Below are positions 1-64,000 of a DNA stretch of 64,000 nt, piece by piece; within the stretch, counting starts at the first letter, position 1; every line of letters starts with the position of its first letter. Under the pieces are notes generated by a model that saw only the letters and a list, made by a program, of their open reading frames with translations, did not search any database and had not been told where the DNA came from. A program made the position numbers and the translations under genes. The stretch comes from Lentimicrobiaceae bacterium (GTDB lineage: Bacteria > Bacteroidota > Bacteroidia > Bacteroidales > JAGONC01): contig JAGONC010000002.1 of assembly GCA_017993235.1 (NCBI GenBank), positions 108,683 to 172,682 of the forward strand. Reading direction: 5' to 3'.

Positions 1-824
1 AGTTCAGGGATCATCAGGAAAAAAGCCACAGGTTTATTGTTATAATAGGCAAACCAGAGGAGATCGGGATCCAGTATGGGTTTGAGCTTTTTAAACAGAG
101 CCCTGGCCTGGGCAGAGGATATGGCAGAAACACCAAAATGCTTACCCCAGCTCTTGTTGTACACCTGCCTGAAATCCTCAATGGTTACGGGAAGCTTTGA
201 TTTATCAATCGGTTTGAAGGTGTAGAGCGGATCCTGAAGGACTTTATCCGCCTTATTTTTGACCGCATCCGATATTCCCCCGCTAACCATGCGGTGAAAG
301 GTAAACTGTTTGAAATACAGCTGGAAACCGTAATTTTCAAAGAGCTCTTTATAATAGGGGAAATTGTAGGGCATGCAATAATTGGGTTCATAAAATCCCT
401 CCACCAGCAGGCCCCACCATTCATGCCGCTCACCGAAATTGACAGGGCCATCCATGGCTTCCATACCCCTTGCGGAGAGCCATGCTTTGCACTGATCAAA
501 TAAAGCAGATGCGGCCTCCTGATCGTTGATACAGTCAAAGAAACCCATTCCGCCCGTGGGTTGATCATTCTTTTCGGCATTCCTGTGATCAATGAACGCG
601 GCCACGCGTCCGACAGTGGTTCCTTTTTCATCCGCCAGGATCCAGCGGGTACATTCCCCTTTCCGGAATAATTTATTTTTCACCGGATCGAACACCCGCT
701 CAATGTCCCTGTCCAGCGGCCGGATATAACAGGGATCCGTTTTATAGATCCTGACGGGCAGAAGCAGGAATTCCCTTCTGGTTTTCCGGTCACCTACTTC
801 AATAATCGTGTATTTTTTACCCAT
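1..824 (-). CDS. GNAT-like acyltransferase family protein (C-terminus cut off by window edge)
   Basis: The reading frame is open from the ATG at 824 to the window edge, giving 274 codons with no stop. The N-terminus reads MGKKYTIIEVGDRKTRREFL, followed by a block with DGPVNFGERHEWWGLLVEGF (about residues 125-144) and MPYNFPYYKELFENYGFQ. These are features I associate with a conserved Bacteroidota family of large GNAT-fold proteins usually annotated only as N-acetyltransferase or hypothetical. The acceptor substrate is unknown. The next gene upstream on the same strand, mtnA, ends 37 bases before this start, so co-transcription is possible. The reading frame is certain; the function is a family-level inference. 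Confidence 0.7.
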   Translation of the reverse strand, partial: MGKKYTIIEVGDRKTRREFLLLPVRIYKTDPCYIRPLDRDIERVFDPVKNKLFRKGECTRWILADEKGTTVGRVAAFIDHRNAEKNDQPTGGMGFFDCINDQEAASALFDQCKAWLSARGMEAMDGPVNFGERHEWWGLLVEGFYEPNYCMPYNFPYYKELFENYGFQLYFKQFTFHRMVSGGISDAVKNKADKVLQDPLYTFKPIDKSKLPVTIEDFRQVYNKSWGKHFGVSAISSAQARALFKKLKPILDPDLLWFAYYNNKPVAFFLMIPE

Positions 825-861
825 TTGATTTCGATCATGTTAACAAAGACAGAAAATTCAT

Positions 862-1911
862 TTATAGGTTCATGATATTCATGATGGTTTCCCGTGAAGG
901 GGAGATGATCCCTTTCTCGGTAATGATTCCTTTGATCAGCCGTGCGGGGGTGATATCAAAAGCAGGATTCCAGGCTTCGGCACCCGGAGGACAAACCGAC
1001 ACCTCCTCCATCACGGGGATGTCTTTCCGGTATCCCTTAAAATAAAGGAGTTCCGACGGGCTTCGTTCCTCAACGACAATACCCGTACCGTCGTGACAGG
1101 AGGGATCCATTGTGGAAGTCGGTGCAGCAACGTAAAAAGGTACGCCGAATTCACATGCAGCTATAGCCAGTGCCAGCGTTCCGATCTTGTTGGCCACATC
1201 TCCATTGGCGGCAATACGATCGGCTCCTACAATGACCAAATCCACCTCTCCCCTTGACATCAGATAGGCTGCTGCATGGTCGGCGATGATGGCGAAGGGA
1301 ATGTCTTCCTGCTGTAGTTCCCAGGCGGTCAGCCGGGCTCCCTGGTTCCTGGGGCGTGTTTCATCCACCCACACAAAGAGCTTTTTACCCTGGCGATGAG
1401 CCAGGTAAACAGGGGCCAGCGCACTTCCGTAGTCGACCAGACCCAGCCAGCCTGCATTGCAATGGGTCTGTATGCGGTATCCTTCACGGATCAGTTCCTG
1501 GCCATATTCACCGATGCGTTTACCATCGCATGCATTTTTTTCCGCCAGCTCATGAGCCTTTAAAACAGCCTGTTCCGGTGAGATCATTCCTGCATCATAG
1601 ACCTGTCCGACAGCAAAGAAAAGGTCATGGGCCGTCGGGCGTGTGGATTCAATCGATTTCCTTGCATTGAGAATAAACTCCCCGTATCCTGCATAGGGTG
1701 CCTCCAGGCATGCCTGAGCCATGGCAAAACCCGCGGCAGCACCAATGGCACCGGCACCGCGGACCACCATGGTGGAAATAGCGTCACAAGTGGCCTGATA
1801 CGTCGGCGATGCATGGATTTCAAAACGAAAGGGAATGAGCAGCTGATTGATCATAAAGACCTTGGGGCCGTCCATCCAGATGGTCCGGTAATCTGTACCC
1901 TGTACCCTCAT
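862..1911 (-). CDS. mtnA: S-methyl-5-thioribose-1-phosphate isomerase
   Basis: Converts methylthioribose 1-phosphate to methylthioribulose 1-phosphate in the methionine salvage pathway (cytoplasm). The 349-residue product matches the usual family length of about 350. Visible signatures are RGAGAIGAA (51-59), the catalytic cysteine region THCNAG (Cys151), TRPRNQGARLTAWEL (185-199) and the acid-bearing motif GADRIAANGDVANKIG with Asp231. The ATG overlaps the stop of the upstream M20 peptidase gene by four bases (ATGA), so the two are probably translationally coupled. No other methionine-salvage gene lies in the window. Identification is firm. Confidence 0.95.
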   Translation of the reverse strand: MRVQGTDYRTIWMDGPKVFMINQLLIPFRFEIHASPTYQATCDAISTMVVRGAGAIGAAAGFAMAQACLEAPYAGYGEFILNARKSIESTRPTAHDLFFAVGQVYDAGMISPEQAVLKAHELAEKNACDGKRIGEYGQELIREGYRIQTHCNAGWLGLVDYGSALAPVYLAHRQGKKLFVWVDETRPRNQGARLTAWELQQEDIPFAIIADHAAAYLMSRGEVDLVIVGADRIAANGDVANKIGTLALAIAACEFGVPFYVAAPTSTMDPSCHDGTGIVVEERSPSELLYFKGYRKDIPVMEEVSVCPPGAEAWNPAFDITPARLIKGIITEKGIISPSRETIMNIMNL

Positions 1912-3104
1912 CTATGCTCCAGCTCGTTAATGGCTATCCAGGCCATAAGTCCCGCACCGGTTTCGAGGCATTTCTCATCCACGTCGAATGTGGAGGTATG
2001 CAGATTGGAAACGATACCCCTGGACTCATTCCGGATTCCAAGGCGGTAGAAGCATCCAGGAACCGCATGCGAATAATAGGCAAAGTCCTCGGATGTCATC
2101 CGCATCTCAAGATCCCGAACGTTCTCTTTCCCCAAGTAAGCAATGGAATGATGCTTTACCCTGGCCGTCAGCAGGTCATCATTGACCAGGAAAGGATAAC
2201 CCGGGGCAATGTTCACCTGGCAGGTGCCGCCCAGCGATGCTGTGACGGAGGTGACAATGTGCGTGAGGTGGCCGTGTATCTTTTCCCTCCATGCATTGTC
2301 AAACGTCCGGATGATCCCTTCCAGGCGCACTTCATCGGGGATGATGTTAACCCGCCCGTTGGCCAGGACTTTTCCGACCGATACCACGGTGGGTAATACA
2401 GGGGGTGCAAGCCGGCTGGTGATGTGCTGAAGAGCCAGGATCACGTGGGCGGAGATGACAATGGGATCAATGTTCAGATCCGGCGTGGCAGCATGTCCTC
2501 CCCTGCCCCGGATCGTCACATAGAATTCGTCCGACGATGCCATGTATTTACCCGGTTTCATGCCAACCGTCCCGGCATCCAGCGACGGATCGACATGCAG
2601 ACCGAAGATGCTGTCGACATGCGGATTTTCCAGAACCCCTTCCTCGATCATCCGTATGGCACCTCCCGGATAGGTCTCTTCGGAGGGCTGGAAAAGAAGC
2701 TTGACCGTACCCTTCAGCTGAGAAGCCAGGGATTGCAGGATCCTGGCGGCACCCAGCAAGGAAGCAAGATGGACATCATGCCCGCAGGCATGCATCACAC
2801 CGGGAACCTGGGAGCGATACGGCACATCGTTTTCTTCCTGTATGGGCAGGGCATCCATATCCGCCCGCAGGGCGATCACCTTTTCCCCCTTCCCTCCTCC
2901 ATGAATCAGTGCGACAAGTCCTGTCCCGGCTACGTTCCGGGTAAAGGGGATCCCATATCCGGTAAGTTTTTCTGCAATATAATCCGCCGTACCCTGTTCA
3001 TGACAGGAAAGCTCCGGATGGGTATGAAAATACCGCCGGATGGCTACGGTGTCCTGATAATGGGATGATGCAAGCGCCCTGATCCTGTCAGGCAGGTTTT
3101 CCAT
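1908..3104 (-). CDS. M20 family amidohydrolase (N-acyl amino acid / hippurate hydrolase type)
   Basis: A metal-dependent amidohydrolase that probably removes acyl groups from N-acyl amino acids or related amides in the cytoplasm. The 398-residue length fits the M20D group. The metal-binding motif HACGHDVHLAS (105-115, with Cys107, His109 and His112), RADMDALPIQE (80-90), PSEETYPGGA (140-149) and GLHVDP are all present. No signal peptide is seen. The gene is coupled to mtnA by a 4-base overlap, an unusual partner that may point to amidohydrolysis linked to sulfur or amino-acid salvage, but the exact substrate cannot be read from the sequence. A TACCTTTG box lies 27 bases upstream of the ATG. 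Confidence 0.88.
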   Translation of the reverse strand: MENLPDRIRALASSHYQDTVAIRRYFHTHPELSCHEQGTADYIAEKLTGYGIPFTRNVAGTGLVALIHGGGKGEKVIALRADMDALPIQEENDVPYRSQVPGVMHACGHDVHLASLLGAARILQSLASQLKGTVKLLFQPSEETYPGGAIRMIEEGVLENPHVDSIFGLHVDPSLDAGTVGMKPGKYMASSDEFYVTIRGRGGHAATPDLNIDPIVISAHVILALQHITSRLAPPVLPTVVSVGKVLANGRVNIIPDEVRLEGIIRTFDNAWREKIHGHLTHIVTSVTASLGGTCQVNIAPGYPFLVNDDLLTARVKHHSIAYLGKENVRDLEMRMTSEDFAYYSHAVPGCFYRLGIRNESRGIVSNLHTSTFDVDEKCLETGAGLMAWIAINELEHR

Positions 3105-3130
3105 CAGCTGATGATTTTTCCTCCAGTGAC

Positions 3131-3138
3131 CAAAGGTA
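3131..3138 (-). promoter_or_regulatory. Putative -7 box of the M20/mtnA operon
   Basis: On the minus strand this reads TACCTTTG, matching the Bacteroidota -7 consensus TAnnTTTG. It lies 27 bases upstream of the M20 start codon, with a GGAGG stretch in the short leader. I see no good TTTG element at the expected -33 distance, so this rests on one box only. Confidence 0.4.
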
Positions 3139-3206
3139 TAAAATTAATGGATTGTTTATACCTGATGAATGACGGTTTCAAAGAAATGGTAAACGTGAAA
3201 AATAGC

Positions 3207-5054
3207 CTATACCGCGAAAGACTGTAACGAATGAAGCTTTTTGTACACTCCGTTCCGTAGAAGAAGTTCCTGATGGGTTCCGCGTTCGACAATACTGCCT
3301 TTATCCATCACAATGATCTCATCAGCAAACTGGATGGTCGACAAACGATGGGCTATGACAATGGATGTGCGGTTTTTCATCAGACTGAGCAACGATTCCT
3401 GGACAAGGCGTTCGGACTCGGTATCCAGCGACGATGTAGCCTCATCCATCAGTAAAATCGGGGGATTTCCCAGAACAGCCCTGGCAATGCTCAGCCGTTG
3501 CTTCTGCCCGCCCGACAGTTTACCACCCAATTCGCCGATGAAAGTATCGTAACCGTTTTCCAGCTTTACAATGAATTCGTGGGCATTGGCAACCTGAGCT
3601 GCACGAACGACCTCCTCCTGTGTTGCGTCCTCCTTGCCCAGGGCAATGTTATTGAATACACTGTCGTTGAACAGGATGGGGTCCTGTGTCACTATACCCA
3701 TCAGTCCCCTGAGATCCGAAATGACCAGATCCCTGATCGGAAAGCCGTCAATGAAGATTTCTCCGGAGGTTACGTCATAGAACCGGGGCAACAGGTTGAT
3801 CAGGGTGGTTTTACCGGCTCCCGATGCTCCCACCACGGCAAAGGTTTTTCCTTTAGGGATGACCAGCTCAATGTTACGAAGAACCTGATGATCTTCCTCC
3901 GGTCTGCCTTCCGGTGCATAGGAGAAACACACCTTCCTGAATTCGATCTGATGATGGAATCCGGATATGGGTACTGCATCAGGCTTTTCCACGATCACTT
4001 CCTCGGCCCGGAGGAGTTGCTCAATCCGTTCCACGGAGGCGGCGCCTTTCTGAAGGTTATAAAACGCCGTAGTGAATGCTTTCGCGGGTGGAATAACCTG
4101 CGAAAAAATTCCCAGATAAACAATAAATGTGGCAGCATCCAGCACGTTATCCGGTTTTAGCACCATTTTCCCCCCGAACCAGAGAACCACCACCAGGACG
4201 ATGGCCCCGAGAAATTCGCTCAGGGGTGAGGCCAGATCCCGTTTACGGTATAACCGAACCATCAAACGGGTATAGGCCGCATTATTCTCCAGAAAGAAAC
4301 CATTCATCTTCCCGATAGCGTTGAAGGCTTTGATGATCCTTAATCCTGAAATGGATTCCTCAATGATGGACATCAACTCTCCCATCTTACGCTGACCCTT
4401 CATGGAAGTTCTCCGCAGGCTTTTTCCCAGCTTATTGATCCCAAATGCACTGAACGGCAGCAAAACCAGTACAAAACCCGTCAGGGAAGGACTGATGAAA
4501 AACAGGGTGACCAGGTAGGAAAAGATAGCGATCGGTTCACGGAAGATCATTTCAAGGGAACTCATGATCGACCACTCAACTTCCTGGACATCACCACTCA
4601 TGCGTGACATGATGTCGCCCTTGCGCTGCTCGGTGAAATAAGCCAGCGGCAGGATCAGGATCCGGTGATACATGTCATTCCGAAGATCCTTTACCACGCC
4701 ATTACGGACCGGGGCCAGGTAATACATGGCCAGGTAACGAAAAAGATTCCTGAAAAAATAAAGTACGATGATAAGGATGCAAATGTACAGGAGCACCCTG
4801 ACTTCACCGAAGCTGCTGATCCACTGTCCAATATAATAGTAGAAATTCTCCTTCCAGGTGCTAAAATCACCGAATGCAAATGGGGGTGCAACTGCGGGTG
4901 TTTCCGTTGTCTTGAACAGCATCTGCAAAACAGGGATGAACAATGCAAAGGAAAAAAGCGAAAAGAGTACGGATAAAATATTGAAAAGAATATTGAAAAG
5001 GGCCAAGCCCCAATAGGGTTTTACGTACCTGAAAATCTTGAGGAGCTTATTCAT
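3207..5054 (-). CDS. ABC exporter, MsbA-like (fused membrane and ATPase domains)
   Basis: A half-size ABC exporter of 615 residues, the type that flips lipids or exports hydrophobic compounds across the inner membrane as a homodimer. The N-terminal 345 residues carry about six membrane segments (first at 17-45). The ATPase domain shows Walker A GASGAGKT (409-416), Q-loop TQDP (around 457), the LSGGQ signature (513-517), Walker B ILLMDE (533-538) and the H-loop IAHRLS. The membrane domain motif near 139-155 (YFTEQRKGDIMSRMSGDV) is typical of MsbA-like proteins. It is transcribed divergently from rbfA with only 75 bases between the starts. MsbA is the likely role, but other lipid or peptide exporters look alike. 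Confidence 0.85.
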   Translation of the reverse strand: MNKLLKIFRYVKPYWGLALFNILFNILSVLFSLFSFALFIPVLQMLFKTTETPAVAPPFAFGDFSTWKENFYYYIGQWISSFGEVRVLLYICILIIVLYFFRNLFRYLAMYYLAPVRNGVVKDLRNDMYHRILILPLAYFTEQRKGDIMSRMSGDVQEVEWSIMSSLEMIFREPIAIFSYLVTLFFISPSLTGFVLVLLPFSAFGINKLGKSLRRTSMKGQRKMGELMSIIEESISGLRIIKAFNAIGKMNGFFLENNAAYTRLMVRLYRKRDLASPLSEFLGAIVLVVVLWFGGKMVLKPDNVLDAATFIVYLGIFSQVIPPAKAFTTAFYNLQKGAASVERIEQLLRAEEVIVEKPDAVPISGFHHQIEFRKVCFSYAPEGRPEEDHQVLRNIELVIPKGKTFAVVGASGAGKTTLINLLPRFYDVTSGEIFIDGFPIRDLVISDLRGLMGIVTQDPILFNDSVFNNIALGKEDATQEEVVRAAQVANAHEFIVKLENGYDTFIGELGGKLSGGQKQRLSIARAVLGNPPILLMDEATSSLDTESERLVQESLLSLMKNRTSIVIAHRLSTIQFADEIIVMDKGSIVERGTHQELLLRNGVYKKLHSLQSFAV

Positions 5055-5059
5055 TTATG

Positions 5060-5067
5060 CAAAGATA
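5060..5067 (-). promoter_or_regulatory. Putative -7 box of the ABC exporter gene, almost touching the start codon
   Basis: Minus strand TATCTTTG matches TAnnTTTG and ends five bases before the ATG at 5054. If transcription starts at the usual distance, the mRNA would be leaderless or nearly so. No clear -33 TTTG is present. Confidence 0.4.
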
Positions 5068-5117
5068 GGATGATCAACGCAATAATAAGGGATTTATTTC
5101 GATCACAGATTATTTCA

Positions 5118-5125
5118 TACATTTG
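5118..5125 (+). promoter_or_regulatory. Putative -7 box of rbfA, almost touching the start codon
   Basis: TACATTTG matches TAnnTTTG and ends four bases before the ATG at 5130, again implying a leaderless or near-leaderless transcript. TTTA at 5093-5096 or TTTC at 5097-5100 are weak candidates for the -33 element (spacers of 21 and 17 instead of about 19). Confidence 0.4.
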
Positions 5126-5129
5126 CTGT

Positions 5130-5468
5130 ATGGAAACCACACGGCAGCAAAAAATCTCCCGGCTTATCCAGAAAGTAAGTGCAGAGTTTTTCAGACTGGA
5201 GAGCCATAATTTGTTTGAAGGAGCCATGATCACGGTAACAAAGGTCTATGTGACAAAAGATTTGGCCATAGCCAGGATCTACCTGAGTCTTTTTTCCACC
5301 CGTGACAAGACTAACCTGCTCCTTTCCGTCAAACAGCACACACGGGAGATCCGCCGTCACGTGGGCAACGTCCTGAGAAACCAGTTGCGGATCATCCCCG
5401 AGCTTGAATTCCATGAAGATGATTCGCTGGATTACATCGACAACATCGACCGTTTACTTCATCCCTGA
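5130..5468 (+). CDS. rbfA: 30S ribosome-binding factor A
   Basis: A small KH-like protein (112 residues) that binds the immature 30S subunit and helps 16S rRNA processing, especially in the cold. The start is placed at the ATG of METTRQQKISRLIQ because this is where family members begin; an open frame 20 codons longer exists upstream but would run through the promoter box. The core TVTKVYVTKDLAIARIYLS and the later HTREIRRHVGNVLRNQLRI are typical. The FtsX-type permease gene follows 18 bases downstream, so the two are probably co-transcribed. Confidence 0.92.
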   Translation: METTRQQKISRLIQKVSAEFFRLESHNLFEGAMITVTKVYVTKDLAIARIYLSLFSTRDKTNLLLSVKQHTREIRRHVGNVLRNQLRIIPELEFHEDDSLDYIDNIDRLLHP

Positions 5469-5486
5469 GAAGTTTACCCGCAATCC

Positions 5487-6719
5487 TTGAACCTCCCTTA
5501 TTACATAGCAAAACGATACCTTTTTTCCCGGAAATCCCACCACATCATCAACATCATCTCAGGGATATCCGTGGCAGGGGTAGCCATCGGAACCATGGCG
5601 CTGATCATCATCCTTTCAGTCTTCAATGGCTTTGAAAGTCTTGTGATCACCCTGTTCAATTCATTTGATCCCGATCTGAAGATCGAAGTGGTTCAGGGTA
5701 AAACATTCACTCCCGAGGATCTGCCGACAGAGGAAATTAAAAAAATACCTGGCATTATCCGTTATACCGAAGTGGTGGAGGAAAATGCCCTGCTGAAATA
5801 CAAGAACAAACAATATATTGCCACCATCAAGGGAGTTTCATCCGATTTTGCTGATCAGCAGGTACTGGATCCGATGATCATTGAAGGGGAACTGGCCCTG
5901 AAAAAGGGGAAATACTCCCAGGCAGTGCTGGGAATGGGTGTTGCATATTACCTTGGTGTACAGTTGAATGATCCCTTTAATTCCATTTCGGTGTATGTGC
6001 CCAAACGGACAAAGAAAACCCTGACCAACCTTGAAGATGCTTTCAGCAGCGACCTGCTGGCGCCAGCAGGGATCTTTTCCATCCAGCAGGATTTTGATGC
6101 AAAGTATGTCATCGCTCCGATTGATTTCACCAGAAACCTGCTGGACTATGACAAGGAAGTCACTGCCATTGAAATCGGGTTATCTGCCGAAGCTGACCTT
6201 GACCGGGTGCAGGAAAAGATCAGAACGCTTTGTGGAGGGGCATTCACGGTCAAAAACCGGTACCAGCAGCAGGAAATGCTGTATAAGATCATGAAATCAG
6301 AAAAGCTGGCCATTTTCCTGATCCTTTCCTTTGTACTTTTCATCGCCACGTTCAATGTCGTCGGTTCACTCTCCATGCTGATCATCGACAAGAAAAAAGA
6401 TATTGCGATTTTACAAAGCATGGGGGCTGATCCACCGCTGATCAAACGAATCTTTATGGCTGAAGGTCTGCTGATCTCCCTGTCGGGAGCTATCCTGGGA
6501 CTGTTGCTGGGTGGATTTATCTGCTGGCTTCAGCAACAATTTGGCCTTGTCCCGCTGGAAGGGGGCAGCGAATCCTTTGTGATCAGCGCATATCCCATCG
6601 AAATGAAGGCGACGGATTTCCTGTATGTCTTTCTGACCGTTTTTGCCATCGGACTGCTGGCCGCCTGGTATCCGGTGCGGCAAATCTCCAGAAAATACCT
6701 TCAACAAAGGTTGGCCTAA
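5487..6719 (+). CDS. FtsX-family ABC permease, lipoprotein-releasing (LolC/LolE) type
   Basis: An inner-membrane permease of 410 residues, the likely membrane part of the system that extracts lipoproteins for transport to the outer membrane. The N-terminus MNLPYYIAKRYLFSRKSHHI is the standard start of this family, so translation most likely begins at the TTG at 5487; there is no ATG nearby. Four membrane segments are visible, near 20-45, 270-292, 325-347 and 378-400, with a large periplasmic domain between the first two, the MacB/LolE layout. No ATPase partner lies next to it. It follows rbfA by 18 bases. Confidence 0.85.
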   Translation: MNLPYYIAKRYLFSRKSHHIINIISGISVAGVAIGTMALIIILSVFNGFESLVITLFNSFDPDLKIEVVQGKTFTPEDLPTEEIKKIPGIIRYTEVVEENALLKYKNKQYIATIKGVSSDFADQQVLDPMIIEGELALKKGKYSQAVLGMGVAYYLGVQLNDPFNSISVYVPKRTKKTLTNLEDAFSSDLLAPAGIFSIQQDFDAKYVIAPIDFTRNLLDYDKEVTAIEIGLSAEADLDRVQEKIRTLCGGAFTVKNRYQQQEMLYKIMKSEKLAIFLILSFVLFIATFNVVGSLSMLIIDKKKDIAILQSMGADPPLIKRIFMAEGLLISLSGAILGLLLGGFICWLQQQFGLVPLEGGSESFVISAYPIEMKATDFLYVFLTVFAIGLLAAWYPVRQISRKYLQQRLA

Positions 6720-6731
6720 CGGATAATTACG

Positions 6732-6739
6732 TACTTTTG
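6732..6739 (+). promoter_or_regulatory. Putative promoter (-7 box) of the first C25 peptidase
   Basis: TACTTTTG matches TAnnTTTG, with a TTGG at 6711-6714 giving a 17-base spacer, close to the TTTG-N19 arrangement. The leader to the ATG at 6792 would be about 50 bases. Confidence 0.42.
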
Positions 6740-6791
6740 GCCTCTTTATCCAGAAACCTGAATTCAGGACGATCCATTAAAAACCTATATC

Positions 6792-9700
6792 ATGAGATTC
6801 ACAAGGCAATACAGATTATTGTTCCTCTTTACGATCATCCTCTACGGAACCGGCATAAACCAGCTCTTCGCTGAAGGAATCATCCTGCGGGAAAAGGGAG
6901 AGAATCAATTGGAGGTCGTTAAGAACACCAGTGACCAACTGGTCCTCCTGAATACCATCAATGAATTGAATGCCATCAAGGTGCAGACAGAGGCCGGCGT
7001 TTTTGTCCAGCTGGCCCTACCGGGTTATTCTTTCACAGAAAATGCCGGTGAGCCGCAATTACCGGTCAACCGGCGCCTGATCGGGGTGCCCTTTGGTTCT
7101 TCCCCCCACATTGAAATCATCAGTTATACCATCGGGGAATATTCACTACCCGAACTCGGGATTCATTTTCCTGTCATACCCGATCAGCCACCCTATCCCA
7201 AATCAGCTGACATACCTCCATTTCAGTACAATGAAGCTGCATACCAGCAGGATGATTTCAGTGGACAGGAGCTGGTCACGGTAGATATATTGGGTACGCT
7301 CAGAGGTATACAGCTGGGCAGGATCAATATCTGTCCTTTCGAATATAATCCTGTGCAACAGACGCTTCGTGTTTATCATGATCTCCGCATTGCGATCACA
7401 TTCCCGGGTGCTGACCTCATGAAAACAGCGCAGTCGAAATCCATGATGGACAATCCCTATTTCAGGGCGGTCAGTGCTTCGCTGATCAATGATAAATCCG
7501 ATGCAGGCAAGGATACGATCACGCAGATCCCTGTCAAGTATGTCATTGTCTCGCATCCGATGTTCCAGGAGCAACTGCAACCCTTCATTGAATGGAAGAT
7601 CCGGAAGGGATTCCATGTGATTGAGGCCTATACGGATGATCCGCAGGTTGGAACGACCACCTCGTCGATCAAGGCCTATCTCCAGGGATTATATGAAGCG
7701 GGCACCCCGGATGATCCTGCGCCATCGTTCATCCTGTTTGTTGGGGATGTGGGTCAGATACCGGCCTGGAACCTCAGCGGGGAGTCGGACCGCGAATATT
7801 GTGAATACACAGGTGACCTTTTGCCGGAGGTCTATTACGGGCGCTTCTCGGCAACCAATCCGGATCAGCTTCAGCCACAGATCGATAAGACCCTGCTGTA
7901 CGAGCAATTCACCATGCCCGATCCTTCCTACCTTGGCGAAGTGGTCATGATTGGCGGTATGGATGGCTCCTTCGGGCATAACTGGGCCAACGGGCAGATC
8001 AACTACGGTACGGAGAATTATTTCAACGAAGCGCATGGCATCTTTTCCAACACCTATCTGTATCCTGATTCCGGTCCAAGCGCCGATCAGATCATCCAGG
8101 ACATCAGCGATGGGGTTGCCTATGCTAACTATACTGCACATGGCAGTCCCGGCGGATGGGCCGATCCATCCTTTTCAACCTCTGATATAGCGACGCTGCA
8201 AAACGTGGATAAATACGGGCTACTGGTAGGGAATGCATGCTCCACCAGTGAATTTGCAATAAGCGAATGCTTTGCGGAAGCAATGCTCAGGGCCGTTGAT
8301 AAAGGAGCCATCGGGTATATCGGGGGTTCCAACAGCACATACTGGGACGAGGATTATTTCTGGGGTGTGGGTGTGGGTCCCATTTCCGAAGATCCCCCCA
8401 GTTACGAAGAAACATCCCTGGGAGCCTACGACCGGATGTTCCATGATCATGGTGAACCCACTGCAGACTGGTATACGACACAGGGTCAGATGATCTATGC
8501 CGGTAACCTGGCCGTAACGGAAGGATCACCCGGTATGGCAGAATATTACTGGGATATTTACAACCTGATGGGTGATCCGTCGCTATCTCCCTATCTGGGT
8601 GTTCCCTCAGCCATGACAGTCAACTATGATCCCCTCATGCCACTGGCTTCCCCTTCTTTCATCATCACTGCAGAACCCAATGCCTGTGTGGCCATCTCCA
8701 AAGACGGGATCCTTCATGGTGTTGCCTATGCCGATGAGGAAGGTGTTGCAGTGGTCACACTGATTCCCATAACGGTACCCGGGAATGCTGATGTTGTAGT
8801 GACCGCCCAAAACCGCCAGCCCTTTATCGGCAGCGTCATTGTCGCTTCGCCCGAGGGTCCCTATATCCTTATGAATGCTTACCAGGTCAGTGATATTGCA
8901 GGGAACAACAATCAGATGGCTGAATATGGAGAAGAGATCCGGCTGAACATTACCCTGAAGAATGTCGGCCACTCAGATGCCAGCAACCTGACAGCTACCC
9001 TGACCACAGCAGATCCGTTTGTCACCATTACAGAAGCCAGCTACGCATGGCCCGATATTCAATCTGATTCACTCTCCTATCAGGAAAATATCTTTCGGAT
9101 CCTGGTACATGATTCCATTCCTGACCTTCATAAAGTCAATTTCAACCTGGAACTTTCCGACGGGGCTGAAGCATGGTCATCGCCGATCCAGTTTTTGATC
9201 CATGCTCCGCATATTGTGATCGGAAATTATATCATTGACGACAGCGTTTATGGAAATGACAACGGAAACCTGGATGCCGGTGAAGTCGTTGACCTGTTTG
9301 TTGAGATCACGAACAGCGGCCATACAGCCTCCGGGATGGCAAGCGCTGAATTAAGCTGTGAGAATGAATTCATTTTCATTAATTCCATAATGGATCAGTT
9401 CGCTTCGCTTGCTTCCGGGGAAACCCAGCTGGCTCATTTCACAGTGACCGTGGATCCATCTGCCACCATCGGCAATGTGGTTATTTTCAATGTACTTGCC
9501 ACCAGTGATCCTTATTCATCAGCAAAATCCTATCAGCTGAAAATCGGCAAGATCAGTGAAGATTTCGAAACAGCGGATTTCAGTGCTTTTAACTGGGTGC
9601 TGGGAGGCGATGCAGAATGGCAGGTTCAGGAAGGCGGGTACTCCGGTAATTACTGTGCACGTTCCGGGGCAATCACACATCTGGAAGAGACGGTCCTGAT

Positions 9701-10706
9701 GATCACCATTGATGTTTTAGCTAACGACTCCATCAAATTCTACCGTAAAGTTTCATCAGAATCCGGTTATGATTTTCTGAAATTCTATATTGATGCCTCC
9801 ATGAAAGCTGGATGGTCGGGCAATACGGAATGGGAACTTGTCTCCTTCCCTGTTTCGCAGGGTACACACACATTCCGCTGGATCTATACAAAGGACAGCT
9901 ATGTATCTTCGGGCAGTGACTGTGGATGGGTTGACCTGATCGAATTTCCTGCCATGGCCACCGATCCGGGTCCCTTCAGTCTCTATGCCTTTGCCAATCC
10001 GCAGGAAATCTGCCAGGGATCGTCCACCATGCTCTTTGCCATCCCCAGCGGTGGAACCGGAACCTATTCGTATGCATGGGAACCGTCATCCTCACTGAAC
10101 GATCCGACCCTATTCAATCCCACAGCTTCGCCGGAGGTTGAAACCGTGTATACGGTCACCGTCACTGATGGTCAGGAAACACTTTCTTCAGAGATCACCG
10201 TGAATATCCAATCCCGGCCCGATACCCCATCCATCTCACAGGTGGATGATTTGCTGGTATCCAGTGCACCTGAAGGAAATCAGTGGTATCGCGAGGGTGT
10301 ACTCATCGCGGGGGCCACGGAGCAGTCGCTGCTTCCGCCAAACACGGGTGAATACTATGTGATTGTGACCGGCGACAATGGCTGTGAATCGGAACCATCC
10401 AATACGATTTACTACATGTACACTTCCATCAGCGAAGTTCACAGGTCAAACGTACTGGAAATCTACCCCAATCCGTTCAGCGATCTTGTTCACATAAATT
10501 ATACACTGGAAGAGGCCTCACCCGTTAGAATCCTGCTTTACAATACAAGAGGGGAAACGGTCAGCATACCTGTCAACGGACAGAAAAAAGATAAGGGCTC
10601 CCATACGATCCATTTATCTGCAGAAGGTCTTGAGTCTGGGATTTATTCGGTTCGCTTTGAATCGCCGGGACATATTGAGGTCAGAAAAATAATTCTCGTC
10701 AAATAA
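6792..10706 (+). CDS. Secreted C25 (gingipain-type) cysteine peptidase with T9SS sorting domain
   Basis: A 1304-residue secreted peptidase, predicted to leave the cell through the type IX secretion system. An N-terminal signal peptide (residues about 1-27, ending near LFAEG) is followed by a propeptide, then the C25 catalytic domain. The catalytic dyad is visible as His450 in YTAHGSPGGW and Cys483 in VGNACST, 33 residues apart as in gingipains. After it come Ig-like/CARDB-type repeats, a lectin-like segment and a PKD-like repeat (YAWEPSSSL). The tail is IYPNPFSDLVHINY ... GIYSVRFESPGHIEVRKIILVK, a type A C-terminal sorting domain. It is the first of two tandem C25 genes. The substrate specificity cannot be told; gingipain-like Arg/Lys preference should not be assumed. 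Confidence 0.9.
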   Translation: MRFTRQYRLLFLFTIILYGTGINQLFAEGIILREKGENQLEVVKNTSDQLVLLNTINELNAIKVQTEAGVFVQLALPGYSFTENAGEPQLPVNRRLIGVPFGSSPHIEIISYTIGEYSLPELGIHFPVIPDQPPYPKSADIPPFQYNEAAYQQDDFSGQELVTVDILGTLRGIQLGRINICPFEYNPVQQTLRVYHDLRIAITFPGADLMKTAQSKSMMDNPYFRAVSASLINDKSDAGKDTITQIPVKYVIVSHPMFQEQLQPFIEWKIRKGFHVIEAYTDDPQVGTTTSSIKAYLQGLYEAGTPDDPAPSFILFVGDVGQIPAWNLSGESDREYCEYTGDLLPEVYYGRFSATNPDQLQPQIDKTLLYEQFTMPDPSYLGEVVMIGGMDGSFGHNWANGQINYGTENYFNEAHGIFSNTYLYPDSGPSADQIIQDISDGVAYANYTAHGSPGGWADPSFSTSDIATLQNVDKYGLLVGNACSTSEFAISECFAEAMLRAVDKGAIGYIGGSNSTYWDEDYFWGVGVGPISEDPPSYEETSLGAYDRMFHDHGEPTADWYTTQGQMIYAGNLAVTEGSPGMAEYYWDIYNLMGDPSLSPYLGVPSAMTVNYDPLMPLASPSFIITAEPNACVAISKDGILHGVAYADEEGVAVVTLIPITVPGNADVVVTAQNRQPFIGSVIVASPEGPYILMNAYQVSDIAGNNNQMAEYGEEIRLNITLKNVGHSDASNLTATLTTADPFVTITEASYAWPDIQSDSLSYQENIFRILVHDSIPDLHKVNFNLELSDGAEAWSSPIQFLIHAPHIVIGNYIIDDSVYGNDNGNLDAGEVVDLFVEITNSGHTASGMASAELSCENEFIFINSIMDQFASLASGETQLAHFTVTVDPSATIGNVVIFNVLATSDPYSSAKSYQLKIGKISEDFETADFSAFNWVLGGDAEWQVQEGGYSGNYCARSGAITHLEETVLMITIDVLANDSIKFYRKVSSESGYDFLKFYIDASMKAGWSGNTEWELVSFPVSQGTHTFRWIYTKDSYVSSGSDCGWVDLIEFPAMATDPGPFSLYAFANPQEICQGSSTMLFAIPSGGTGTYSYAWEPSSSLNDPTLFNPTASPEVETVYTVTVTDGQETLSSEITVNIQSRPDTPSISQVDDLLVSSAPEGNQWYREGVLIAGATEQSLLPPNTGEYYVIVTGDNGCESEPSNTIYYMYTSISEVHRSNVLEIYPNPFSDLVHINYTLEEASPVRILLYNTRGETVSIPVNGQKKDKGSHTIHLSAEGLESGIYSVRFESPGHIEVRKIILVK

Positions 10707-10759
10707 TGGGTAATGATTGAAATTTGTGCTATTTTTAGCCACTTGTTTACAACAGCTTC

Positions 10760-13700
10760 ATGACCATGAGGAAGATTTTACTATTCATTCCACTGATTGT
10801 CTGCTGGATGAGTAGCGCTACGGGCCATGAATGGATGAGTATTCGCTCTACTCAACATGCCCCGGCCAGATCGCAGCTATTGGAGTCCACCCTGGAACGA
10901 TCCATCATCAATTTTCAATTTGATGGATTTTTCCTGGATGTAGCCAACACACCCAAAGGACCTGCCATGGTGGTCAGCCTCGATGAGGGCACACCGATCC
11001 TGGAATCCGGATCGCCGGATCTGCCCAAACTCACCTCTTCAGTCATCATCCCTGACCTTGCCCGGATGGATATCAGGGTCATACATTCAGCATATACCGA
11101 TTTCCATGATATCTTCATCGCACCTTCCAAAGGCAACCTGACCCGTGATATTGACCCTGAGAGTGTTCCGTATGTATTTGGCAAAACTTACTCGCAGAAT
11201 GAATTTTTTCCCGGCACGCTGGCTCAGTTACAAACCCCTTATATTTTAAGGGATTACCGTGGACAGACCATTATCGTTTTCCCTTTTCAGTACAATCCGG
11301 TAAGCCGTACCCTGAGAGTGTACAACTCGATAACCATCGAAATCAAACAATTGGATGAAGAGGGAATCAATCCGTTGATCCGCCACAAAGAAACCGACCG
11401 GGTGGATGTGGAATTCAACCGGATCTATGAACGTCATTTCATGAATCTTCAGCAGGTTCGCTATACTCCGGTAGAGGAGCAGGGGAACATGCTGGTGATC
11501 TGCTATGGTGACTTTATGGACGAGATGGAGCCTTTTGTCGAATGGAAACAATTAATGGGCATCCCTATCGAAATGGTGGATGTGGCTGCAATCGGGAATG
11601 CATCACAGATCAAGACCTATGTTGAGGACTATTATACCACCAACGGACTTACCTTCCTGCTCCTGGTGGGTGATGCCGGGCAGGTCCCCACGCATCCGTA
11701 CGGCGGAGTTCCCGCTTCTGACAATAGCTATGGATTTATTTTGGGTGACGATTCCTATGCTGAGGTTTTTGTCGGGCGATTTTCTGCGGAGACACCGGAT
11801 CAGGTGACCACCCAGGTAGAACGGGTCATCAATTATGAAAAAAATCCGCTGATCAGCACGGATTGGTTCACCCGCCAGGCAGGCATTGCCTCCTCTCAGG
11901 GTCCCGGTGATGACAATGAAATGGATTATGATCACATGAGGAATATCCAGTCCGACCTGTTGAACTACACGTATACCTATGGAGCCGAACTATTTGACGG
12001 CACACAGGGGAACCTGGATGCCCCCGGTAATCCGACTCCTTCTATGGTTGCTGCCGAAATCAACGCCGGTGTCAGCATGATCACCTATACCGGACATGGC
12101 AGTATAATCTCCTGGGGTACATCCGGATTTTCAAATACCAATGTGGATCAGCTCACCAATACGCAGATGCTGCCTTTCATCTGGTCGGTTGCCTGCAGCA
12201 ATGGAGTTTTTGCAGGAAGCACCTGTTTTGCAGAAGCCTGGATGCGGGCGACAGATGACAACGGTGAACCGGCAGGGGCCATTGCCACCCTGATGTCAAC
12301 CATTAGCCAGTCGTGGGATCCGCCAATGGATGCTCAGGATGAAATGATCGATATCCTGGTGGAAAGTTACCCGGAGAACATCAAGCGCACATTCGGAGGA
12401 ATCTCCTTCAATGGGTGCATGAAAATGAATGACGACTATGGTTCAGATGGATCGTATGAGACCAATGCCTGGACATGCTTCGGGGACCCGTCGCTCGTGG
12501 TGAGGACTGCCATCCCGCAAGAGCTCACCGTCACGCATAATCCTGAAGCCTTCCTGGGATCAACCCAGTTTGTCGTGAATTGTACAACGGACGGGGCACT
12601 GGTGGGCCTTACCATTGATGATCTGCTGATCGGCTCTGCCATCGTACAGGATGGGATGGCCCTTATCGAATTCGAACCTCTCCTTCTGGAAGATACCCTG
12701 ACGATCGTTACCACTGCCTATAACTACCTGCCTACCATCACCGAGATTCCCATCAGCCATCCCGATGGGCCCTATGTAATTTTCAGTACCTGCTCGGTGA
12801 ACGACACCCAAGGTAACGCCAACGGCCTGGTGGATTACGGAGAACAGATCATGCTAACCGTTGACCTCTCCAATGTGGGAATTGAAGAAGCCACCGGCGT
12901 GACAACCGTGCTGACCTGTAGCAATCCCTATATCACCCTTCTCGATAATTCAGAAACCTACGGCAACATACTGCCTGACAGCAATAAAATCATCAGCGAC
13001 GCTTTCAGCTTTCAGGTAAGTTCTGAAGTGTCTGACGGAGATATCCTCCTGTTCAGCCTCCAGATCAATGGAAGTGGAGGAGAAATGTGGACCAGCCATT
13101 TTACGCTTGTGGCCCATGCACCGGTACTTACCATGGGCACCCTCACCATCCTGGATCCTGAAGGTAACAACAACGGCAGGCTGGATCCGGGTGAATCCGC
13201 CCAGATCATCGTGCAGATTACCAATAAAGGTACATCAGAAGCACTTAACGTTCAGGGTTTGCTATCCTCAACAGATGAATACATCACGATCAATCAGGCG
13301 TTAATCTCCTATGGAAACATTACCGGGAACGGGACAGGTGAAGGCACATTCACGGTGACTCCTGCGGAGGGAACACCCCCGGGACACCCTGCATCGTTTT
13401 CCTTTACCATCGATGCGGATCAGGGATTGACAGGAAGCGGAAGTTTTACCTCGGTCGTCGGGCAAATCCCTGTCCTCATCCTTGACCTGGACCCGAATCA
13501 TTCATCAGGACCTGTCATGCACCAAACCATTCAGGATCTGGGGATCACCTGCGATTATCTCACCACCATCCCTGCGGATTTGAATCTTTATGCTTCGGTA
13601 TTTGTCTGTCTCGGTGTTTATTCATCAAACCACGTGCTGACCCAGGACGAAGGCAATCAACTGGCCGGTTACCTGAACCTGGGAGGAAAATTATACATGG

Positions 13701-14878
13701 AAGGAGCTGATACCTGGGCTTATAACATGGAAACACCGGTGCATGATCTGTTTCTGATCAACGGTGTGCAGGATGGCAGCGCAGACCTCAGCGCGGTGTA
13801 CGGTTTGAATGAAACCTTTGCTGAAGAAATGATATTCACCTATTCGGGTGAAAACAGCTACATAGACCATCTTGAACCCCTCAGCCCGGCCTTTCTCCTG
13901 TTCATGAACCAGAGTCCGGCTTACGGATGTGCTGTTGCAAACGATGCCGGAACTTACCGGACGATCGGAACTTCTTTTGAATTTGCAGGACTTACCGATA
14001 CTGACACTCCTTCCACAAAGACCGATCTGATGATTGCATACTTGGATTTTTTCGGAATTCAGGTCAAATGGGGTTCGGCAACCGGGAATGTCACAGAAGC
14101 AGGTACGGGATATCCTATCAGCGGTGCTCAGGTGTCGGTGGGTATCCATCATGTATTCACAAACGAAGAGGGCCTGTTCTCCGGTACTTTTCCGGTGGGT
14201 GATTGGTCCATATGTGCTGCTGCCGCCGGGCATGAAATGATGTGTGAATCCATAACCATCTTTGAGGATTCAGCAGTGATCCGTGATTTTACCCTTGCAT
14301 ATCTTCCCCCACCCTCCAATCTTCAGGTCACTCTGAACGAAAATATTGCTACCCTGACATGGGAACTGGCCACGGAAAGACTTCTCACGAATTACCATGT
14401 TTACAGAAGCAAGGATGATGGGACCTTTGAAATGATCGCCACCCCGGTAGAGTTGAACTACAATGACGCCCTGAGCCTTTCAGGAATCTATCGGTACTAT
14501 GTTACCGCCATATATGATGAAATCAATGAAAGTGAACCGACCAACATGGTCACGGTGGAGTTTACGGCTACGGGTATCAGCAATCCTGATCTGATCCCTC
14601 AATGTACCAGGTTGGGCTCCAATTATCCCAATCCATTCAACGAAACGACCAGGCTGCGTTTTGACCTCAGCAGGGACGGGGACGTGTTCATTGAAATATA
14701 CGGGATTTCCGGCGAAAAAATCCGGACACTGATGCATGAAAATGCGTTGGCCGGACAGCATGAAGTGGAATGGGATGGCAAAGACCACCGGGGGATGCCT
14801 GTTCCCCCGGGCGTATATATCTTCCAGTTAAAATCAGGTAATTATATCCATTCCAGGAAGATGGTCCTGATGAGGTAA
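10760..14878 (+). CDS. Secreted C25 (gingipain-type) cysteine peptidase, second copy, with FlgD-like/T9SS C-terminus
   Basis: A 1372-residue relative of the preceding gene, starting 53 bases after it. It has a signal peptide (ending around residue 22), a propeptide, and a catalytic domain with His446 in YTGHGSI and Cys479 in SVACSNG, again 33 residues apart. Downstream are CARDB-like repeats, a segment resembling a ThuA/GATase-like fold (ILDLDPNHSSGPVMHQTI), a carboxypeptidase-regulatory-like domain (GNVTEAGTGYPISGAQVSVG), a fibronectin III domain and a FlgD-like sorting domain (NYPNPFNETTRLRFDL ... GVYIFQLKSG). The core domains of the two neighbours align but the C-terminal modules differ, so this is old duplication with module exchange. 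It probably depends on SprA for export. Confidence 0.9.
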   Translation: MTMRKILLFIPLIVCWMSSATGHEWMSIRSTQHAPARSQLLESTLERSIINFQFDGFFLDVANTPKGPAMVVSLDEGTPILESGSPDLPKLTSSVIIPDLARMDIRVIHSAYTDFHDIFIAPSKGNLTRDIDPESVPYVFGKTYSQNEFFPGTLAQLQTPYILRDYRGQTIIVFPFQYNPVSRTLRVYNSITIEIKQLDEEGINPLIRHKETDRVDVEFNRIYERHFMNLQQVRYTPVEEQGNMLVICYGDFMDEMEPFVEWKQLMGIPIEMVDVAAIGNASQIKTYVEDYYTTNGLTFLLLVGDAGQVPTHPYGGVPASDNSYGFILGDDSYAEVFVGRFSAETPDQVTTQVERVINYEKNPLISTDWFTRQAGIASSQGPGDDNEMDYDHMRNIQSDLLNYTYTYGAELFDGTQGNLDAPGNPTPSMVAAEINAGVSMITYTGHGSIISWGTSGFSNTNVDQLTNTQMLPFIWSVACSNGVFAGSTCFAEAWMRATDDNGEPAGAIATLMSTISQSWDPPMDAQDEMIDILVESYPENIKRTFGGISFNGCMKMNDDYGSDGSYETNAWTCFGDPSLVVRTAIPQELTVTHNPEAFLGSTQFVVNCTTDGALVGLTIDDLLIGSAIVQDGMALIEFEPLLLEDTLTIVTTAYNYLPTITEIPISHPDGPYVIFSTCSVNDTQGNANGLVDYGEQIMLTVDLSNVGIEEATGVTTVLTCSNPYITLLDNSETYGNILPDSNKIISDAFSFQVSSEVSDGDILLFSLQINGSGGEMWTSHFTLVAHAPVLTMGTLTILDPEGNNNGRLDPGESAQIIVQITNKGTSEALNVQGLLSSTDEYITINQALISYGNITGNGTGEGTFTVTPAEGTPPGHPASFSFTIDADQGLTGSGSFTSVVGQIPVLILDLDPNHSSGPVMHQTIQDLGITCDYLTTIPADLNLYASVFVCLGVYSSNHVLTQDEGNQLAGYLNLGGKLYMEGADTWAYNMETPVHDLFLINGVQDGSADLSAVYGLNETFAEEMIFTYSGENSYIDHLEPLSPAFLLFMNQSPAYGCAVANDAGTYRTIGTSFEFAGLTDTDTPSTKTDLMIAYLDFFGIQVKWGSATGNVTEAGTGYPISGAQVSVGIHHVFTNEEGLFSGTFPVGDWSICAAAAGHEMMCESITIFEDSAVIRDFTLAYLPPPSNLQVTLNENIATLTWELATERLLTNYHVYRSKDDGTFEMIATPVELNYNDALSLSGIYRYYVTAIYDEINESEPTNMVTVEFTATGISNPDLIPQCTRLGSNYPNPFNETTRLRFDLSRDGDVFIEIYGISGEKIRTLMHENALAGQHEVEWDGKDHRGMPVPPGVYIFQLKSGNYIHSRKMVLMR

Positions 14879-14884
14879 TCGCGG

Positions 14885-15769
14885 TCATCTGACCGAAACC
14901 TGGGAAACCTGAAGAACCTCGTATGTATCAGCATCATAGGCAAAAGCAACGATCTTGCATTTATAAGGATCCCATGCTTCATTCAGGTAGTATTTATAGC
15001 TTTTCGTGACCTCAGAGTCTTCGGCCATGATGACTCCCCGCTGGGCTATTTGAACCCCCCAGGGAGTGTTGACTGCACCCCTCAGCACATGATTATGCTC
15101 GTATTCCAGGATCTCGGGAGTGTCACCCACCTCCGGATTGTTATTCTTCTGGGGAGCAATGATCTCATCTTCAATGATCACGACATTCAGGTTCAGGTTT
15201 CGGTTTGTTTCCTTGTTGAACACAGTCTGGATATGTGTGCAAAGCTTTCGGTCAGATTCCTGATACTCATTGATGATCTCAACCGTCAGTTCAGGTTCCC
15301 TTTCCAATTGTTGGGCGATCGCGTTACTCCATGCACCGGGTGATAAAATGTGATCACTGTTATATCCAATCCTGTCAACCATCCCATTGGGATTCCCCAC
15401 TTTGGAGATCCCAAAGAATGTATCCCATTCCGTACCGGCTTCTGTTCTGAAGTCAGTCGTATAATTCCCGCCCATCGGTGTGGCGAAGAAACCGGCGTGA
15501 ATGGATATCACAACCAGTCTATCACCCAGTCCATCCTGAAGGTCATGTGCTGTCACTGCCGCAGTCGGACAGTTTACGCACAGATGGCCGGTATAGTCTT
15601 CCAGAAGAACCCGTTTCACCGGATCATGAATATGCGGAAACGCCGGGACCGGGCATTCACTGGTATCGGCTCCACCGACATCAGTGAGATAGGGTGCTTC
15701 CATTTCATCACAGGAAAGGAGAAAGAAGGTTGCAAACAAAAAGAGGGAAAAGTATCCTATATATTTCAT
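14885..15769 (-). CDS. Omp28-related lipoprotein with thioredoxin-like CxxC
   Basis: A 294-residue lipoprotein: the signal peptide ends in the lipobox LLSC (Cys20). The mature part begins a thioredoxin-like domain with VLLEDYTGHLCVNCPTAAV, placing Cys64 and Cys67 in a CxxC, followed by LVVISIHAGFFATP. This architecture is that of the Omp28-related outer-membrane proteins. It is the last gene of a minus-strand run TlpA - DUF6029 - Omp28 with a 10-base spacer upstream. A role in extracytoplasmic thiol chemistry is plausible but not proven; many Omp28 proteins have no known function. It ends seven bases from the end of the convergent C25 gene. Confidence 0.85.
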   Translation of the reverse strand: MKYIGYFSLFLFATFFLLSCDEMEAPYLTDVGGADTSECPVPAFPHIHDPVKRVLLEDYTGHLCVNCPTAAVTAHDLQDGLGDRLVVISIHAGFFATPMGGNYTTDFRTEAGTEWDTFFGISKVGNPNGMVDRIGYNSDHILSPGAWSNAIAQQLEREPELTVEIINEYQESDRKLCTHIQTVFNKETNRNLNLNVVIIEDEIIAPQKNNNPEVGDTPEILEYEHNHVLRGAVNTPWGVQIAQRGVIMAEDSEVTKSYKYYLNEAWDPYKCKIVAFAYDADTYEVLQVSQVSVR

Positions 15770-15779
15770 TGTGTAGAAC

Positions 15780-17462
15780 TTAAAAACTACTGGTCAATGT
15801 AAGTGTGAACCCGTTCGACGCCGGAACGTTGCGGCAAACCCCGCCGACACAGATGATGCCTTCCCGCTGACGGGCATACCGGAGCTCTAAGCGGCTTGAT
15901 TCATGCATAAACCCGAATCCGACATTATAATAATGGAATCTCATGTCTTTGTCGGGATTGCCATAATTATACTGATCGAAGGCTACGACAAACCAGTGTG
16001 GGGATATGGTGTATTCCAGCAGTCCCATGGCCCAGTCGCCTCTGTCCTGTTCGGTCCACAGGTGCTGCAGCTCCATGCGCAGAGAATGGGTATCGTTGAT
16101 CCGGTAGACCAGGTCGGCCACCGCCGTATGGGCATATACAACCGGCTCACCCGTATGGCCTTCGATCACTTCAATATTGTACATTTGGTACAGATAGAAC
16201 AGGATCGCTTTGAAGGATGGGCTGAACTTCCGTGTCAGCTCCAGATTGAACTCTTCATAGTAGCGAGTATCCCCCATACCGTAAAGACTTGCTTTATACC
16301 CCTCGGTTCCGGGTGAGCCGATGCTGGTTGTATCGTCGATGGCTGAACGTTTGATGTCATTCGTGCTGGAGTATTCCAGCTTGATGGTGGTTCCATATTT
16401 CCCGCCGATCTTCGATTTTTTTGGTATGGTATACACAACCTGTCCAAGAATCCCAAGTTCTCCATTGGGCTGGGTAGCATAGGGGTATATGGCTGCCAGT
16501 GAATAGGTATACTGATCGGTCAGAGGCGGTAAAAAGTTGACATCCAATGCATTGCTTGTTTCGGTACGTTTTGATTTAAAGCTCATGTTATCCATGTACT
16601 TGCTGCTCAGGGTTACGCCGAGACCCTTTACGGAATAGCTTGCACTCAGCCACATAGCCTGACCATTCTTATAGATGTAATGGTTGACTGCGGATGGATC
16701 GTTGATCTTCCTGGCATATTCTCCCGCAAGGGTAAATCCCCCGCGGATCAGGTTCAGGCGTCCGGCCCAGGCGCCCACATTCAACGGGAGGTTCAGCATG
16801 TTGCGCTCATCGATCATGATTTGCTCATCCTCCTGGTACTTGCTCACAAAGCTGCCTCCCAGGATGACGCGTGTTTGTGCCTCAGCCCATTTTTTGATCA
16901 CATCATTGAAATTGATCTCTCCATCCACTGCACGGACAATACCGGGCCCCTTTTCCCAGAAAAACCGTTGTTTTCCGATCACACCTTTTATAAGAATTCC
17001 CTGGACAGGTTCAATTTTAGCCCTGAACCCGTCAATGGAATTATCGTATCCAAGGTTCCATTCTTCGTAGCTTCTCAGGATCAAACCGTTCCCAAACTGT
17101 TCATAAAAGTTACCTGCTGTCAGGTCGAACATGCCCTTTTTGAATTGCACAAACCGGTAGGGAATCCCCTGACCTTTGTATCGCGGATCAAAGCCGCTTA
17201 TCGGATTAAGATAACCTTCGTACCGTATCCCTGCAGTGAACGGCCCGTTGGTATAGATCACATTCAGAAAACCGTTCATCAGCATTTTTTCCTGTACGTC
17301 AGGAGCGCCGATGGCTGAATCAGGCTTGTAGGTCTGGGCATCCAGCTGAAAGCTTCCGTGAACGTCGCCACCCAAAAAATTCTGGCCAAGGGTGAAGGCA
17401 GGGAGAAAAAAGAGAAGAAGGGGTAAGATTCTTACATATCGAAACAGGTTATTCATGGTCAT
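15780..17462 (-). CDS. DUF6029 family outer-membrane beta-barrel protein
   Basis: A 560-residue protein with a signal peptide (cleavage near FTLGQ) and alternating aromatic/polar strands throughout, ending in SNGFTLTLTSSF with a terminal Phe, as expected of an outer-membrane barrel. The N-terminal section GGDVHGSFQLDAQTYKPDS and the GNFYEQFGNGLILRSYEE stretch are the parts I recognise from DUF6029. Translation may begin at the second ATG (17456, MNNLF), because the first ATG sits in a copy of the GGTCATT-type spacer repeat. It lies between a TlpA-like protein and an Omp28-like lipoprotein, both with CxxC motifs. Its function is unknown. Confidence 0.8.
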   Translation of the reverse strand: MTMNNLFRYVRILPLLLFFLPAFTLGQNFLGGDVHGSFQLDAQTYKPDSAIGAPDVQEKMLMNGFLNVIYTNGPFTAGIRYEGYLNPISGFDPRYKGQGIPYRFVQFKKGMFDLTAGNFYEQFGNGLILRSYEEWNLGYDNSIDGFRAKIEPVQGILIKGVIGKQRFFWEKGPGIVRAVDGEINFNDVIKKWAEAQTRVILGGSFVSKYQEDEQIMIDERNMLNLPLNVGAWAGRLNLIRGGFTLAGEYARKINDPSAVNHYIYKNGQAMWLSASYSVKGLGVTLSSKYMDNMSFKSKRTETSNALDVNFLPPLTDQYTYSLAAIYPYATQPNGELGILGQVVYTIPKKSKIGGKYGTTIKLEYSSTNDIKRSAIDDTTSIGSPGTEGYKASLYGMGDTRYYEEFNLELTRKFSPSFKAILFYLYQMYNIEVIEGHTGEPVVYAHTAVADLVYRINDTHSLRMELQHLWTEQDRGDWAMGLLEYTISPHWFVVAFDQYNYGNPDKDMRFHYYNVGFGFMHESSRLELRYARQREGIICVGGVCRNVPASNGFTLTLTSSF

Positions 17463-17507
17463 TGGTTGTCATTCTAGGTCATTCATGGTGATTAATTCAG
17501 GGAGTTT

Positions 17508-18041
17508 TTATTCCTTGGCGGAGATGTCCTCGCCGGCTTTAACCTTTCGTACCAGATCGATGAGCTCAAGTTCGGCACCTTCGGTAAAGGATGTATGCTG
17601 CCATACGATTTCACCCTTTCCATTCACCAGGAACGTATGCGGGATCAGGTTTACATTCATGGCACGCTTAAAATCTCCGTTCGGATCAAGGTAAACATCA
17701 AAATCCCAGCCCTTTCCGTTAACAAAGGGCATCACCTTGGAAGATGATCTGGCGTCGTCGATGGAGATCGCTACGAGCCTGACCCCGGTTTCTTCCTGCC
17801 ACTCATCATAAACATCACTGATCGCGGTGAGTTCCCTTACGCAGGGCTTGCACCACAGTGCCCAGAAGCTGATGATCATCGGATTTCCTTCATTGGTAAG
17901 GTCAGTTGTGCTGAAATTCTGCCCATCCATGGTTTTTATGGTAACAGAGGGGATCTGCCGGCCTGCCTTGTCATCACCCTGGGCAATACAAATCATTCCA
18001 CTAAACAGGAATACAATCAATAAAGCACTGATTTTTTTCAT
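17508..18041 (-). CDS. TlpA-like thioredoxin-fold protein, exported
   Basis: A 177-residue thiol-disulfide oxidoreductase of the TlpA/ResA type. It has a signal sequence (residues about 1-20), a redoxin domain and the active site FWALWCKPCVREL with Cys64 and Cys67. LVAISIDDARSSSKVMPFV and the later NLIPHTFLVNGKGEIVW with the cis-proline (IP) are typical. It would act in the periplasm, probably as a reductant. It heads the operon with the DUF6029 barrel (45-base spacer) and Omp28. A TAACTTTG box lies 47 bases upstream. Confidence 0.9.
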   Translation of the reverse strand: MKKISALLIVFLFSGMICIAQGDDKAGRQIPSVTIKTMDGQNFSTTDLTNEGNPMIISFWALWCKPCVRELTAISDVYDEWQEETGVRLVAISIDDARSSSKVMPFVNGKGWDFDVYLDPNGDFKRAMNVNLIPHTFLVNGKGEIVWQHTSFTEGAELELIDLVRKVKAGEDISAKE

Positions 18042-18088
18042 TGAATAACCTATTGATATATTAAGATATACGATTTTATCATCCGCGA

Positions 18089-18096
18089 CAAAGTTA
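18089..18096 (-). promoter_or_regulatory. Putative -7 box of the TlpA/DUF6029/Omp28 operon
   Basis: Minus strand TAACTTTG fits TAnnTTTG and leaves a leader of about 44 bases before the TlpA ATG at 18041. No convincing -33 element. The rest of the 182-base spacer up to 18223 shows nothing else I can name. Confidence 0.38.
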
Positions 18097-18223
18097 CATA
18101 TTTCTCATAATGTAGGCAGATGGATTCTCAATTTAGCCTGAATCTAAAGAATGGGGGAACTGTTACCAATTTGTGTACCAAAATACGGTAAAGGTGGATG
18201 AATCCGCACTTGTTCCTTTCCGT

Positions 18224-19207
18224 CTATTCTTCAAGATACACTTCCAGCAGTTCCATCGATTGTGCCGGGTTCAGCCTGTAATCAGGGAGCTCGGCGGGTA
18301 TGAGGACCGCATCGCCACTGGCCAGCCGAAGGTTCCCATCACGGTATACCAATTCCCCGCTTCCCCCTGTACAAATATAGACCACAAAAGAATCAAGTTC
18401 CGTGAAGTCTTTGTTCACCGGTCGGGTAAGCTGGAGCAGATTGGTCGTAAAATATGGACTCTCAACAAGAGGTACCGTTTCGTTGGGCCTCTTCACATAG
18501 TCGGTACGATAGGGATCACCGGCCTCGTAATCCATTGCCTCCAGCGCCTGCAGGATGTGCAGTTCACGGCTTTTACCCTGGGGATCTGTTCGGTCCCAGT
18601 CATATATACGATAGGTGATGTCGGAGGTCTGCTGGATCTCCGTCAGTAAAATTCCCGGGCCCAGCGCATGGATCCTACCTGCAGGCAGGTAAAATACGTC
18701 GCCCGCACTTACCTTTTCCGTATTCAGGATATCCCGTAGTGTTCGGTTTTGTAAATGATCAATGAACTGACGGCGGTCAATGGTCTTCCTGAATCCCGTG
18801 ATCAATTCGGCATCCCTCTCAGCATCGATCACATACCACATTTCCGTTTTACCGAAGCTCCCGTGTCGTTCGGCAGCGAGTGCATCATCGGGATGGACCT
18901 GGATGGAAAGATAATCACGGGAATCAATGAATTTGAAGAGGAGTGGAAAGGTTTCCCCGAACTTTTCATATACCGGTCCACCTACCAGGTTATCCATGTA
19001 AACTTCAATAAGTTCATTGAGCTCATTATCGGCGAGAAAACCATTGCTGACCACTGAATTTTCCCCTTCCACCCCAGAAATCAACCAGGCTTCCCCGCAG
19101 TTGTGCAGCGGAGAAAAATCTTTCCCGAGAACCGTTTTAATTCGCTGACCTCCCCAGATCTTTTCTTTAAAGATCGGTTTAAATAACAAAGGATATAACC
19201 TGTTCAT
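18224..19207 (-). CDS. manA: Mannose-6-phosphate isomerase, class I
   Basis: Interconverts mannose 6-phosphate and fructose 6-phosphate, feeding GDP-mannose synthesis or mannose use; zinc enzyme of the cytoplasm. I start it at the ATG 19207 (MNRLYPLLFKPIFKEKIWGG), because the family begins right there; the frame stays open far upstream into the opposite-strand gene but has no family resemblance. At 327 residues it matches the short Bacteroidota/Firmicutes type. Seen are WGG, GEAWLISG, the metal motif LSIQVHPDDALA and GRIHALGPGILLTEIQQ. Its start is 124 bases from the start of the divergent LOG-family gene. Confidence 0.92.
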   Translation of the reverse strand: MNRLYPLLFKPIFKEKIWGGQRIKTVLGKDFSPLHNCGEAWLISGVEGENSVVSNGFLADNELNELIEVYMDNLVGGPVYEKFGETFPLLFKFIDSRDYLSIQVHPDDALAAERHGSFGKTEMWYVIDAERDAELITGFRKTIDRRQFIDHLQNRTLRDILNTEKVSAGDVFYLPAGRIHALGPGILLTEIQQTSDITYRIYDWDRTDPQGKSRELHILQALEAMDYEAGDPYRTDYVKRPNETVPLVESPYFTTNLLQLTRPVNKDFTELDSFVVYICTGGSGELVYRDGNLRLASGDAVLIPAELPDYRLNPAQSMELLEVYLEE

Positions 19208-19300
19208 GCAGCAAGGATTACGACTGTTGGGTACCCGGATCAAAGGTAAAAAAAATTCGCTAGTATCATTTTTTCTATGGTTCTCTGTCCATCCTTTTTC

Positions 19301-19308
19301 TACTTTTG
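19301..19308 (+). promoter_or_regulatory. Putative -7 box of the LOG/kinase/dCMP deaminase group
   Basis: TACTTTTG matches TAnnTTTG and ends 22 bases before the ATG at 19331, which would give a short leader of about 18 bases. No -33 element is obvious. Confidence 0.38.
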
Positions 19309-19330
19309 TTTGGTTACAGGAACAAAGGAT

Positions 19331-19918
19331 ATGAAAAACCTGGGAATATTTTGTGGCTCGAGTATGGGCAGTTTGATGATGTACCGGGAAAAAGCAGCGG
19401 AACTGGGCGAGCAACTGGCAGGCAGACAGCTTACCCTGGTGTTTGGGGGAGCCAACATCGGGTTGATGAAAGCTGTTGCCGACAGTGTACTGCGAAACGG
19501 AGGAAAAGTGATTGGGGTGATGCCGCAGATCCTGGTCAAAAAGGAAATTCTCCATCAATCGCTGGATGAGATCATTATCGTGGATACGATGCATGAACGG
19601 AAGGCCAAAATTGCCGAACGGGCAGATGCATTCATGGCCCTGCCCGGAGGCTTCGGAACACTGGACGAACTGGCTGAGATCCTTTCATGGAACCAGCTGG
19701 AGGTAATTTCCAAACCCCTGGCACTGTTCAATATCAACCACTATTTCGATCATTTGATCCAATTCCTGGATCATTGTGTTGATCAACGTTTTTTGCGTAT
19801 CGAACACAGAAATAATATCCTTGTGGGGGATGACTGCTCGGACCTGCTTGACCGGTTAACGACCTTTAAACCGGTGGAGGTCCACAGCAAATGGGTGGAT
19901 GAACTCAAGAAGATGTAA
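19331..19918 (+). CDS. LOG-family (TIGR00730) nucleotide phosphoribohydrolase
   Basis: A Rossmann-like protein of 195 residues of the LONELY GUY family, which cleaves nucleoside 5'-monophosphates to base and ribose 5-phosphate; bacterial members are often annotated as cytokinin-activating or AMP/pyrimidine nucleosidases. The start MKNLGIFCGSSMGS is the classical N-terminus; a longer frame from 19277 overlaps the promoter box and is less likely. The hallmark PGGFGTLDELAEILSW is present, as is GGANIGLM. It precedes a small P-loop kinase and dCMP deaminase, suggesting a nucleotide salvage or housecleaning group. Confidence 0.88.
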   Translation: MKNLGIFCGSSMGSLMMYREKAAELGEQLAGRQLTLVFGGANIGLMKAVADSVLRNGGKVIGVMPQILVKKEILHQSLDEIIIVDTMHERKAKIAERADAFMALPGGFGTLDELAEILSWNQLEVISKPLALFNINHYFDHLIQFLDHCVDQRFLRIEHRNNILVGDDCSDLLDRLTTFKPVEVHSKWVDELKKM

Positions 19919-19943
19919 CGGATTAGCCATTCAGAAAGACAAT

Positions 19944-20504
19944 ATGCTGATCATTGGAATCACCGGTACGATTGGGGCAGGTAAGGGAACCATTGTGCAA
20001 TACCTGACCCGCAACCTGAACTTTGAACATTACTCGGTAAGGGCATTCGTTTCGGAGGAGATTATGATCCGTGGTCTTCCGGTAAACCGGGACACCATGA
20101 CCGAAGTTGCCAATGACTTGCGGGCACAGCACTCCCCTTCCTATATTGTTGACCAGCTTTACAACAAAGCGGTTCAGGCAGGCAGGAACGGGATCATCGA
20201 AAGCATACGAACACCCGGTGAAGTGGAATCACTGAGGGCTAAGGGAAATTTCCATCTCTTTGCCATTGATGCTTATCCCCTGCTGAGATATGAACGAATC
20301 CGGGTACGTGACAGTGAGACAGACCAGGTCTCCTTTGAAACATTTCTCGAAAATGAGCAACGGGAGTATACCTCGGAAGATCCCAACAGGCAAAACCTGA
20401 AAAAATGCATCGAAATGGCAGACTATCGTTTCGAAAACAATGGCACTCTTGAATACCTGCATCTGCAGGTACAGTCGGTACTGGATTTAATCATGGAGCA
20501 ATGA
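19944..20504 (+). CDS. Small P-loop kinase (dephospho-CoA kinase/dNMP kinase-like)
   Basis: A 186-residue AAA/P-loop protein with Walker A GTIGAGKGT (7-15) at its start MLIIGITGTIGAGKGTIV. Downstream are a YSVRAFVSEEI block and a conserved HSPSYIVDQLYNKA and ESIRTPGEVESLR region. It resembles nucleotide/dephospho-CoA kinases and is conserved in Bacteroidota next to, or fused to, dCMP deaminase. The true substrate is unknown; a deoxynucleotide monophosphate is a reasonable guess from the neighbour. The stop overlaps the dCMP deaminase start (ATGA), pointing to translational coupling and a shared complex or pathway. Confidence 0.75.
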   Translation: MLIIGITGTIGAGKGTIVQYLTRNLNFEHYSVRAFVSEEIMIRGLPVNRDTMTEVANDLRAQHSPSYIVDQLYNKAVQAGRNGIIESIRTPGEVESLRAKGNFHLFAIDAYPLLRYERIRVRDSETDQVSFETFLENEQREYTSEDPNRQNLKKCIEMADYRFENNGTLEYLHLQVQSVLDLIMEQ

Positions 20505-21001
20505 CAGAATCATCGAAAGAAAAGTACATACGTCCGTCATGGGATGAATATTTTATGGAGGTTGCCCATACGATCGGCAGGCGGGCCACCTGTGACCGCG
20601 GACGGAGCGGCTGTGTGGTGGCGCGCGACCGTCAGTTGCTGGTCACGGGGTATGTTGGATCACCCGTTGGCTTACCGCATTGTGATGAGGTGGGACACCT
20701 GATGAAAAAGATCATCCATGAGGATGGATCCACCAGCCAGCATTGCGTTAGGACGGTCCATGCAGAGCAGAATGCCATCTGCCAGGCGGCCAGGCTGGGT
20801 ATTTCCCTTCAGGGGGGTACTTTGTACTGCCGCATGACGCCGTGCCGGACCTGCGCGATGCTGATCATCAACTGCGGTATCGTGCGTGTGGTCTGCGAAT
20901 ACCGATATCACCAGGCGGATGAAAGTGAAGACATGTTCAAAACTGCAGGAATTGAGATCGTCTACATTAAAAACGAAATCCTACAGTACAGAGACCAGTA
21001 A
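20501..21001 (+). CDS. Deoxycytidylate (dCMP) deaminase family protein
   Basis: Deaminates dCMP to dUMP, the precursor for thymidylate; ComE-type zinc enzyme of 166 residues. The zinc and proton-shuttle motif is HAEQNAI (His87, Glu89), with the second zinc motif PCRTC (Cys115 and Cys118). The N-terminal region with RPSWDEYFMEVAHTIGRRATCDR matches dCMP deaminases better than tRNA or cytidine deaminases. Its ATG overlaps the kinase stop by four bases, and its 3' end overlaps the convergent TauE/SafE gene by 21 bases. The kinase-deaminase pairing fits pyrimidine deoxynucleotide interconversion. Confidence 0.9.
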   Translation: MTESSKEKYIRPSWDEYFMEVAHTIGRRATCDRGRSGCVVARDRQLLVTGYVGSPVGLPHCDEVGHLMKKIIHEDGSTSQHCVRTVHAEQNAICQAARLGISLQGGTLYCRMTPCRTCAMLIINCGIVRVVCEYRYHQADESEDMFKTAGIEIVYIKNEILQYRDQ

Positions 21002-21772
21002 GCCCTTGATATCGATGATACCGAAAATCTGAGCCGTGGTCAGAAGGATGACCACCAGGATGACCCACCGGATAAAACCTGCTCCCTTTTTGACAGCCAG
21101 ACGGGAACCGATCAAACCCCCGATGACATTTCCGATACCCAGGATAATGCCATAGGCATAATCCACCTGTCCATTGAGGATGAACACAACCAGGGCAAAG
21201 GGCGTGAAGATGAAATTAACCAGAACCTTCAACGCATTGGCTTTAACCAGTTCATAACCCGCGCTGAGTACCAGACCGGCCAGTAAAAAATATCCCACTC
21301 CCATTTGGATGAATCCTCCGTAAACGCCGATCAGGAAAAATATCACGACCTGACTCCAGCTCACTTTCCTGGCGATCAGCTCCTTTCGTTCCGTTATCCA
21401 CCGCTCAGGTTTCCAGACGATGAAAACAGCCATCAGGAGCATGATAACCGCGATGGAATATTCGACGGCCTTTTCATTGATATCGACTGCGATCCAGGCA
21501 CCCAGCAGGGAGCCCGCAACAGCCGGGATCGCCAACCAGCGACCTTTCTTCCAGTCCAGCACCTTTTGCTGCGAAAAACTGCCAACTGCAGCAAAATTCT
21601 GCATGAATATCCCGATACGGTTTGTTCCGTTGGCAATATTCGCTGGAAGCCCGAGAAGCATCAGTACCGACAGGGAAATGATGGAGCCTCCGCCGGCAAG
21701 GGTGTTGATGAATCCTACCATTATTCCGGCAGCCACCAGTACGATACCCTCTGTCAATGTAATGGAATCCAA
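20981..21772 (-). CDS. TauE/SafE family sulfite exporter-like membrane protein
   Basis: An integral membrane protein of 263 residues with about eight hydrophobic segments, of the TauE/SafE (DUF81) family, linked to export of sulfite, sulfoacetate or other small organic anions. The N-terminal half shows [22 protein letters not shown] and the second half the matching inverted repeat VYGGFIQMGVGYFLLAGLVL. No substrate can be assigned from sequence. It ends one base before the dxs stop codon, so the pair may share a transcript from dxs, and it overlaps the convergent dCMP deaminase 3' end by 21 bases. Confidence 0.85.
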   Translation of the reverse strand: MDSITLTEGIVLVAAGIMVGFINTLAGGGSIISLSVLMLLGLPANIANGTNRIGIFMQNFAAVGSFSQQKVLDWKKGRWLAIPAVAGSLLGAWIAVDINEKAVEYSIAVIMLLMAVFIVWKPERWITERKELIARKVSWSQVVIFFLIGVYGGFIQMGVGYFLLAGLVLSAGYELVKANALKVLVNFIFTPFALVVFILNGQVDYAYGIILGIGNVIGGLIGSRLAVKKGAGFIRWVILVVILLTTAQIFGIIDIKGLLVSVL

Positions 21773-23695
21773 TCAGCCGGTTGTTTTTAAATGGAACATT
21801 TCTTTAACGGCACGGATAATACCGGCCTGATCGAAGCCGCATTCTGCCTGGAGTTCCGCAATGGTCCCCTGTTCGATGAAATGATCAGGAACACCCAGAC
21901 GATGTACCCGAGCCGAATAGGAATGATCGGCCATGAACTCAAGAACGGCACTCCCCAGCCCTCCGGTAATCGTACCGTCCTCAACCGTGATGATCTTTCC
22001 AAATCGCGTGAAAACATCATGAAGGATGGCTTCATCCAACGGTTTTAAAAACCTCATATCATAATGCGCGGGAGCAATGTCTTCCTTTTGCAGTTGCCTT
22101 ACGGCTTGCATGACCGTATTACCGATAGGGCCAATGGAAAGGATGGCAATAGCAGAACCATCGCAGATACATTGTCCTTTACCGACTTCCAGTTTCTCAA
22201 AAGGGGTTTTCCATTCAGTCATCACACCCCGTCCCCGCGGATAACGGATGGCAAAAGGGCCCTGGTTTTCCAGCTGTGCGGTGTACATCATGTTCCGGAG
22301 TTCCCTTTCATTAAGGGGTGAGGCAATGATCATGTTGGGAACCGCACGAAGATAGGCCAGATCAAGGGTCCCGTGGTGCGTCGCTCCGTCCTCTCCCACA
22401 AGTCCTCCCCTGTCAAGACAGAAGACCACATGGAGTTTCTGCAGGGCCACATCATGGATCAGCTGGTCATAGGCACGCTGCATGAAGGTTGAATAGATCG
22501 TGCAGAAGGGGATCATACCCCCGGTGGCCAGCCCTGCAGCAAACGTAACAGCATGCTGTTCAGCGATCCCGACATCGAAAGCGCGATGAGGCATCTTATG
22601 CATCATAATATTCAGCGACGATCCTGTCGGCATGGCAGGTGTTATTCCCACGATACGGGGATTTGATTCTGCCAGCTCGAGCAGGGTACGCCCAAATACC
22701 GTCTGGTATTTGGGCGGCTTTTTGCCGGGACAGCCATCCTCGGATTCCACAAGTTCACCTGTCTCTTTGTCAAAGGTCCCGGGAGCATGATAAAGGGTCT
22801 TCTCTTTCTCAGCCATATGGAATCCTTTGCCTTTGACCGTAATGACGTGCAGAATTTTTGGTCCCTGGATATTTTTAAGATCCCTGAGCAACTTGGTCAG
22901 CCGGATCACATCATGCCCGTCGACTGGGCCGAAATACCTGAAATTCAACGCCTCGAATAAATTAGCCCCTTTAAGGATCGATGATTTGACCGCATTGCTG
23001 ATCTGCCTGACCACCTCCCGGGAATTTTTTCCATATTTTGTCCGGCCTCCCATCAGGATCCAGATCTTATCCCTGAATTTATTATAAGCCCTGGAGGCGA
23101 CGATCTTGATCAGGTACTGACTGATGGCACCGACGCTCTGATCAATGGCGATTCCATTATCATTCAGTATCACCAGCATATTTGCATTGGTGACACCTGC
23201 ATTATTCATGGCTTCAATGGCCATTCCCGCTGCCATGGCGCCATCCCCGATCACCGCAATATGCTGGCGCCCGTTATTTTCTTCCAGACCGGAAGCAACC
23301 GCCATCCCCAATGCAGCAGATATGGAAGTGGAAGAATGCCCCACACCAAAGGAATCATACTCACTCTCCGACATCTTCGGAAAACCACTGATGCCCTTAT
23401 ACTTCCGGTTCTGCACAAACCGATCCCTGCGACCTGTCAGGATTTTATGAGCATAGGCCTGATGACCAACATCCCAGATCAACCGGTCATAGGGCGTATC
23501 GAATACATAATGAATGGCAACTGCCAGTTCCACCGCACCCAGGCTTGATCCGAGATGACCAGGATTATTGGAAGTCTGCTCAATGATAAATTCCCTGATC
23601 TCATCGCACAGCTGCGGTAGTTCCTCTTCCTTCAGCTTTCTGAGATCGGAAGGAACATGGATACGGAACAGGAGGCTATCGGGATGAAGAGGCAT
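21773..23695 (-). CDS. dxs: 1-deoxy-D-xylulose-5-phosphate synthase
   Basis: First enzyme of the MEP isoprenoid pathway: pyruvate plus glyceraldehyde 3-phosphate to DXP, thiamine diphosphate dependent. The 640 residues match the family. Visible are the N-terminal RIHVPSDLRKLKEEELPQLC, the GDGAMAAGMAIEAMN motif with the later NDN that binds ThDP/Mg, and the transketolase-type EQHAVTFAAGLATGG block. It is separated from the suf operon upstream (same strand) by 260 bases of repeats, and an AAAAGCTA-type near-match of a -7 box (minus strand TAGCTTTT, 23705-23712) is only weak evidence for its own promoter. Confidence 0.96.
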   Translation of the reverse strand: MPLHPDSLLFRIHVPSDLRKLKEEELPQLCDEIREFIIEQTSNNPGHLGSSLGAVELAVAIHYVFDTPYDRLIWDVGHQAYAHKILTGRRDRFVQNRKYKGISGFPKMSESEYDSFGVGHSSTSISAALGMAVASGLEENNGRQHIAVIGDGAMAAGMAIEAMNNAGVTNANMLVILNDNGIAIDQSVGAISQYLIKIVASRAYNKFRDKIWILMGGRTKYGKNSREVVRQISNAVKSSILKGANLFEALNFRYFGPVDGHDVIRLTKLLRDLKNIQGPKILHVITVKGKGFHMAEKEKTLYHAPGTFDKETGELVESEDGCPGKKPPKYQTVFGRTLLELAESNPRIVGITPAMPTGSSLNIMMHKMPHRAFDVGIAEQHAVTFAAGLATGGMIPFCTIYSTFMQRAYDQLIHDVALQKLHVVFCLDRGGLVGEDGATHHGTLDLAYLRAVPNMIIASPLNERELRNMMYTAQLENQGPFAIRYPRGRGVMTEWKTPFEKLEVGKGQCICDGSAIAILSIGPIGNTVMQAVRQLQKEDIAPAHYDMRFLKPLDEAILHDVFTRFGKIITVEDGTITGGLGSAVLEFMADHSYSARVHRLGVPDHFIEQGTIAELQAECGFDQAGIIRAVKEMFHLKTTG

Positions 23696-23732
23696 ATGTG
23701 GGGAAAAAGCTATTTGTGGTTATTTATTGTTA

Positions 23733-23822
23733 TTTGCTCGGCACTTCGTGCCTCGCGTTATTTATGGTCATTCGTGGTCATTTGCTCGGCGCTTGCAGCG
23801 CCTCGCGTCATTTATGGTCATT
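23733..23822. repeat. Two tandem copies of a REP-like hairpin element (GCTCGGC...GCCTCGCGT family)
   Basis: Copy A is 23733-23772 and copy B 23781-23822. Both start TTTGCTCGGC and end CTCGCGTYATTTATGGTCATT around a small stem. The stem is GGCAC-TTC-GTGCC in A and GGCGCT-TGC-AGCGCC in B, so the middle pair changes from A-T to G-C while pairing is kept. A third copy lies at about 58307-58370. The element sits in the spacer upstream of dxs, on a possible suf-dxs transcript. The flanking word TGGTCATT also recurs at 17455-17490. Confidence 0.8.
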
Positions 23823-23832
23823 AATGTGATAC

Positions 23833-23951
23833 TGAATGACTATTGAATGACTACTGAATGACTACTGAATGACTACTGAATGACCACTGAATGACTATTA
23901 AATGACTACTGAATGACTATTAAATGACTATTGAATGACTACTAAATGACC
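23833..23951. repeat. 11-bp tandem array, ten full units plus a partial one
   Basis: Units of TGAATGACTAC with single-base variants (TGAATGACTAT, TGAATGACCAC, TAAATGACTAT) follow each other without gaps, ten complete and an eleventh partial. The period equals about one turn of the double helix. It ends just before the sufT stop codon and directly follows the REP-like copies. Not a CRISPR: there are no unique spacers. Confidence 0.9.
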
Positions 23952-23955
23952 TTGT

Positions 23956-24255
23956 TCACAAAAATCCCAGCTCCAGCAATCCCTCCTGGGAGATCATGTC
24001 CCTTGACCAGGGTGGGTCAAACACTACTTCGACGTGCACATCAGATACCGTGTCCAGCTTACGGATCTTATCCCTGACCTCGACCGGTAACGATTCCGCT
24101 ACCGGGCAATTGGGGGCGGTCAGGGTCATTTTGATCTGAATGTTCCGCATTTCATCCATCATGATATCGTACACCAGTCCCAGGTCATAAATATTTACGG
24201 GAATCTCGTGATCAAAAACCGTTTTCAATTCCCGGATGATCTGTTGTTCCAGCAT
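23956..24255 (-). CDS. sufT: SufT-type MIP18/DUF59 iron-sulfur assembly factor
   Basis: A 99-residue DUF59/MIP18 protein, an Fe-S cluster maturation factor. I start it at MLEQQIIRELKTVFDHEIP (ATG 24255), because the typical family N-terminus begins there; a longer frame to 24324 would overlap the end of sufE by 59 bases. The signature DHEIPVNIYDLGLVYDI is clear, as is TAPNCPVAESLPVEV with the conserved cysteine. It is the last gene of the suf run (sufB-C-D-S-E-T), 10 bases after sufE, which supports the SufT name. Confidence 0.85.
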   Translation of the reverse strand: MLEQQIIRELKTVFDHEIPVNIYDLGLVYDIMMDEMRNIQIKMTLTAPNCPVAESLPVEVRDKIRKLDTVSDVHVEVVFDPPWSRDMISQEGLLELGFL

Positions 24256-24265
24256 TAACTTTTCT

Positions 24266-24724
24266 TCATTCTTCAGCGGGATCCGTTTCTCCTTTCCCGC
24301 TTTTTGTCTGAAATGCAAGTGCATATAATTTGATTTGTTTGATCATGGATACCAATCCATTTGCCCTGGTCGGGCTCAAATGTTCACGAAGTCCGATCTC
24401 ATCAATAAAACCAAGCCTGGCCTGAAGGATCTCTTCAGTGGTTTTTCCATCCAAAACCCTGATCAACAGGCTAATAATGCCCCTGGTGATCACAGCATCA
24501 CTGTCGGCCGTAAAGTACATCCTGTCCTTCTCCATACGGGCATGCAGCCATACACGCGACTGGCAGCCACTGATCAGATGGCTATCTGTTTTAAACCGGG
24601 GATCAATCACCGGCAGCATCTTTCCCATCTCGATCAGGAAATTATACCGGTCAAGCCAGTCATCAAACTGACTGAATTCGCTAACGATCTGCGCTTCTGT
24701 TTCCTGAATGGTCATTCCACCCAT
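24266..24724 (-). CDS. sufE: SufE sulfur acceptor protein
   Basis: Accepts persulfide sulfur from the cysteine desulfurase SufS and passes it to the SufBCD scaffold. The 152-residue protein has the typical N-terminus with FDDWLDRYNFLIEMG and the conserved cysteine at Cys54 in HLISGCQSRVW, followed by the ADSDAVITRGIISLLIRVL stretch. It lies between sufS and sufT in the minus-strand suf operon, 26 bases after sufS. The start may be residue 1 or the methionine at residue 4. Confidence 0.92.
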   Translation of the reverse strand: MGGMTIQETEAQIVSEFSQFDDWLDRYNFLIEMGKMLPVIDPRFKTDSHLISGCQSRVWLHARMEKDRMYFTADSDAVITRGIISLLIRVLDGKTTEEILQARLGFIDEIGLREHLSPTRANGLVSMIKQIKLYALAFQTKSGKGETDPAEE

Positions 24725-24750
24725 CCGTTACATAATTTCAAATTTATAGA

Positions 24751-25971
24751 TCATCGAAACATAAGGATTACTTTTCTAACCGCTTCCGTAAAAGCGTCAA
24801 TTTCATCCCGGGTATTGTAAAATGCCAGCGAAATCCGTATTGTACCGGGAATTCCATAGATATCCATTACAGGTTGTGCACAATGATGCCCGGTTCTGAC
24901 GGCAAATCCCATTTTATCCAGTACAGATCCCACATCATACGGGTGAATATCGCCTGTCAGGAACGAAATGACTCCTGCCCGATGGGTACTCTGGCCGATC
25001 AGTTTTATTTCAGGGACCGTTTTAAGGCTTTCCAGCGCATAGGCCATCAGCCCGGTTTCATATTCAGTGATCTGTTCCCGACCCAGTTGTTCAAGGTAGG
25101 TCAGGGTTGCTTTAAAGCCAAGAACGTCAGCCACATTAGGCGTTCCGGCTTCAAATTTATAGGGAAGGTCGCTGAAGGAGGATTTCTCAAAAGTAACATT
25201 GCTGATCATTTCTCCACCGCTCTGGTAAGGAGGCAATTTCTCCAGCCACTCCTCTTTCCCGTACAGGATACCGACACCCATCGGGCCGTACATTTTGTGT
25301 GCAGAAAAGCAATAAAAATCGCAATCCAGTTCGTATACATCCACCGGAAGATGAGGGGCAGCCTGAGCCCCGTCAACCAAAACCGGTATATTTCCCTGAT
25401 GGGCAATCCGGATCATTTCCTTTATGGGATTGATGGTTCCCAGAACGTTTGAAACATGGGTAACCGCCACCAGTCTGGTGTGCTTATTCAGCATGCCCTG
25501 ATAGGCTTCCTGAAGAAGTTCACCTGAAGGATCCAATGGGATCACCCGAAGTATGGCGCCTCTTTCTTCGCACATCAGCTGCCAGGGCAGAATGTTGGCA
25601 TGATGCTCCATGGCACTGATGACAATCTCATCACCCGGCCCGACAAAAGCCTTCCCAAAACTACTGGCCACCAGGTTGATCGATTCGGTCGCACCCTTTG
25701 TGAATATGATCTCATGTAAATGACGGGCGTGAATGAATTCCCTGACCAGGCTGCGGGTCTCTTCAAAGGAAAGGGTAGCCTGCTGACTGAGAAAATGCAC
25801 CCCGCGGTGGATATTGCTGTTAAGGGTCAGATAATAATCCCTCACCGCATCGATAACCACCTGCGGTTTCTGGGTGGTGGCCGCATTATCCAGATAAACC
25901 AGCGGTTTGTTGTACACAGACCGGCCCAGAATAGGAAAATCAGTTCTTATTTGGTCGACATCCAGACGCAA
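24751..25971 (-). CDS. sufS: SufS cysteine desulfurase
   Basis: PLP enzyme that takes sulfur from cysteine to form a protein persulfide for Fe-S assembly. It is a 406-residue class V aminotransferase-fold protein. Lys226 in FSAHKMYGP forms the PLP aldimine and Cys364 in RTGHHCAQP is the catalytic persulfide cysteine; NAATTQKP and the histidine pair MEHHANILPWQ are also typical. SufS rather than IscS follows from the RTGHHCAQP loop and the operon: it sits between sufD and sufE. Confidence 0.95.
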   Translation of the reverse strand: MRLDVDQIRTDFPILGRSVYNKPLVYLDNAATTQKPQVVIDAVRDYYLTLNSNIHRGVHFLSQQATLSFEETRSLVREFIHARHLHEIIFTKGATESINLVASSFGKAFVGPGDEIVISAMEHHANILPWQLMCEERGAILRVIPLDPSGELLQEAYQGMLNKHTRLVAVTHVSNVLGTINPIKEMIRIAHQGNIPVLVDGAQAAPHLPVDVYELDCDFYCFSAHKMYGPMGVGILYGKEEWLEKLPPYQSGGEMISNVTFEKSSFSDLPYKFEAGTPNVADVLGFKATLTYLEQLGREQITEYETGLMAYALESLKTVPEIKLIGQSTHRAGVISFLTGDIHPYDVGSVLDKMGFAVRTGHHCAQPVMDIYGIPGTIRISLAFYNTRDEIDAFTEAVRKVILMFR

Positions 25972-25994
25972 AGCAACGGGATTTTTGGTTCGGG

Positions 25995-27422
25995 TTAAAT
26001 TTTACTCATATCGATATCGAAGGAAACCGTGTTTTCTTTGGTCCTGCAATTCAGAACGCACTGGTCGCAGATGGAAAGTTCGCCACGCAGGCGCTTTTTG
26101 ACAAGATCATCGATCCGTAAACGCAGCGGTTCGATCGTTATTTTATTGATCACCTCCGCAGCGAACGCATACATTAATAATAAGCGTGCGTTGTCGTAGG
26201 ATAAACCTCTGGAGCGGATGTAAAACAATGCCTCCTGGTCAAGCTGGCCGACAGTTGCCCCATGGCTGCATTTAACATCATCCGCATAGATCTCCAGAAA
26301 CGGTTTGGTGTTAACGGTAGCTTTGTCGGTCAGCAATAGATTTTTGTTGCTCTGGTAAGCATTGGTCTTTTGCGCATTACGATGCACGTGTATATGTCCG
26401 TTGAACACTGCCCTGGCCTGATCGTCGATGATGCCTTTGAAAAGCTCGACGCTGTTGCTTCCAGGCTTAAGGTGATTGACCTGGATCTGGTTGTCCACGT
26501 GCTGATGCTTGTCAACCAGGTAAAGGCCGTAGATATTCGAATCACAATTTTCCCCGTCAATGGCAACGTAGAAATCATTTCGGATGAGACCTCCGTTCAG
26601 GACGGTCACATGGGCTGATAACCGGCTGTCTTTCTTCTGGTGAAAGAGAGTCGAATTGACCACCGTCGAGTTGTCGTTGATGTTTTGCAGCTTGTAGTGT
26701 TCTACCTGAGCACCTTCATTCAGAAAGACATCGGTCAGGGTATTGGTAAAGCTCGTCTGGTGGTTGAGTGAATCGTCGCAATGGACAAGGGTCAGCCGGC
26801 TGTTTTTACCCAGGATGATCAGGTTACGGTTCTGCAGAAACAGGTTGCGGTTGTGGTCGATCATGTTGACCATCTGAATGGGCTTATTGACCTGCACATG
26901 ATCCGGAACATAGATAAAGATCCCATCCTGGGCAAAGGCCGTATTTAAAGCATCCAGACCGTTTGTGGTAAAAGGTTCGATACGTGAATAACTTTCCTCA
27001 ACAAGATGCGGGTAGCGTTTCAATGCCTGCACCAGGCTGCCGATGACGACACCATCGGGCCGCTGGAGCCATGAACCGTTTTCGGAAGCAAACCAGCCGT
27101 TGTATAAAGCCGTAAGGAGCGTATCAAACTGCGGTATGTCGCAACGCAGCATACCCGCTGCATCCGGATTCTCTGTCGGTGGTTCAACATGCTGATCGTA
27201 TTCGGCTGAAAGCGCCTTTCTCAGGTCGGTATTCCGCCAGCGTTCCAGGTGTTCATCGGGAAATCCCCATTCCATAAATTGCTGAAAAGCCTTTTCCCTG
27301 ATGCGGGTGATGAGCGGTGTATCATTACGGGAAATAACCATGCGAGACTGCTGGAACCGCTCAGCCAGTTTTTCTTTCAATGCAATGGATGCCACTGTCT
27401 GTTCCATTTGCTGAATTCCCAT
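25995..27422 (-). CDS. sufD: SufD, Fe-S cluster scaffold subunit
   Basis: Beta-helix partner of SufB in the SufBC2D scaffold. The start is taken as ATG 27422 (MGIQQMEQTVASIALKEKL), which shares its A with the TAA of sufC (TAATG), a classic coupled overlap; a longer frame would overlap further. About 475 residues, in the family range. The conserved C-terminal section (CSHGATVGQLDQEALFYIRS and GLSYDNARLLLMYAFA) is intact, with His in CSHGAT. Confidence 0.94.
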   Translation of the reverse strand: MGIQQMEQTVASIALKEKLAERFQQSRMVISRNDTPLITRIREKAFQQFMEWGFPDEHLERWRNTDLRKALSAEYDQHVEPPTENPDAAGMLRCDIPQFDTLLTALYNGWFASENGSWLQRPDGVVIGSLVQALKRYPHLVEESYSRIEPFTTNGLDALNTAFAQDGIFIYVPDHVQVNKPIQMVNMIDHNRNLFLQNRNLIILGKNSRLTLVHCDDSLNHQTSFTNTLTDVFLNEGAQVEHYKLQNINDNSTVVNSTLFHQKKDSRLSAHVTVLNGGLIRNDFYVAIDGENCDSNIYGLYLVDKHQHVDNQIQVNHLKPGSNSVELFKGIIDDQARAVFNGHIHVHRNAQKTNAYQSNKNLLLTDKATVNTKPFLEIYADDVKCSHGATVGQLDQEALFYIRSRGLSYDNARLLLMYAFAAEVINKITIEPLRLRIDDLVKKRLRGELSICDQCVLNCRTKENTVSFDIDMSKI

Positions 27423-28162
27423 TAATTTTTCAACCATTCGTAGCCCTTTTCCTCAAGCTCAAGGGCAAGTTCCTTCCCGCCTGATCTGACGATCTTTCCT
27501 TTGTAAAGCACATGAACATAGTCAGGAACAATATATTCCAGCAATCGCTGGTAATGGGTAATGACGATGATGGCGTTCTCTTTAGAGTGCAATCTATTCA
27601 CGCCGGTGGCAACCACTTTCAGCGCATCGATATCCAGGCCTGAATCCGTTTCATCCAGAATGGCCAGGGTAGGCTGCAGCATCGCCATTTGAAAGATCTC
27701 GTTCTTCTTTTTTTCTCCGCCGGAAAATCCTTCATTCACCGACCGGTTAGTCAGCCTGGAATCCATTCCCACCAGCTTTCGGGTCTCCTCCATTTTTGCC
27801 AGGAATTCCTGAGCAGGCAATGGGGTGAGCCCCCGGTATTTGCGCTGTTCATTGATGGCGGTTCTGATGAAATTCGTCATACTTACGCCCGGGATCTCCA
27901 CCGGGTACTGAAAGCCCAGAAAAATACCTTCCGAGGCTCTCTCCTCCGGCGTCAGTTCAAACAGGTCGCGTCCCCTGTATGTGATCGATCCTCCCGTAAC
28001 CGTATAGGCTTCGTTTCCCGCGATCGCCCAGGCGAGCGTACTTTTACCCGTTCCATTCGGTCCCATGATGGCATGAACTTCCCCGGCTTTCACTTCCAGA
28101 TTCAATCCACTGATGATCTCCTTGTCATTGATGGATACTTTCAGGTCCTTTATGATCAGCAT
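27422..28162 (-). CDS. sufC: SufC, Fe-S assembly ATPase
   Basis: ABC-type ATPase of the SufBC2D scaffold complex, 246 residues. The start is the ATG at 28162 (MLIIKDLKVSINDKEI); the frame stays open upstream but would overlap the end of sufB. Walker A is GPNGTGKST (about 34-42), the signature FSGGEKKKNEI, and Walker B ILDETDSGLDIDA. The SGGEKK variant of the signature is characteristic of SufC. It is separated from sufB by 34 bases and overlaps sufD by one base. Confidence 0.96.
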   Translation of the reverse strand: MLIIKDLKVSINDKEIISGLNLEVKAGEVHAIMGPNGTGKSTLAWAIAGNEAYTVTGGSITYRGRDLFELTPEERASEGIFLGFQYPVEIPGVSMTNFIRTAINEQRKYRGLTPLPAQEFLAKMEETRKLVGMDSRLTNRSVNEGFSGGEKKKNEIFQMAMLQPTLAILDETDSGLDIDALKVVATGVNRLHSKENAIIVITHYQRLLEYIVPDYVHVLYKGKIVRSGGKELALELEEKGYEWLKN

Positions 28163-28196
28163 AACTCGGTAAATTAATCCATATATCTTTTTGTTA

Positions 28197-29645
28197 TCAC
28201 CCAACGCTCCCTTCCAGGCTGACGGAAAGAAGCTTTTGTGCTTCCACCGCGAATTCCATGGGGAGATGCTTCAGCACTTCTTTGGCATAACCATTGACGA
28301 TCAAGCCAACGGCATTCTCGGCACTGATCCCCCTCTGTCGGCAGTAAAACAATTGATCGTCGGATATTTTCGATGTTGTGGCCTCGTGCTCGACGATCGA
28401 GGATTTATTTTCAACATTAATATAGGGAAAGGTATGGGCCCCGCATTGGTCACCCAGTAATAACGAGTCACACTGGGAATAATTCCTTGCGTTCTGAGCT
28501 CTTTTGATGATTTTGACCAGTCCGCGATAGCTGTTGTTGCTCCTGCCGGCTGAAATCCCCTTGGAAATGATCGTACTTTTTGTATTTGAACCAATATGGA
28601 TCATTTTTGTGCCTGTATCGGCCTGCTGAAAATGGTTGGTGACAGCAACCGAATAAAACTCACCGGTGGAATGATCTCCCAGCAGGATAACACTGGGATA
28701 TTTCCAGGTAATGGCCGATCCGGTTTCAACCTGTGTCCAGGATATCCTGGAGTGGCTTCCCCTGCACATCCCTCTCTTGGTGACGAAATTATAGATCCCC
28801 CCCCTGCCTTCTTTGTCTCCGGGATACCAGTTCTGGACCGTTGAGTACTTCACTTCAGCATCCTTCATGGCAACGATCTCCACGACAGCGGCATGGAGCT
28901 GGTTTTCATCGCGCATAGGGGCTGTACACCCCTCCATATAACTTACATAGCTTCCTTCATCCGCAATGAGAAGAGTCCGCTCGAACTGACCGGTCCTGGC
29001 CGCATTGATCCGAAAATAGGTGGATAACTCAATGGGACACCTCACACCTTTGGGAATGTAACAAAAGGAACCATCGCTGAATACAGCGGAATTTAATGCG
29101 GCAAAAAAATTATCATTTGAAGGCACAACCGATCCCATATATTGCCTGACCAGATCCGGATGTTTCTGGACTGCTTCACTGAAGGAGCAGAAAATGATGC
29201 CCAGTTTCTCGAGCGTATCCGAAAAGGTCGTTTTCACGGAAACACTGTCAAAGACGGCATCTACGGCGACACCCGTTAGACGCTTCTGTTCTTCCAGCGA
29301 GATCCCCAATTTTTCAAAGGTCTTCACCAGCTCCGGATCCACATCATCCAGGCTGGTAAGCTCCGGATTTTTTCTGGGCGCAGCATAATAATGGATATCC
29401 TGGAAATCAATGGCCGGATAGTGAATGTGCGCCCATCGGGGCTCCTTCATCTTCAACCACTCACGATAAGCTGCCAGCCGAAAATCGAGCAGAAAGTCCG
29501 GTTCGTTCTTTTTGGCCGATATGTAACGGATGGTATCCTCATTCAACCCTTTTGGTGCAGTTTCGGTCTCAATATCGGTCACAAATCCGTATTTGTACTC
29601 ACCCTGCGTTATGTGATCAATAATGTTATGTTGATCATTTTCCAT
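28197..29645 (-). CDS. sufB: SufB, Fe-S cluster scaffold subunit
   Basis: First gene of the suf operon; scaffold on which new Fe-S clusters form. 482 residues, typical. Seen are [20 protein letters not shown], the block with [20 protein letters not shown], and the C-terminal [19 protein letters not shown] and [19 protein letters not shown]. The putative promoter box TAATTTTG sits 31 bases upstream. The operon order B-C-D-S-E-T and gaps of at most 34 bases indicate a single transcription unit. Confidence 0.96.
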
Positions 29646-29676
29646 TTCAATGCGTTATTCGGATGAAATTAACCGG

Positions 29677-29684
29677 CAAAATTA
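29677..29684 (-). promoter_or_regulatory. Putative promoter of the suf operon
   Basis: Minus strand TAATTTTG matches TAnnTTTG; TTTA at 29703-29706 lies 18 bases further upstream, close to a -33 element. It would give a leader of about 28 bases before sufB. I see no clear IscR-like or other regulator site. The rest of the spacer to 29793 contains nothing I can name. Confidence 0.45.
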
Positions 29685-29793
29685 CGAATTATTGCGTCAT
29701 GATAAACTACCGCCCAATGATTAAACACCGGCAACAGGTAAATGTTCAGGAATTCAGGCTTTTTATATCAAACAACCCGACCTTTTAATCCTC

Positions 29794-29801
29794 TATCTTT
29801 G
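29794..29801 (+). promoter_or_regulatory. Putative -7 box of thiL
   Basis: TATCTTTG fits TAnnTTTG and ends 26 bases before the thiL ATG. No -33 element is clear. I looked for and did not find a TPP riboswitch in front of thiL. Confidence 0.4.
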
Positions 29802-29827
29802 CACAGTTTTGATAAAAGTTCATTTTT

Positions 29828-30907
29828 ATGTTCGAAAACAGAAAGAAGCAGACAGCGCTGTCCGAACTGGGAGAATTCGGGTTGATCCGTCATTTGACAC
29901 GAAATATCAAACCCAGGCGATCCAGTACGATCAAAGGTGTGGGTGACGATGCCGCTGTGCTGGATTATCAGGGCAAAAAGATCCTGGTCTCGACGGATCT
30001 GCTCATCGAGGGAGTCCATTTTGACTTGACCTTCACCCCATTGAAACATCTGGGATATAAAGCTGCTGTTGTCAATTTTTCGGATATAGCGGCCATGAAT
30101 GCACTGCCCGCTCAGCTAACCGTAAGCATTGCCGTATCCAACCGGTTTTCACTGGAAGCCGTGGAAGAAATCTACTCGGGAATATTGCTGGCCTGTGAAC
30201 GTTACCAGGTTGATCTGGTTGGTGGAGATACCTCCTCAAGCGTAACCGGTTTGATGATGTCGCTCACGGTGATGGGTGAAGCCGAAGGGGAGGATATTAT
30301 CTACAGGAGTACTGCAAGGGAAAACGACCTCGTCTGCGTCAGCGGCGATCTGGGAGCGGCTTATATGGGGCTTTTGCTGCTGGAAAGAGAAAAGAAGGTC
30401 TTTACAGCAGATCCCTCTATCCAGCCTGACCTCGGGGGCAACGATTACATCCTTCAGCGGCAGCTGAAGCCGGAGGCAAGGGTCGACATGGTCAGAAAAC
30501 TAAAAGCGCTACAGGTGAAACCCACCGCAATGATCGATATTTCGGACGGTCTCGCCTCCGAGCTCCTGCATATCTGCACGGAATCCCAAACCGGCTGTAC
30601 CATCTACGAGGATAAAATACCCATCGATCCGGGCACTCTGTCGATGTCGCAGGAAATGGGTCTTGATCTGATGACCTGTGCCCTGAATGGTGGAGAAGAT
30701 TATGAATTGCTGTTCACTGTTGATTTACACGACTATGATAAACTAAAAGATGATCCGGATATTACCGTGATCGGCCACATCACGCATAAGTCCGGAGGAA
30801 GGAACCTCATCACCCGGTCGGGTAGTCAGGTGGAACTGAGAGCACAGGGATGGGAGGCGTTTGTTGAGAGGAGAGAGGAGAGAGGAGAAAGGAGAGAGGA
30901 GAAATAA
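29828..30907 (+). CDS. thiL: Thiamine-monophosphate kinase with a repeat-derived tail
   Basis: Phosphorylates thiamine monophosphate to thiamine pyrophosphate, needed by enzymes such as Dxs encoded nearby. The 359 residues cover the AIR-synthase-like fold, with GVGDDAAVLD (38-47), STDLLIEGVHFDLTF (58-72) and VGGDTSS. The last 15 residues, FVERREERGERREEK, are odd: they are encoded by a GA-rich spacer repeat (30866-30904) and are not part of the normal family end, which should be near EAF. The true stop has probably been lost and the frame now reads through the repeat. uvrC follows 38 bases later. Confidence 0.9.
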   Translation: MFENRKKQTALSELGEFGLIRHLTRNIKPRRSSTIKGVGDDAAVLDYQGKKILVSTDLLIEGVHFDLTFTPLKHLGYKAAVVNFSDIAAMNALPAQLTVSIAVSNRFSLEAVEEIYSGILLACERYQVDLVGGDTSSSVTGLMMSLTVMGEAEGEDIIYRSTARENDLVCVSGDLGAAYMGLLLLEREKKVFTADPSIQPDLGGNDYILQRQLKPEARVDMVRKLKALQVKPTAMIDISDGLASELLHICTESQTGCTIYEDKIPIDPGTLSMSQEMGLDLMTCALNGGEDYELLFTVDLHDYDKLKDDPDITVIGHITHKSGGRNLITRSGSQVELRAQGWEAFVERREERGERREEK

Positions 30908-30941
30908 AACTTGCAGCTTGAAGCTTACAGCTTGTAGCTTT
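30866..30941. repeat. GA-rich tract and CTTGCAGCTTG-type spacer repeat
   Basis: 30866-30904 is a run of GAGAGGAGA / GGAGAAAGGAG units that forms the end of thiL. Immediately after it, 30909-30941 holds ACTTGCAGCTTGAAGC and related words, a second family that returns between mmdA and the BCCP gene (51331-51420). The GA tract corresponds to one arm of the cassettes at 49696, 54133 and 55817. Confidence 0.7.
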
Positions 30942-30945
30942 GGAC

Positions 30946-32757
30946 ATGAAGAACATCCAGTCCCATATCGAACCCTTGATCCGGACGATGCCGGAAAAAC
31001 CAGGAATCTATCAATATCTTGACAAAGATGGTAAAATTATCTATATTGGAAAAGCAAAAAACCTTAAAAAAAGGGTATCCTCCTATTTCAACAAAGATAC
31101 ATCCCTGAGCGGAAAAGTACGGATTCTGGTCAGCAACATTGCCGATATACACCATATGGTGGTGGATACGGAACTGGATGCTATCCTGCTGGAAAACAAC
31201 CTGATCAAGAAATACCAGCCCAGGTATAATGTTCAATGGAAAGATGATAAGACATTTCCCTGGATTTGCGTTAAAAATGAGTCCTTTCCAAGGGTTTTTC
31301 CAACCCGCTCGGTGGTCAATGACGGATCCCATTATTTTGGGCCCTATGGTTCCGTCAGGATGATGAAGACCCTGCTGGATCTGATCCGCGTTCTTTATCC
31401 GCTGCGCAACTGCTCCCTCCACCTATCAGCAGCTAACATCAAAAGGAAAAGATTTAAGGTTTGCCTTGAATACCACATCGGTAACTGTAAAGGACCCTGT
31501 GAAGGATTACAGTCCGAGGAGGACTATATGGCATCGATCGCATCCATTAAGGAGATCATCAGGGGTAATATTCATACGGTCATTGCCCAGTTGAAGGATT
31601 TGATGAATGGCTATGCTACCGGTCTGGAGTTTGAGAAAGCGCAGCTGGTGAAAGAAAAGCTCATTCTGCTGGAGCGGTATCAGAGCAAATCGCTGGTCGT
31701 GAATCCGAATATTCAGCATGCGGATGTGTTTTCGATCGTATCGGATGAGCGTTATGGGTATGTCAATTACATCAAGGTGGTGAATGGTGCCATCGCTCAG
31801 GCCCATACCATTGAGATACGGAAAAAGCTCGACGAACCGGATGATGAGTTGCTTGCACTGGCCATCACGGATTTCCGACAGCGCTTCAGCAGCGATGCAC
31901 ATGAAATGATCATTCCCTTCTCCGTGGATCTTGCGTTCGGGGATGTCACGTTTACCATACCCCAGCGGGGTGATAAGAAAAAGCTGCTTGAACTGTCGGA
32001 ACGGAATGCCCGGTATCTGCAGGCAGAGAAAGAAAAACAGCGCGAACTGGTGGATCCGGAGCGACATTCGCACCGGATCCTCTCTACGCTGATGAAGGAC
32101 CTTAGGTTAAAAGAAATGCCTGTTCATATTGAATGCTTTGATAATTCCAATATCCAGGGAAAATATCCTGTTGCGGCCATGGTAGTTTTCAGAAATGGCA
32201 AACCGGATAAAAAGCAGTACCGGCATTTCAATATAAAAACCGTTACGGGGCCCGATGATTTTGCTTCCATGGCAGAGATCATCCACCGGCGCTATAAAAG
32301 GGTGCTGGAAGAAAAGGGGGAGCTGCCGCAGCTAATCATCATTGATGGGGGCAAGGGTCAGGTCAGTGCTGCATCGTCGAGCCTGGAGAAACTGGGAATC
32401 CGGAGTCAGACAGCCATCATCGGCATTGCTAAAAAACTGGAGGAGATTTATTACCCGGATGATCCCCTCCCCCTGTACCTGGATAAAAAATCAGAAAGCC
32501 TGAAACTGATCCAGCAGCTTCGAAATGAAGCGCATCGTTTTGGTATCACTCACCACCGCAAACGCAGGGAAAAAGGCACCCTGAAAACCGAACTTACCGC
32601 CATTCCTGGTGTCGGCCAGATCCTCGCACAGAAACTGCTCAAATCGTTCAAATCCGTTCAGGGTACCCGGAATGCTTCCCTTGAGGAAATCCAGAAAGTG
32701 ATCGGGAAAAACAAGGGCAGTACCGTTTACGCATACCTCAGAAATGAAAGAACCTGA
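30946..32757 (+). CDS. uvrC: Excinuclease ABC subunit C
   Basis: Makes both incisions of nucleotide excision repair with UvrAB. The start is ATG 30946 (MKNIQSHIEPL), two codons after a TTG in the same frame. 603 residues: N-terminal GIY-YIG nuclease (KPGIYQYLDKDGKIIYIGKA, about residues 18-37), UVR domain, and the C-terminal RNase H-like nuclease with HIECFDNSNIQG and IIIDGGKGQVSAA; helix-hairpin-helix near the end (AIPGVGQILAQKLLKSF). Complete and intact. The tail end forms an inverted repeat with the following spacer. Confidence 0.96.
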   Translation: MKNIQSHIEPLIRTMPEKPGIYQYLDKDGKIIYIGKAKNLKKRVSSYFNKDTSLSGKVRILVSNIADIHHMVVDTELDAILLENNLIKKYQPRYNVQWKDDKTFPWICVKNESFPRVFPTRSVVNDGSHYFGPYGSVRMMKTLLDLIRVLYPLRNCSLHLSAANIKRKRFKVCLEYHIGNCKGPCEGLQSEEDYMASIASIKEIIRGNIHTVIAQLKDLMNGYATGLEFEKAQLVKEKLILLERYQSKSLVVNPNIQHADVFSIVSDERYGYVNYIKVVNGAIAQAHTIEIRKKLDEPDDELLALAITDFRQRFSSDAHEMIIPFSVDLAFGDVTFTIPQRGDKKKLLELSERNARYLQAEKEKQRELVDPERHSHRILSTLMKDLRLKEMPVHIECFDNSNIQGKYPVAAMVVFRNGKPDKKQYRHFNIKTVTGPDDFASMAEIIHRRYKRVLEEKGELPQLIIIDGGKGQVSAASSSLEKLGIRSQTAIIGIAKKLEEIYYPDDPLPLYLDKKSESLKLIQQLRNEAHRFGITHHRKRREKGTLKTELTAIPGVGQILAQKLLKSFKSVQGTRNASLEEIQKVIGKNKGSTVYAYLRNERT

Positions 32758-32784
32758 TCCATTACGTTCAATGAGTCAGGTTCT
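32749..32784. terminator. Possible hairpin at the uvrC/tonB convergence
   Basis: AGAACCTGA (32749-32757) and TCAGGTTCT (32776-32784) form a nine-base stem with an 18-base loop. It spans the uvrC stop and lies before the tonB stop at 32806, so a bidirectional terminator would make sense. There is no T-tract, hence low confidence. Confidence 0.3.
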
Positions 32785-32805
32785 GTAAAAGGTTCGGGGA
32801 AGGTC

Positions 32806-33504
32806 CTATCCCTGCAGAGTAAACTTGATCGGCATGGTAAACTGAACCCTGACGGGTTTCCCACGCTGTTTGCCCGGATTCCACTTGGGCATCTTCTGGA
32901 TAACGCGGACAGCTTCCTCATCGCAACCTCCTCCGATACCCCTGAGCACCCGCACAGCGCTGACCGATCCGGAGGGTTCAACAACAAAGGTCATATACAC
33001 AGTTCCCTGGATACCACTTTCCCTGGCCATCTGAGGGTATTCAATGTTTTCCTGGAGAAACCGGATCCGGGCTTCTTCACCTCCGGGAAAAGAAGGAGAT
33101 TCTTCAACAACCGTGAAGATCTCAGCCTCTTCGATCTCTTCTTCATCAACCGCAACTGCTGACGGCGGGGGTGCCACATATTCATCCATCTGAGTGTTCT
33201 CATCCGATTCAGCGTCGATTATGATATCATCCTCAATGTTGACATTGTCATCAACAATTTCAAGGATGGTTGTTTGCGGAGGGGGGGTTGGAGCCGGTGG
33301 TTTGGCAACTTCCTGCTCGGTTTGAATGATCACTTCCTCGATGACTTCAACGTTATCCCGTACATTGAGTTCCAGCTTTGCACGTTCGTACTGTTTCCAT
33401 TCAAATGCAAGGAGAACGATGGCCAGAACAACGATTAAACCAATCTGTGTGAAGAGGGACCTTTTATTTTCCAGGTCAGCTTTTTCGGTTTTACGTGGAT
33501 CCAT
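32806..33504 (-). CDS. TonB-family energy transducer protein
   Basis: Transfers proton-motive force from the inner membrane to outer-membrane receptors. 232 residues: short cytoplasmic start, a membrane anchor (about 17-38, IGLIVVLAIVLLAFEW), a proline/acidic linker (PPAPTPPPQTT, DDNVNIEDDII) and the TonB C-terminal domain with PGGEEARIRFLQENIEYP, VYMTFVVEPSGSVSAVRVLRG and NPGKQRGKPVRVQFTMPIKF. Bacteroidota carry many such paralogues, so the receptor partner cannot be named. No ExbB/ExbD neighbours are in the window. Confidence 0.9.
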   Translation of the reverse strand: MDPRKTEKADLENKRSLFTQIGLIVVLAIVLLAFEWKQYERAKLELNVRDNVEVIEEVIIQTEQEVAKPPAPTPPPQTTILEIVDDNVNIEDDIIIDAESDENTQMDEYVAPPPSAVAVDEEEIEEAEIFTVVEESPSFPGGEEARIRFLQENIEYPQMARESGIQGTVYMTFVVEPSGSVSAVRVLRGIGGGCDEEAVRVIQKMPKWNPGKQRGKPVRVQFTMPIKFTLQG

Positions 33505-33640
33505 TGTTTTACGTTTTAATCGTTTTTGAATTCAACCTGCTAAGTTATTTTATTTTCAGGATATTGAAAACATTTTATGAATAAAAATGCATCAAATACT
33601 ATGCCTCAATCCCGGAAAGAGTTTAAAACCAGGAACACCC

Positions 33641-34021
33641 TCAGGCGCCAATGACCTGTTGATAATCGTCTGCGCTCAGCAATTCATCCACTTCAGCCAG
33701 GTTGGTTATCCTGATCTTCACAATCCAGCCCTCTCCGTACGGATCCTTATTGATCAGTTCGGGTTGATCGGTCAAAGTTTCATTGAATTCGAGTATCTCT
33801 CCTGATACGGGCATAAAAATATCGGATACGGTTTTCACGGCCTCAATGGTACCGAAAGTCTCTCCTTTTCCAAGTGATTCTCCCACGGTTTCCACTTCAA
33901 GGAAAACAACGTCACCCAGTTCACTTTGCGCAAAATCAGTTACGCCAATATATCCCAAACCATTTTCGACTCTCAGCCATTCATGATCTTCCGTAAATTT
34001 CAGATTATCAGGCACTTTCAT
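33641..34021 (-). CDS. gcvH: Glycine cleavage system H protein
   Basis: Lipoylated shuttle of the glycine cleavage system. 126 residues; the lipoyl-lysine motif is ETFGTIEAVKTVSDIFMPVSG with Lys63. N-terminus MKVPDNLKFTEDHEWLRVENG matches family starts. It stands alone between tonB and sprA, both on the same strand; gcvT and gcvP are not in the window. A TAATTTTG box sits 30 bases upstream. The 136-base spacer between its stop and tonB start shows nothing of note. Confidence 0.95.
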   Translation of the reverse strand: MKVPDNLKFTEDHEWLRVENGLGYIGVTDFAQSELGDVVFLEVETVGESLGKGETFGTIEAVKTVSDIFMPVSGEILEFNETLTDQPELINKDPYGEGWIVKIRITNLAEVDELLSADDYQQVIGA

Positions 34022-34051
34022 AGTTATACAACATTTTTAAGGTTAGGATGT

Positions 34052-34059
34052 CAAAATTA
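34052..34059 (-). promoter_or_regulatory. Putative -7 box of gcvH
   Basis: Minus strand TAATTTTG matches TAnnTTTG and gives a leader of about 26 bases. No good -33 element. Confidence 0.38.
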
Positions 34060-34104
34060 GGAAAATAGTTGGTAAAAGGGTTGATGTGGGGGAAATATTT
34101 TTTG

Positions 34105-34143
34105 AGGGATAAGGGATAAGGGACAAGGCATAAGGGATAAGGG
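34105..34143. repeat. AAGGGAT-type low-complexity repeat
   Basis: About six copies of GGGATAA or variants (GGGACAAGGCATAAG) fill the spacer right up to the sprA stop codon. It is one more of the word-like simple repeats found only between genes in this window. Confidence 0.75.
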
Positions 34144-34145
34144 AA

Positions 34146-37100
34146 TTACTGGGCAAGGGTGAAGCGGAGGCTGATACCGCCGCGGGTGGTGGAGTTCCTG
34201 AACTGATTGGATGTGTAGGGATTATTGATGGTCATGTCATAGTAGAAACGGATCGCCAGCTGCTGGTTGATGTTGTAATCAGCGGAGGTGTTGATGGAAA
34301 ATACTTTCTGCCCGGTTGAGACCAGGTTATACACTTCATCGATTCTGCGCAGGATAGTCTTGTTTGACTTGATGGAAAAATCCACTTTCAGGTTAAGGTC
34401 GCTCTTCAAACGGGTCTTTTTCCCTCCCCCGCCAATGGATGAGATCATGAATTCGACATCCATGATCCGATAGCCCAGTCCCACGATGAACTCATTGCTG
34501 TTAACCTCGGTCAGCTGGTTATTGACAAAGCTCAGTGACAGGTTCCTGGATTTGCGCATCTCCAGACGCGTCAGCAGGTTGTTCATCCAGGTGAGGTCGA
34601 GGGTGATCAAAGGAGCGAATTGTTCACTGATCGAAATCTGTTCTATCCTGTATTCAGGTATATAGTTGCCCGAGGCGTCAAGCGCCGATGGATGCCCCGG
34701 GTTTTCACCGTTTTCTCTGTAGTCGAGGTTTGTGACATAGGAGGTAATGCTGTAGACCGACCGGTACGTATGGCTTATGCTTGCGTTTCTGAATATCTTT
34801 TTAAAAGCCTCGATCCTGTTTAATCCGTTGTAGGTCAGCCTCCAGTTTGGATAGGGAATGCTGGGAAAGTTAGTCAGAAAAATGCGGTCTGCGGGTACGT
34901 CGGCGTATGCAGCAAGAAACGCCGGAGTCAGCACGGCCTGAGAAGAAGGTCCGTAGCCCTGGGGGAATCCGGTGGAGTCCACAATGGTGCCGTTCCAGTT
35001 TGGATTTTCGTTGGCCAGGCGGAATGCGATATCATCCCGGTTGTCAAGAAAGGTTTCAAACACAGGAGACACATTATTTTTTCCGTCCTTTACAAATGCG
35101 GTTTTCAGCACCCAGTAGGTCATGCTGAAACTACCCCGGTCGACCTGAGAAAAGGAATTAAAGAGCCCGAAGGTATCAGCCTTGAAATATTCCTCATGGG
35201 AAAATGTCTGCCGCCAGTCGCCGGTCACTTCCAGCCTGAAGTCCCGGAAAGGTTCCACGTTGATCCGATAGGTAAGGTCGGTGGTTTCCTGGTTCATATA
35301 GGGGAGATTCAACAGGGGGCTGCTGGTAATCCATTGTTCGGTAACGGCTTTACTCCGGATATCTTTCTGGCCTCCAAAGACAAATCCAAAGCCGGGAGCC
35401 ATTTTTTGTACATTAACACCCAGCAGGTTGGGCTCAGGTATGAATCCCGGGAAAGTAGTACCGTTATCCATACCATAGGTGAGGTTCACGTCCCGCACGC
35501 TCATCAGCAGGCGCAGAAAACCTTCCCCGACGATCTTGAAATAGTTGACGCGGGGTTTGGTCTTGGTGGTGTCGGATGTATCTGACTCCTCCTTGTCTTT
35601 ATTTTGCTGTTCGGCTGGTTTTTTTTGCTGCCGCTGGGGTTGCTGGGATGATTGATTGAGCTTTTTCAGGTACCCAACCTTATTGTAAAGCGTCGTAAGT
35701 CGTATGGAGGGGTTCAGCTGCAGATCGGAAGAGTTGGCTATTGAATTTCCGAGGGTTGACTGGACCGACTTTGCGGATGCAGTCCACCGGTAAGTTCCAC
35801 TGTATCTAAGCATAAGCGTGATCCAGTCGAGAAAGGGCAATTTGCCGATGGGAACATTGTAGTTCACATTGTATGTATGATTGAATACGCTGGTGGAACC
35901 CAGTTTTGCGATCTCATCCCAGATCTGTTCCTTATAGTCGGGCCATGTGGATGATTCCTTGTCAATCCGGCCGGGTGGCTCAAAAATAAATGCGTTCGTC
36001 GTAGAAGAATAGTCAATCCGGAGTGAGCGGGTCAGGTCGTATTTCAGGTCAAGCGAGCGGATCCAGTCCCATTCCTTGAGGTAGGTCGGTTCAATGATGA
36101 TCAGTGCCGTACTCTTGTTCCGCAGTTTTCTTTCACTGTACTGCCGGTCCATCTCGGTTCGGTAGCTGAACAACCGGGGTGTGAGGTAAAAATTGAAGTC
36201 CCGGATCAGCGCCAGGTACTTGGATTTGATTTTGGAGAAAGGGGAAATGAGTTTGGGTTCGACAGAAAAGGTATATCCAAATCCTCCCCTGTGGCGTTTA
36301 AGCTGATCATAGTCAATATCCGGGCTCCGGCTGTAGATTTCCTGAAAAGAATACGTAAAGTTGAAATTCTCCACATCCCAGAAATTCGCTTTATTCTTTA
36401 ACCCAACTCTTTCTTTTCTTACGTTGACAAAATTGAGGTTTTTCCTTTTCGTGAGGGTTTGGGAACGGACTTTCAGGGAGTCTTTTTCCGAGCTGTTCAG
36501 GTTTTTGATTTCCTCTTTATACAGGATATCCGGATCGAGTGGATTATACTGTGGATTGGAAACAACCTGTGAATAGTCGAAGTGCATGGGGATGCGCATT
36601 CCGACTTTTTCCGGGACGAATTTTCCCAGGTCGACGTTTGCGGCGATATCCAACTGGGTTGTCGTTTCCTTTTTCCGCTCATTGACTTTTTTCTCAATGC
36701 TTCCAAATCCGGGAGTACTATGCAGACCACTGACCTGTATATTTCCAAGGTCGGCCAGGTTAGCGCTCAGACGTCCGGTGGCAGCCCACCCGGCCTTGTC
36801 ATCAAAATCGGTAAGGCGAAGTTCGTTAATCCAGATCTCGGCACATTTGGGCAATCCATCATCCTCGTCAGCAAAGCCGGTCTTTTTGGGATTGCGGATA
36901 CCGATCATCATGGCTTTGATATCACTGATACTGGGTGTACCCAGGATGGTGATTTTTCTGTCCCCGTCGTAAGTGATGAAAGCTTGAGCTGAAGAAATAA
37001 GCTGTCCGTTTTCGATGGCATCATTGCGCAGGATTTTAGCCTCGACCAGTTTTTGCAATTCAAGATCCAGGCTGTTTTCTTCAGGCCAGATGAGATCAGG

Positions 37101-40100
37101 ATCAGTTGTGAACCAGGGAGTAAGTTTCAAGGGGATCTCATATTCATAATAATTCTCGGTAAAGTCGGCGCCCAGCCGGATAAAAAGGGTCAGATCCCCG
37201 TCTTTCATGGTTTGATTTGGGTCTGAGTCCTCGGCATGAACGAACATTTTCAGCCGCTTGTACTGCCGGATGTCAAAAGCAGTGGTCTTATAGGCTGCCC
37301 TGGCGTCTCCGTCGATCAGGTTACAGACATCCAGCACCATTGCCTGTTCATTCAATTGCTGAAGATTGGTCGTGGCAAGGTTAATTTCCCTTTCGATCCC
37401 TGGTGGAATGACATACGGGATAGGATCCCTGTCACCATTTTCCTCATAACTGACCGTCGAAATATCAAAAGATGTCTGATTTTGAATATCATCCGGTATA
37501 TATTCTCCCGGATAGAGGAGATTGTACTTGTATCTGCGCCATTCACCCCGGACCAGTTCAAGGGTTGCAAAACGCAAAACAACATCTTCGTCAAATCCGT
37601 CGAGCAGCATACGCATGAAGCGGATGGACTGGAAATCCTGTATGTTGCCCACCACGCGTTCAGGGCTGGTCACCGGGATTTTGAACTGGTACCAGGTGAT
37701 CTCACCTTTTTTACCATTTTCGAGTTCAATGTTGGTAACATGACGACGGTCGGTAATATAATTCTTACCAATTTCAAGCGAACTTGAATCGATATCGATG
37801 ACATATTCATAGTACCTTTCCGTTTCGTTCAGGGTATTGTCATTGTTGATGTCTTCCACGTTGGGCAGTTGGGTGGCGGATGTCGGATAAGCCTCCTCAT
37901 TCTGGTCATCGCTGGGGGAGTTTCCGTCCGGTTGGCTAAAGTTCTTGTACCTTTCCAGGATGCTTCCATACAGGGGATCATCGTCGTAATCGGCGCCTCT
38001 GAAATAGTGATAGTTGTCGGCGGAAGGATCGTCATAGCCATTGCGGTACGCGGGAACATTCGTTGAGCCGAAGAGGTTCAAAATCCTGTTCAGGTAGCTC
38101 CCTTCAAAGAACAATCGTTCATCGTCTGTGGGTAGACCATCATATCCGACATCCTGGTACGGACGTGAGGCGATATTATTATCGAACGAATTGACCAGTG
38201 CCTGCAGGGATGGGACCCGACCCCATGAGGTCGTATCCACATTGATCACTTCCTCGTCAACGGGAAGGCCATTTTCGTAACTTTTTCTGGAATCTTTCAG
38301 CAGATCCTCTGAGATATCTCCCAGATGAAAGATCAGTTTACCACCTTTACCGCTGTTCAGGGATCCTTCCGCAAAAGGATCCATCAGCCAGAATTCGATA
38401 TATTCCACATTAGTTGACTCAAAGTCGGTGGTTTCGATCTTTCGCATGATACCTGCCCACCGGGACGCGGGATCGTTCAGCAATCCATCTGCATTGATAC
38501 CGGCCGAGAAGCTGGTGGGTTCCACGTCGAAGTTATACGGGCCTCTCTGTGAAGGATAATAGGCCAGGTTGAACACGGCCAGGTTCACAGGCTGGTTGTT
38601 GGGTGGATCAACATTGGGAAAGACCTCTCGTTCGGGAACGTAACGCACATAATGGTTCGAAAGTTCATCCTTGGTGATATTGGGTGGTTTCAGGGTACCG
38701 GATTCCTGGTAAAAAAGCGGGTCGATGATGTACCAGGCCAGTTTGGCCCGGTTAAATCCATACTGAAGGTTATTGTTCAGGCTGCCTTCGGCGAAATTGA
38801 CCGGATCCTGGGGTGTGCTGGCCAGAAACCAGGTAATGTAGTTTTTCATGTCGATGGTCGACTTGGCACCCTCAAAATCGTCGATATAGGATGTACCTGA
38901 TTCTCCGATCGCTCTGGAGTGTCCGGGCAGGAACTGGGCAAACTCACCTTCGAATGCAACACGGGAAGGTGCTTTGGTCGAGAAAAGGGGGAGTTTATCG
39001 ACCAGCTTGGTCAGGAAAGGCCATTCTGTTTCGTAATTCATATCCAGTCCCCAGAGGGTATTGGATATAGGGTCATCGCCATAGTTGGTTTTTTGCGTGA
39101 GCGGACGCTCCCGCAGGTTCAGGATCGTCCCCCCCAGGTTAAGATTTTCATTGACAAGGTAGTCCACATGGGCCCCAACAAGCCGCTGTGTCTGAATATT
39201 GAACATTTTATTGGATTCCATCGAGATGTTGATGGGGGTCCCCGAATTCAGGATCCCTTCGTTGATGATCCGGACACGGCCCAGGGTGTAATCTACCGTG
39301 AAGTCAACGTTTTCAGTGAGTGGAATACCTCCGGCTGTGACCGTGACAGATCCCTGCGGGACATTGAGTGCATTCAGCGAAATTTCTGAACCGGAAGAAG
39401 ATTTATAGATCCCATCCAGACTGAATTTATTCTTTTCAGGATACTGCTGTGCATTATATTTGGTTAACCTGTACAGCGAATCGTACGCGTACTTGTCGGC
39501 AAGTTCGGTCTGATCTCCGAATTGCCGCCGGAGGTAACTTCCGAAAGGTTCCAGTACGGTAAAGTAAATCCGGCCGTTGGATGACTGGATCGTTCCACCC
39601 TTTGTGGCTGCATAATCGATAAAATCAAAAATACCGTCGTTTGGAGGATTCTGATTGGGATCCAGATTATCCAGGTTAAGAACCTGAATGAGGGGAACAC
39701 CCTTAACATTTTCAGGTCCTTCCGTCAGGTAACCCGTTGGTACACTGTTCTCATTTCCCGAATAAAGAATATTGAGAACAAAATCTTCCCTGTTGACCTG
39801 GTATGCTCCGATGGCATAAATGTTTTTCATCATCAGGTCCCACATGGGATGTTTTGTGTTGACCGCAGTGCTTTTCAACATTTTCACCATTAGGCAGCCG
39901 GGAGGGCTGATTCCCTGATCGGAGAGTTCCCCGACCTGATAGACAACACTGTCGAGTCCGATGACGGTATACTGGAAGGCTACGGCAAGTACCTGATCAG
40001 GATTGAGGGTGGTATTGAGCGAGATAAAACCCAGTTTACTGTTGAAGTTATACTCATTGTTCTTAAGCTTGCGGGCACTTTCCACTTTTTCATAATCAAT

Positions 40101-41372
40101 ACCGGAAATGAATCCTGCGGGGTGAAGGTTCAGGTAGTCGCTGACTACGTTGATATTCCTGACAGAATTGGAGTCCAGCATGGTCAGCAGGTTATTGGAA
40201 GCATTTGTCGGATAGCCGCCGGGAATGTTCCCGGGCACCACAGCGCTATTGAAAGGATCCGCTTCCCCGAGGTCTGAAAAAGCGACGATATTCCGGTTCT
40301 CCTCCACAGCTGCACCGATATTGGTGATCCAGACCTCCAGTTTGGTAATGTTGATATTGGAAGTGATCACAGGGAGGCTGGCCAGGCCTTCTTCATAATG
40401 ATCGCGGAAGTACTGGGCCAGAAAGAAGTGCCTGTTCTCTTCGTATTCATCTGCCGTGACATTGTAGGGAGTTGTCTGTGCTCCTCCCTCGACGGTTACG
40501 CTGGTCGTTTCGCTTTTTTGCTCTGAGTAGACCGCGGTCACCGTCGCGCGTCCGAACCTGAGCTGGGTCTTCAATCCAAAGAGGCTCTGGCTGCCGGTGA
40601 TCAGGGTGCTGTTCAGGGGCAGGGTAACATCTCCGGCTTCGATGAGCTGAAGAATCTCATCTTCCTTCCCTTCGTAGCGAAGCTTGAGTTTATTCTCAAA
40701 ATCAAAGGAGGCTTCGGTATTGTAGTTCGTATTGAACTCAATTTTATCACCGATCTTGGCGACAACGTTCAGCTGGATCTTTTCATCAAAATCGAAGTTG
40801 GTTGTACGACGCTGCCGGACACTGAGTGCAGGATCTTCGCGTCGGTTTGAAAGGACGCCAAAGATCAGTTCGGCTGAACCCTGGGGCCGGATATCAATCG
40901 TATTGCTTCCAAAGATACGGTCGAATACTTCCCCTCCCAGATGGATCTGGGGTATCAGGCCCGTTCGCTGGGTGGAATGTGCGGCCATGGATCGCTCATT
41001 CCAGTAACTCTCCAGCGATTGCCGCATATCAAATTCCCGGTATTCCTGTGAGCTCATCGGTACGGGCGTCCGGTATTTCAGGTTACCGATTTTTCGCTGG
41101 ATCAGGTACTGGTTATTATCGTAATCATAATCCACATTCGTGGATATGGAGGATGGCTGTTTAAGGTACAGTGGATTTTCATATTCCGGTTCGATACCGG
41201 GATAACCCTCATGGTCACGAAAGGGATAGGGCAAGCCGGCATCCGTTGTGTCGTCAGAGGGAATGCTGTCGGGGCGGAATATGTAGTGGGCAGAAGCCAA
41301 TAGCCTGGCTCCTCCGGCTGATAGATCAAATGAACCAAGCAACAGAATACCCAGGAAGGTGATATATTTCAC
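34146..41372 (-). CDS. sprA: SprA (Sov), outer-membrane translocon of the type IX secretion system
   Basis: The giant barrel through which T9SS cargo, such as the two C25 peptidases here, leaves the cell. The frame is open to 41390 (GTG, 2414 residues). A TATTTTTG promoter box at 41390-41397 would start the transcript inside that extension, so I prefer the in-frame GTG at 41372 (VKYITFLGILLLGSFDLSAGG; 2408 residues, signal peptide follows at once). The size matches SprA of gliding Bacteroidota (about 2400). Visible features are the secretion-motif region, repeated strand-rich barrel segments over the whole length, and the final RGGISLRFTLAQ. ruvA lies upstream on the same strand. Confidence 0.93.
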   Translation of the reverse strand: MKYITFLGILLLGSFDLSAGGARLLASAHYIFRPDSIPSDDTTDAGLPYPFRDHEGYPGIEPEYENPLYLKQPSSISTNVDYDYDNNQYLIQRKIGNLKYRTPVPMSSQEYREFDMRQSLESYWNERSMAAHSTQRTGLIPQIHLGGEVFDRIFGSNTIDIRPQGSAELIFGVLSNRREDPALSVRQRRTTNFDFDEKIQLNVVAKIGDKIEFNTNYNTEASFDFENKLKLRYEGKEDEILQLIEAGDVTLPLNSTLITGSQSLFGLKTQLRFGRATVTAVYSEQKSETTSVTVEGGAQTTPYNVTADEYEENRHFFLAQYFRDHYEEGLASLPVITSNINITKLEVWITNIGAAVEENRNIVAFSDLGEADPFNSAVVPGNIPGGYPTNASNNLLTMLDSNSVRNINVVSDYLNLHPAGFISGIDYEKVESARKLKNNEYNFNSKLGFISLNTTLNPDQVLAVAFQYTVIGLDSVVYQVGELSDQGISPPGCLMVKMLKSTAVNTKHPMWDLMMKNIYAIGAYQVNREDFVLNILYSGNENSVPTGYLTEGPENVKGVPLIQVLNLDNLDPNQNPPNDGIFDFIDYAATKGGTIQSSNGRIYFTVLEPFGSYLRRQFGDQTELADKYAYDSLYRLTKYNAQQYPEKNKFSLDGIYKSSSGSEISLNALNVPQGSVTVTAGGIPLTENVDFTVDYTLGRVRIINEGILNSGTPINISMESNKMFNIQTQRLVGAHVDYLVNENLNLGGTILNLRERPLTQKTNYGDDPISNTLWGLDMNYETEWPFLTKLVDKLPLFSTKAPSRVAFEGEFAQFLPGHSRAIGESGTSYIDDFEGAKSTIDMKNYITWFLASTPQDPVNFAEGSLNNNLQYGFNRAKLAWYIIDPLFYQESGTLKPPNITKDELSNHYVRYVPEREVFPNVDPPNNQPVNLAVFNLAYYPSQRGPYNFDVEPTSFSAGINADGLLNDPASRWAGIMRKIETTDFESTNVEYIEFWLMDPFAEGSLNSGKGGKLIFHLGDISEDLLKDSRKSYENGLPVDEEVINVDTTSWGRVPSLQALVNSFDNNIASRPYQDVGYDGLPTDDERLFFEGSYLNRILNLFGSTNVPAYRNGYDDPSADNYHYFRGADYDDDPLYGSILERYKNFSQPDGNSPSDDQNEEAYPTSATQLPNVEDINNDNTLNETERYYEYVIDIDSSSLEIGKNYITDRRHVTNIELENGKKGEITWYQFKIPVTSPERVVGNIQDFQSIRFMRMLLDGFDEDVVLRFATLELVRGEWRRYKYNLLYPGEYIPDDIQNQTSFDISTVSYEENGDRDPIPYVIPPGIEREINLATTNLQQLNEQAMVLDVCNLIDGDARAAYKTTAFDIRQYKRLKMFVHAEDSDPNQTMKDGDLTLFIRLGADFTENYYEYEIPLKLTPWFTTDPDLIWPEENSLDLELQKLVEAKILRNDAIENGQLISSAQAFITYDGDRKITILGTPSISDIKAMMIGIRNPKKTGFADEDDGLPKCAEIWINELRLTDFDDKAGWAATGRLSANLADLGNIQVSGLHSTPGFGSIEKKVNERKKETTTQLDIAANVDLGKFVPEKVGMRIPMHFDYSQVVSNPQYNPLDPDILYKEEIKNLNSSEKDSLKVRSQTLTKRKNLNFVNVRKERVGLKNKANFWDVENFNFTYSFQEIYSRSPDIDYDQLKRHRGGFGYTFSVEPKLISPFSKIKSKYLALIRDFNFYLTPRLFSYRTEMDRQYSERKLRNKSTALIIIEPTYLKEWDWIRSLDLKYDLTRSLRIDYSSTTNAFIFEPPGRIDKESSTWPDYKEQIWDEIAKLGSTSVFNHTYNVNYNVPIGKLPFLDWITLMLRYSGTYRWTASAKSVQSTLGNSIANSSDLQLNPSIRLTTLYNKVGYLKKLNQSSQQPQRQQKKPAEQQNKDKEESDTSDTTKTKPRVNYFKIVGEGFLRLLMSVRDVNLTYGMDNGTTFPGFIPEPNLLGVNVQKMAPGFGFVFGGQKDIRSKAVTEQWITSSPLLNLPYMNQETTDLTYRINVEPFRDFRLEVTGDWRQTFSHEEYFKADTFGLFNSFSQVDRGSFSMTYWVLKTAFVKDGKNNVSPVFETFLDNRDDIAFRLANENPNWNGTIVDSTGFPQGYGPSSQAVLTPAFLAAYADVPADRIFLTNFPSIPYPNWRLTYNGLNRIEAFKKIFRNASISHTYRSVYSITSYVTNLDYRENGENPGHPSALDASGNYIPEYRIEQISISEQFAPLITLDLTWMNNLLTRLEMRKSRNLSLSFVNNQLTEVNSNEFIVGLGYRIMDVEFMISSIGGGGKKTRLKSDLNLKVDFSIKSNKTILRRIDEVYNLVSTGQKVFSINTSADYNINQQLAIRFYYDMTINNPYTSNQFRNSTTRGGISLRFTLAQ

Positions 41373-41389
41373 GTATCTATCGAGCCGCA

Positions 41390-41397
41390 CAAAAATA
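41390..41397 (-). promoter_or_regulatory. Putative -7 box of sprA
   Basis: Minus strand TATTTTTG fits TAnnTTTG. It overlaps the upstream GTG at 41390, which argues that translation begins at the downstream GTG (41372). No clear -33 element is present. Confidence 0.42.
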
Positions 41398-41432
41398 CGA
41401 AATCAATTTGTCATACACTTAAAAAACGGTCC

Positions 41433-42035
41433 TTATAACAATTTGAGGGCTTGCCGGATCAGCTCCTCTACCGACAGGGTTCCTGGCTGCCCGGCGTTGA
41501 GCTGTGGATCCCGTAAAATCTTATCCAATGTCTTGTCAGCCAATTTTTTATTAAAACCCAACATGGTTAATCCAGATAACGCAGCATCCTTGTTGGTATT
41601 GTATCGGTTATCCATTATTTCTTTTGCTGGTTCACCCCTGGAAAGTTTATCTTTCAGGTCGACCACGATCCGCTGCGCTGTTTTGGTTCCTATACCCTTA
41701 ATGGACTGTAAAAGCGCAATATGGTTACTGATGATGGCATCGGTGAGTTCAGCCGTTGACAGGGAGGAAAGGATTAGCCGGGCCGTATTGGCACCAATAC
41801 CCGAAACCGTGATCAGTTCGCGGAAAAGCCGCCGTTCTTCCGGATCAAAAAAGCCAAAGAGAAGAAGGGCATCGTCGCGCACTACCAGATGGGTGAACAG
41901 CTTGCACCGATTTTCATCCTTAATGCATGAATAGGTCTGAAGAGAGATGTTCAGGAAATAACCTATACCATTACTTTCCAGAACAGCATGTACCGGAGAA
42001 GTTTCGATCAATTTACCTTCGATGTATGCATACAT
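41433..42035 (-). CDS. ruvA: Holliday junction branch migration protein RuvA
   Basis: Tetrameric DNA-binding partner of RuvB. The ATG at 42035 (MYAYIEGKLIETSPVHAVLESN) is the family start; the open frame extends to 42125 without similarity. 200 residues, with the OB fold at the N-terminus, two helix-hairpin-helix motifs (ELITVSGIGANTARLIL and LLQSIKGIGTKTAQRIVVDLKDKL), and the RuvB-binding C-terminal domain. ruvB is elsewhere in the window (58515), not in an operon with it. Confidence 0.95.
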   Translation of the reverse strand: MYAYIEGKLIETSPVHAVLESNGIGYFLNISLQTYSCIKDENRCKLFTHLVVRDDALLLFGFFDPEERRLFRELITVSGIGANTARLILSSLSTAELTDAIISNHIALLQSIKGIGTKTAQRIVVDLKDKLSRGEPAKEIMDNRYNTNKDAALSGLTMLGFNKKLADKTLDKILRDPQLNAGQPGTLSVEELIRQALKLL

Positions 42036-42188
42036 GGCTTCAGGTTCAGTCGTTTGGCAAAACAGGGTGCAAAAATACAACTTTTGCGCAAATAGAAAAT
42101 ACGGGGCATATCGTGGAAATGCCATGAAATGAAATTCATCAGTGAATAAAAAATAAGGGGTTGTATGGGTGTAAAACGGAAATGTTTG

Positions 42189-42196
42189 TAGTTTTG
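42189..42196 (+). promoter_or_regulatory. Putative -7 box of the malic enzyme gene
   Basis: TAGTTTTG matches TAnnTTTG and leaves a leader of about 28 bases before the ATG at 42229. No -33 element at the expected distance. Confidence 0.4.
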
Positions 42197-42228
42197 TGTT
42201 AATTTATTAACAATAAAATCATCAATCT

Positions 42229-44526
42229 ATGGATCCTAAAATTCGCAAAGACGCTTTGTCCTATCATATGCTTGGAAGGCCCGGGAAGCTGGAAGTCATC
42301 CCGACAAAACCCTATTCAACCCAGCGTGATCTGTCACTGGCTTACACACCGGGTGTGGCTCAACCCTGTCTGGAGATACAGAAAAATCCGGATGATATTT
42401 ATAAGTATACAGCCAAAGGCAATCTGGTGGCGGTGATATCCAACGGTACTGCGGTGCTGGGGTTGGGCGATATCGGAGCGGATGCAGGCAAACCTGTCAT
42501 GGAGGGGAAAGGACTTCTTTTCAAGGTTTTTGCCGACGTCGATGTCTTTGACATCGAGATCAACACAAAGGATATTGACAAACTGGTTGAAACGGTCATT
42601 TTAATTGCCCCAACCTTTGGAGGAATCAACCTGGAGGACATCAAAGCGCCGGAGTGTTTCGAGATCGAGGACCGCATCAAGGAAGCATTGGATATACCTG
42701 TTATGCACGATGACCAGCACGGCACTGCTATCATTACTTCCGCCGGATTGCTGAATGCGATAGAGCTGACCGGAAGGGATATCTCCAAACTGAAAATCGT
42801 CATTAACGGCGCAGGGGCTGCGGCCATCTCATGTACCCGGCTATACATCCAGCTGGGTATAAAAAAGGAGAATATCATCATGTTTGACAGCAAGGGAGTT
42901 TTGCACAAGGACCGTAAAGACCTGAATAAAATAAAACAACAATTCACGACCGATCGGAACATTCACTCGCTAGAGGAGGCCCTGGATGGGGCAGATATGT
43001 TCCTTGGCCTGTCCGTTGCAGGGGTTCTGAAGAAGGAATACCTCAAGAAGATGGCACCCAATCCGATCGTCTTTGCCCTTGCCAATCCGGTACCGGAGAT
43101 CTCGTATGATGAGGCTATGTCGACGCGTGACGACCTCTTCATGGCTACCGGGAGGTCAGATTATCCCAACCAGGTGAACAATGTCCTGGGATTTCCTTTT
43201 ATTTTCAGGGGGGCTATGGATGTGAGGGCCACCAAGATCAACGACGAGATGAAGCTGGCTGCTGCCAGGGCCCTGGCTGAGCTTGCCAAGGAACCTGTAC
43301 CGGAGGAGGTGAACATTGCCTACCATACCCATAACCTGAGCTTCGGCAAGGATTATATCATACCCAAGGCGCTGGATCCAAGGCTGATCATGCGTGTAGC
43401 TCCTGCTGTGGCCAGAGCGGCCATGGAGTCAGGGGTTGCCCGTCAGCCCATTACGGACTGGGATGCTTACAGTGATGAACTGGGCAAACGGCTGGGATAT
43501 GCAAATCCGGTGATACGGCATATCAAGGGAAAAGCAAAAAAAGATCCCAAACGGGTGGTTTTTGCCGAAGCCGAGAACTACAAGATCCTGAAAGCTGCGG
43601 AAATTGTCTTATCGGAAGAACTGGCCCATCCGATCTTTCTGGGTGACCGCCAGGTGATTGAAAGCATCATAGAAGAGAATGCCCTTGAGCTGCCCAATAT
43701 AGAGATCATCAATCCCAAAGCACCGGAGGAGCAGGAGCGACTGGAGAAGTTTGCCGAACATTACTTTCAGAAAATGCAGCGCAAGGGTGTAACCAAAAGC
43801 GTTGCACGGGAACTGATGCATCACCGGAATTATTTCGCTCCCATGCTGGTGGAACACGGCTATGCAGATGCCATGATCTCAGGCCTGACCCTCAACTACC
43901 CGGATACACTGAATCCCGTTCTCGACATTATCGGGAAGAAAGAAGGCGCTAACCTGGTTTCGGGAATGTATATCATCAATGCCAAAGACCAGCCCTATTT
44001 CTTCGCAGATTGCACGGTCAACAAGAATCCGACGAAGGAACACCTGATCGAGATCACCCTGCAGACAGTCTATGCAGTTCAGCAATTCAACATCACGCCC
44101 AGGGTAGCGTTTGTTTCGTATTCGAATTTCGGTTCCAACGACGGAAGGATACCCACCATGCAGCGGGAAGCCATTGAAGTCCTCCACCGGGATTATCCCG
44201 ATCTGATCGTGGATGGTGAGATGCAGGCCAATTATGCATTGAACAACGAAATCCTGAAGGAGGACTTTCCTTTTTCCAAGCTGGTGGACGGACCCGCCAA
44301 TGTGCTGATCTTTCCATACCTGACTGCAGGAAACATTGCCTATAAGCTCATGCAGGAAATTGGAAAATTTGAAGTGATCGGGCCGATCCTGAACGGACTC
44401 AGAAAGTCAGTCCATATCCTGCAGATGGGTACAGCGGTATCAGAGATTGTCAATATGGTTACCGTTGCCGTTATCGATGCCCAATGTGTAGAAAGTACAG
44501 AAAAAGGTCTGAAAAAATGCCATTGA
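42229..44526 (+). CDS. maeB: NADP-dependent malic enzyme, phosphotransacetylase fusion
   Basis: Oxidatively decarboxylates malate to pyruvate with NADP. The 765 residues form two parts: a malic enzyme domain (1-about 425, with SLAYTPGVAQPCLE, the malic core around HDDQHGTAIITSAGLLNA and the Rossmann motif INGAGAAAISCTRLY) and a C-terminal phosphotransacetylase-like domain (about 430-765, KKDPKRVVFAEAENYKIL) that is thought to be regulatory. The long form is typical of MaeB. It is followed by a damaged malate dehydrogenase, recX, prfB and fumarase; with the enzyme next door broken, flux from malate may depend more on this enzyme, but that is inference. Confidence 0.95.
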   Translation: MDPKIRKDALSYHMLGRPGKLEVIPTKPYSTQRDLSLAYTPGVAQPCLEIQKNPDDIYKYTAKGNLVAVISNGTAVLGLGDIGADAGKPVMEGKGLLFKVFADVDVFDIEINTKDIDKLVETVILIAPTFGGINLEDIKAPECFEIEDRIKEALDIPVMHDDQHGTAIITSAGLLNAIELTGRDISKLKIVINGAGAAAISCTRLYIQLGIKKENIIMFDSKGVLHKDRKDLNKIKQQFTTDRNIHSLEEALDGADMFLGLSVAGVLKKEYLKKMAPNPIVFALANPVPEISYDEAMSTRDDLFMATGRSDYPNQVNNVLGFPFIFRGAMDVRATKINDEMKLAAARALAELAKEPVPEEVNIAYHTHNLSFGKDYIIPKALDPRLIMRVAPAVARAAMESGVARQPITDWDAYSDELGKRLGYANPVIRHIKGKAKKDPKRVVFAEAENYKILKAAEIVLSEELAHPIFLGDRQVIESIIEENALELPNIEIINPKAPEEQERLEKFAEHYFQKMQRKGVTKSVARELMHHRNYFAPMLVEHGYADAMISGLTLNYPDTLNPVLDIIGKKEGANLVSGMYIINAKDQPYFFADCTVNKNPTKEHLIEITLQTVYAVQQFNITPRVAFVSYSNFGSNDGRIPTMQREAIEVLHRDYPDLIVDGEMQANYALNNEILKEDFPFSKLVDGPANVLIFPYLTAGNIAYKLMQEIGKFEVIGPILNGLRKSVHILQMGTAVSEIVNMVTVAVIDAQCVESTEKGLKKCH

Positions 44527-44541
44527 TCCTATGAATTAAAC

Positions 44542-44549
44542 TATATTTG
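44542..44549 (+). promoter_or_regulatory. Putative -7 box upstream of the mdh remnant
   Basis: TATATTTG matches TAnnTTTG with a leader of about 65 bases to the ATG at 44619. If functional, it would still transcribe the deleted mdh and the recX gene behind it. Confidence 0.38.
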
Positions 44550-44618
44550 TTCATTCATCGGATCCTGCAGGTTAAAGTCCTGAAAAGCATTTATTTCTAA
44601 CCTTATTCTCTTGCCGAT

Positions 44619-45251
44619 ATGGATAATATCAGCATCATCGGTGCCGGCAATGTCGGCGCGACGGTAGCCAATGTGATTGCGCACAAGGATCTGGCCTGGG
44701 AGGTGGTAATGGTGGATATCAAAAAGGGAATGGCTGGTATTCTGGACACAGGGCGTTACAGGGCGTTCGTTGCAGAAGCATTGAATGTTTCGCCGAAAGA
44801 TATTCTATCCCTTTCGCTGGGTAGACACGGGGATCATATCGTGCCCCTGCCCCGGTATACATCGGTGAATGGCATTCCCATTCAGCAGTTGCTGGATAAG
44901 GATACCATTGACCGGATCGTCGACCGGACGAGAAAAGGTGGCGGTGAAGTTGTCGAACTGCTGGGCACCTCCGCCTGGTATGCCCCCGGTGCAGCCCCAG
45001 CCCAGATGGTCGAAGCCATCGTGGATGACCAGAAAAGGATATTCCCGTGCTGTGCTTATCTGCAGGGGGAATACGGATTGAAAGATATCTATATGGGCGT
45101 ACCTGTGATGCTTGGGAAACATGGTGTGGACCGTGTCATTGAAATTGATCTCAACAAGGAGGAAAAAGCATTGCTGGTGGAATCAGCCCAGTCGGTTAAG
45201 CAGGTAATGAATGTGCTTGACGACATGCATCTGTTTGAAGAAAAGGAATAA
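44619..45251 (+). pseudogene. mdh: Malate dehydrogenase with an internal in-frame deletion
   Basis: The frame codes for 210 residues, while lactate/malate dehydrogenases of this type have about 310. Residues 1-39 (GAGNVGATVANVIAHKDLAWEV, ending KKGMA) are the normal start of the NAD-binding fold. From residue 40 the sequence jumps to GILDTGRYRAFVAEALN, which in the family lies about 105 residues further on. The rest (VPLPRYTSVNGIPIQ, TRKGGGEVVELLG, YLQGEYGLKDIYMGVPVMLG) is intact. The removed part holds the arginines of the substrate loop and the SNP segment; the usual GGHGD is GRHGD. An active enzyme is very unlikely. The frame is kept, so it could still be translated; a misassembly is possible. 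Confidence 0.85.
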
Positions 45252-45255
45252 GCCC

Positions 45256-45726
45256 ATGCACCAGGATGCAGACGACCGGCATAAGGAGCTTTTGCAAAAG
45301 GCTCAGTCCTATTGTGCCAGGGATGAGAAATGCCGGCTTCAGGTAAAACATAAACTGATTTTCTGGGGAGCCACCTCCGTTGAAACCGAAGACATCCTTG
45401 ATCAATTAATGGATGAGCGGTACATTGATGAGGAGCGGTTTGCCCGGGAATTTGCTCAGGGTAAATTCCGGATCAATAAATGGGGTAAGGTAAAAATTGC
45501 ACTGGAGATGGCGCGTCTTCAGATCCCGCAAGATGCTATCCACCATGGGCTGGATGCGATCGATCCGGACGATTATCTATCCGTCCTGAGAAAAATCCTT
45601 CTCCAGAGGCTAAATTCCTTGCATGAAAAGAACAAGGAGATTGCAAAGAAGAAATTGGCTACCTTTGCCCTGGGAAAGGGATTTGAGGGAGAGCTGGTGT
45701 GGAGGATGGTCAGGGAGATGGGTTGA
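45256..45726 (+). CDS. recX: RecX-family regulator of RecA
   Basis: A helical protein of 156 residues that modulates RecA filaments. The start is ATG 45256 (MHQDADDRHKELLQKAQSYC); the longer frame upstream overlaps the mdh remnant. RDEKCRLQVKHKLIFWGA, MDERYIDEERFAREFAQGK and KWGKVKIALEMARLQIP are the three-helix repeats typical of RecX. It follows mdh by 4 bases, so it is probably carried on the same transcript. RecA is not in the window. Confidence 0.88.
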   Translation: MHQDADDRHKELLQKAQSYCARDEKCRLQVKHKLIFWGATSVETEDILDQLMDERYIDEERFAREFAQGKFRINKWGKVKIALEMARLQIPQDAIHHGLDAIDPDDYLSVLRKILLQRLNSLHEKNKEIAKKKLATFALGKGFEGELVWRMVREMG

Positions 45727-45729
45727 GAG

Positions 45730-45835
45730 GAGAAATAATATAATATTCATATAAATCCCGAAGGGATGACATGTTGGTAGAAATGAGAAATAATATAATA
45801 TTCATATAAATCCCGAAGGGATGACATGTTGGTAG
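45730..45835. repeat. 51-bp direct repeat containing an ATCCC-GAA-GGGAT hairpin
   Basis: Two identical 51-base copies (45730-45780 and 45785-45835) separated by four bases. Each ends with ATCCCGAAGGGATGACATGT then TGGTAG, a hairpin followed by a conserved tail. Reverse-complemented, this matches CTACC-N-TGTCATCCC with a stem also seen at 48477-48502 and 63722-63807. It fills the spacer between recX and prfB. Confidence 0.85.
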
Positions 45836-45860
45836 GAAAAATAATCATTATATTAGAATT

Positions 45861-46938
45861 ATGGTTGCGATTGAACAGATCAGGGAACTGGAGAAAAGGC
45901 TGGAAGCCTTGAGGAGGTATCTTTGACATTGATGTCAAAAAACAGCAGATCGAAGAAGAAGAAAAACTTACCCAACAATCCGGCTTCTGGGACGAACCCA
46001 AACAGGCAGAAGCTGTGTTGAAATCCATCCGGGATAAAAAAATCTGGACAGGTTCATATGATAAAATCCAGGGTCATGTTGAAGACCTGCTGGTGATTTT
46101 TGATTTTTTTGAAGGAGGTGAATCTACCGAGAGCGAACTGGACCATCAGTATGCACTTACCCTTAAACATATCGACGAACTGGAATTCATGAAAATGCTC
46201 AGTGGCGAGGAGGACCGGCTGAACGCCATCGTCACGATCAATCCGGGTGCAGGTGGAACGGAAAGCCAGGACTGGGCACAGATGCTGATGCGGATGTATA
46301 TCCGGTGGGGCGAACGGCATGATTATAAGGTCAGGGAGCTGGACTACCAGGAAGGAGATGTGGCAGGGATTAAATCCGTTTCCCTGGAGTTTGACGGAGA
46401 ATTTGCCTATGGGTATCTCAAGGGCGAGAACGGTGTGCACCGGCTGGTCCGCATCTCCCCGTTCGATGCTAACAGCCGCCGCCACACTTCGTTTGCCTCC
46501 GTATACGCCTATCCTGTCGTGGATGAGAACATCCAGATCGAGATCAATCCGGCTGATATCACCTGGGATTTTTTCCGTTCAAGCGGCCCGGGCGGGCAAA
46601 ATGTGAACAAGGTCGAAACTGCCGTCAGGTTAAGACATAAGAGCGGGATCATCATTGAATGCCAGGAAACGAGATCGCAGTTGCAAAATAAAGATAAGGC
46701 CCTGCAGATGCTCAGATCCCAGTTGTACGAGATCGAGCTTCGTAAAAAGAAGGAAGAGCAGGCAAAAATTGAAGGATCCAAGAAAAAGATCGAATGGGGT
46801 TCACAGATCAGAAGCTATGTCATGCAGCCCTATAAGCTGGTGAAAGATCTCCGGACGGGCTATGAAACCGGTAATGTCCAGGCAGTGATGGACGGTGAGA
46901 TCGATGCGTTCATCAAGGCATATCTGATGGAGTTCTGA
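45861..46938 (+). CDS. prfB: Peptide chain release factor 2, with programmed +1 frameshift
   Basis: Releases peptides at UGA and UAA codons. The coding sequence is not one frame: it starts at ATG 45861 (MVAIEQIRELEKRLEALRRYL), meets the in-frame TGA at 45924-45926 after a CTT codon (45921-45923), and continues in the +1 frame from GAC 45925 (DIDVKKQQIEEEEKL) to 46938. The spliced product has about 358 residues with the GGQ loop in SSGPGGQNVNKVETAVR. The reading frame alone from 46015 misses the first part. Frameshifting is a known autoregulation by RF2 level. It precedes fumC by 82 bases of weak repeats. Confidence 0.95.
45912..45927 (+). promoter_or_regulatory. prfB programmed frameshift site
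   Basis: AGGAGG at 45912-45917, a TAT codon, then CTT-TGA-C: the same layout as the E. coli prfB site (a Shine-Dalgarno-like element three bases before the slippery CUU followed by UGA C). The TGA is at 45924-45926. Confidence 0.95.
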
Positions 46939-46940
46939 TG

Positions 46941-46965
46941 CGGTAGCCAGTAGCGGTAGGCAGTT
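46941..46965. repeat. Fragment of the GTAGGCAGT/TGCCTAC spacer repeat
   Basis: The spacer after prfB holds GCGGTAGCCAGTAGCGGTAG and GCAGTT, the reverse complement style of the TGCCTAC array at 58416-58499. The remaining 50 bases up to fumC contain nothing I can name. Confidence 0.5.
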
Positions 46966-47020
46966 GACAACGAATCACAATCACTGACATAAAATACCAT
47001 ATCAACTAAAGAAATGTATC

Positions 47021-48403
47021 ATGAAGACACGAATTGAAAAGGACACCATGGGAACGGTGGAGGTTCCTGCCGATCGGTACTGGGGTGCACAGACACAACG
47101 GTCAAAGGATAATTTTAAAATTGGTACGGGCACCATGCCCATTGAAATCATCAGGGCGTTCGCCATCCTGAAAAAAGCAGCGGCACTGGCCAACAATGAT
47201 CTGGGTGTGCTGCCGGGAGAAAAGAAAGACCTGATCTGCCAGGTCTGCGATGAGATCCTGGAAGGGAAACTTGATGATCATTTTCCGCTGGTCATCTGGC
47301 AGACGGGCTCAGGAACTCAATCCAACATGAATGTGAACGAGGTGGTTGCCAACAGGGCTCACGTATTGAAAGGCGGGGTGCTGGGCGAAGGGCAGCGGTT
47401 CATTCATCCGAACGATGATGTCAATAAATCACAATCCTCTAACGATACCTTTCCGACCGCCATGCATATTGCGGGTTACAAGATGGTGGTGGAGACGACT
47501 ATTCCGGGAGTGCAAAAGCTGCGCGACGCATTGGCCCGGAAAGCGGAAGAATTTAAAAATATCGTCAAAACAGGCCGTACCCACCTGATGGATGCCACTC
47601 CCCTGACACTGGGCCAGGAATTTTCAGGATATGCTTCCCAGCTGGATCACGGACTGAATGCGCTGAAAAACACCCTGCCGCATCTGCAGGAGCTGGCGCT
47701 GGGAGGAACAGCCGTAGGAACCGGCATCAACACACCCAAAGGGTACGCTGAACTTGTTGCCAGAAAGATTGCCGAACTATCCGGACATCCCTTCATCACC
47801 GCTCCCAACAAATTTGAGGCGCTTTCGGCCCATGATGCGATGGTAGAGACCTCCGGTGCCCTGAAAACACTGGCGGTAAGTTTAATGCACATCGCAAATA
47901 ATATTCGTCTGCTCTCATCAGGTCCGCGATGCGGATACAGTGAGATCAGCCTTCCGGCCAATGAACCCGGATCCTCTATCATGCCCGGGAAAGTCAACCC
48001 CACCCAGCCCGAAGCGCTTACCATGGTCTGCGCTCAGGTGCTCGGGAATGATGTAGCCATCAATATCGGAGGAACACACGGACATTTCCAGCTGAATGTG
48101 TTCAAACCCGTTATGATCGCTAATCTCCTCCAGTCAGCAAGGTTGCTGGGAGATGCCTGTGTTTCGTTCACAGACCACTGTGTTGCCAATATCGAGCCCA
48201 ACCTGCCCAATATTCAAAAAAACCTTGAGAATTCGCTGATGCTGGTCACTGCCCTGAATACCCACATCGGTTACGACAACTCGGCAAAGATTGCCAAGAA
48301 AGCGCACACCGAAAACAAGACCTTGCGTGAGGCTGCCCTGGAACTCGGGCTGGTGACCGAGGAGCAGTTCCGGGAGTGGGTTGATCCGCGAAAGATGATA
48401 TGA
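47021..48403 (+). CDS. fumC: Fumarate hydratase, class II
   Basis: Iron-free fumarase of the TCA cycle (fumarate to malate), homotetramer. 460 residues, full length. The N-terminus [21 protein letters not shown] and the class II signature [15 protein letters not shown] are clear, as is [20 protein letters not shown]. It stands alone on the strand after prfB. A small cluster of malate/fumarate genes (maeB, mdh remnant, fumC) is spread over 6 kb without an obvious operon. Confidence 0.96.
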
Positions 48404-48502
48404 AATATCAAATATCAAAAAGCAAATATCAAAAGTTAATACCTTTAGAATTCCTTATAGGGATGTCAGTACATTAATCCCGTAGGGATGTCAGTACGGT
48501 AG
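48404..48502. repeat. CAAATATC-type repeat and two GGGATGTCAGTAC elements
   Basis: 48404-48440 is a run of ATATCAAA words. 48451-48476 (TATAGGGATGTCAGTACATT) and 48477-48502 (ATCCCGTAGGGATGTCAGTA, then CGGTAG) are two copies of the element with stem ATCCC-GTA-GGGAT, the first degenerate. The second ends directly at the stop codon of the PHP-like gene. Confidence 0.75.
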
Positions 48503-49681
48503 CTAGCGGTGGCGGTAAAATATCCACGCCAGGATCAATCCCCCCAGCGTCAGGCCGCGGATAAGCCAGGTTTTTTGGGTGTTGACACGGAAAGCAGCAG
48601 GATTTTCAGGGATCGTAGTTGAATAGCGTGCAACCGGATTCAGGTAAAGGGTTGTGCCGTCGGAGTAAGTGATCTCGGTACGGATATACGTATCTTCATT
48701 GGCAAAAACATACGTAGCGCGCGATACATTCTCATGCGCTGAACGCAATGTCCCTCCCTGCCCGATGAACCTGATCCGGGAAGCGGAGGAATCCATTTCA
48801 ATCACAAGAGTATCCCCGGTCAGGGCCGCCTTTTTTAGAGCTGGAAGATCCTTATGGCGGAGGGCCTTTTGTTCCATGGTCTCTCCCAGCGGCCTGGGGA
48901 TCGCTGCGCCGTAGGATCGTCCTCTTTTCAATGATGTGATGATCTCGCCTGAGGTCTTATTGGGCGCCTGAATGAAGGTGCAGAACTGCCCGATCTCGTC
49001 CGGATTCGACACATCATGGGCGTCATCATTGGCAAGGATGGTCACATACCGGCCGGCAGAAAGGGCTGTATCCCAGTGCGCCACCGATTGGCGGAATCCG
49101 TTCAGCACCTCGATCCCGGTATAATTGGAAAGCCACTTCATCTCCTCTGCCGGATAGTCTTTTGTAAAGTTTGGATGGGCTATATAGACCAGTTCGCTGG
49201 ATCGGGCAAGCTGGTTCAGGATATGCTGTTTATGGTGAAGATTCTGGAAGAGCGGATAGTCGTTCCACACCACTTTTTTGGCGCCAATCAGCACGTGATG
49301 GTTCTTTTCAACACCCCAGCCATGTTCGTAAACGGGTACGTATCCGGGCCGGTCAGCGCCAAAGGTATTGATCTTCTGATAATCGGATATCGCAATGATA
49401 TCATATCCAAGTTGCTCATATACGTTGTAGATCAATTCGTTTGAATTTTTACGGCCATCCGTGACCCCACCCCATGCCCTCGACTGAACCTGGAAATTTC
49501 CCTTGCGCCACACCAAGGAATCGATATTCTGGTAAGGATTGTACAGCCTGGTGCCCGAAAAGGGTTCGGGTGCTGCAAATTCAAAGCGCGGGCACATCAG
49601 GTAGTGGAGGATCAGGAGCCCGGCCAGAGTGATAAAGAGATAGAGAATGATTTTACCTATATATAAACCTGAGTTGCGCAT
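48503..49681 (-). CDS. Membrane-anchored PHP-like protein with altered metal-ligand motif
   Basis: A 392-residue protein with a membrane anchor near residues 10-28, a PHP-fold domain and a second hydrophobic segment at the C-terminus (LIRGLTLGGLILAWIFYRHR). Motif I, normally HxH, reads FQVQSRAWGG (Gln64 and Gln66); motif II reads AISDYQKIN where TDH is usual; IAHPNF (His169) and NDDAHD (Asp219, His222) keep the later histidines. PHP enzymes are metal-dependent phosphoesterases, but these changes make normal activity doubtful. I cannot name a substrate. Both terminal segments put the domain on the outside of the inner membrane. The gene is flanked by two types of spacer repeat. Confidence 0.65.
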   Translation of the reverse strand: MRNSGLYIGKIILYLFITLAGLLILHYLMCPRFEFAAPEPFSGTRLYNPYQNIDSLVWRKGNFQVQSRAWGGVTDGRKNSNELIYNVYEQLGYDIIAISDYQKINTFGADRPGYVPVYEHGWGVEKNHHVLIGAKKVVWNDYPLFQNLHHKQHILNQLARSSELVYIAHPNFTKDYPAEEMKWLSNYTGIEVLNGFRQSVAHWDTALSAGRYVTILANDDAHDVSNPDEIGQFCTFIQAPNKTSGEIITSLKRGRSYGAAIPRPLGETMEQKALRHKDLPALKKAALTGDTLVIEMDSSASRIRFIGQGGTLRSAHENVSRATYVFANEDTYIRTEITYSDGTTLYLNPVARYSTTIPENPAAFRVNTQKTWLIRGLTLGGLILAWIFYRHR

Positions 49682-49695
49682 ATAACCTTTTTCTT

Positions 49696-49772
49696 GAAAT
49701 GAGAGAGGAGAAAGGAGAGATACATATTATTTATTTCTCCTCTCTCATCTCTCCTCTCTCCTCTCTCATCTC
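49696..49772. repeat. GA/CT inverted-repeat cassette
   Basis: A 26-base purine arm (49696-49721) pairs with a 26-base pyrimidine arm (49747-49772) with two mismatches; between them is an A/T-rich loop plus a further CT run. It ends at the mmdA stop codon and lies 15 bases from the PHP-like gene start. Related cassettes are at 54133-54223 and 55817-55887. Confidence 0.85.
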
Positions 49773-51311
49773 TTATAGCGGGATGTTCCCATGCTTTTTG
49801 GGTGGATTCGTCTTGCTTTTGTTCTGTGTCATTTCCAGGGCCTGGATCAGTTTGAAGCGGGTTTGCCTGGGCAGGATGATCTCATCGATATAACCCAGTT
49901 CCGCAGCCTTGTAGGGACTTGCGAATGTCTTCTTATAATCCTCGACAGCAGCGGCTTTATCCTCTGCGGAAAGGCGATCACGAAAAATGATATTCACTGC
50001 GCCCTCGGGTCCCATAACGGCGATCTCGGCAGTGGGGTAGGCGAAATTCACATCTGCGCCGATATGCTTGCTCGACATAACATCATACGCTCCGCCGTAG
50101 GCTTTCCGGGTAATGACGGTAATCTTGGGCACGGTCGCTTCGCAGAAGGCATACAGGAGCTTGGAGCCGTGCTTGATAATGCCGCCAAATTCCTGGGCAG
50201 TGCCGGGCAGGAAACCCGGAACATCCACGAAGGTGATCAGAGGGATGTTAAAGGCATCACAAAAACGTACAAATCGTGCACCCTTGACTGCAGAGTTAAT
50301 ATCCAGGACACCAGCCAGGTTTTCCGGCTGGTTGGCCACGATACCAACAGAGCGACCTCCCAGACGGGCAAATCCCACAATGATATTCTGCGCATAAAAA
50401 GGCATGACCTCAAAAAAGTGATAGTCATCCACCACGGTTTTGATGATCTCCTTCATGTCGTAGGGTGTTTTGGAATCGACAGGGATGAATTTCTGCAGCC
50501 GTTCATCTTCACGATGAATATCATCGGTGCAGGGTTTTAACAGAGGGTCATCCATATTGTTGGATGGAAGGAATGTCATCAGCTCGCGGATCATCATCAT
50601 GCACTGTTCATCGTTGTCGGCCACAAAATGAGCCACACCGCTTTTGGTATTGTGGGTCATGGCTCCGCCCAGTTCCTCTTTGGTAACTTCTTCATGGGTA
50701 ACGGCTTTGATCACATCCGGACCTGTAACAAACATATAACTGGAGTCTTTCACCATAAAGATGAAATCGGTCATGGCCGGTGAATAGACAGCTCCTCCCG
50801 CACATGGGCCCAGAATCGCGGAAATTTGCGGGATCACGCCAGAGCCCATCACGTTCAGGTAGAAAATATCCGCGTAGCCTCCAAGGCTTTCCACACCTTC
50901 CTGTATGCGGGCGCCACCCGAATCGTTCAATCCGATCACCGGGGCACCCATTTTCATGGCATGCTGAACCACCTTAACGATCTTATCCGCATTGGCACGG
51001 CTCAGCGTTCCTCCAAATACGGTAAAGTCCTGGGCAAAAACAAATACCAGTCTTCCGTCTATTTTACCATAACCCGAAACCACTCCATCCCCAAGGATCT
51101 TATTCTTATCCATCCCGAAGTCGGTCGCCCGGTGGGTGACAAACTTATCCATTTCGACAAAGGTTCCGGGATCCAGCAGATCAACGATCCTTTCCCTGGC
51201 TGTCTTCCGTCCGGCCTGGTGCTGCCGGTCGACGCGTTCCTTGCCCCCACCCTGCTCAGCAAGAATACCTCGGATCTCCAGCTGTTTGAATTTTTCTTCG
51301 TGTGATGACAT
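49773..51311 (-). CDS. Biotin-dependent carboxylase, carboxyltransferase subunit (propionyl/methylmalonyl type)
   Basis: Carboxyltransferase beta subunit of 512 residues that moves the carboxyl group from biotin to an acyl-CoA, or from methylmalonyl-CoA to biotin in a decarboxylase. [38 protein letters not shown] and the tail CPT-type end PKKHGNIPL are typical of MmdA/PccB. Its neighbours on the same strand are an AccC-like biotin carboxylase and a BCCP, so a propionyl-CoA carboxylase is more likely than a Na+-pumping decarboxylase; no gamma subunit is seen. Its start is 112 bases from the BCCP stop, with hairpins between. Confidence 0.85.
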
Positions 51312-51361
51312 AAGGTTCTGATTTGGGTTAAGCTTACAGGTTGCAGGTCGAGTGCAGCGAG

Positions 51362-51413
51362 ATCCCGCGAAGCGGGATTACAGGTTGCAAGTTTAAAACC
51401 AACTTGTAGCCTG
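51362..51413. repeat. Two hairpins in the BCCP/carboxyltransferase spacer
   Basis: ATCCCGCGAAGCGGGAT at 51362-51378 is a perfect seven-base stem with a GAA loop. A second, 13-base stem (51381-51393 with 51401-51413, two G-T wobble pairs, loop TAAAACC) follows. Both fall inside a spacer also carrying the CTTGCAGG/CAGGTTGC repeat words (51331-51420). Confidence 0.65.
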
Positions 51414-51423
51414 AAACTTGCAA

Positions 51424-51939
51424 CTATTCCAGCAGTATCAGCGTCTGGTTTCCGTCGACCGTTGCTCCTTCTTTCACCAGAATACCTTTGACCACTCCAT
51501 CTTTTTTAGCTTTGAACTCGCTTTCCATCTTCATGGCAGAAACGATGATCAGGGTCTGACCCTGTTTCACGCGGAAGCCGACTTTGACCGGGATGCTCAC
51601 CACTTTGCCCGGCATGGGTGAAAAAATCCGGTTTTCCACCTCCCCGAACTGGCTTCGTTCGCGACTTCGGATGTACTTTGTTTCCGCATCCACAATTTCA
51701 ACATTATAGGAGTGAAGATAGGTATTCACCGTATACCTTCGGCCGATGCCGTCCTGGATCAATTCAATGTTGTACGATCGGTTATCCAGCAGGATTGAAT
51801 AGATCCCTTCCTCAACCATGACCAGGTCCAGCTCATAGATATTATCGTCCACAGCTATCTTGATCTGATTTCCTTCCTGATAGATGAGCTCGACATTTGC
51901 TACACGTTTTCCCAGATTGACTTCAAAGGACATAGGCAA
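51424..51939 (-). CDS. Biotin carboxyl carrier protein domain protein
   Basis: A 171-residue BCCP. The C-terminal part carries the biotin lysine in VSAMKMESEFKAKKDG (Lys137), with the surrounding PMPGKVVSIPVKVGF and LVKEGATVDGNQTLILLE. The N-terminal half (NVELIYQEGNQIKIAVDDN) is a non-biotin domain found in carriers of propionyl-CoA carboxylase-like complexes in Bacteroidota. Start at residue 1 or the methionine at 3. The gap to the accC-like gene upstream is 12 bases. Confidence 0.88.
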   Translation of the reverse strand: MPMSFEVNLGKRVANVELIYQEGNQIKIAVDDNIYELDLVMVEEGIYSILLDNRSYNIELIQDGIGRRYTVNTYLHSYNVEIVDAETKYIRSRERSQFGEVENRIFSPMPGKVVSIPVKVGFRVKQGQTLIIVSAMKMESEFKAKKDGVVKGILVKEGATVDGNQTLILLE

Positions 51940-51951
51940 TAGGATTACCGG

Positions 51952-53460
51952 TTAAAATCGCTGGATACCCTTGCGTCTTCCCGCCATTTTCCAGTTACTC
52001 GCAGGCTGGGCGGACGGAGAATTCAGGCTGACCTTTTTGAGTTTTGACAAATAGTCGATAAATGCGGTAATGATGGCAACATCTTCGCATTGAAGGTCAT
52101 ATCGCTGGATTTCCAGCAGCTCTTTTTTATGGTCTTCAATGAAGTGGGTATTGTAATTACCGTTTTGAAAATCTGTGCATTCCATGATCCGCTGGAGGAA
52201 CTTGATGGTGGTTTTGATGCCCGTAATTTTATAGGCAAGGAGTGCCCGTCTCATCCGGTTGACGGCCTCCGTGCGGTCGGTACCCCATACGATGAGCTTT
52301 GATATCAGGGGATCATAATGGTGAGGGATGTTGTAGCCCTCATAAACATATCCATCGTGGCGAATACCCAGGCCGGGTGGTTCCGTCATATGCTGGATCC
52401 GGCCGGGGCTGGGCAGGAAATTATTATCAGGATCTTCGGCATAGATCCGGCATTCAATGGCATGTCCATTCTGGCGAAGTTCTTCCTGTTTCAGGGTCAG
52501 GGGCTCACCACTGGCTATTTTGATCTGTTGCTTGACAAGATCGACCCCGACCACGTGCTCGGTGATGGGATGTTCCACCTGAAGGCGGGTATTCATTTCC
52601 AGGAAGTAATAGTTCAGGTTGTCATCCACGATAAATTCGATCGTCCCTGCCCCCTGATAGTTGACGGTCTTGGCAGCAGTGACGGCCTTACGGCCCATTT
52701 CATCCCTCAACTGTGGAGTCATCAGGGGGGAAGGAGTTTCTTCGACCACTTTCTGATGGCGCCGCTGGATGGAGCACTCCCGCTCAAACAGATGGATCGT
52801 GTTGCCGAAAGAGTCGGCCAGGATCTGGAATTCGATATGATGCGGGTTATTAATGTATTTTTCGATATAAATGGTATCATCGCCGAATGCCGCCTTTGCC
52901 TCCGATCTGGCGGCGCGTACCGCTGAAATAATATCACTTTCATAGTGAACCAGCCGCATCCCCTTACCTCCACCACCTGCGGACGCCTTGATCATAATGG
53001 GAAGGCCAACCTCCTTTGCTATACGCCGGGCATCGTCGGTGTTTTTTATCACTTCCGAAGTACCGGGTACAACGGGCACTCCACTGGCGATCATTGTTTT
53101 TCGCGCAGTAAGCTTATCCCCCATGGTTGAAATAGCATAGGCCGACGGTCCGATAAAAATGATCCCTTCTTTCTCACATCTTTCTGAAAAGGAGGCATTT
53201 TCCGATAAAAAACCGTACCCCGGATGGATGGCATCTGCTCCGGAACGTTTTGCGACTGCGATAATTTTCTCAATGTTCAGGTAACTCTCCGAGGAAGGGG
53301 GGGGGCCGATGAAATATGCTTCGTCTGCATACCTGACGTGCATGGCTTTACGGTCAGCTTCTGAAAAAACAGCAACCGACCGGATATCCATTTCACGGCA
53401 TGATCTCATGATCCTGACTGCTATCTCACCTCTGTTGGCTACGAGTACTTTATTAATCAT
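51952..53460 (-). CDS. Biotin carboxylase subunit
   Basis: ATP-grasp enzyme that carboxylates the biotin of the neighbouring BCCP; 502 residues, of the AccC/PccA type. MINKVLVANRGEIAVRIMRSC at the start, KASAGGGGKGMRLVH (ATP-binding glycine loop), FEREC SIQRRHQKVVEE-type and EMNTRLQVEHPITE are present. Usual AccC is about 450 residues; the extra 50 at the C-terminus lie after the conserved region. The order accC-like, BCCP, carboxyltransferase on one strand supports a single three-subunit carboxylase. Confidence 0.9.
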   Translation of the reverse strand: MINKVLVANRGEIAVRIMRSCREMDIRSVAVFSEADRKAMHVRYADEAYFIGPPPSSESYLNIEKIIAVAKRSGADAIHPGYGFLSENASFSERCEKEGIIFIGPSAYAISTMGDKLTARKTMIASGVPVVPGTSEVIKNTDDARRIAKEVGLPIMIKASAGGGGKGMRLVHYESDIISAVRAARSEAKAAFGDDTIYIEKYINNPHHIEFQILADSFGNTIHLFERECSIQRRHQKVVEETPSPLMTPQLRDEMGRKAVTAAKTVNYQGAGTIEFIVDDNLNYYFLEMNTRLQVEHPITEHVVGVDLVKQQIKIASGEPLTLKQEELRQNGHAIECRIYAEDPDNNFLPSPGRIQHMTEPPGLGIRHDGYVYEGYNIPHHYDPLISKLIVWGTDRTEAVNRMRRALLAYKITGIKTTIKFLQRIMECTDFQNGNYNTHFIEDHKKELLEIQRYDLQCEDVAIITAFIDYLSKLKKVSLNSPSAQPASNWKMAGRRKGIQRF

Positions 53461-53581
53461 GACAGTAGTTAGGTCGACGAAGTCAGCAAAGTTATAAAAA
53501 AAACCACAGGTAAATCAAGTATGTATAAATTCTTGATTATCAGTTGTCTTTATCCCTATCATCCGATTATGTGCCAGCAGT

Positions 53582-53935
53582 CTATTCGCAATCGATCGTA
53601 ATCATGATCCTATTATTCCGTTTGCTCATCTGATGAATCGTCCACGCAATCAGCTCCTTTCCCGTGCCCGTTTCACTTGTGATCAGGACTGCCGAGTTAG
53701 TACCGGTAACCTGTTTTGTAAGCTCCTTTACCCGCTTCATACTCGGGCTATGTGCAATGATACCGGAATGCAAAATGCCGGGCAGGATCAGATCCTTGAG
53801 AAAGATGTTCTCCTCTTTGACCTGTTTTTTTAATGGTCCCACTTCCTGCATGGCCTGCTGTAATTTCAAATCAGCCTGTCTGTGTTCCATACTATCCCGG
53901 CCATTCACCTGTATTTTATTAGTGATATCCACCAA
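53582..53935 (-). pseudogene. Relic of a PAS/sigma-54-dependent activator
   Basis: Only a stump of an NtrC-type activator remains: a PAS-like end and coiled linker (VDITNK, QADLKLQQAMQEV) followed by AHSPSMKRVKELTKQV and the Walker A region LITSETGTGKELIAWTIHQM (the normal GESGTGKE has Ser for Gly). The frame stops right after ITIDCE, where the family would read VNCAAL, so the rest of the AAA domain and the DNA-binding part are gone. In the same frame a PAS-like tail (YGWRAT) extends upstream to about 53965. It sits between the accC-like gene and tRNA-Arg. Confidence 0.75.
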
Positions 53936-53984
53936 CGTGGCCCGCCAACCATATACGAAATACTGAATACTGAATCCATAAATC

Positions 53985-54013
53985 AGCAGCGCTCTGAAAT
54001 TCAGAGCGCTGCT
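53985..54013. terminator. Perfect 14-bp hairpin at the 3' end of tRNA-Arg
   Basis: AGCAGCGCTCTGAA, one base, then TTCAGAGCGCTGCT: a 29-base perfect inverted repeat that abuts, and shares its last base with, the CCA end of the tRNA. It may be a terminator or an RNA-processing signal, but no T-run follows. Confidence 0.5.
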
Positions 54014-54089
54014 GGTGATCCCGGAGGGACTCGAACCCCCAACTTTCAGAACCGGAATCTGACGTTCTGTCCAATTGAACTACGGGACC
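54013..54089 (-). tRNA. tRNA-Arg (anticodon CCG)
   Basis: Read on the minus strand: acceptor 5' GGTCCCG pairs with CGGGATC, D-arm GTTC/GAAC, anticodon stem TCAGA/TCTGA with loop TTCCGGT and anticodon CCG, T-arm GGGGG-TTCGAGT-CCCTC, discriminator A, encoded CCA at 54015-54013. It decodes CGG. It is followed by a perfect hairpin and flanked by a GA/CT cassette. Confidence 0.95.
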
Positions 54090-54132
54090 GGCGGGAAAGA
54101 GAATCTTTGGGGACAAAGATAAGACATTTTTT

Positions 54133-54223
54133 GAGAGGAGAGAGGAGAAAGGAGAGAGGAGAAAGGAGAAATACTTTATAATTATCTCTCATCTCTCATT
54201 TCTCCTCTCTCCTATCTCCTTTC
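54133..54223. repeat. GA/CT inverted-repeat cassette upstream of tRNA-Arg
   Basis: A purine arm (54133-54171) of GAGAGGAGA and GGAGAAA words faces a pyrimidine arm (54184-54223) across a short A/T-rich loop. The pyrimidine arm includes the stop codon and last codons of the four-helix-bundle gene, whose C-terminal residues GDRREEK come from it. Confidence 0.8.
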
Positions 54224-54567
54224 AGAGCCAGATTGTGTTTGGCAGTTTTTATACTCACGACAAAAATGGCAATAAGCTCATTGCACTCTCCTATGGCACT
54301 TATCAGGTTATCTGTATTATTTAGAATTCCCGCTTTTTGGATGATCCTGAGATTCAACTCGGTTTCGCGCAATTCCTTCAGTATGATATTCATTTTATGA
54401 ATAAAATCACGCTTTGATTCAGCCTCAAGTGCCTCTCCGAAATTTAATGCCACCGAGGCTCCAGAACGCTCAAGCTGCCCTGTCAGATTCTTCCCATAAC
54501 TGGTCCTGTATAATTGTCTTGACAGTTCAATCAGTAAGACCGTAAAATTAACAAGCCTCTCCTTCAC
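54196..54567 (-). CDS. Four-helix-bundle (23S rRNA intervening-sequence family) protein
   Basis: A 123-residue helical protein of the family named after proteins encoded in intervening sequences of 23S rRNA genes but also found free in genomes. It shows LIELSRQLYRTSYGKNLTGQL, SGASVALNFGEALEA and ILKELRETELNLRIIQKAG; these long amphipathic helices form the four-helix bundle. Its function is unknown and it has no rRNA nearby. The last residues derive from the GA/CT cassette, so the natural end may have been altered. Confidence 0.8.
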   Translation of the reverse strand: MKERLVNFTVLLIELSRQLYRTSYGKNLTGQLERSGASVALNFGEALEAESKRDFIHKMNIILKELRETELNLRIIQKAGILNNTDNLISAIGECNELIAIFVVSIKTAKHNLALKGDRREEK

Positions 54568-54644
54568 CGTATATGGATTTTCTATTATGTTAATCCCAAA
54601 ATCCCCAAAACGTTACCCAATTAATGATTATATTTTTTAAAAGT

Positions 54645-54684
54645 ATTTCTCCTCTCTTCTCTCCCCTTTCTCCTCTCTCCTCTC
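54645..54684. repeat. CT-rich tract (half cassette)
   Basis: A pyrimidine run of CTCCTCTC and CCCCTTTCTCC words upstream of fbaA, equal to the CT arm of the cassettes but with no GA partner. The rest of the 170-base spacer is A/T-rich with nothing I can name besides the promoter box. Confidence 0.6.
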
Positions 54685-54694
54685 AAAAAATGTC

Positions 54695-54702
54695 TATTTT
54701 TG
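54695..54702 (+). promoter_or_regulatory. Putative -7 box of fbaA
   Basis: TATTTTTG matches TAnnTTTG and lies 36 bases before the ATG at 54739. The CT-rich tract occupies the place of the -33 element. Confidence 0.42.
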
Positions 54703-54738
54703 CACACAAAATCGATTTATCCATTAAAAGATTACAAC

Positions 54739-55818
54739 ATGTCAACGAAAATATCCAACTCAATAGCGCCCGGCGTGGTTACCGGCTCCGCCGTGCAGGA
54801 GATCTTCCGCGTTGCAAAGGCCAATCATTTCGCTCTTCCTGCCGTGAACGTGGTAGGATCCAACTCTGTGAATGCAGTGCTGGAAGCCGCCAGGACCGTC
54901 AACTCCCCCGTCATCATCCAGTTCTCCAACGGCGGAGGGGAGTTTTTTGCAGGTAAGGGACTGTCCAATGACGGGCAACGCGCTGCTGTCATCGGCACTG
55001 TCTCGGGCGCACACCATATCCACATGGTCGCTGCCATGTACGGGATCCCGGTCATCGTCCATACCGACCATGCAGCAAAAAAGCTGCTGCCCTGGATCGA
55101 CGGACTGCTCTCGGCAGGTGAGGAATTCTTTCAGAAGAACGGCTACCCGCTGTTCAGCTCCCACATGATCGACCTGTCGGAAGAACCGCTGCACGAAAAT
55201 ATTGAGATCAGCAAGCGCTACCTGGAACGGATGAGCAAAATGGGTATGACCCTGGAGATCGAGCTGGGCGTGACGGGTGGCGAGGAAGACGGTGTGGACA
55301 ATACAGGAGTGGACAGTTCCCGCCTCTATACCCAGCCCGAAAACGTGGCCTATGCTTATGAGGAGCTCATGAAGGTGAGCGACCGGTTCACCATCGCTGC
55401 CTCGTTCGGCAATGTCCACGGCGTGTACAAGCCCGGTAATGTGAAACTGGAACCGATCATCCTGCACAACTCCCAGATCTATATCCAGAAAAAATTCAAT
55501 ACAGCACCCAACCCGGTGAACTTTGTGTTCCATGGTGGTTCTGGTTCGGAACCTGAAAAGATCAAAGAAGCGATCAGCTACGGGGTGATCAAGATGAACA
55601 TCGATACCGATACGCAGTGGGCATACTGGGCTGGGGTGAAACAGTACTACGAGACCAATAAGGGCTACCTGCAGGGTCAGATCGGTAATCCCGAGGGTGA
55701 GGACAAGCCCAACAAAAAGTACTATGATCCGCGCAAATGGCTGCGCGACGGCGAAAAAGCCATGGTCGGGAGACTGAAACAGGCGTTCGAAGATCTAAAC
55801 TGCGTCGATCGTTTTTGA
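54739..55818 (+). CDS. fbaA: Fructose-bisphosphate aldolase, class II
   Basis: Zinc aldolase of glycolysis and gluconeogenesis. The ATG at 54739 (MSTKISNSIAPGVVTGSAVQ) gives 359 residues, the exact length of the E. coli FbaA type; a short upstream extension lies over the promoter region. Zinc ligands are in HTDHAAKK and VHGVYKPGNVKL (His), with FVFHGGSGS for the last one; NVVGSNSVNAVLEAA is also typical. Its stop lies inside a GA/CT cassette that reaches the convergent USP gene. Confidence 0.95.
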   Translation: MSTKISNSIAPGVVTGSAVQEIFRVAKANHFALPAVNVVGSNSVNAVLEAARTVNSPVIIQFSNGGGEFFAGKGLSNDGQRAAVIGTVSGAHHIHMVAAMYGIPVIVHTDHAAKKLLPWIDGLLSAGEEFFQKNGYPLFSSHMIDLSEEPLHENIEISKRYLERMSKMGMTLEIELGVTGGEEDGVDNTGVDSSRLYTQPENVAYAYEELMKVSDRFTIAASFGNVHGVYKPGNVKLEPIILHNSQIYIQKKFNTAPNPVNFVFHGGSGSEPEKIKEAISYGVIKMNIDTDTQWAYWAGVKQYYETNKGYLQGQIGNPEGEDKPNKKYYDPRKWLRDGEKAMVGRLKQAFEDLNCVDRF

Positions 55819-55887
55819 AATGAGAAAGGAGAGATAATTTTTAATGTATTTCTCCTCTCTCCTCTCTCCTCTCTCCTCTCTCATTTC
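55817..55887. repeat. GA/CT inverted-repeat cassette between fbaA and a USP gene
   Basis: The arms GAAATGAGAAAGGAGAGA (55817-55834) and TCTCTCCTCTCTCATTTC (55870-55887) pair at 17 of 18 positions, with an A/T-rich loop and extra CT run between. It spans the whole spacer of two convergent genes, starting in the fbaA stop codon, so a bidirectional terminator role is possible. Confidence 0.85.
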
Positions 55888-55891
55888 AACG

Positions 55892-56743
55892 TCACTTGCT
55901 CCGCATGAACTCGATCGAATGAATGCTCATCACCGGAATGGGTGAGTGATTGACCATCTGCTGCGCATAGGGGCCCAGCCAGAGATTCTTCGTCGTCTTT
56001 TCCTGTTCGGTCATAATCGAGATGAGATTCGCATCAACCTTCAGCGCATATTCGATGGTGGCATATGTAATATTGCCTTCCACCTCCAGCGGTTCGATTT
56101 TATAACGTATCTCATTCTCCTTCAGGTATTTAGCAACCTGTTCCGAATATTTTTTTATCGTATGGCGAACCGTTTCCACCTGGGTGGAGTACAGTGGCAG
56201 GACAATGATCTCTGCATTGAAATACTTGGCCAGCAAGGCGGTTGTGGAAACCTTCTGGCGCGTTTCCGGCGTACTGTCAAGGGGTAGCACGATCCTTGTC
56301 AGGTCGCGCTTAATGTTGACGCCTCCCCGGATCGTGATCACCGGGCATTTTGCGGATGAAACGATCTTCTGGGCGTTACTGCCGATCCAGAACTCCTCGA
56401 TGCCTGAGGAACCGTGCGTTCCCACAACGATCAGAAAAGCCTTTTCTTCTTCGGCAAATCCGACAATCTCACGGTATACCTTTCCGTCTTTTATAACGTA
56501 ACTGATGGTTCCCGTCGGAAGCTGGCGCTGAAATTGCCTGATCATCTCCTCAAAGGTCTGCCTGGCATCCATAATAGCTGCCTCTGGATCCTTCAGGGCA
56601 ACCGACCGTTCCTGGTAGGCTTTGTTGACCCAGATCATTTTCAGATCCGAATCTGACCGGCGGGCTATCGAAAGAGCATGCTCAAATGCGTTGATTGAAC
56701 AATCTGAAAAATCAACCGCGACAACGATCACCTTTTTTTTCAT
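55892..56743 (-). CDS. Universal stress protein, two USP domains
   Basis: A 283-residue tandem UspA-type protein. Start at ATG 56743 (MKKKVIVVAVDFSDCSINA). The first domain ends with LIVVGTHGSSGIEEFWIGSNAQKIV and the second has the related ISIMTEQEKTTKNLWLGPYAQQMV, a pattern of nucleotide-binding residues that is degenerate in the second half. It may bind ATP or another ligand in stress response; nothing more can be said. A second, similar USP lies 650 bases away with a SPOR protein between. Confidence 0.88.
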   Translation of the reverse strand: MKKKVIVVAVDFSDCSINAFEHALSIARRSDSDLKMIWVNKAYQERSVALKDPEAAIMDARQTFEEMIRQFQRQLPTGTISYVIKDGKVYREIVGFAEEEKAFLIVVGTHGSSGIEEFWIGSNAQKIVSSAKCPVITIRGGVNIKRDLTRIVLPLDSTPETRQKVSTTALLAKYFNAEIIVLPLYSTQVETVRHTIKKYSEQVAKYLKENEIRYKIEPLEVEGNITYATIEYALKVDANLISIMTEQEKTTKNLWLGPYAQQMVNHSPIPVMSIHSIEFMRSK

Positions 56744-56830
56744 AGTAAGGGTGTGTTTTAGAATCATGAAGATTAAGGTGCTAATATACGAAAAGAAATA
56801 GGATTATGCAAATGGAATTTTTTAACTAAA

Positions 56831-56930
56831 GTAGCTGGCAGTAGGCCGGAGGCGGGAGGTGGGAGGCGGTTTTGGAATTTTGAAATTGGAATTTGTTTGG
56901 AATTTGGTGCTTGTGATTTGGGATTTTTAT
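56831..56930. repeat. GGCAGTAGGC and TTGGAATTTGG spacer repeats
   Basis: 56831-56870 holds GGCAGTAGGCCGG and GGAGGTGGGAGGCGG words. 56871-56930 holds TTGGAATTT, TTTGGAATTTGGTGCTTG and ATTTGGGATTT, the same phrase as at 59551-59690 and, reversed, 63637-63700. Confidence 0.75.
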
Positions 56931-56942
56931 CTGCCATAGCAA

Positions 56943-57380
56943 TTAATCTATCTTTGGCAGGTTAATCTGATCCCTTATGAGAAAAGCGTTGGGAAAATCG
57001 GGTTTGATGCGTTTTAAAAAACCTTCTGCTTCCATGCGCGTGCGAAAATCCCCTGCCCTGACACGATAGTACGGTTCATTGAAAGAAACATAAACGGCGA
57101 TGGTTGAATCCGGTGTCCTGCTTAAAAACTCATCCCTGACACGGTAGGCATTGCTGCGGGAATAGTTGCCCGCATCAAAGAAGATCTGGATGCGATACCC
57201 ATCCAGGGTCTGATTCGACCGGTTAAGGGCAACATGCTTTTGCAACAACTCATTCACACGATTGTCCTGTACAATTTCAAGATGTCCTTCCTTAGCCGGC
57301 TCCTGTTGAGCTTTCGCCACCTGCACAGATGGACCCAGCACCATCACATAAAGAAATAATATTACAATGCTGTATCGCAT
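56943..57380 (-). CDS. SPOR domain protein, secreted
   Basis: A 145-residue protein with a signal peptide (end near 24, VAKAQQ) and a C-terminal SPOR domain of about 75 residues: DGYRIQIFFDAGNYSRSNAYR, VYVSFNEPYYRVRAGDFRTR and AEGFLKRIKPDFPNAFLIRD. SPOR domains bind denuded peptidoglycan at division sites. It lies 13 bases after a USP gene and 199 bases before another on the same strand, so it may be cotranscribed with the first. Confidence 0.85.
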   Translation of the reverse strand: MRYSIVILFLYVMVLGPSVQVAKAQQEPAKEGHLEIVQDNRVNELLQKHVALNRSNQTLDGYRIQIFFDAGNYSRSNAYRVRDEFLSRTPDSTIAVYVSFNEPYYRVRAGDFRTRMEAEGFLKRIKPDFPNAFLIRDQINLPKID

Positions 57381-57393
57381 AAGGGGAATAACG

Positions 57394-58236
57394 TCATTTT
57401 GATTTCATTATTTCATTGGGATTGATCGTAAGTACGGGTACGGGTGAATTATTCACCATGTGCTGGGCATACTGGCCCAATAACACGTTTGTGAGGCTTG
57501 TTTCCTGATCTGTAACGATGGAAATCAGTTCAGCCCTGACGCGTTCGGCATACTCCAGCGTTGAGAGACTTACGTTTTCGGCGATCCTGGCGTCCTGGGT
57601 AAAAGAAATCTTTGCCTGGGTGAATTGTTTGATGATCTCATCCACAGAATGATCCACCTTCTGGTTCAAGGCTTTCAGCGGCGTTGAATATAAGGAGAAG
57701 ATATGAACCGTTGCACCAAATATCGTTGCCATCAGGGCCGTGAAAGGTACTTTCTGACAGGAATTACGGGTTTCATCGATCGGCAGTACAATGTTATGGA
57801 TACCGTGGGAGAAATCGAATTGCGGCCTGATCGTTATCACAGGACAGGGAGAGTTGGTGACGATCCGGTAAGCATTGCTGCCAATCATGTACTCATCAAA
57901 ACCGCTCACACCGTGAGTGCCGGTCACAATAAGTGTTGCTTCCACCTGCCGGGCCAGCTGGGCAATTTCATAATACACCTTCCCCTTACGCTGTTTAAAG
58001 GTCAGCTCACCTTCCTTCAGCAGTTCCTTGCTGTTCTCCGCGATTTCCTCCAGGTTCCTTCTGGCCTCTTCCCTTGCATCATATGCAGATTCCGTAAATA
58101 TACTATCTCCCGAAAGGAGATTGTCAACCCAGACCATAATGACACGGGATTTCATTCGATTGGCCAGGTAAATTGCATATTTCAATGCATGCAGGGAAGT
58201 TTTTGAAAAATCAATGGCGACGATGATAGGATTCAT
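57394..58236 (-). CDS. Universal stress protein, two USP domains
   Basis: A 280-residue relative of the USP at 55892. MNPIIVAIDFSKTSLHALKYA starts the first domain; LIVTGTHGVSGFDEYMIGSNAYRIV ends it, with the ATP-binding GTHG-8-G(N) type spacing, and the second domain ends VLLGQYAQHMVNNSPVPVLTI. Both USPs share the pattern of an intact first and degenerate second half. Probably ATP-binding stress regulators; partner unknown. The spacer upstream to ruvB contains the third REP-like copy and a TGCCTAC array. Confidence 0.88.
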   Translation of the reverse strand: MNPIIVAIDFSKTSLHALKYAIYLANRMKSRVIMVWVDNLLSGDSIFTESAYDAREEARRNLEEIAENSKELLKEGELTFKQRKGKVYYEIAQLARQVEATLIVTGTHGVSGFDEYMIGSNAYRIVTNSPCPVITIRPQFDFSHGIHNIVLPIDETRNSCQKVPFTALMATIFGATVHIFSLYSTPLKALNQKVDHSVDEIIKQFTQAKISFTQDARIAENVSLSTLEYAERVRAELISIVTDQETSLTNVLLGQYAQHMVNNSPVPVLTINPNEIMKSK

Positions 58237-58306
58237 GAACGAAAGCTTTTGGTGCTAAATTAAAAATTAATACGAAATTGAGATAAAATAACGGAGAAAA
58301 TAATTG

Positions 58307-58370
58307 GGTCATTCATGGTCATTGGCTCGGCGCCTTAAGGTGCCTCGCGTTATTTATGGTTATTCGTGGT
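58307..58370. repeat. REP-like hairpin element, third copy
   Basis: GGTCATTCATGGTCATT, GCTC and TCGCGTTATTTATGGT flank the stem GGCGCC-TTAA-GGTGCC (one G-T wobble). The same flanks as in the copies at 23733 and 23781 but a different stem sequence that still pairs. The next 45 bases are A/T-rich with variants of TTATTCGTGG. Confidence 0.75.
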
Positions 58371-58415
58371 TTATTGGGATTTATTGATGATATTTGTGGT
58401 AAATTATGATTACTA

Positions 58416-58499
<84 letters not shown>

Positions 58500-58514
58500 T
58501 GATAAGAAACGACC

Positions 58515-59537
58515 ATGAACGAAAACCTTGATGCATCGGGCCAACAGCTAACGCAAGCTGAACGGGAGATGGAACGGGAGCTTCGGCCCCCCGACTTTAA
58601 TAGTTTCGCCGGTCAGACCAACGTGGTGGAAAACCTCAGGATCTTCGTGGCGGCTGCACGACAGCGGGGGGATGCACTGGACCATGTCCTACTGCACGGC
58701 CCGCCGGGATTGGGAAAGACAACCCTGGCCTACATCATTGCAAATGAAATGGGTGTCCATATCAGGATCTCATCAGGTCCCGTGATCGATAAACCCGGCG
58801 ATCTGGCCGGTTTGCTGACCAACATGGAAGCAAACGATGTACTGTTCATCGATGAGATCCACCGGCTGAGCCCGGTGGTGGAAGAGTACCTCTATTCGGC
58901 CATGGAGGATTATCGAATCGACATCATGATCGATACCGGGCCGAGTGCACGCAGTGTCCAGCTCAAACTGAATCCGTTCACCCTGATCGGTGCCACCACC
59001 CGGTCAGGCCTGCTGACCGCACCCCTGCGGTCAAGGTTTGGCATCAACTCCCGGCTTTCGTATTATGACATGGCTACCCTTGAGCATATCGTACTTCGTT
59101 CAGCTACGATCCTCAAGACCAAGATCACCGGCGAAGCCACCGGTGAGATCGCCCGCCGCAGCCGCGGCACCCCGAGAATCGCCAACCTGCTGCTGCGCCG
59201 CATCCGCGACTTCGCCCAAATCAAGAGCGACGGCACCATCGATATCGAAATCACCCGCTATGCTCTCCAGGCACTGAATGTGGATAAAAACGGTCTGGAC
59301 GAAATGGATAATCGTATCCTGTCAACGATCATCCATAAGTTCAAAGGAGGACCGGTGGGTATATCCACTATTTCAACCGCTGTCGGAGAAGAAGCAGAAA
59401 CCCTGGAAGAAGTGTACGAGCCGTTCCTGATCCAGGAAGGATACCTGATGCGGACACCGAGAGGAAGACAGGTAACGGAGAAAGCGCTGAAACACCTTGG
59501 GATATTACCGGAAAGTGCTCAGCAACAACTGTTTTGA
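58515..59537 (+). CDS. ruvB: Holliday junction helicase RuvB
   Basis: AAA+ motor of branch migration, 340 residues. Walker [10 protein letters not shown] (62-70), Walker B FIDEIHR (111-117), sensor region [19 protein letters not shown]-like (GATTRSGLL) and the winged helix end ([20 protein letters not shown]). Complete. Its RuvA partner is 16 kb away on the other strand. A tandem 7-bp array immediately upstream may influence its expression. Confidence 0.97.
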
Positions 59538-59550
59538 CAACATCATCATA

Positions 59551-59690
59551 TAAATCCCAAATTCCAGGATCCAAAATCCAAACAAATTCCAGGATCAAAA
59601 TTCCAAAAATTTTTCCGATAATGGATTTTGGTTTTTGTGAGTTGTGATTTGTTTGGAATTTGGTGCTTGGGATTTGGGATTTATTAAGTT
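59551..59690. repeat. AATTCC/GGAATTTGG inverted repeat spacer
   Basis: Left part (59552-59600) has AAATCCCAAATTCCAGGATC-type words; right part (59622-59690) has ATTTTGG, TTTGGAATTTGGTGCTTGGG and ATTTGGGATTT, which are reverse complements of the left words. The whole spacer could fold back on itself. It is the fullest copy of the family also at 56871 and 63637. Confidence 0.75.
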
Positions 59691-59701
59691 CATATACTCG
59701 T

Positions 59702-60637
59702 ATGAATTTTGATATAACCCCAATGATCAAGCAACTCGCCACCAAGTTGGGATTTTTTGCCTGCGGCATTTCCAGAGCAGAATCCCTCACTGTTGAGCAT
59801 GAGAGGCTGAAGAAATGGGTAGCTGAAGAGCTTCATGGCGATATGAATTACCTTGCCTGGCATACTGAAAAGCGTTCAGATCCGCGGCAGGTACTGGAAA
59901 ACGCACGGTCGGTCATCTCCCTGCTTTACAATTACAATCCTGCCCATCCCCTTCCTGAAGCCAACAACCTGCGTATTGCACGCTATGCCGCCGGTAAAGA
60001 TTATCATGTTGTGATAAAACAAAAATTGGATCTGTTGATTGGGGCGCTGAAACAATGGTGCGCCGGGGCATCTGCCGTCGGATTTGTGGATGTGGCCCCT
60101 GTCATGGAAAAGGCGCTCGCCCAGCGAGCCGGACTGGGATGGATAGGGAAAAATATGCTGCTGATACACCCGCAGAGCGGATCCTATTTCTTTATCGGAG
60201 ATATCATCACCGATGTGGAACTTGAGGTTGACAAACCCCATCCTGACCAATGCGGCGACTGCCGCCGGTGCCTCGATGCCTGCCCAACCGGAGCACTCAC
60301 CGCTCCTTACCGGTTGGATGCACGGCGGTGCATTTCGTACCTGACCAACTCGTACAGGGGAGAATTGCCGACGCAGCTGCAACCCGGATTCCAGTTGCGC
60401 ATCTACGGCTGTGACGCCTGCCAGGAAGCATGCCCGTACAACCGGTTCGCGATTCCCAATCCTGCACCCGAACTGATTCCTGTTCCCGGATTGATGGCGA
60501 TGAACCGTACGCACTGGCAAAAACTGACGGAAAAAGAATTCCATGAGCTATTTGAAAATTCCACGGTAAAAAAAATAACCTATCCGATGCTGAAAAGAAA
60601 TATTGATTTTGTTTGTGGTACAACGCAGAGGCTATGA
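59702..60637 (+). CDS. queG: Epoxyqueuosine reductase QueG
   Basis: Last step of queuosine synthesis in tRNA (epoxyqueuosine to queuosine), an enzyme using cobalamin and two 4Fe-4S clusters. The start is ATG 59702 (MNFDITPMIKQLATKLGFFA); 311 residues. Ferredoxin-type cysteine motifs CGDCRRCLDACPTGAL and CDACQEACPYNRF are visible, as is ARYAAGKDYHVVIKQKL and RAGLGWIGKNMLL. The clusters link it to the SUF pathway in the same window. The following secreted-protein gene begins right after. Confidence 0.95.
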   Translation: MNFDITPMIKQLATKLGFFACGISRAESLTVEHERLKKWVAEELHGDMNYLAWHTEKRSDPRQVLENARSVISLLYNYNPAHPLPEANNLRIARYAAGKDYHVVIKQKLDLLIGALKQWCAGASAVGFVDVAPVMEKALAQRAGLGWIGKNMLLIHPQSGSYFFIGDIITDVELEVDKPHPDQCGDCRRCLDACPTGALTAPYRLDARRCISYLTNSYRGELPTQLQPGFQLRIYGCDACQEACPYNRFAIPNPAPELIPVPGLMAMNRTHWQKLTEKEFHELFENSTVKKITYPMLKRNIDFVCGTTQRL

Positions 60638-60644
60638 TCATGGC

Positions 60645-62273
60645 ATGGCCCTCAAAAATCCTTCAGGAATGAGCCTGTTAAAGTTTATAGACCAAATCCT
60701 GGTAAATATCCGCCTCCTTGCGGTACTGTGCCTGATGGATATTTTTGCTTCGTTTTGCATTCCCGTCAATGCACAGCCTATAAGCCAGATCCGGATGGGT
60801 GATCCGTTTACGCTGAAAAATACTTACCTGTATCCAAAGCTTTTTCTGGATGCTGGCACCTACTTTCTTCTCTCCTTCCGGAATCCTGATTTTATGCTGG
60901 ATAAAGAGGGAGCAACTGACTTTGCGATCGAATCTTTTAACACGGATCTTCACCACACCATAACATATCCTGTGACAGGTTCACTGAAAGAGTTTCATAA
61001 GCTGGAGCCCCTTTTCCTGGATTATCATGAAGGCTCCTTCTACATTTTTGCCACTGAAGCTTCTGTCAGCACAGGTACAGCCCGAAGCCTGGTTTTCCGG
61101 CTGAATTCACGGGGTGATATGCTGGGCCAGCCTGTCATTCTGGGTGAAATTTCCGACCTGGATAAATCCACGGAAGTTCTTTACGCGGAAAAAGAAGACA
61201 CCTACTTCCATGTTACCGGATTTTATGAGGATTCTGCCCGGGTTTTTCTTTATACACAACAATACCCTGCTCAGGGTCAGACCACTACCAAACTAATGGT
61301 CAAAGTACTGGATACCCATCTGACACCGGTGCGGCATAAAATCCTGAATCTCTCCGTTCCACCGGAATACTGCGAATTTTCCGACATTCTGATGGCCAGG
61401 GGAGAACTCTTTTTCATCCTGACGATTCAACTGCCTTTTGAAGATAAAGTGTTCAAACTGGTCACCTACAATTTTGATAAGGATGAGCTGAACTATTTTG
61501 ATTTTTCCATTGAAGGTAAGAAAATCCATACCCTGGAAACGGTCAGGCTCGAAAAGGGAAATATCATGATCCGGGGCCTTTATGCGGAGCCTGATTCCAA
61601 AGAGGAGGTTGATGGATCACTCTACTTCCTGTTCGACACCGACAACCAGACACTGCTTTCGACCGGATCAGCCCTGATCCCTGCTGAGCCGGGCAGGGTA
61701 CCCGCGAACGAACTGGTTCATCTGCAGATCAGGGAATCGTACATACGGTCAAACGGGGATGTGGTAATCATCTCCGAACTCTACTGGACCGAAGTCATCA
61801 GCTTTTCCGACTCGGAAGGAAAACTCTACCTCAGGCCCTATTACCATTCGGATGATCTGCTGATCATGTCTTTTACACAAACAGGCGACGTGAAGTGGCA
61901 TTCCTGGATACCCAGGGAATTTGCTGCAAGTACGGAGGAGATGCTGGGATTTCATTCGCTGATGTCCGACACGACTCTTTACATTATATACAATGATCAC
62001 CCTGATAATGTTCAGGTCTACGACGCCGGGCGGATCAAACGGATCAAAGGTAATTTTATTCCGGTACTGGCAACGGTCGACACGGAAACCGGTGTTTACC
62101 ATAAAAACGCATTTAGCGATCCGTCGGGCAGGAAATACGATCTGCTCTTTAAAAAGGAATATACCCGTAATGTATCCCCGGGGTCAATGATCTGGATCAT
62201 GACCAATGGATCAGGCTACCTTGCAAGGATTACTTTTCAAAATGCAGGAACGTCCAGTAAAGAGAAAAATTAA
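60645..62273 (+). CDS. Uncharacterised exported protein
   Basis: A protein of about 540 residues that I do not recognise. Possible starts are ATG 60645 (MALKNPSGMSLLKF) and 60669 (MSLLKFIDQILVNIRLLAVL); in both a hydrophobic signal (LLAVLCLMDIFASFCIPVNA) ends near AQPIS, so it is exported. The rest is rich in beta-strand-type residues with acidic patches, aromatic-Gly turns and no obvious catalytic motif. Its 3' end overlaps the 3' end of the convergent barrel gene by 44 bases. It could be a propeller-like surface or periplasmic protein, but that is a guess. Confidence 0.7.
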   Translation: MALKNPSGMSLLKFIDQILVNIRLLAVLCLMDIFASFCIPVNAQPISQIRMGDPFTLKNTYLYPKLFLDAGTYFLLSFRNPDFMLDKEGATDFAIESFNTDLHHTITYPVTGSLKEFHKLEPLFLDYHEGSFYIFATEASVSTGTARSLVFRLNSRGDMLGQPVILGEISDLDKSTEVLYAEKEDTYFHVTGFYEDSARVFLYTQQYPAQGQTTTKLMVKVLDTHLTPVRHKILNLSVPPEYCEFSDILMARGELFFILTIQLPFEDKVFKLVTYNFDKDELNYFDFSIEGKKIHTLETVRLEKGNIMIRGLYAEPDSKEEVDGSLYFLFDTDNQTLLSTGSALIPAEPGRVPANELVHLQIRESYIRSNGDVVIISELYWTEVISFSDSEGKLYLRPYYHSDDLLIMSFTQTGDVKWHSWIPREFAASTEEMLGFHSLMSDTTLYIIYNDHPDNVQVYDAGRIKRIKGNFIPVLATVDTETGVYHKNAFSDPSGRKYDLLFKKEYTRNVSPGSMIWIMTNGSGYLARITFQNAGTSSKEKN

Positions 62274-62826
62274 TTACTTCATTAAAATCTCCGAGGAAAA
62301 AAGGCCAGATGGAAATGGTTTCCCCCTCCCTGACAGGTATGATCGAGTTGGAATACCTGAGCATGCACTGTAAGTTTTCATTGATCCGGTAGTACATGCC
62401 AATGCCGATGCTCACGTCAATGGGTTCAAAAGGTTCATCTTCAGGAATATCGTTATCGTTCAGCTCTTCATGATAGGCCATCAGCCAGCCCAGAGATGGC
62501 CCGATTTCCAGCGTAATACGCTGAATATCATAATGATATAGGAGTTGTAGCTCCAGATAATGCATCCGCAGCCGGTAATCATCCGCCTCATTGATATCGA
62601 TCCGGTTACGGTTTCCTTTTTGAATGTAGTCCAATTCAATCTGAAAGGATGAATGTTCTGAAAAATACCGGTTCGTAAAGATACCTGCATAAAAACCCGG
62701 TGCGTTGGGCCAGGTTTCCCGTTCACTGGCCAGGTCAAAGCCTGCCAGCACGCCACCGTTAAACTCCTGGGCTGTCAGCAAGCCGGATACGTTCAGGATC
62801 GCGATGAATAAAAGCAACTTCTTCAT
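62230..62826 (-). CDS. Small outer-membrane beta-barrel protein (PorT/OmpW-like)
   Basis: 198 residues, start ATG 62826 (MKKLLLFIAILNVSGLLTAQ, signal peptide). The mature part begins EFNGGVLAGFDLASERETW and proceeds through eight or so alternating strands, ending in FSLYWTFLHFEK. This pattern is common in the porin-like/PorT barrel family of Bacteroidota, function unknown. The 3' end overlaps the neighbouring convergent gene. Confidence 0.75.
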   Translation of the reverse strand: MKKLLLFIAILNVSGLLTAQEFNGGVLAGFDLASERETWPNAPGFYAGIFTNRYFSEHSSFQIELDYIQKGNRNRIDINEADDYRLRMHYLELQLLYHYDIQRITLEIGPSLGWLMAYHEELNDNDIPEDEPFEPIDVSIGIGMYYRINENLQCMLRYSNSIIPVREGETISIWPFFLGDFNEVINFSLYWTFLHFEK

Positions 62827-62856
62827 GGGAATGATGATCATGGTAGAATTAGGGGA

Positions 62857-63633
62857 TTATGGATATACATCCGTCGGGATGCCCAGCTTTTCAACCCGGG
62901 ATGCGATCCGGTACAACTCTTCTGCCGGGACTTTCAATATGGTGCTCACAGGGGGATGCCGGTCGATCGAATAGATCATGACCGAACGCGGACGGATCAG
63001 CTGAAGATGTCCTAACCACGCATCCAGCTCCTTTTCCGTGGTATTGTCGATCGTGTCGCCCCCGTATTCACCCCGGACAAACAGGGATTGGATGATCAGG
63101 TTACCTTCGAAAAGCAACAGATCATGGATGATCTTTCCGAGCGAAATGGATCCTATCGGTCGGTTGATCAAGCGGAACATCTCCTCTGTCCCGCAATCAA
63201 GCTTGAGTACGTTGTTATCGGCTTTGGTGAGGGCTTTCCGGATACGGGGTTTATGAAGCTGCGTGGCATTGGAAAGGACCGTGATCTGCGCCTGGGGAAA
63301 ATATTGATTGCGTAGCAGGATGGTCGCATCCATGATTTCAGGAAAGTCAGGGTGCAACGTGGGCTCCCCGTTGCCTGCAAAGGTCAGGTTGTCGGGCCTG
63401 ACCGAACGCTGCTGCAACGACCGGCATTTCTCATCCAGTGCCGCAACGACCTCCTCTCTGGTGAATAATTTCTGCCGGTCCTCCTGTTGAAACTTCGTCC
63501 AGCCACATTCGCAGTAGACGCAATTAAAGGTGCAAAATTTGTAGGATTTTGGTAACAAATTGATTCCCAATGATATACCAAAGCGGCGACTTCTAACGGG
63601 TCCGAATACGATTTGATCGAAGAGGATAGACAT
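62857..63633 (-). CDS. Radical SAM protein
   Basis: 258 residues from ATG 63633 (MSILFDQIVFGPVRSRRFG); a longer frame upstream is encoded by the spacer repeat. The 4Fe-4S/SAM motif is CTFNCVYCECGW, followed by AGNGEPTLHPDFPEIM, a GEPTLH motif typical of this type of radical SAM enzymes. Which reaction it catalyses is not visible; related proteins are annotated as molybdenum-cofactor-like or general radical SAM proteins. It lies 30 bases before the barrel gene on the same strand. Confidence 0.85.
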   Translation of the reverse strand: MSILFDQIVFGPVRSRRFGISLGINLLPKSYKFCTFNCVYCECGWTKFQQEDRQKLFTREEVVAALDEKCRSLQQRSVRPDNLTFAGNGEPTLHPDFPEIMDATILLRNQYFPQAQITVLSNATQLHKPRIRKALTKADNNVLKLDCGTEEMFRLINRPIGSISLGKIIHDLLLFEGNLIIQSLFVRGEYGGDTIDNTTEKELDAWLGHLQLIRPRSVMIYSIDRHPPVSTILKVPAEELYRIASRVEKLGIPTDVYP

Positions 63634-63636
63634 AAT

Positions 63637-63700
63637 GGGGGTTAAATTCCAAGCACCAAATTCCAGACAAATTCCAAATTCCAAATTTCACACAATTTTC
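63637..63700. repeat. AATTCCAAGCACC-type spacer repeat
   Basis: TTAAATTCCAAGCACCAAAT and CAAATTCCAAATTCCAAA: the reverse complement of the phrase at 56871 and 59622. Confidence 0.75.
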
Positions 63701-63721
63701 GATACGGGCAACATTTTATCC

Positions 63722-63807
63722 TACCATACTGACACCCCTGACGGGGTTAGGGTGTTACCGTATTTCATTCTACCATACTGTCACCCCTGACGGGGTTTGG
63801 GTATTAC
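63722..63807. repeat. Two copies of the CTACC...TGACACCCC hairpin element
   Basis: Two 37-base copies (63722-63758, 63771-63807; 34 of 37 identical, period 49) contain ACCCC-TGAC-GGGGT. The left part TACCATACTGACA is the same as in the reverse complement of the elements at 48477 and 45760, where the stem is ATCCC/GGGAT. Confidence 0.85.
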
Positions 63808-63870
63808 TTTGTGCCTTTTTGCCTCATCCAAAATTTCTCCCCGGAAAAAGCTACTGTCCGCAAAGTTTTA

Positions 63871-63878
63871 TACTTTTG
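63871..63878 (+). promoter_or_regulatory. Putative -7 box of the polyprenyl synthase gene
   Basis: TACTTTTG matches TAnnTTTG and lies 17 bases before the ATG at 63896. Confidence 0.4.
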
Positions 63879-63895
63879 GCGGCAAGTAACGGTAT

Positions 63896-64000
63896 ATGCC
63901 GGGGAATCTCAAAGAAATACAGGAACCCATTCAGCTGCACCTGGTTGAATTTGAAAAAAAATTCAGGGCTTCCATGAAAAGCCAGGTCGCGCTGCTGAAT
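63896..64000 (+). CDS. Polyprenyl diphosphate synthase, N-terminus only (cut by window edge)
   Basis: 35 codons from ATG 63896 to the end of the window: MPGNLKEIQEPIQLHLVEFE, then KKFRASMKSQVALLN. The pattern LKEIQxPI...FExxFRxSMKSxVxLLN is the usual start of Bacteroidota polyprenyl (octaprenyl/solanesyl) synthases, which build the side chain of menaquinone from MEP-pathway precursors. Too short for more than a family guess. Confidence 0.65.
   Translation, partial: MPGNLKEIQEPIQLHLVEFEKKFRASMKSQVALLN

Follow-up and report, generated by a model that had tools for sequence, protein, structure and literature searches.

Across the bacterial inner membrane, reducing power is carried by DsbD, CcdA and ScsB, in which a soluble thioredoxin passes it to the cysteine pair of a membrane protein, from where it goes on to a thioredoxin-like acceptor. 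MtrCAB conduits join a periplasmic redox protein, a large outer-membrane barrel and a surface lipoprotein. To our knowledge, the outer membrane is commonly regarded as a barrier between the cell surface and cellular reducing power, and the known electron routes through it are haem wires.

Two surface proteins of Porphyromonas gingivalis are relevant here. HBP35 is a surface thioredoxin that binds hemin and whose thioredoxin activity depends on both of its cysteines, according to the part of PMC2907840 considered here, which names no electron source for the protein. PorA acts upstream of PorXY-SigP signalling, and the mediator between surface PorA and the inner-membrane kinase PorY is stated as an open question in the sections of PMC7712824 consulted.

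We describe a gene trio from a Lentimicrobiaceae bacterium, found in a window of 64,000 nucleotides (the whole stretch of DNA that was analyzed). Sequences and structure models lead us to think, with modest confidence, that its products probably form a thiol-disulfide relay through the outer membrane, serving dithiol and selenol proteins of the surface. The open-access PMC literature searched contained no account of a thiol relay through this membrane, in agreement with an initial annotation of the window that knew of none; as far as could be checked, machinery of this type has not been described.

Gene Layout and Family Assignments

The three genes lie on the minus strand in the order TlpA, barrel, Omp28. 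The TlpA-like gene (18041-17508) encodes a protein of 177 amino acids with the motif ALWCKPC and a Sec signal peptide without lipobox. After a spacer of 45 bases it is followed by the gene for an outer-membrane beta-barrel of 560 amino acids (17462-15780), and after another 10 bases by the gene for the lipoprotein Omp28 (15769-14885), with 294 amino acids, the lipobox LLSC and the motif HLCVNCP. The initial annotation had read these genes as a TlpA-DUF6029-Omp28 operon with C25 peptidases encoded next door. Open reading frames and profiles bear out the genes, spacers and cysteine motifs, and two C25 peptidase genes are indeed present on the plus strand, one with a T9SS-type tail and convergent with the trio (10760..14878), the other with a T9SS tail according to Pfam and NCBIfam profile searches (6792..10706). 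The upstream neighbor of the trio is manA, for mannose-6-phosphate isomerase (18224..19594, minus strand).

Profile searches place the barrel in DUF6029 (PF19494; residues 17-560, 620.7 bits, cut-off 27, E 2.9e-186), and Omp28 in both Pfam PF11551 (99.5 bits, cut-off 34.9) and NCBIfam lipoprot_Omp28 (NF033782; 163.8 bits, cut-off 150). The TlpA-like protein matches Pfam AhpC-TSA with 77 bits (cut-off 26) and belongs to the TlpA/ResA-like proteins, with an AhpC-TSA/Redoxin-type thioredoxin domain and a CxxC. Its nearest solved chain is 2m72 (E 4.2e-53); among the NCBIfam models none reached its cut-off, so that the exact subfamily is not fixed by profile.

Conservation of the Trio

DUF6029 barrels occur in 25 of the 51 families, counted by hand, of a 296-genome sample. 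We compared 149 loci, 69 of them drawn by profile (including the window; loci were retrieved from 69 of the 80 genomes with DUF6029) and 80 found by search patterns, one of which contains the cysteine motif of the barrel, so that this second set is weak evidence for that motif. Eleven genomes of a single family (f24) with DUF6029 matches were left out of the profile-drawn set, as was locus L069 of genome G227, where the DUF6029 match is weak and lacks the cysteine motif.

The initial annotation had proposed gene order across Bacteroidota as a check, and the order proved to be conserved. At 59/69 profile-drawn loci, TlpA is encoded directly upstream of the barrel, divergent from it or fused to it, and at 40/69 Omp28 follows the barrel. 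Since a random neighbor would be TlpA-like in far less than 1% of cases, TlpA stands beside the barrel well beyond chance; the whole genome of the window contains 11 AhpC-TSA-type matches. TlpA is missing without explanation at three of the 69 loci (L051, L056, L088), and four genomes without TlpA at the barrel locus encode it elsewhere, divergent from a PorA-like dithiol gene. Neither Omp28 nor a downstream thioredoxin is found nearby at nine of the 69 loci; the genomes concerned, G218 excepted, have an Omp28 match at another place, which in G208 falls below the cut-off. In the f24 family, a thioredoxin-type protein (with a lipobox in five of eight) and a thioredoxin with a T9SS tail take the place of Omp28. 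At the genome level, Omp28 is present in 58/80 genomes with DUF6029 versus 4/216 others, counts that are uncorrected for kinship. The manA gene takes the same place at 33 of the 149 loci (the window and otherwise only loci of the second set) and is not counted as part of the system.

The cysteine motifs are retained as well. WCxPC is found in 59/61 and 76/76 trio TlpAs, and CxxC, searched as a loose pattern, in 40/40 and 72/72 trio Omp28 proteins; Omp28 homologs devoid of both cysteines, named initially as evidence against a relay, are absent from these.

The Cysteine Pair of the DUF6029 Barrel

The AlphaFold2 model of the barrel (pLDDT 93.2) has 24 predicted strands of at least eight residues, and the C-terminal residue is Phe. 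The best matches among solved structures are the usher pores of FimD (Z 18.0 over 369 residues) and PapC (Z 17.5). MtrB (6r2q_B, TMq 0.43) is one of many barrels matched by the model, and a Foldseek search returned general barrels and no barrel-specific fold family.

By predicted topology, a CxxGxC motif lies at the extracellular end of the last hairpin, between strands 23 and 24 (E535-539/E542-546). In the window it reads CVGGVC (residues 538-543), with its codons at 15834..15851 on the minus strand, coordinates derived from the residue numbers and the sequence. C538 and C543 are present in all barrels of two alignments (24/24 in A1, 69/69 in A3), and among barrel ORFs in 68/70 and 67/70, respectively. 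No barrel cysteines other than this CxxxxC pair are conserved. Cysteine pairs thus form a chain across the trio, from the CxxC of TlpA through the CxxxxC of the barrel to the CxxC of Omp28. The pair C538/C543 did not figure in the initial annotation, and we regard it as the strongest fact on the trio.

In two species of one genus (genomes G292 and G314), TlpA is fused to the N-terminus of the barrel, where the predicted topology would put it at the periplasmic end. With the barrel cysteines at the predicted extracellular end, TlpA on the periplasmic side would have to extend into the barrel or through it.

Omp28 and Its Selenocysteine Paralogs

Omp28 has a lipobox with Cys20, acidic residues behind it (CDEME), a thioredoxin domain with C64-V-N-C67 and a conserved Pro127, and a C-terminal beta-sandwich. 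Cys20, C64 and C67 are invariant among 68 aligned Omp28 sequences. Acidic residues after the lipobox are a surface export signal of lipoproteins, and they suggest that Omp28 lies on the outer face of the membrane; the control for this signal was tiny (12 ORFs). The best fold match of the Omp28 model (pLDDT 94.8) is HBP35 (5y1a; Z 24.9, 2.4 Å over 220 residues). The Omp28 of the window has no T9SS tail in searches with PF18962 and TIGR04183 and does not qualify as T9SS cargo on this basis; the long Omp28 proteins and the PorA-like partners do carry such tails. With the solved Omp28 fragment of P. gingivalis as query, 57 genomes were matched, P. gingivalis not among them, with a best identity of 40%; twelve loci from these genomes were retrieved.

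The genome of the window also encodes four Omp28 paralogs in which TGA stands in place of the first cysteine codon of the CxxC, as well as SelB and tRNA-Sec. Judged from the sequence, this TGA is a selenocysteine codon in the active site of all four. An Rfam search of hairpins downstream of the TGA codons gave no match. With the NCBIfam model NF045500 the four paralogs, one of them cut by the contig end, score 50.8-59.8 bits, below the cut-off of 200.

PorA-Like Dithiol Proteins

A fourth dithiol partner of the trio is the PorA family, and a PorA-like gene adjoins the trio in several Bacteroidales. A profile search identified a solved relative, PorA 6kjk_A (E 5.3e-6), with aligned cysteines; none was reached by phmmer searches that started from two single PorA-like sequences. 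The cysteine pair is absent from only one of the 47 proteins of the first neighbor cluster (L079). A strict tie between this family and the barrel was rejected, as eight of at least 41 genomes with a near-full-length match lack DUF6029 (about nine candidates per genome were scored, and most other matches covered the T9SS tail only). Seven of these eight belong to one family (f10), in which the PorA-like gene lies between LptA/OstA-like and BamD-like genes, names that were read off the sequences. We abandoned an attempt to match PG2173-2175 with PGN tags through their numbering, because PGN_0120 appears elsewhere as a capsule gene.

A Proposed Thiol Relay and Its Alternatives

In the relay that we propose, electrons would flow outward, in the reductive direction. 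Periplasmic TlpA, probably held reduced by the DsbD of the genome (a full-length DsbD is encoded in the window's genome), would dock on the DUF6029 barrel from the periplasmic side and exchange electrons with the C538/C543 pair. The barrel, presumably in contact with both partners, would hand the electrons on to Omp28, the thioredoxin-type lipoprotein of the surface, which in turn would serve surface thiol and selenol proteins with T9SS tails, and the final substrates may include long Omp28 (some with selenocysteine), T9SS-tailed thioredoxins and PorA-like dithiol proteins.

The general idea of a thiol relay that leads from the periplasm to the surface goes back to the initial annotation and is strengthened by the barrel cysteine pair, the TlpA-barrel fusion, the thioredoxins replacing Omp28 and the selenocysteine Omp28 paralogs. 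The C25 peptidases, which had been named as its clients, do not hold up as a general purpose, and we consider it very improbable that the relay exists to keep these surface cysteine peptidases reduced. Within the flanking DNA retrieved, C25 genes are found at the trio of the window and at 12/80 loci of the second set, mostly in convergent orientation, but the window is alone in this respect among the 69 profile-drawn loci, giving 13/149 overall; C25 peptidases are shared with few relatives and are no conserved part of the system. The suggested co-occurrence, which is rare at the locus level, does exist at the genome level, where a C25-family gene is found in 78/80 DUF6029 genomes (the exceptions being G230 and G227) versus 128/216 others (p ~1e-12, uncorrected). 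As the C25 family takes in the T9SS sortase PorU, this association mostly reports a link with the T9SS. Moreover, G230 carries the trio but lacks C25 genes altogether, and gingipain activity was normal in hbp35 mutants of P. gingivalis, according to the part of PMC2907840 considered.

The similarity of the barrel to the usher pores FimD and PapC, together with the adjoining PorA-like gene, would also fit a pore for the export of Omp28, PorA-like and related thiol proteins, with TlpA keeping the cargo cysteines reduced or unscrambled. We think this unlikely, although not far-fetched: a general exporter would not be restricted to redox proteins as its cargo, yet dithiol proteins with a variety of folds are found as partners; many of these have T9SS tails and hence a route of their own, and both the invariant cysteine pair and a permanently fused TlpA would be left unexplained. 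Slam-type exporters of surface lipoproteins are a barrel family of their own with an N-terminal TPR-like domain; in the model, the DUF6029 barrel starts at residue 33 with only the signal peptide ahead. Structural disulfides are conserved in loops of some other outer-membrane barrels, and the barrel pair could be such a disulfide instead of a redox pair. TlpA would then be an assembly factor that makes, breaks or isomerizes structural disulfides of barrel and Omp28, and the barrel itself would have an unrelated function such as solute or polysaccharide passage; polysaccharide export has been proposed for DUF6029-like barrels of myxobacteria (PMC9603273, in the portion considered). This explanation appears decidedly unlikely, since an assembly factor would stay attached for good in the TlpA-barrel fusion, the selenocysteine Omp28 paralogs and the activity of HBP35 point to catalysis and not structure, and the recurrent neighbor clusters do not resemble genes for polysaccharide export, despite the recurrence of manA in the second set. 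Hemin binding by HBP35, the best fold match of Omp28, might finally point to a reductase that helps to capture metals or haem at the surface: Omp28/HBP35-like proteins would bind haem or metals, and the relay would reduce and release them. We give this hardly any credence, as the neighbor clusters do not resemble transport genes either and the trio has no evident haem motif.

A thiol relay for dithiol and selenol proteins of the surface would explain how HBP35-like surface thioredoxins, T9SS cysteine proteins and secreted selenoproteins stay working, and it would assign a function to DUF6029. It also offers a concrete test of the question, raised in the consulted sections of PMC7712824, of what mediates between PorA and PorY. 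Speculatively, and in our view rather improbably, the PorA dithiol might exchange electrons with Omp28, barrel and TlpA, so that the periplasm senses the redox state outside and signals it to PorY-PorX-SigP, while the relay also powers surface thioredoxins and selenoproteins. If true, this would be the first thiol circuit that both works and reports across an outer membrane, and the missing link between the surface and T9SS control.

Comparison With Known Systems

The Omp28-related selenoprotein of NCBIfam (NF045500) is likewise an Omp28 family with selenocysteine, and the four paralogs in the window's genome are relatives and not members of it. PorA (PGN_0123 = PG2172), the solved relative of the PorA-like partners, has a locus tag next to that of the Omp28 protein PG2173; the consulted sections of PMC7712824 describe it as a protein of T9SS signalling that contains a FimH-like domain and mention no role for its cysteines. 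HBP35 of P. gingivalis has the same two-domain fold as Omp28, with the CxxC in the same place, but HBP35 is T9SS cargo, whereas the trio Omp28 is a lipoprotein without T9SS tail. The MtrCAB porin-cytochrome conduits follow a three-part logic like that of the trio, with haems there and thiols here: CxxCH haem motifs do not occur in the trio (CKPCV, CVNCP), which is thus not a porin-cytochrome conduit. With DsbD, CcdA and ScsB the trio would share the thiol-disulfide logic itself, but the DsbD/CcdA domain PF02683 has no match in it; their membrane part is helical and resides in the inner membrane, whereas that of the trio is a beta-barrel of the outer membrane.

Conservation of the gene trio

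The three genes recognized in the initial annotation (14885-18041), encoding a TlpA-like protein, a DUF6029 barrel and an Omp28 lipoprotein, all lie on the minus strand, separated by 45 and 10 bases, and their names are backed by Pfam and NCBIfam assignments. Of 296 genomes drawn evenly across the phylum, 80 have DUF6029, and these barrel genomes fall into 25 of the 51 families sampled. Omp28 was found in 62 genomes, of which 58 also have DUF6029 (raw counts, ignoring kinship).

Gene order proved to be conserved. We analyzed the flanks of 69 places drawn with the barrel profile plus the window, minus one weak match (set 1, 69 loci). TlpA was immediately upstream on the same strand, divergent or fused in 59 loci (53, 5 and 1, respectively). 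Omp28 sits between TlpA and the barrel in 2 further loci, and in G212, G196, G160 and G287 TlpA is found away from the barrel locus, adjoining a gene for a PorA-like protein. Of the other four loci, one abuts a contig edge and three lack TlpA for no evident reason. Omp28 immediately follows the barrel in 40/69 loci and lies elsewhere within the fetched locus in 12; a second thioredoxin-like gene takes its place in 8, and neither was near the barrel in 9. In set 2 (80 loci drawn by closer alignment), the corresponding counts were 75 for TlpA and 72 for Omp28. One genome (G180) has two full trios (L045 and L046), with the Omp28 motif CIGC in one and CVAC in the other.

A cysteine pair at the predicted outer face of the barrel

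The sole cysteines that DUF6029 conserves form a pair in a CxxGxC motif (C538 and C543 in the barrel of the window). Of 70 ORFs, 68 and 67 have them, respectively. ORFs without the full pair were the dropped weak match and those of loci L096 and L097, which are broken or truncated. Both cysteines occur in every sequence of two alignments, one of 24 diverse barrels and one of 69 closer barrels, the latter chosen partly via the cysteine motif itself.

The AlphaFold2 model (pLDDT 93.2) has 24 long strands, with odd loops averaging 15.6 residues versus 4.5 for even turns. By this asymmetry, the N-terminus of the modeled barrel is periplasmic and the cysteine hairpin (residues 535-546) lies on the outer side. 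The nearest solved folds are the usher pores FimD (Z 18.0) and PapC (Z 17.5), which makes a wide barrel probable. A TlpA domain with a WCVPC motif is fused onto the barrel N-terminus in two congeneric species (G292 and G314), a fusion that would tether TlpA at the expected donor site.

Omp28 and its substitutes

In 68 aligned trio Omp28 sequences, the lipobox cysteine, both CxxC cysteines and Pro127 are all invariant; no Omp28 in this alignment lacks either CxxC cysteine. Pro127 stands at the position of the thioredoxin cis-proline. The Omp28 model (pLDDT 94.8) matches P. gingivalis HBP35, a surface thioredoxin, with Z 24.9 (2.4 A over 220 residues), and the CxxC motifs of the two coincide in the Omp28 profile alignment. 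Acidic residues behind the lipobox, which resemble surface-export signals, are commoner than in a (very small) control set. Omp28 is a predicted surface-type thioredoxin. HBP35 is reported to reduce insulin, with both cysteines required (PMC2907840), and an Omp28-related protein of Paraprevotella clara, carried by type IX secretion (T9SS), is described as acting at the cell surface (PMC9477747).

In family f24, no Omp28 was seen adjoining the barrel. A thioredoxin-type protein comes next, with a lipobox in 5/8 loci, usually followed by a further thioredoxin, with a T9SS tail in the sole one tested. The putative surface partner changes family, and its thioredoxin-fold dithiol character stays constant.

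The genome of the window encodes six Omp28 proteins, the trio member included. One of the others has the motif CQFC and no TGA. In the remaining four (L240:2146-3816, minus strand; L241:4623-6293, plus; L241:1925-3583, minus; L243:3-1310, minus), an in-frame TGA replaces the first active-site cysteine (TGTW-U-x-x-C-P), with a predicted hairpin after each. T9SS tails were found on three; the contig end truncates the fourth. None of the four reaches the cut-off set for the known family of Omp28 selenoproteins. SelB (325 bits, cut-off 242) is encoded near a tRNA-Sec gene on another contig. The four paralogues appear to be selenoproteins exported by T9SS. Selenocysteine at the CxxC position argues for redox catalysis beyond the periplasm, where electrons would have to be supplied.

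PorA-like proteins as a proposed fourth partner

PorA-like proteins are small. They have a signal peptide and a domain in which a C-x3/4-C pair is invariant, and most of those tested also carry a T9SS tail. Their profile aligns to the N-terminal domain of PorA as solved by crystallography (6kjk_A, E 5.3e-6), with the cysteines in register. Searching with the Cys-domain profile, we found such a gene near the barrel in 53/150 loci. Among the matches listed, DUF6029 is present in 33 of 41 genomes with a near-full-length PorA-like match. The genome of the window has one on another contig (L208:1317-2231, plus strand), divergent from a selenocysteine Omp28 gene. In f10 genomes without DUF6029 (L209-L215), the PorA-like gene is flanked by LptA/OstA-like and BamD-like genes.

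In 3 of 12 loci fetched from the window's order (L256, L257 and L258), TlpA, barrel, Omp28, PorA-like and a long Omp28 all lie on one strand. L259 has the same order, with the lipoprotein Omp28 call masked by an overlapping ORF, and L262 has the first four genes in order before the contig ends. The solved chain nearest to the window TlpA is the thioredoxin-like 2m72, which we assume to be PG_2175. The order in L256-L258 agrees with P. gingivalis tag order, so far as known. PG_2174 is listed as uncharacterised in a comparison of vesicles (PMC4335976), PG2173 is the Omp28 lipoprotein (PMC9722745), and PG2172 (PGN_0123) is PorA (PMC7712824, Table 2). According to the latter paper, T9SS expression and gingipain activity fall when porA is deleted, and the authors state that PorA and PorY must be linked by a further factor (PMC7712824).

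A proposed thiol relay across the outer membrane

The simplest reading covering all of these observations is that the trio is a thiol relay, as the initial annotation had suggested. Electrons would pass from the cytoplasm via DsbD, which is encoded in the genome of the window, to TlpA, the barrel cysteine pair and Omp28, and from there to dithiol and selenol proteins with T9SS tails. From sequence, we infer an outward and reducing direction because of the WCxPC motif, DsbD and selenocysteine.

The main rival explanation is that these thiol proteins are exported through the barrel, which would serve as a pore, in line with its usher-like fold and with PorA reaching the surface independently of T9SS. 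The relay had also been proposed to serve the neighboring C25 cysteine peptidases, two of which are encoded in tandem (6792-14878, plus strand), convergent with omp28. C25 genes also flank 12/80 set 2 loci, so a lineage-specific link is possible. Such service is unlikely as a general function, as the trio is present in G230, a genome with no C25-family match. There, a single Omp28 lipoprotein chain (L092:3390-5459, minus strand) has two Omp28 domains and two CxxC motifs, as if standing in for an absent T9SS-delivered copy.

Every part of the trio belongs to a known family. No described system matching the assembly was found in the open-access literature searched. As a thiol relay, the trio would work like DsbD and like the porin-cytochrome conduits, while being a member of neither.
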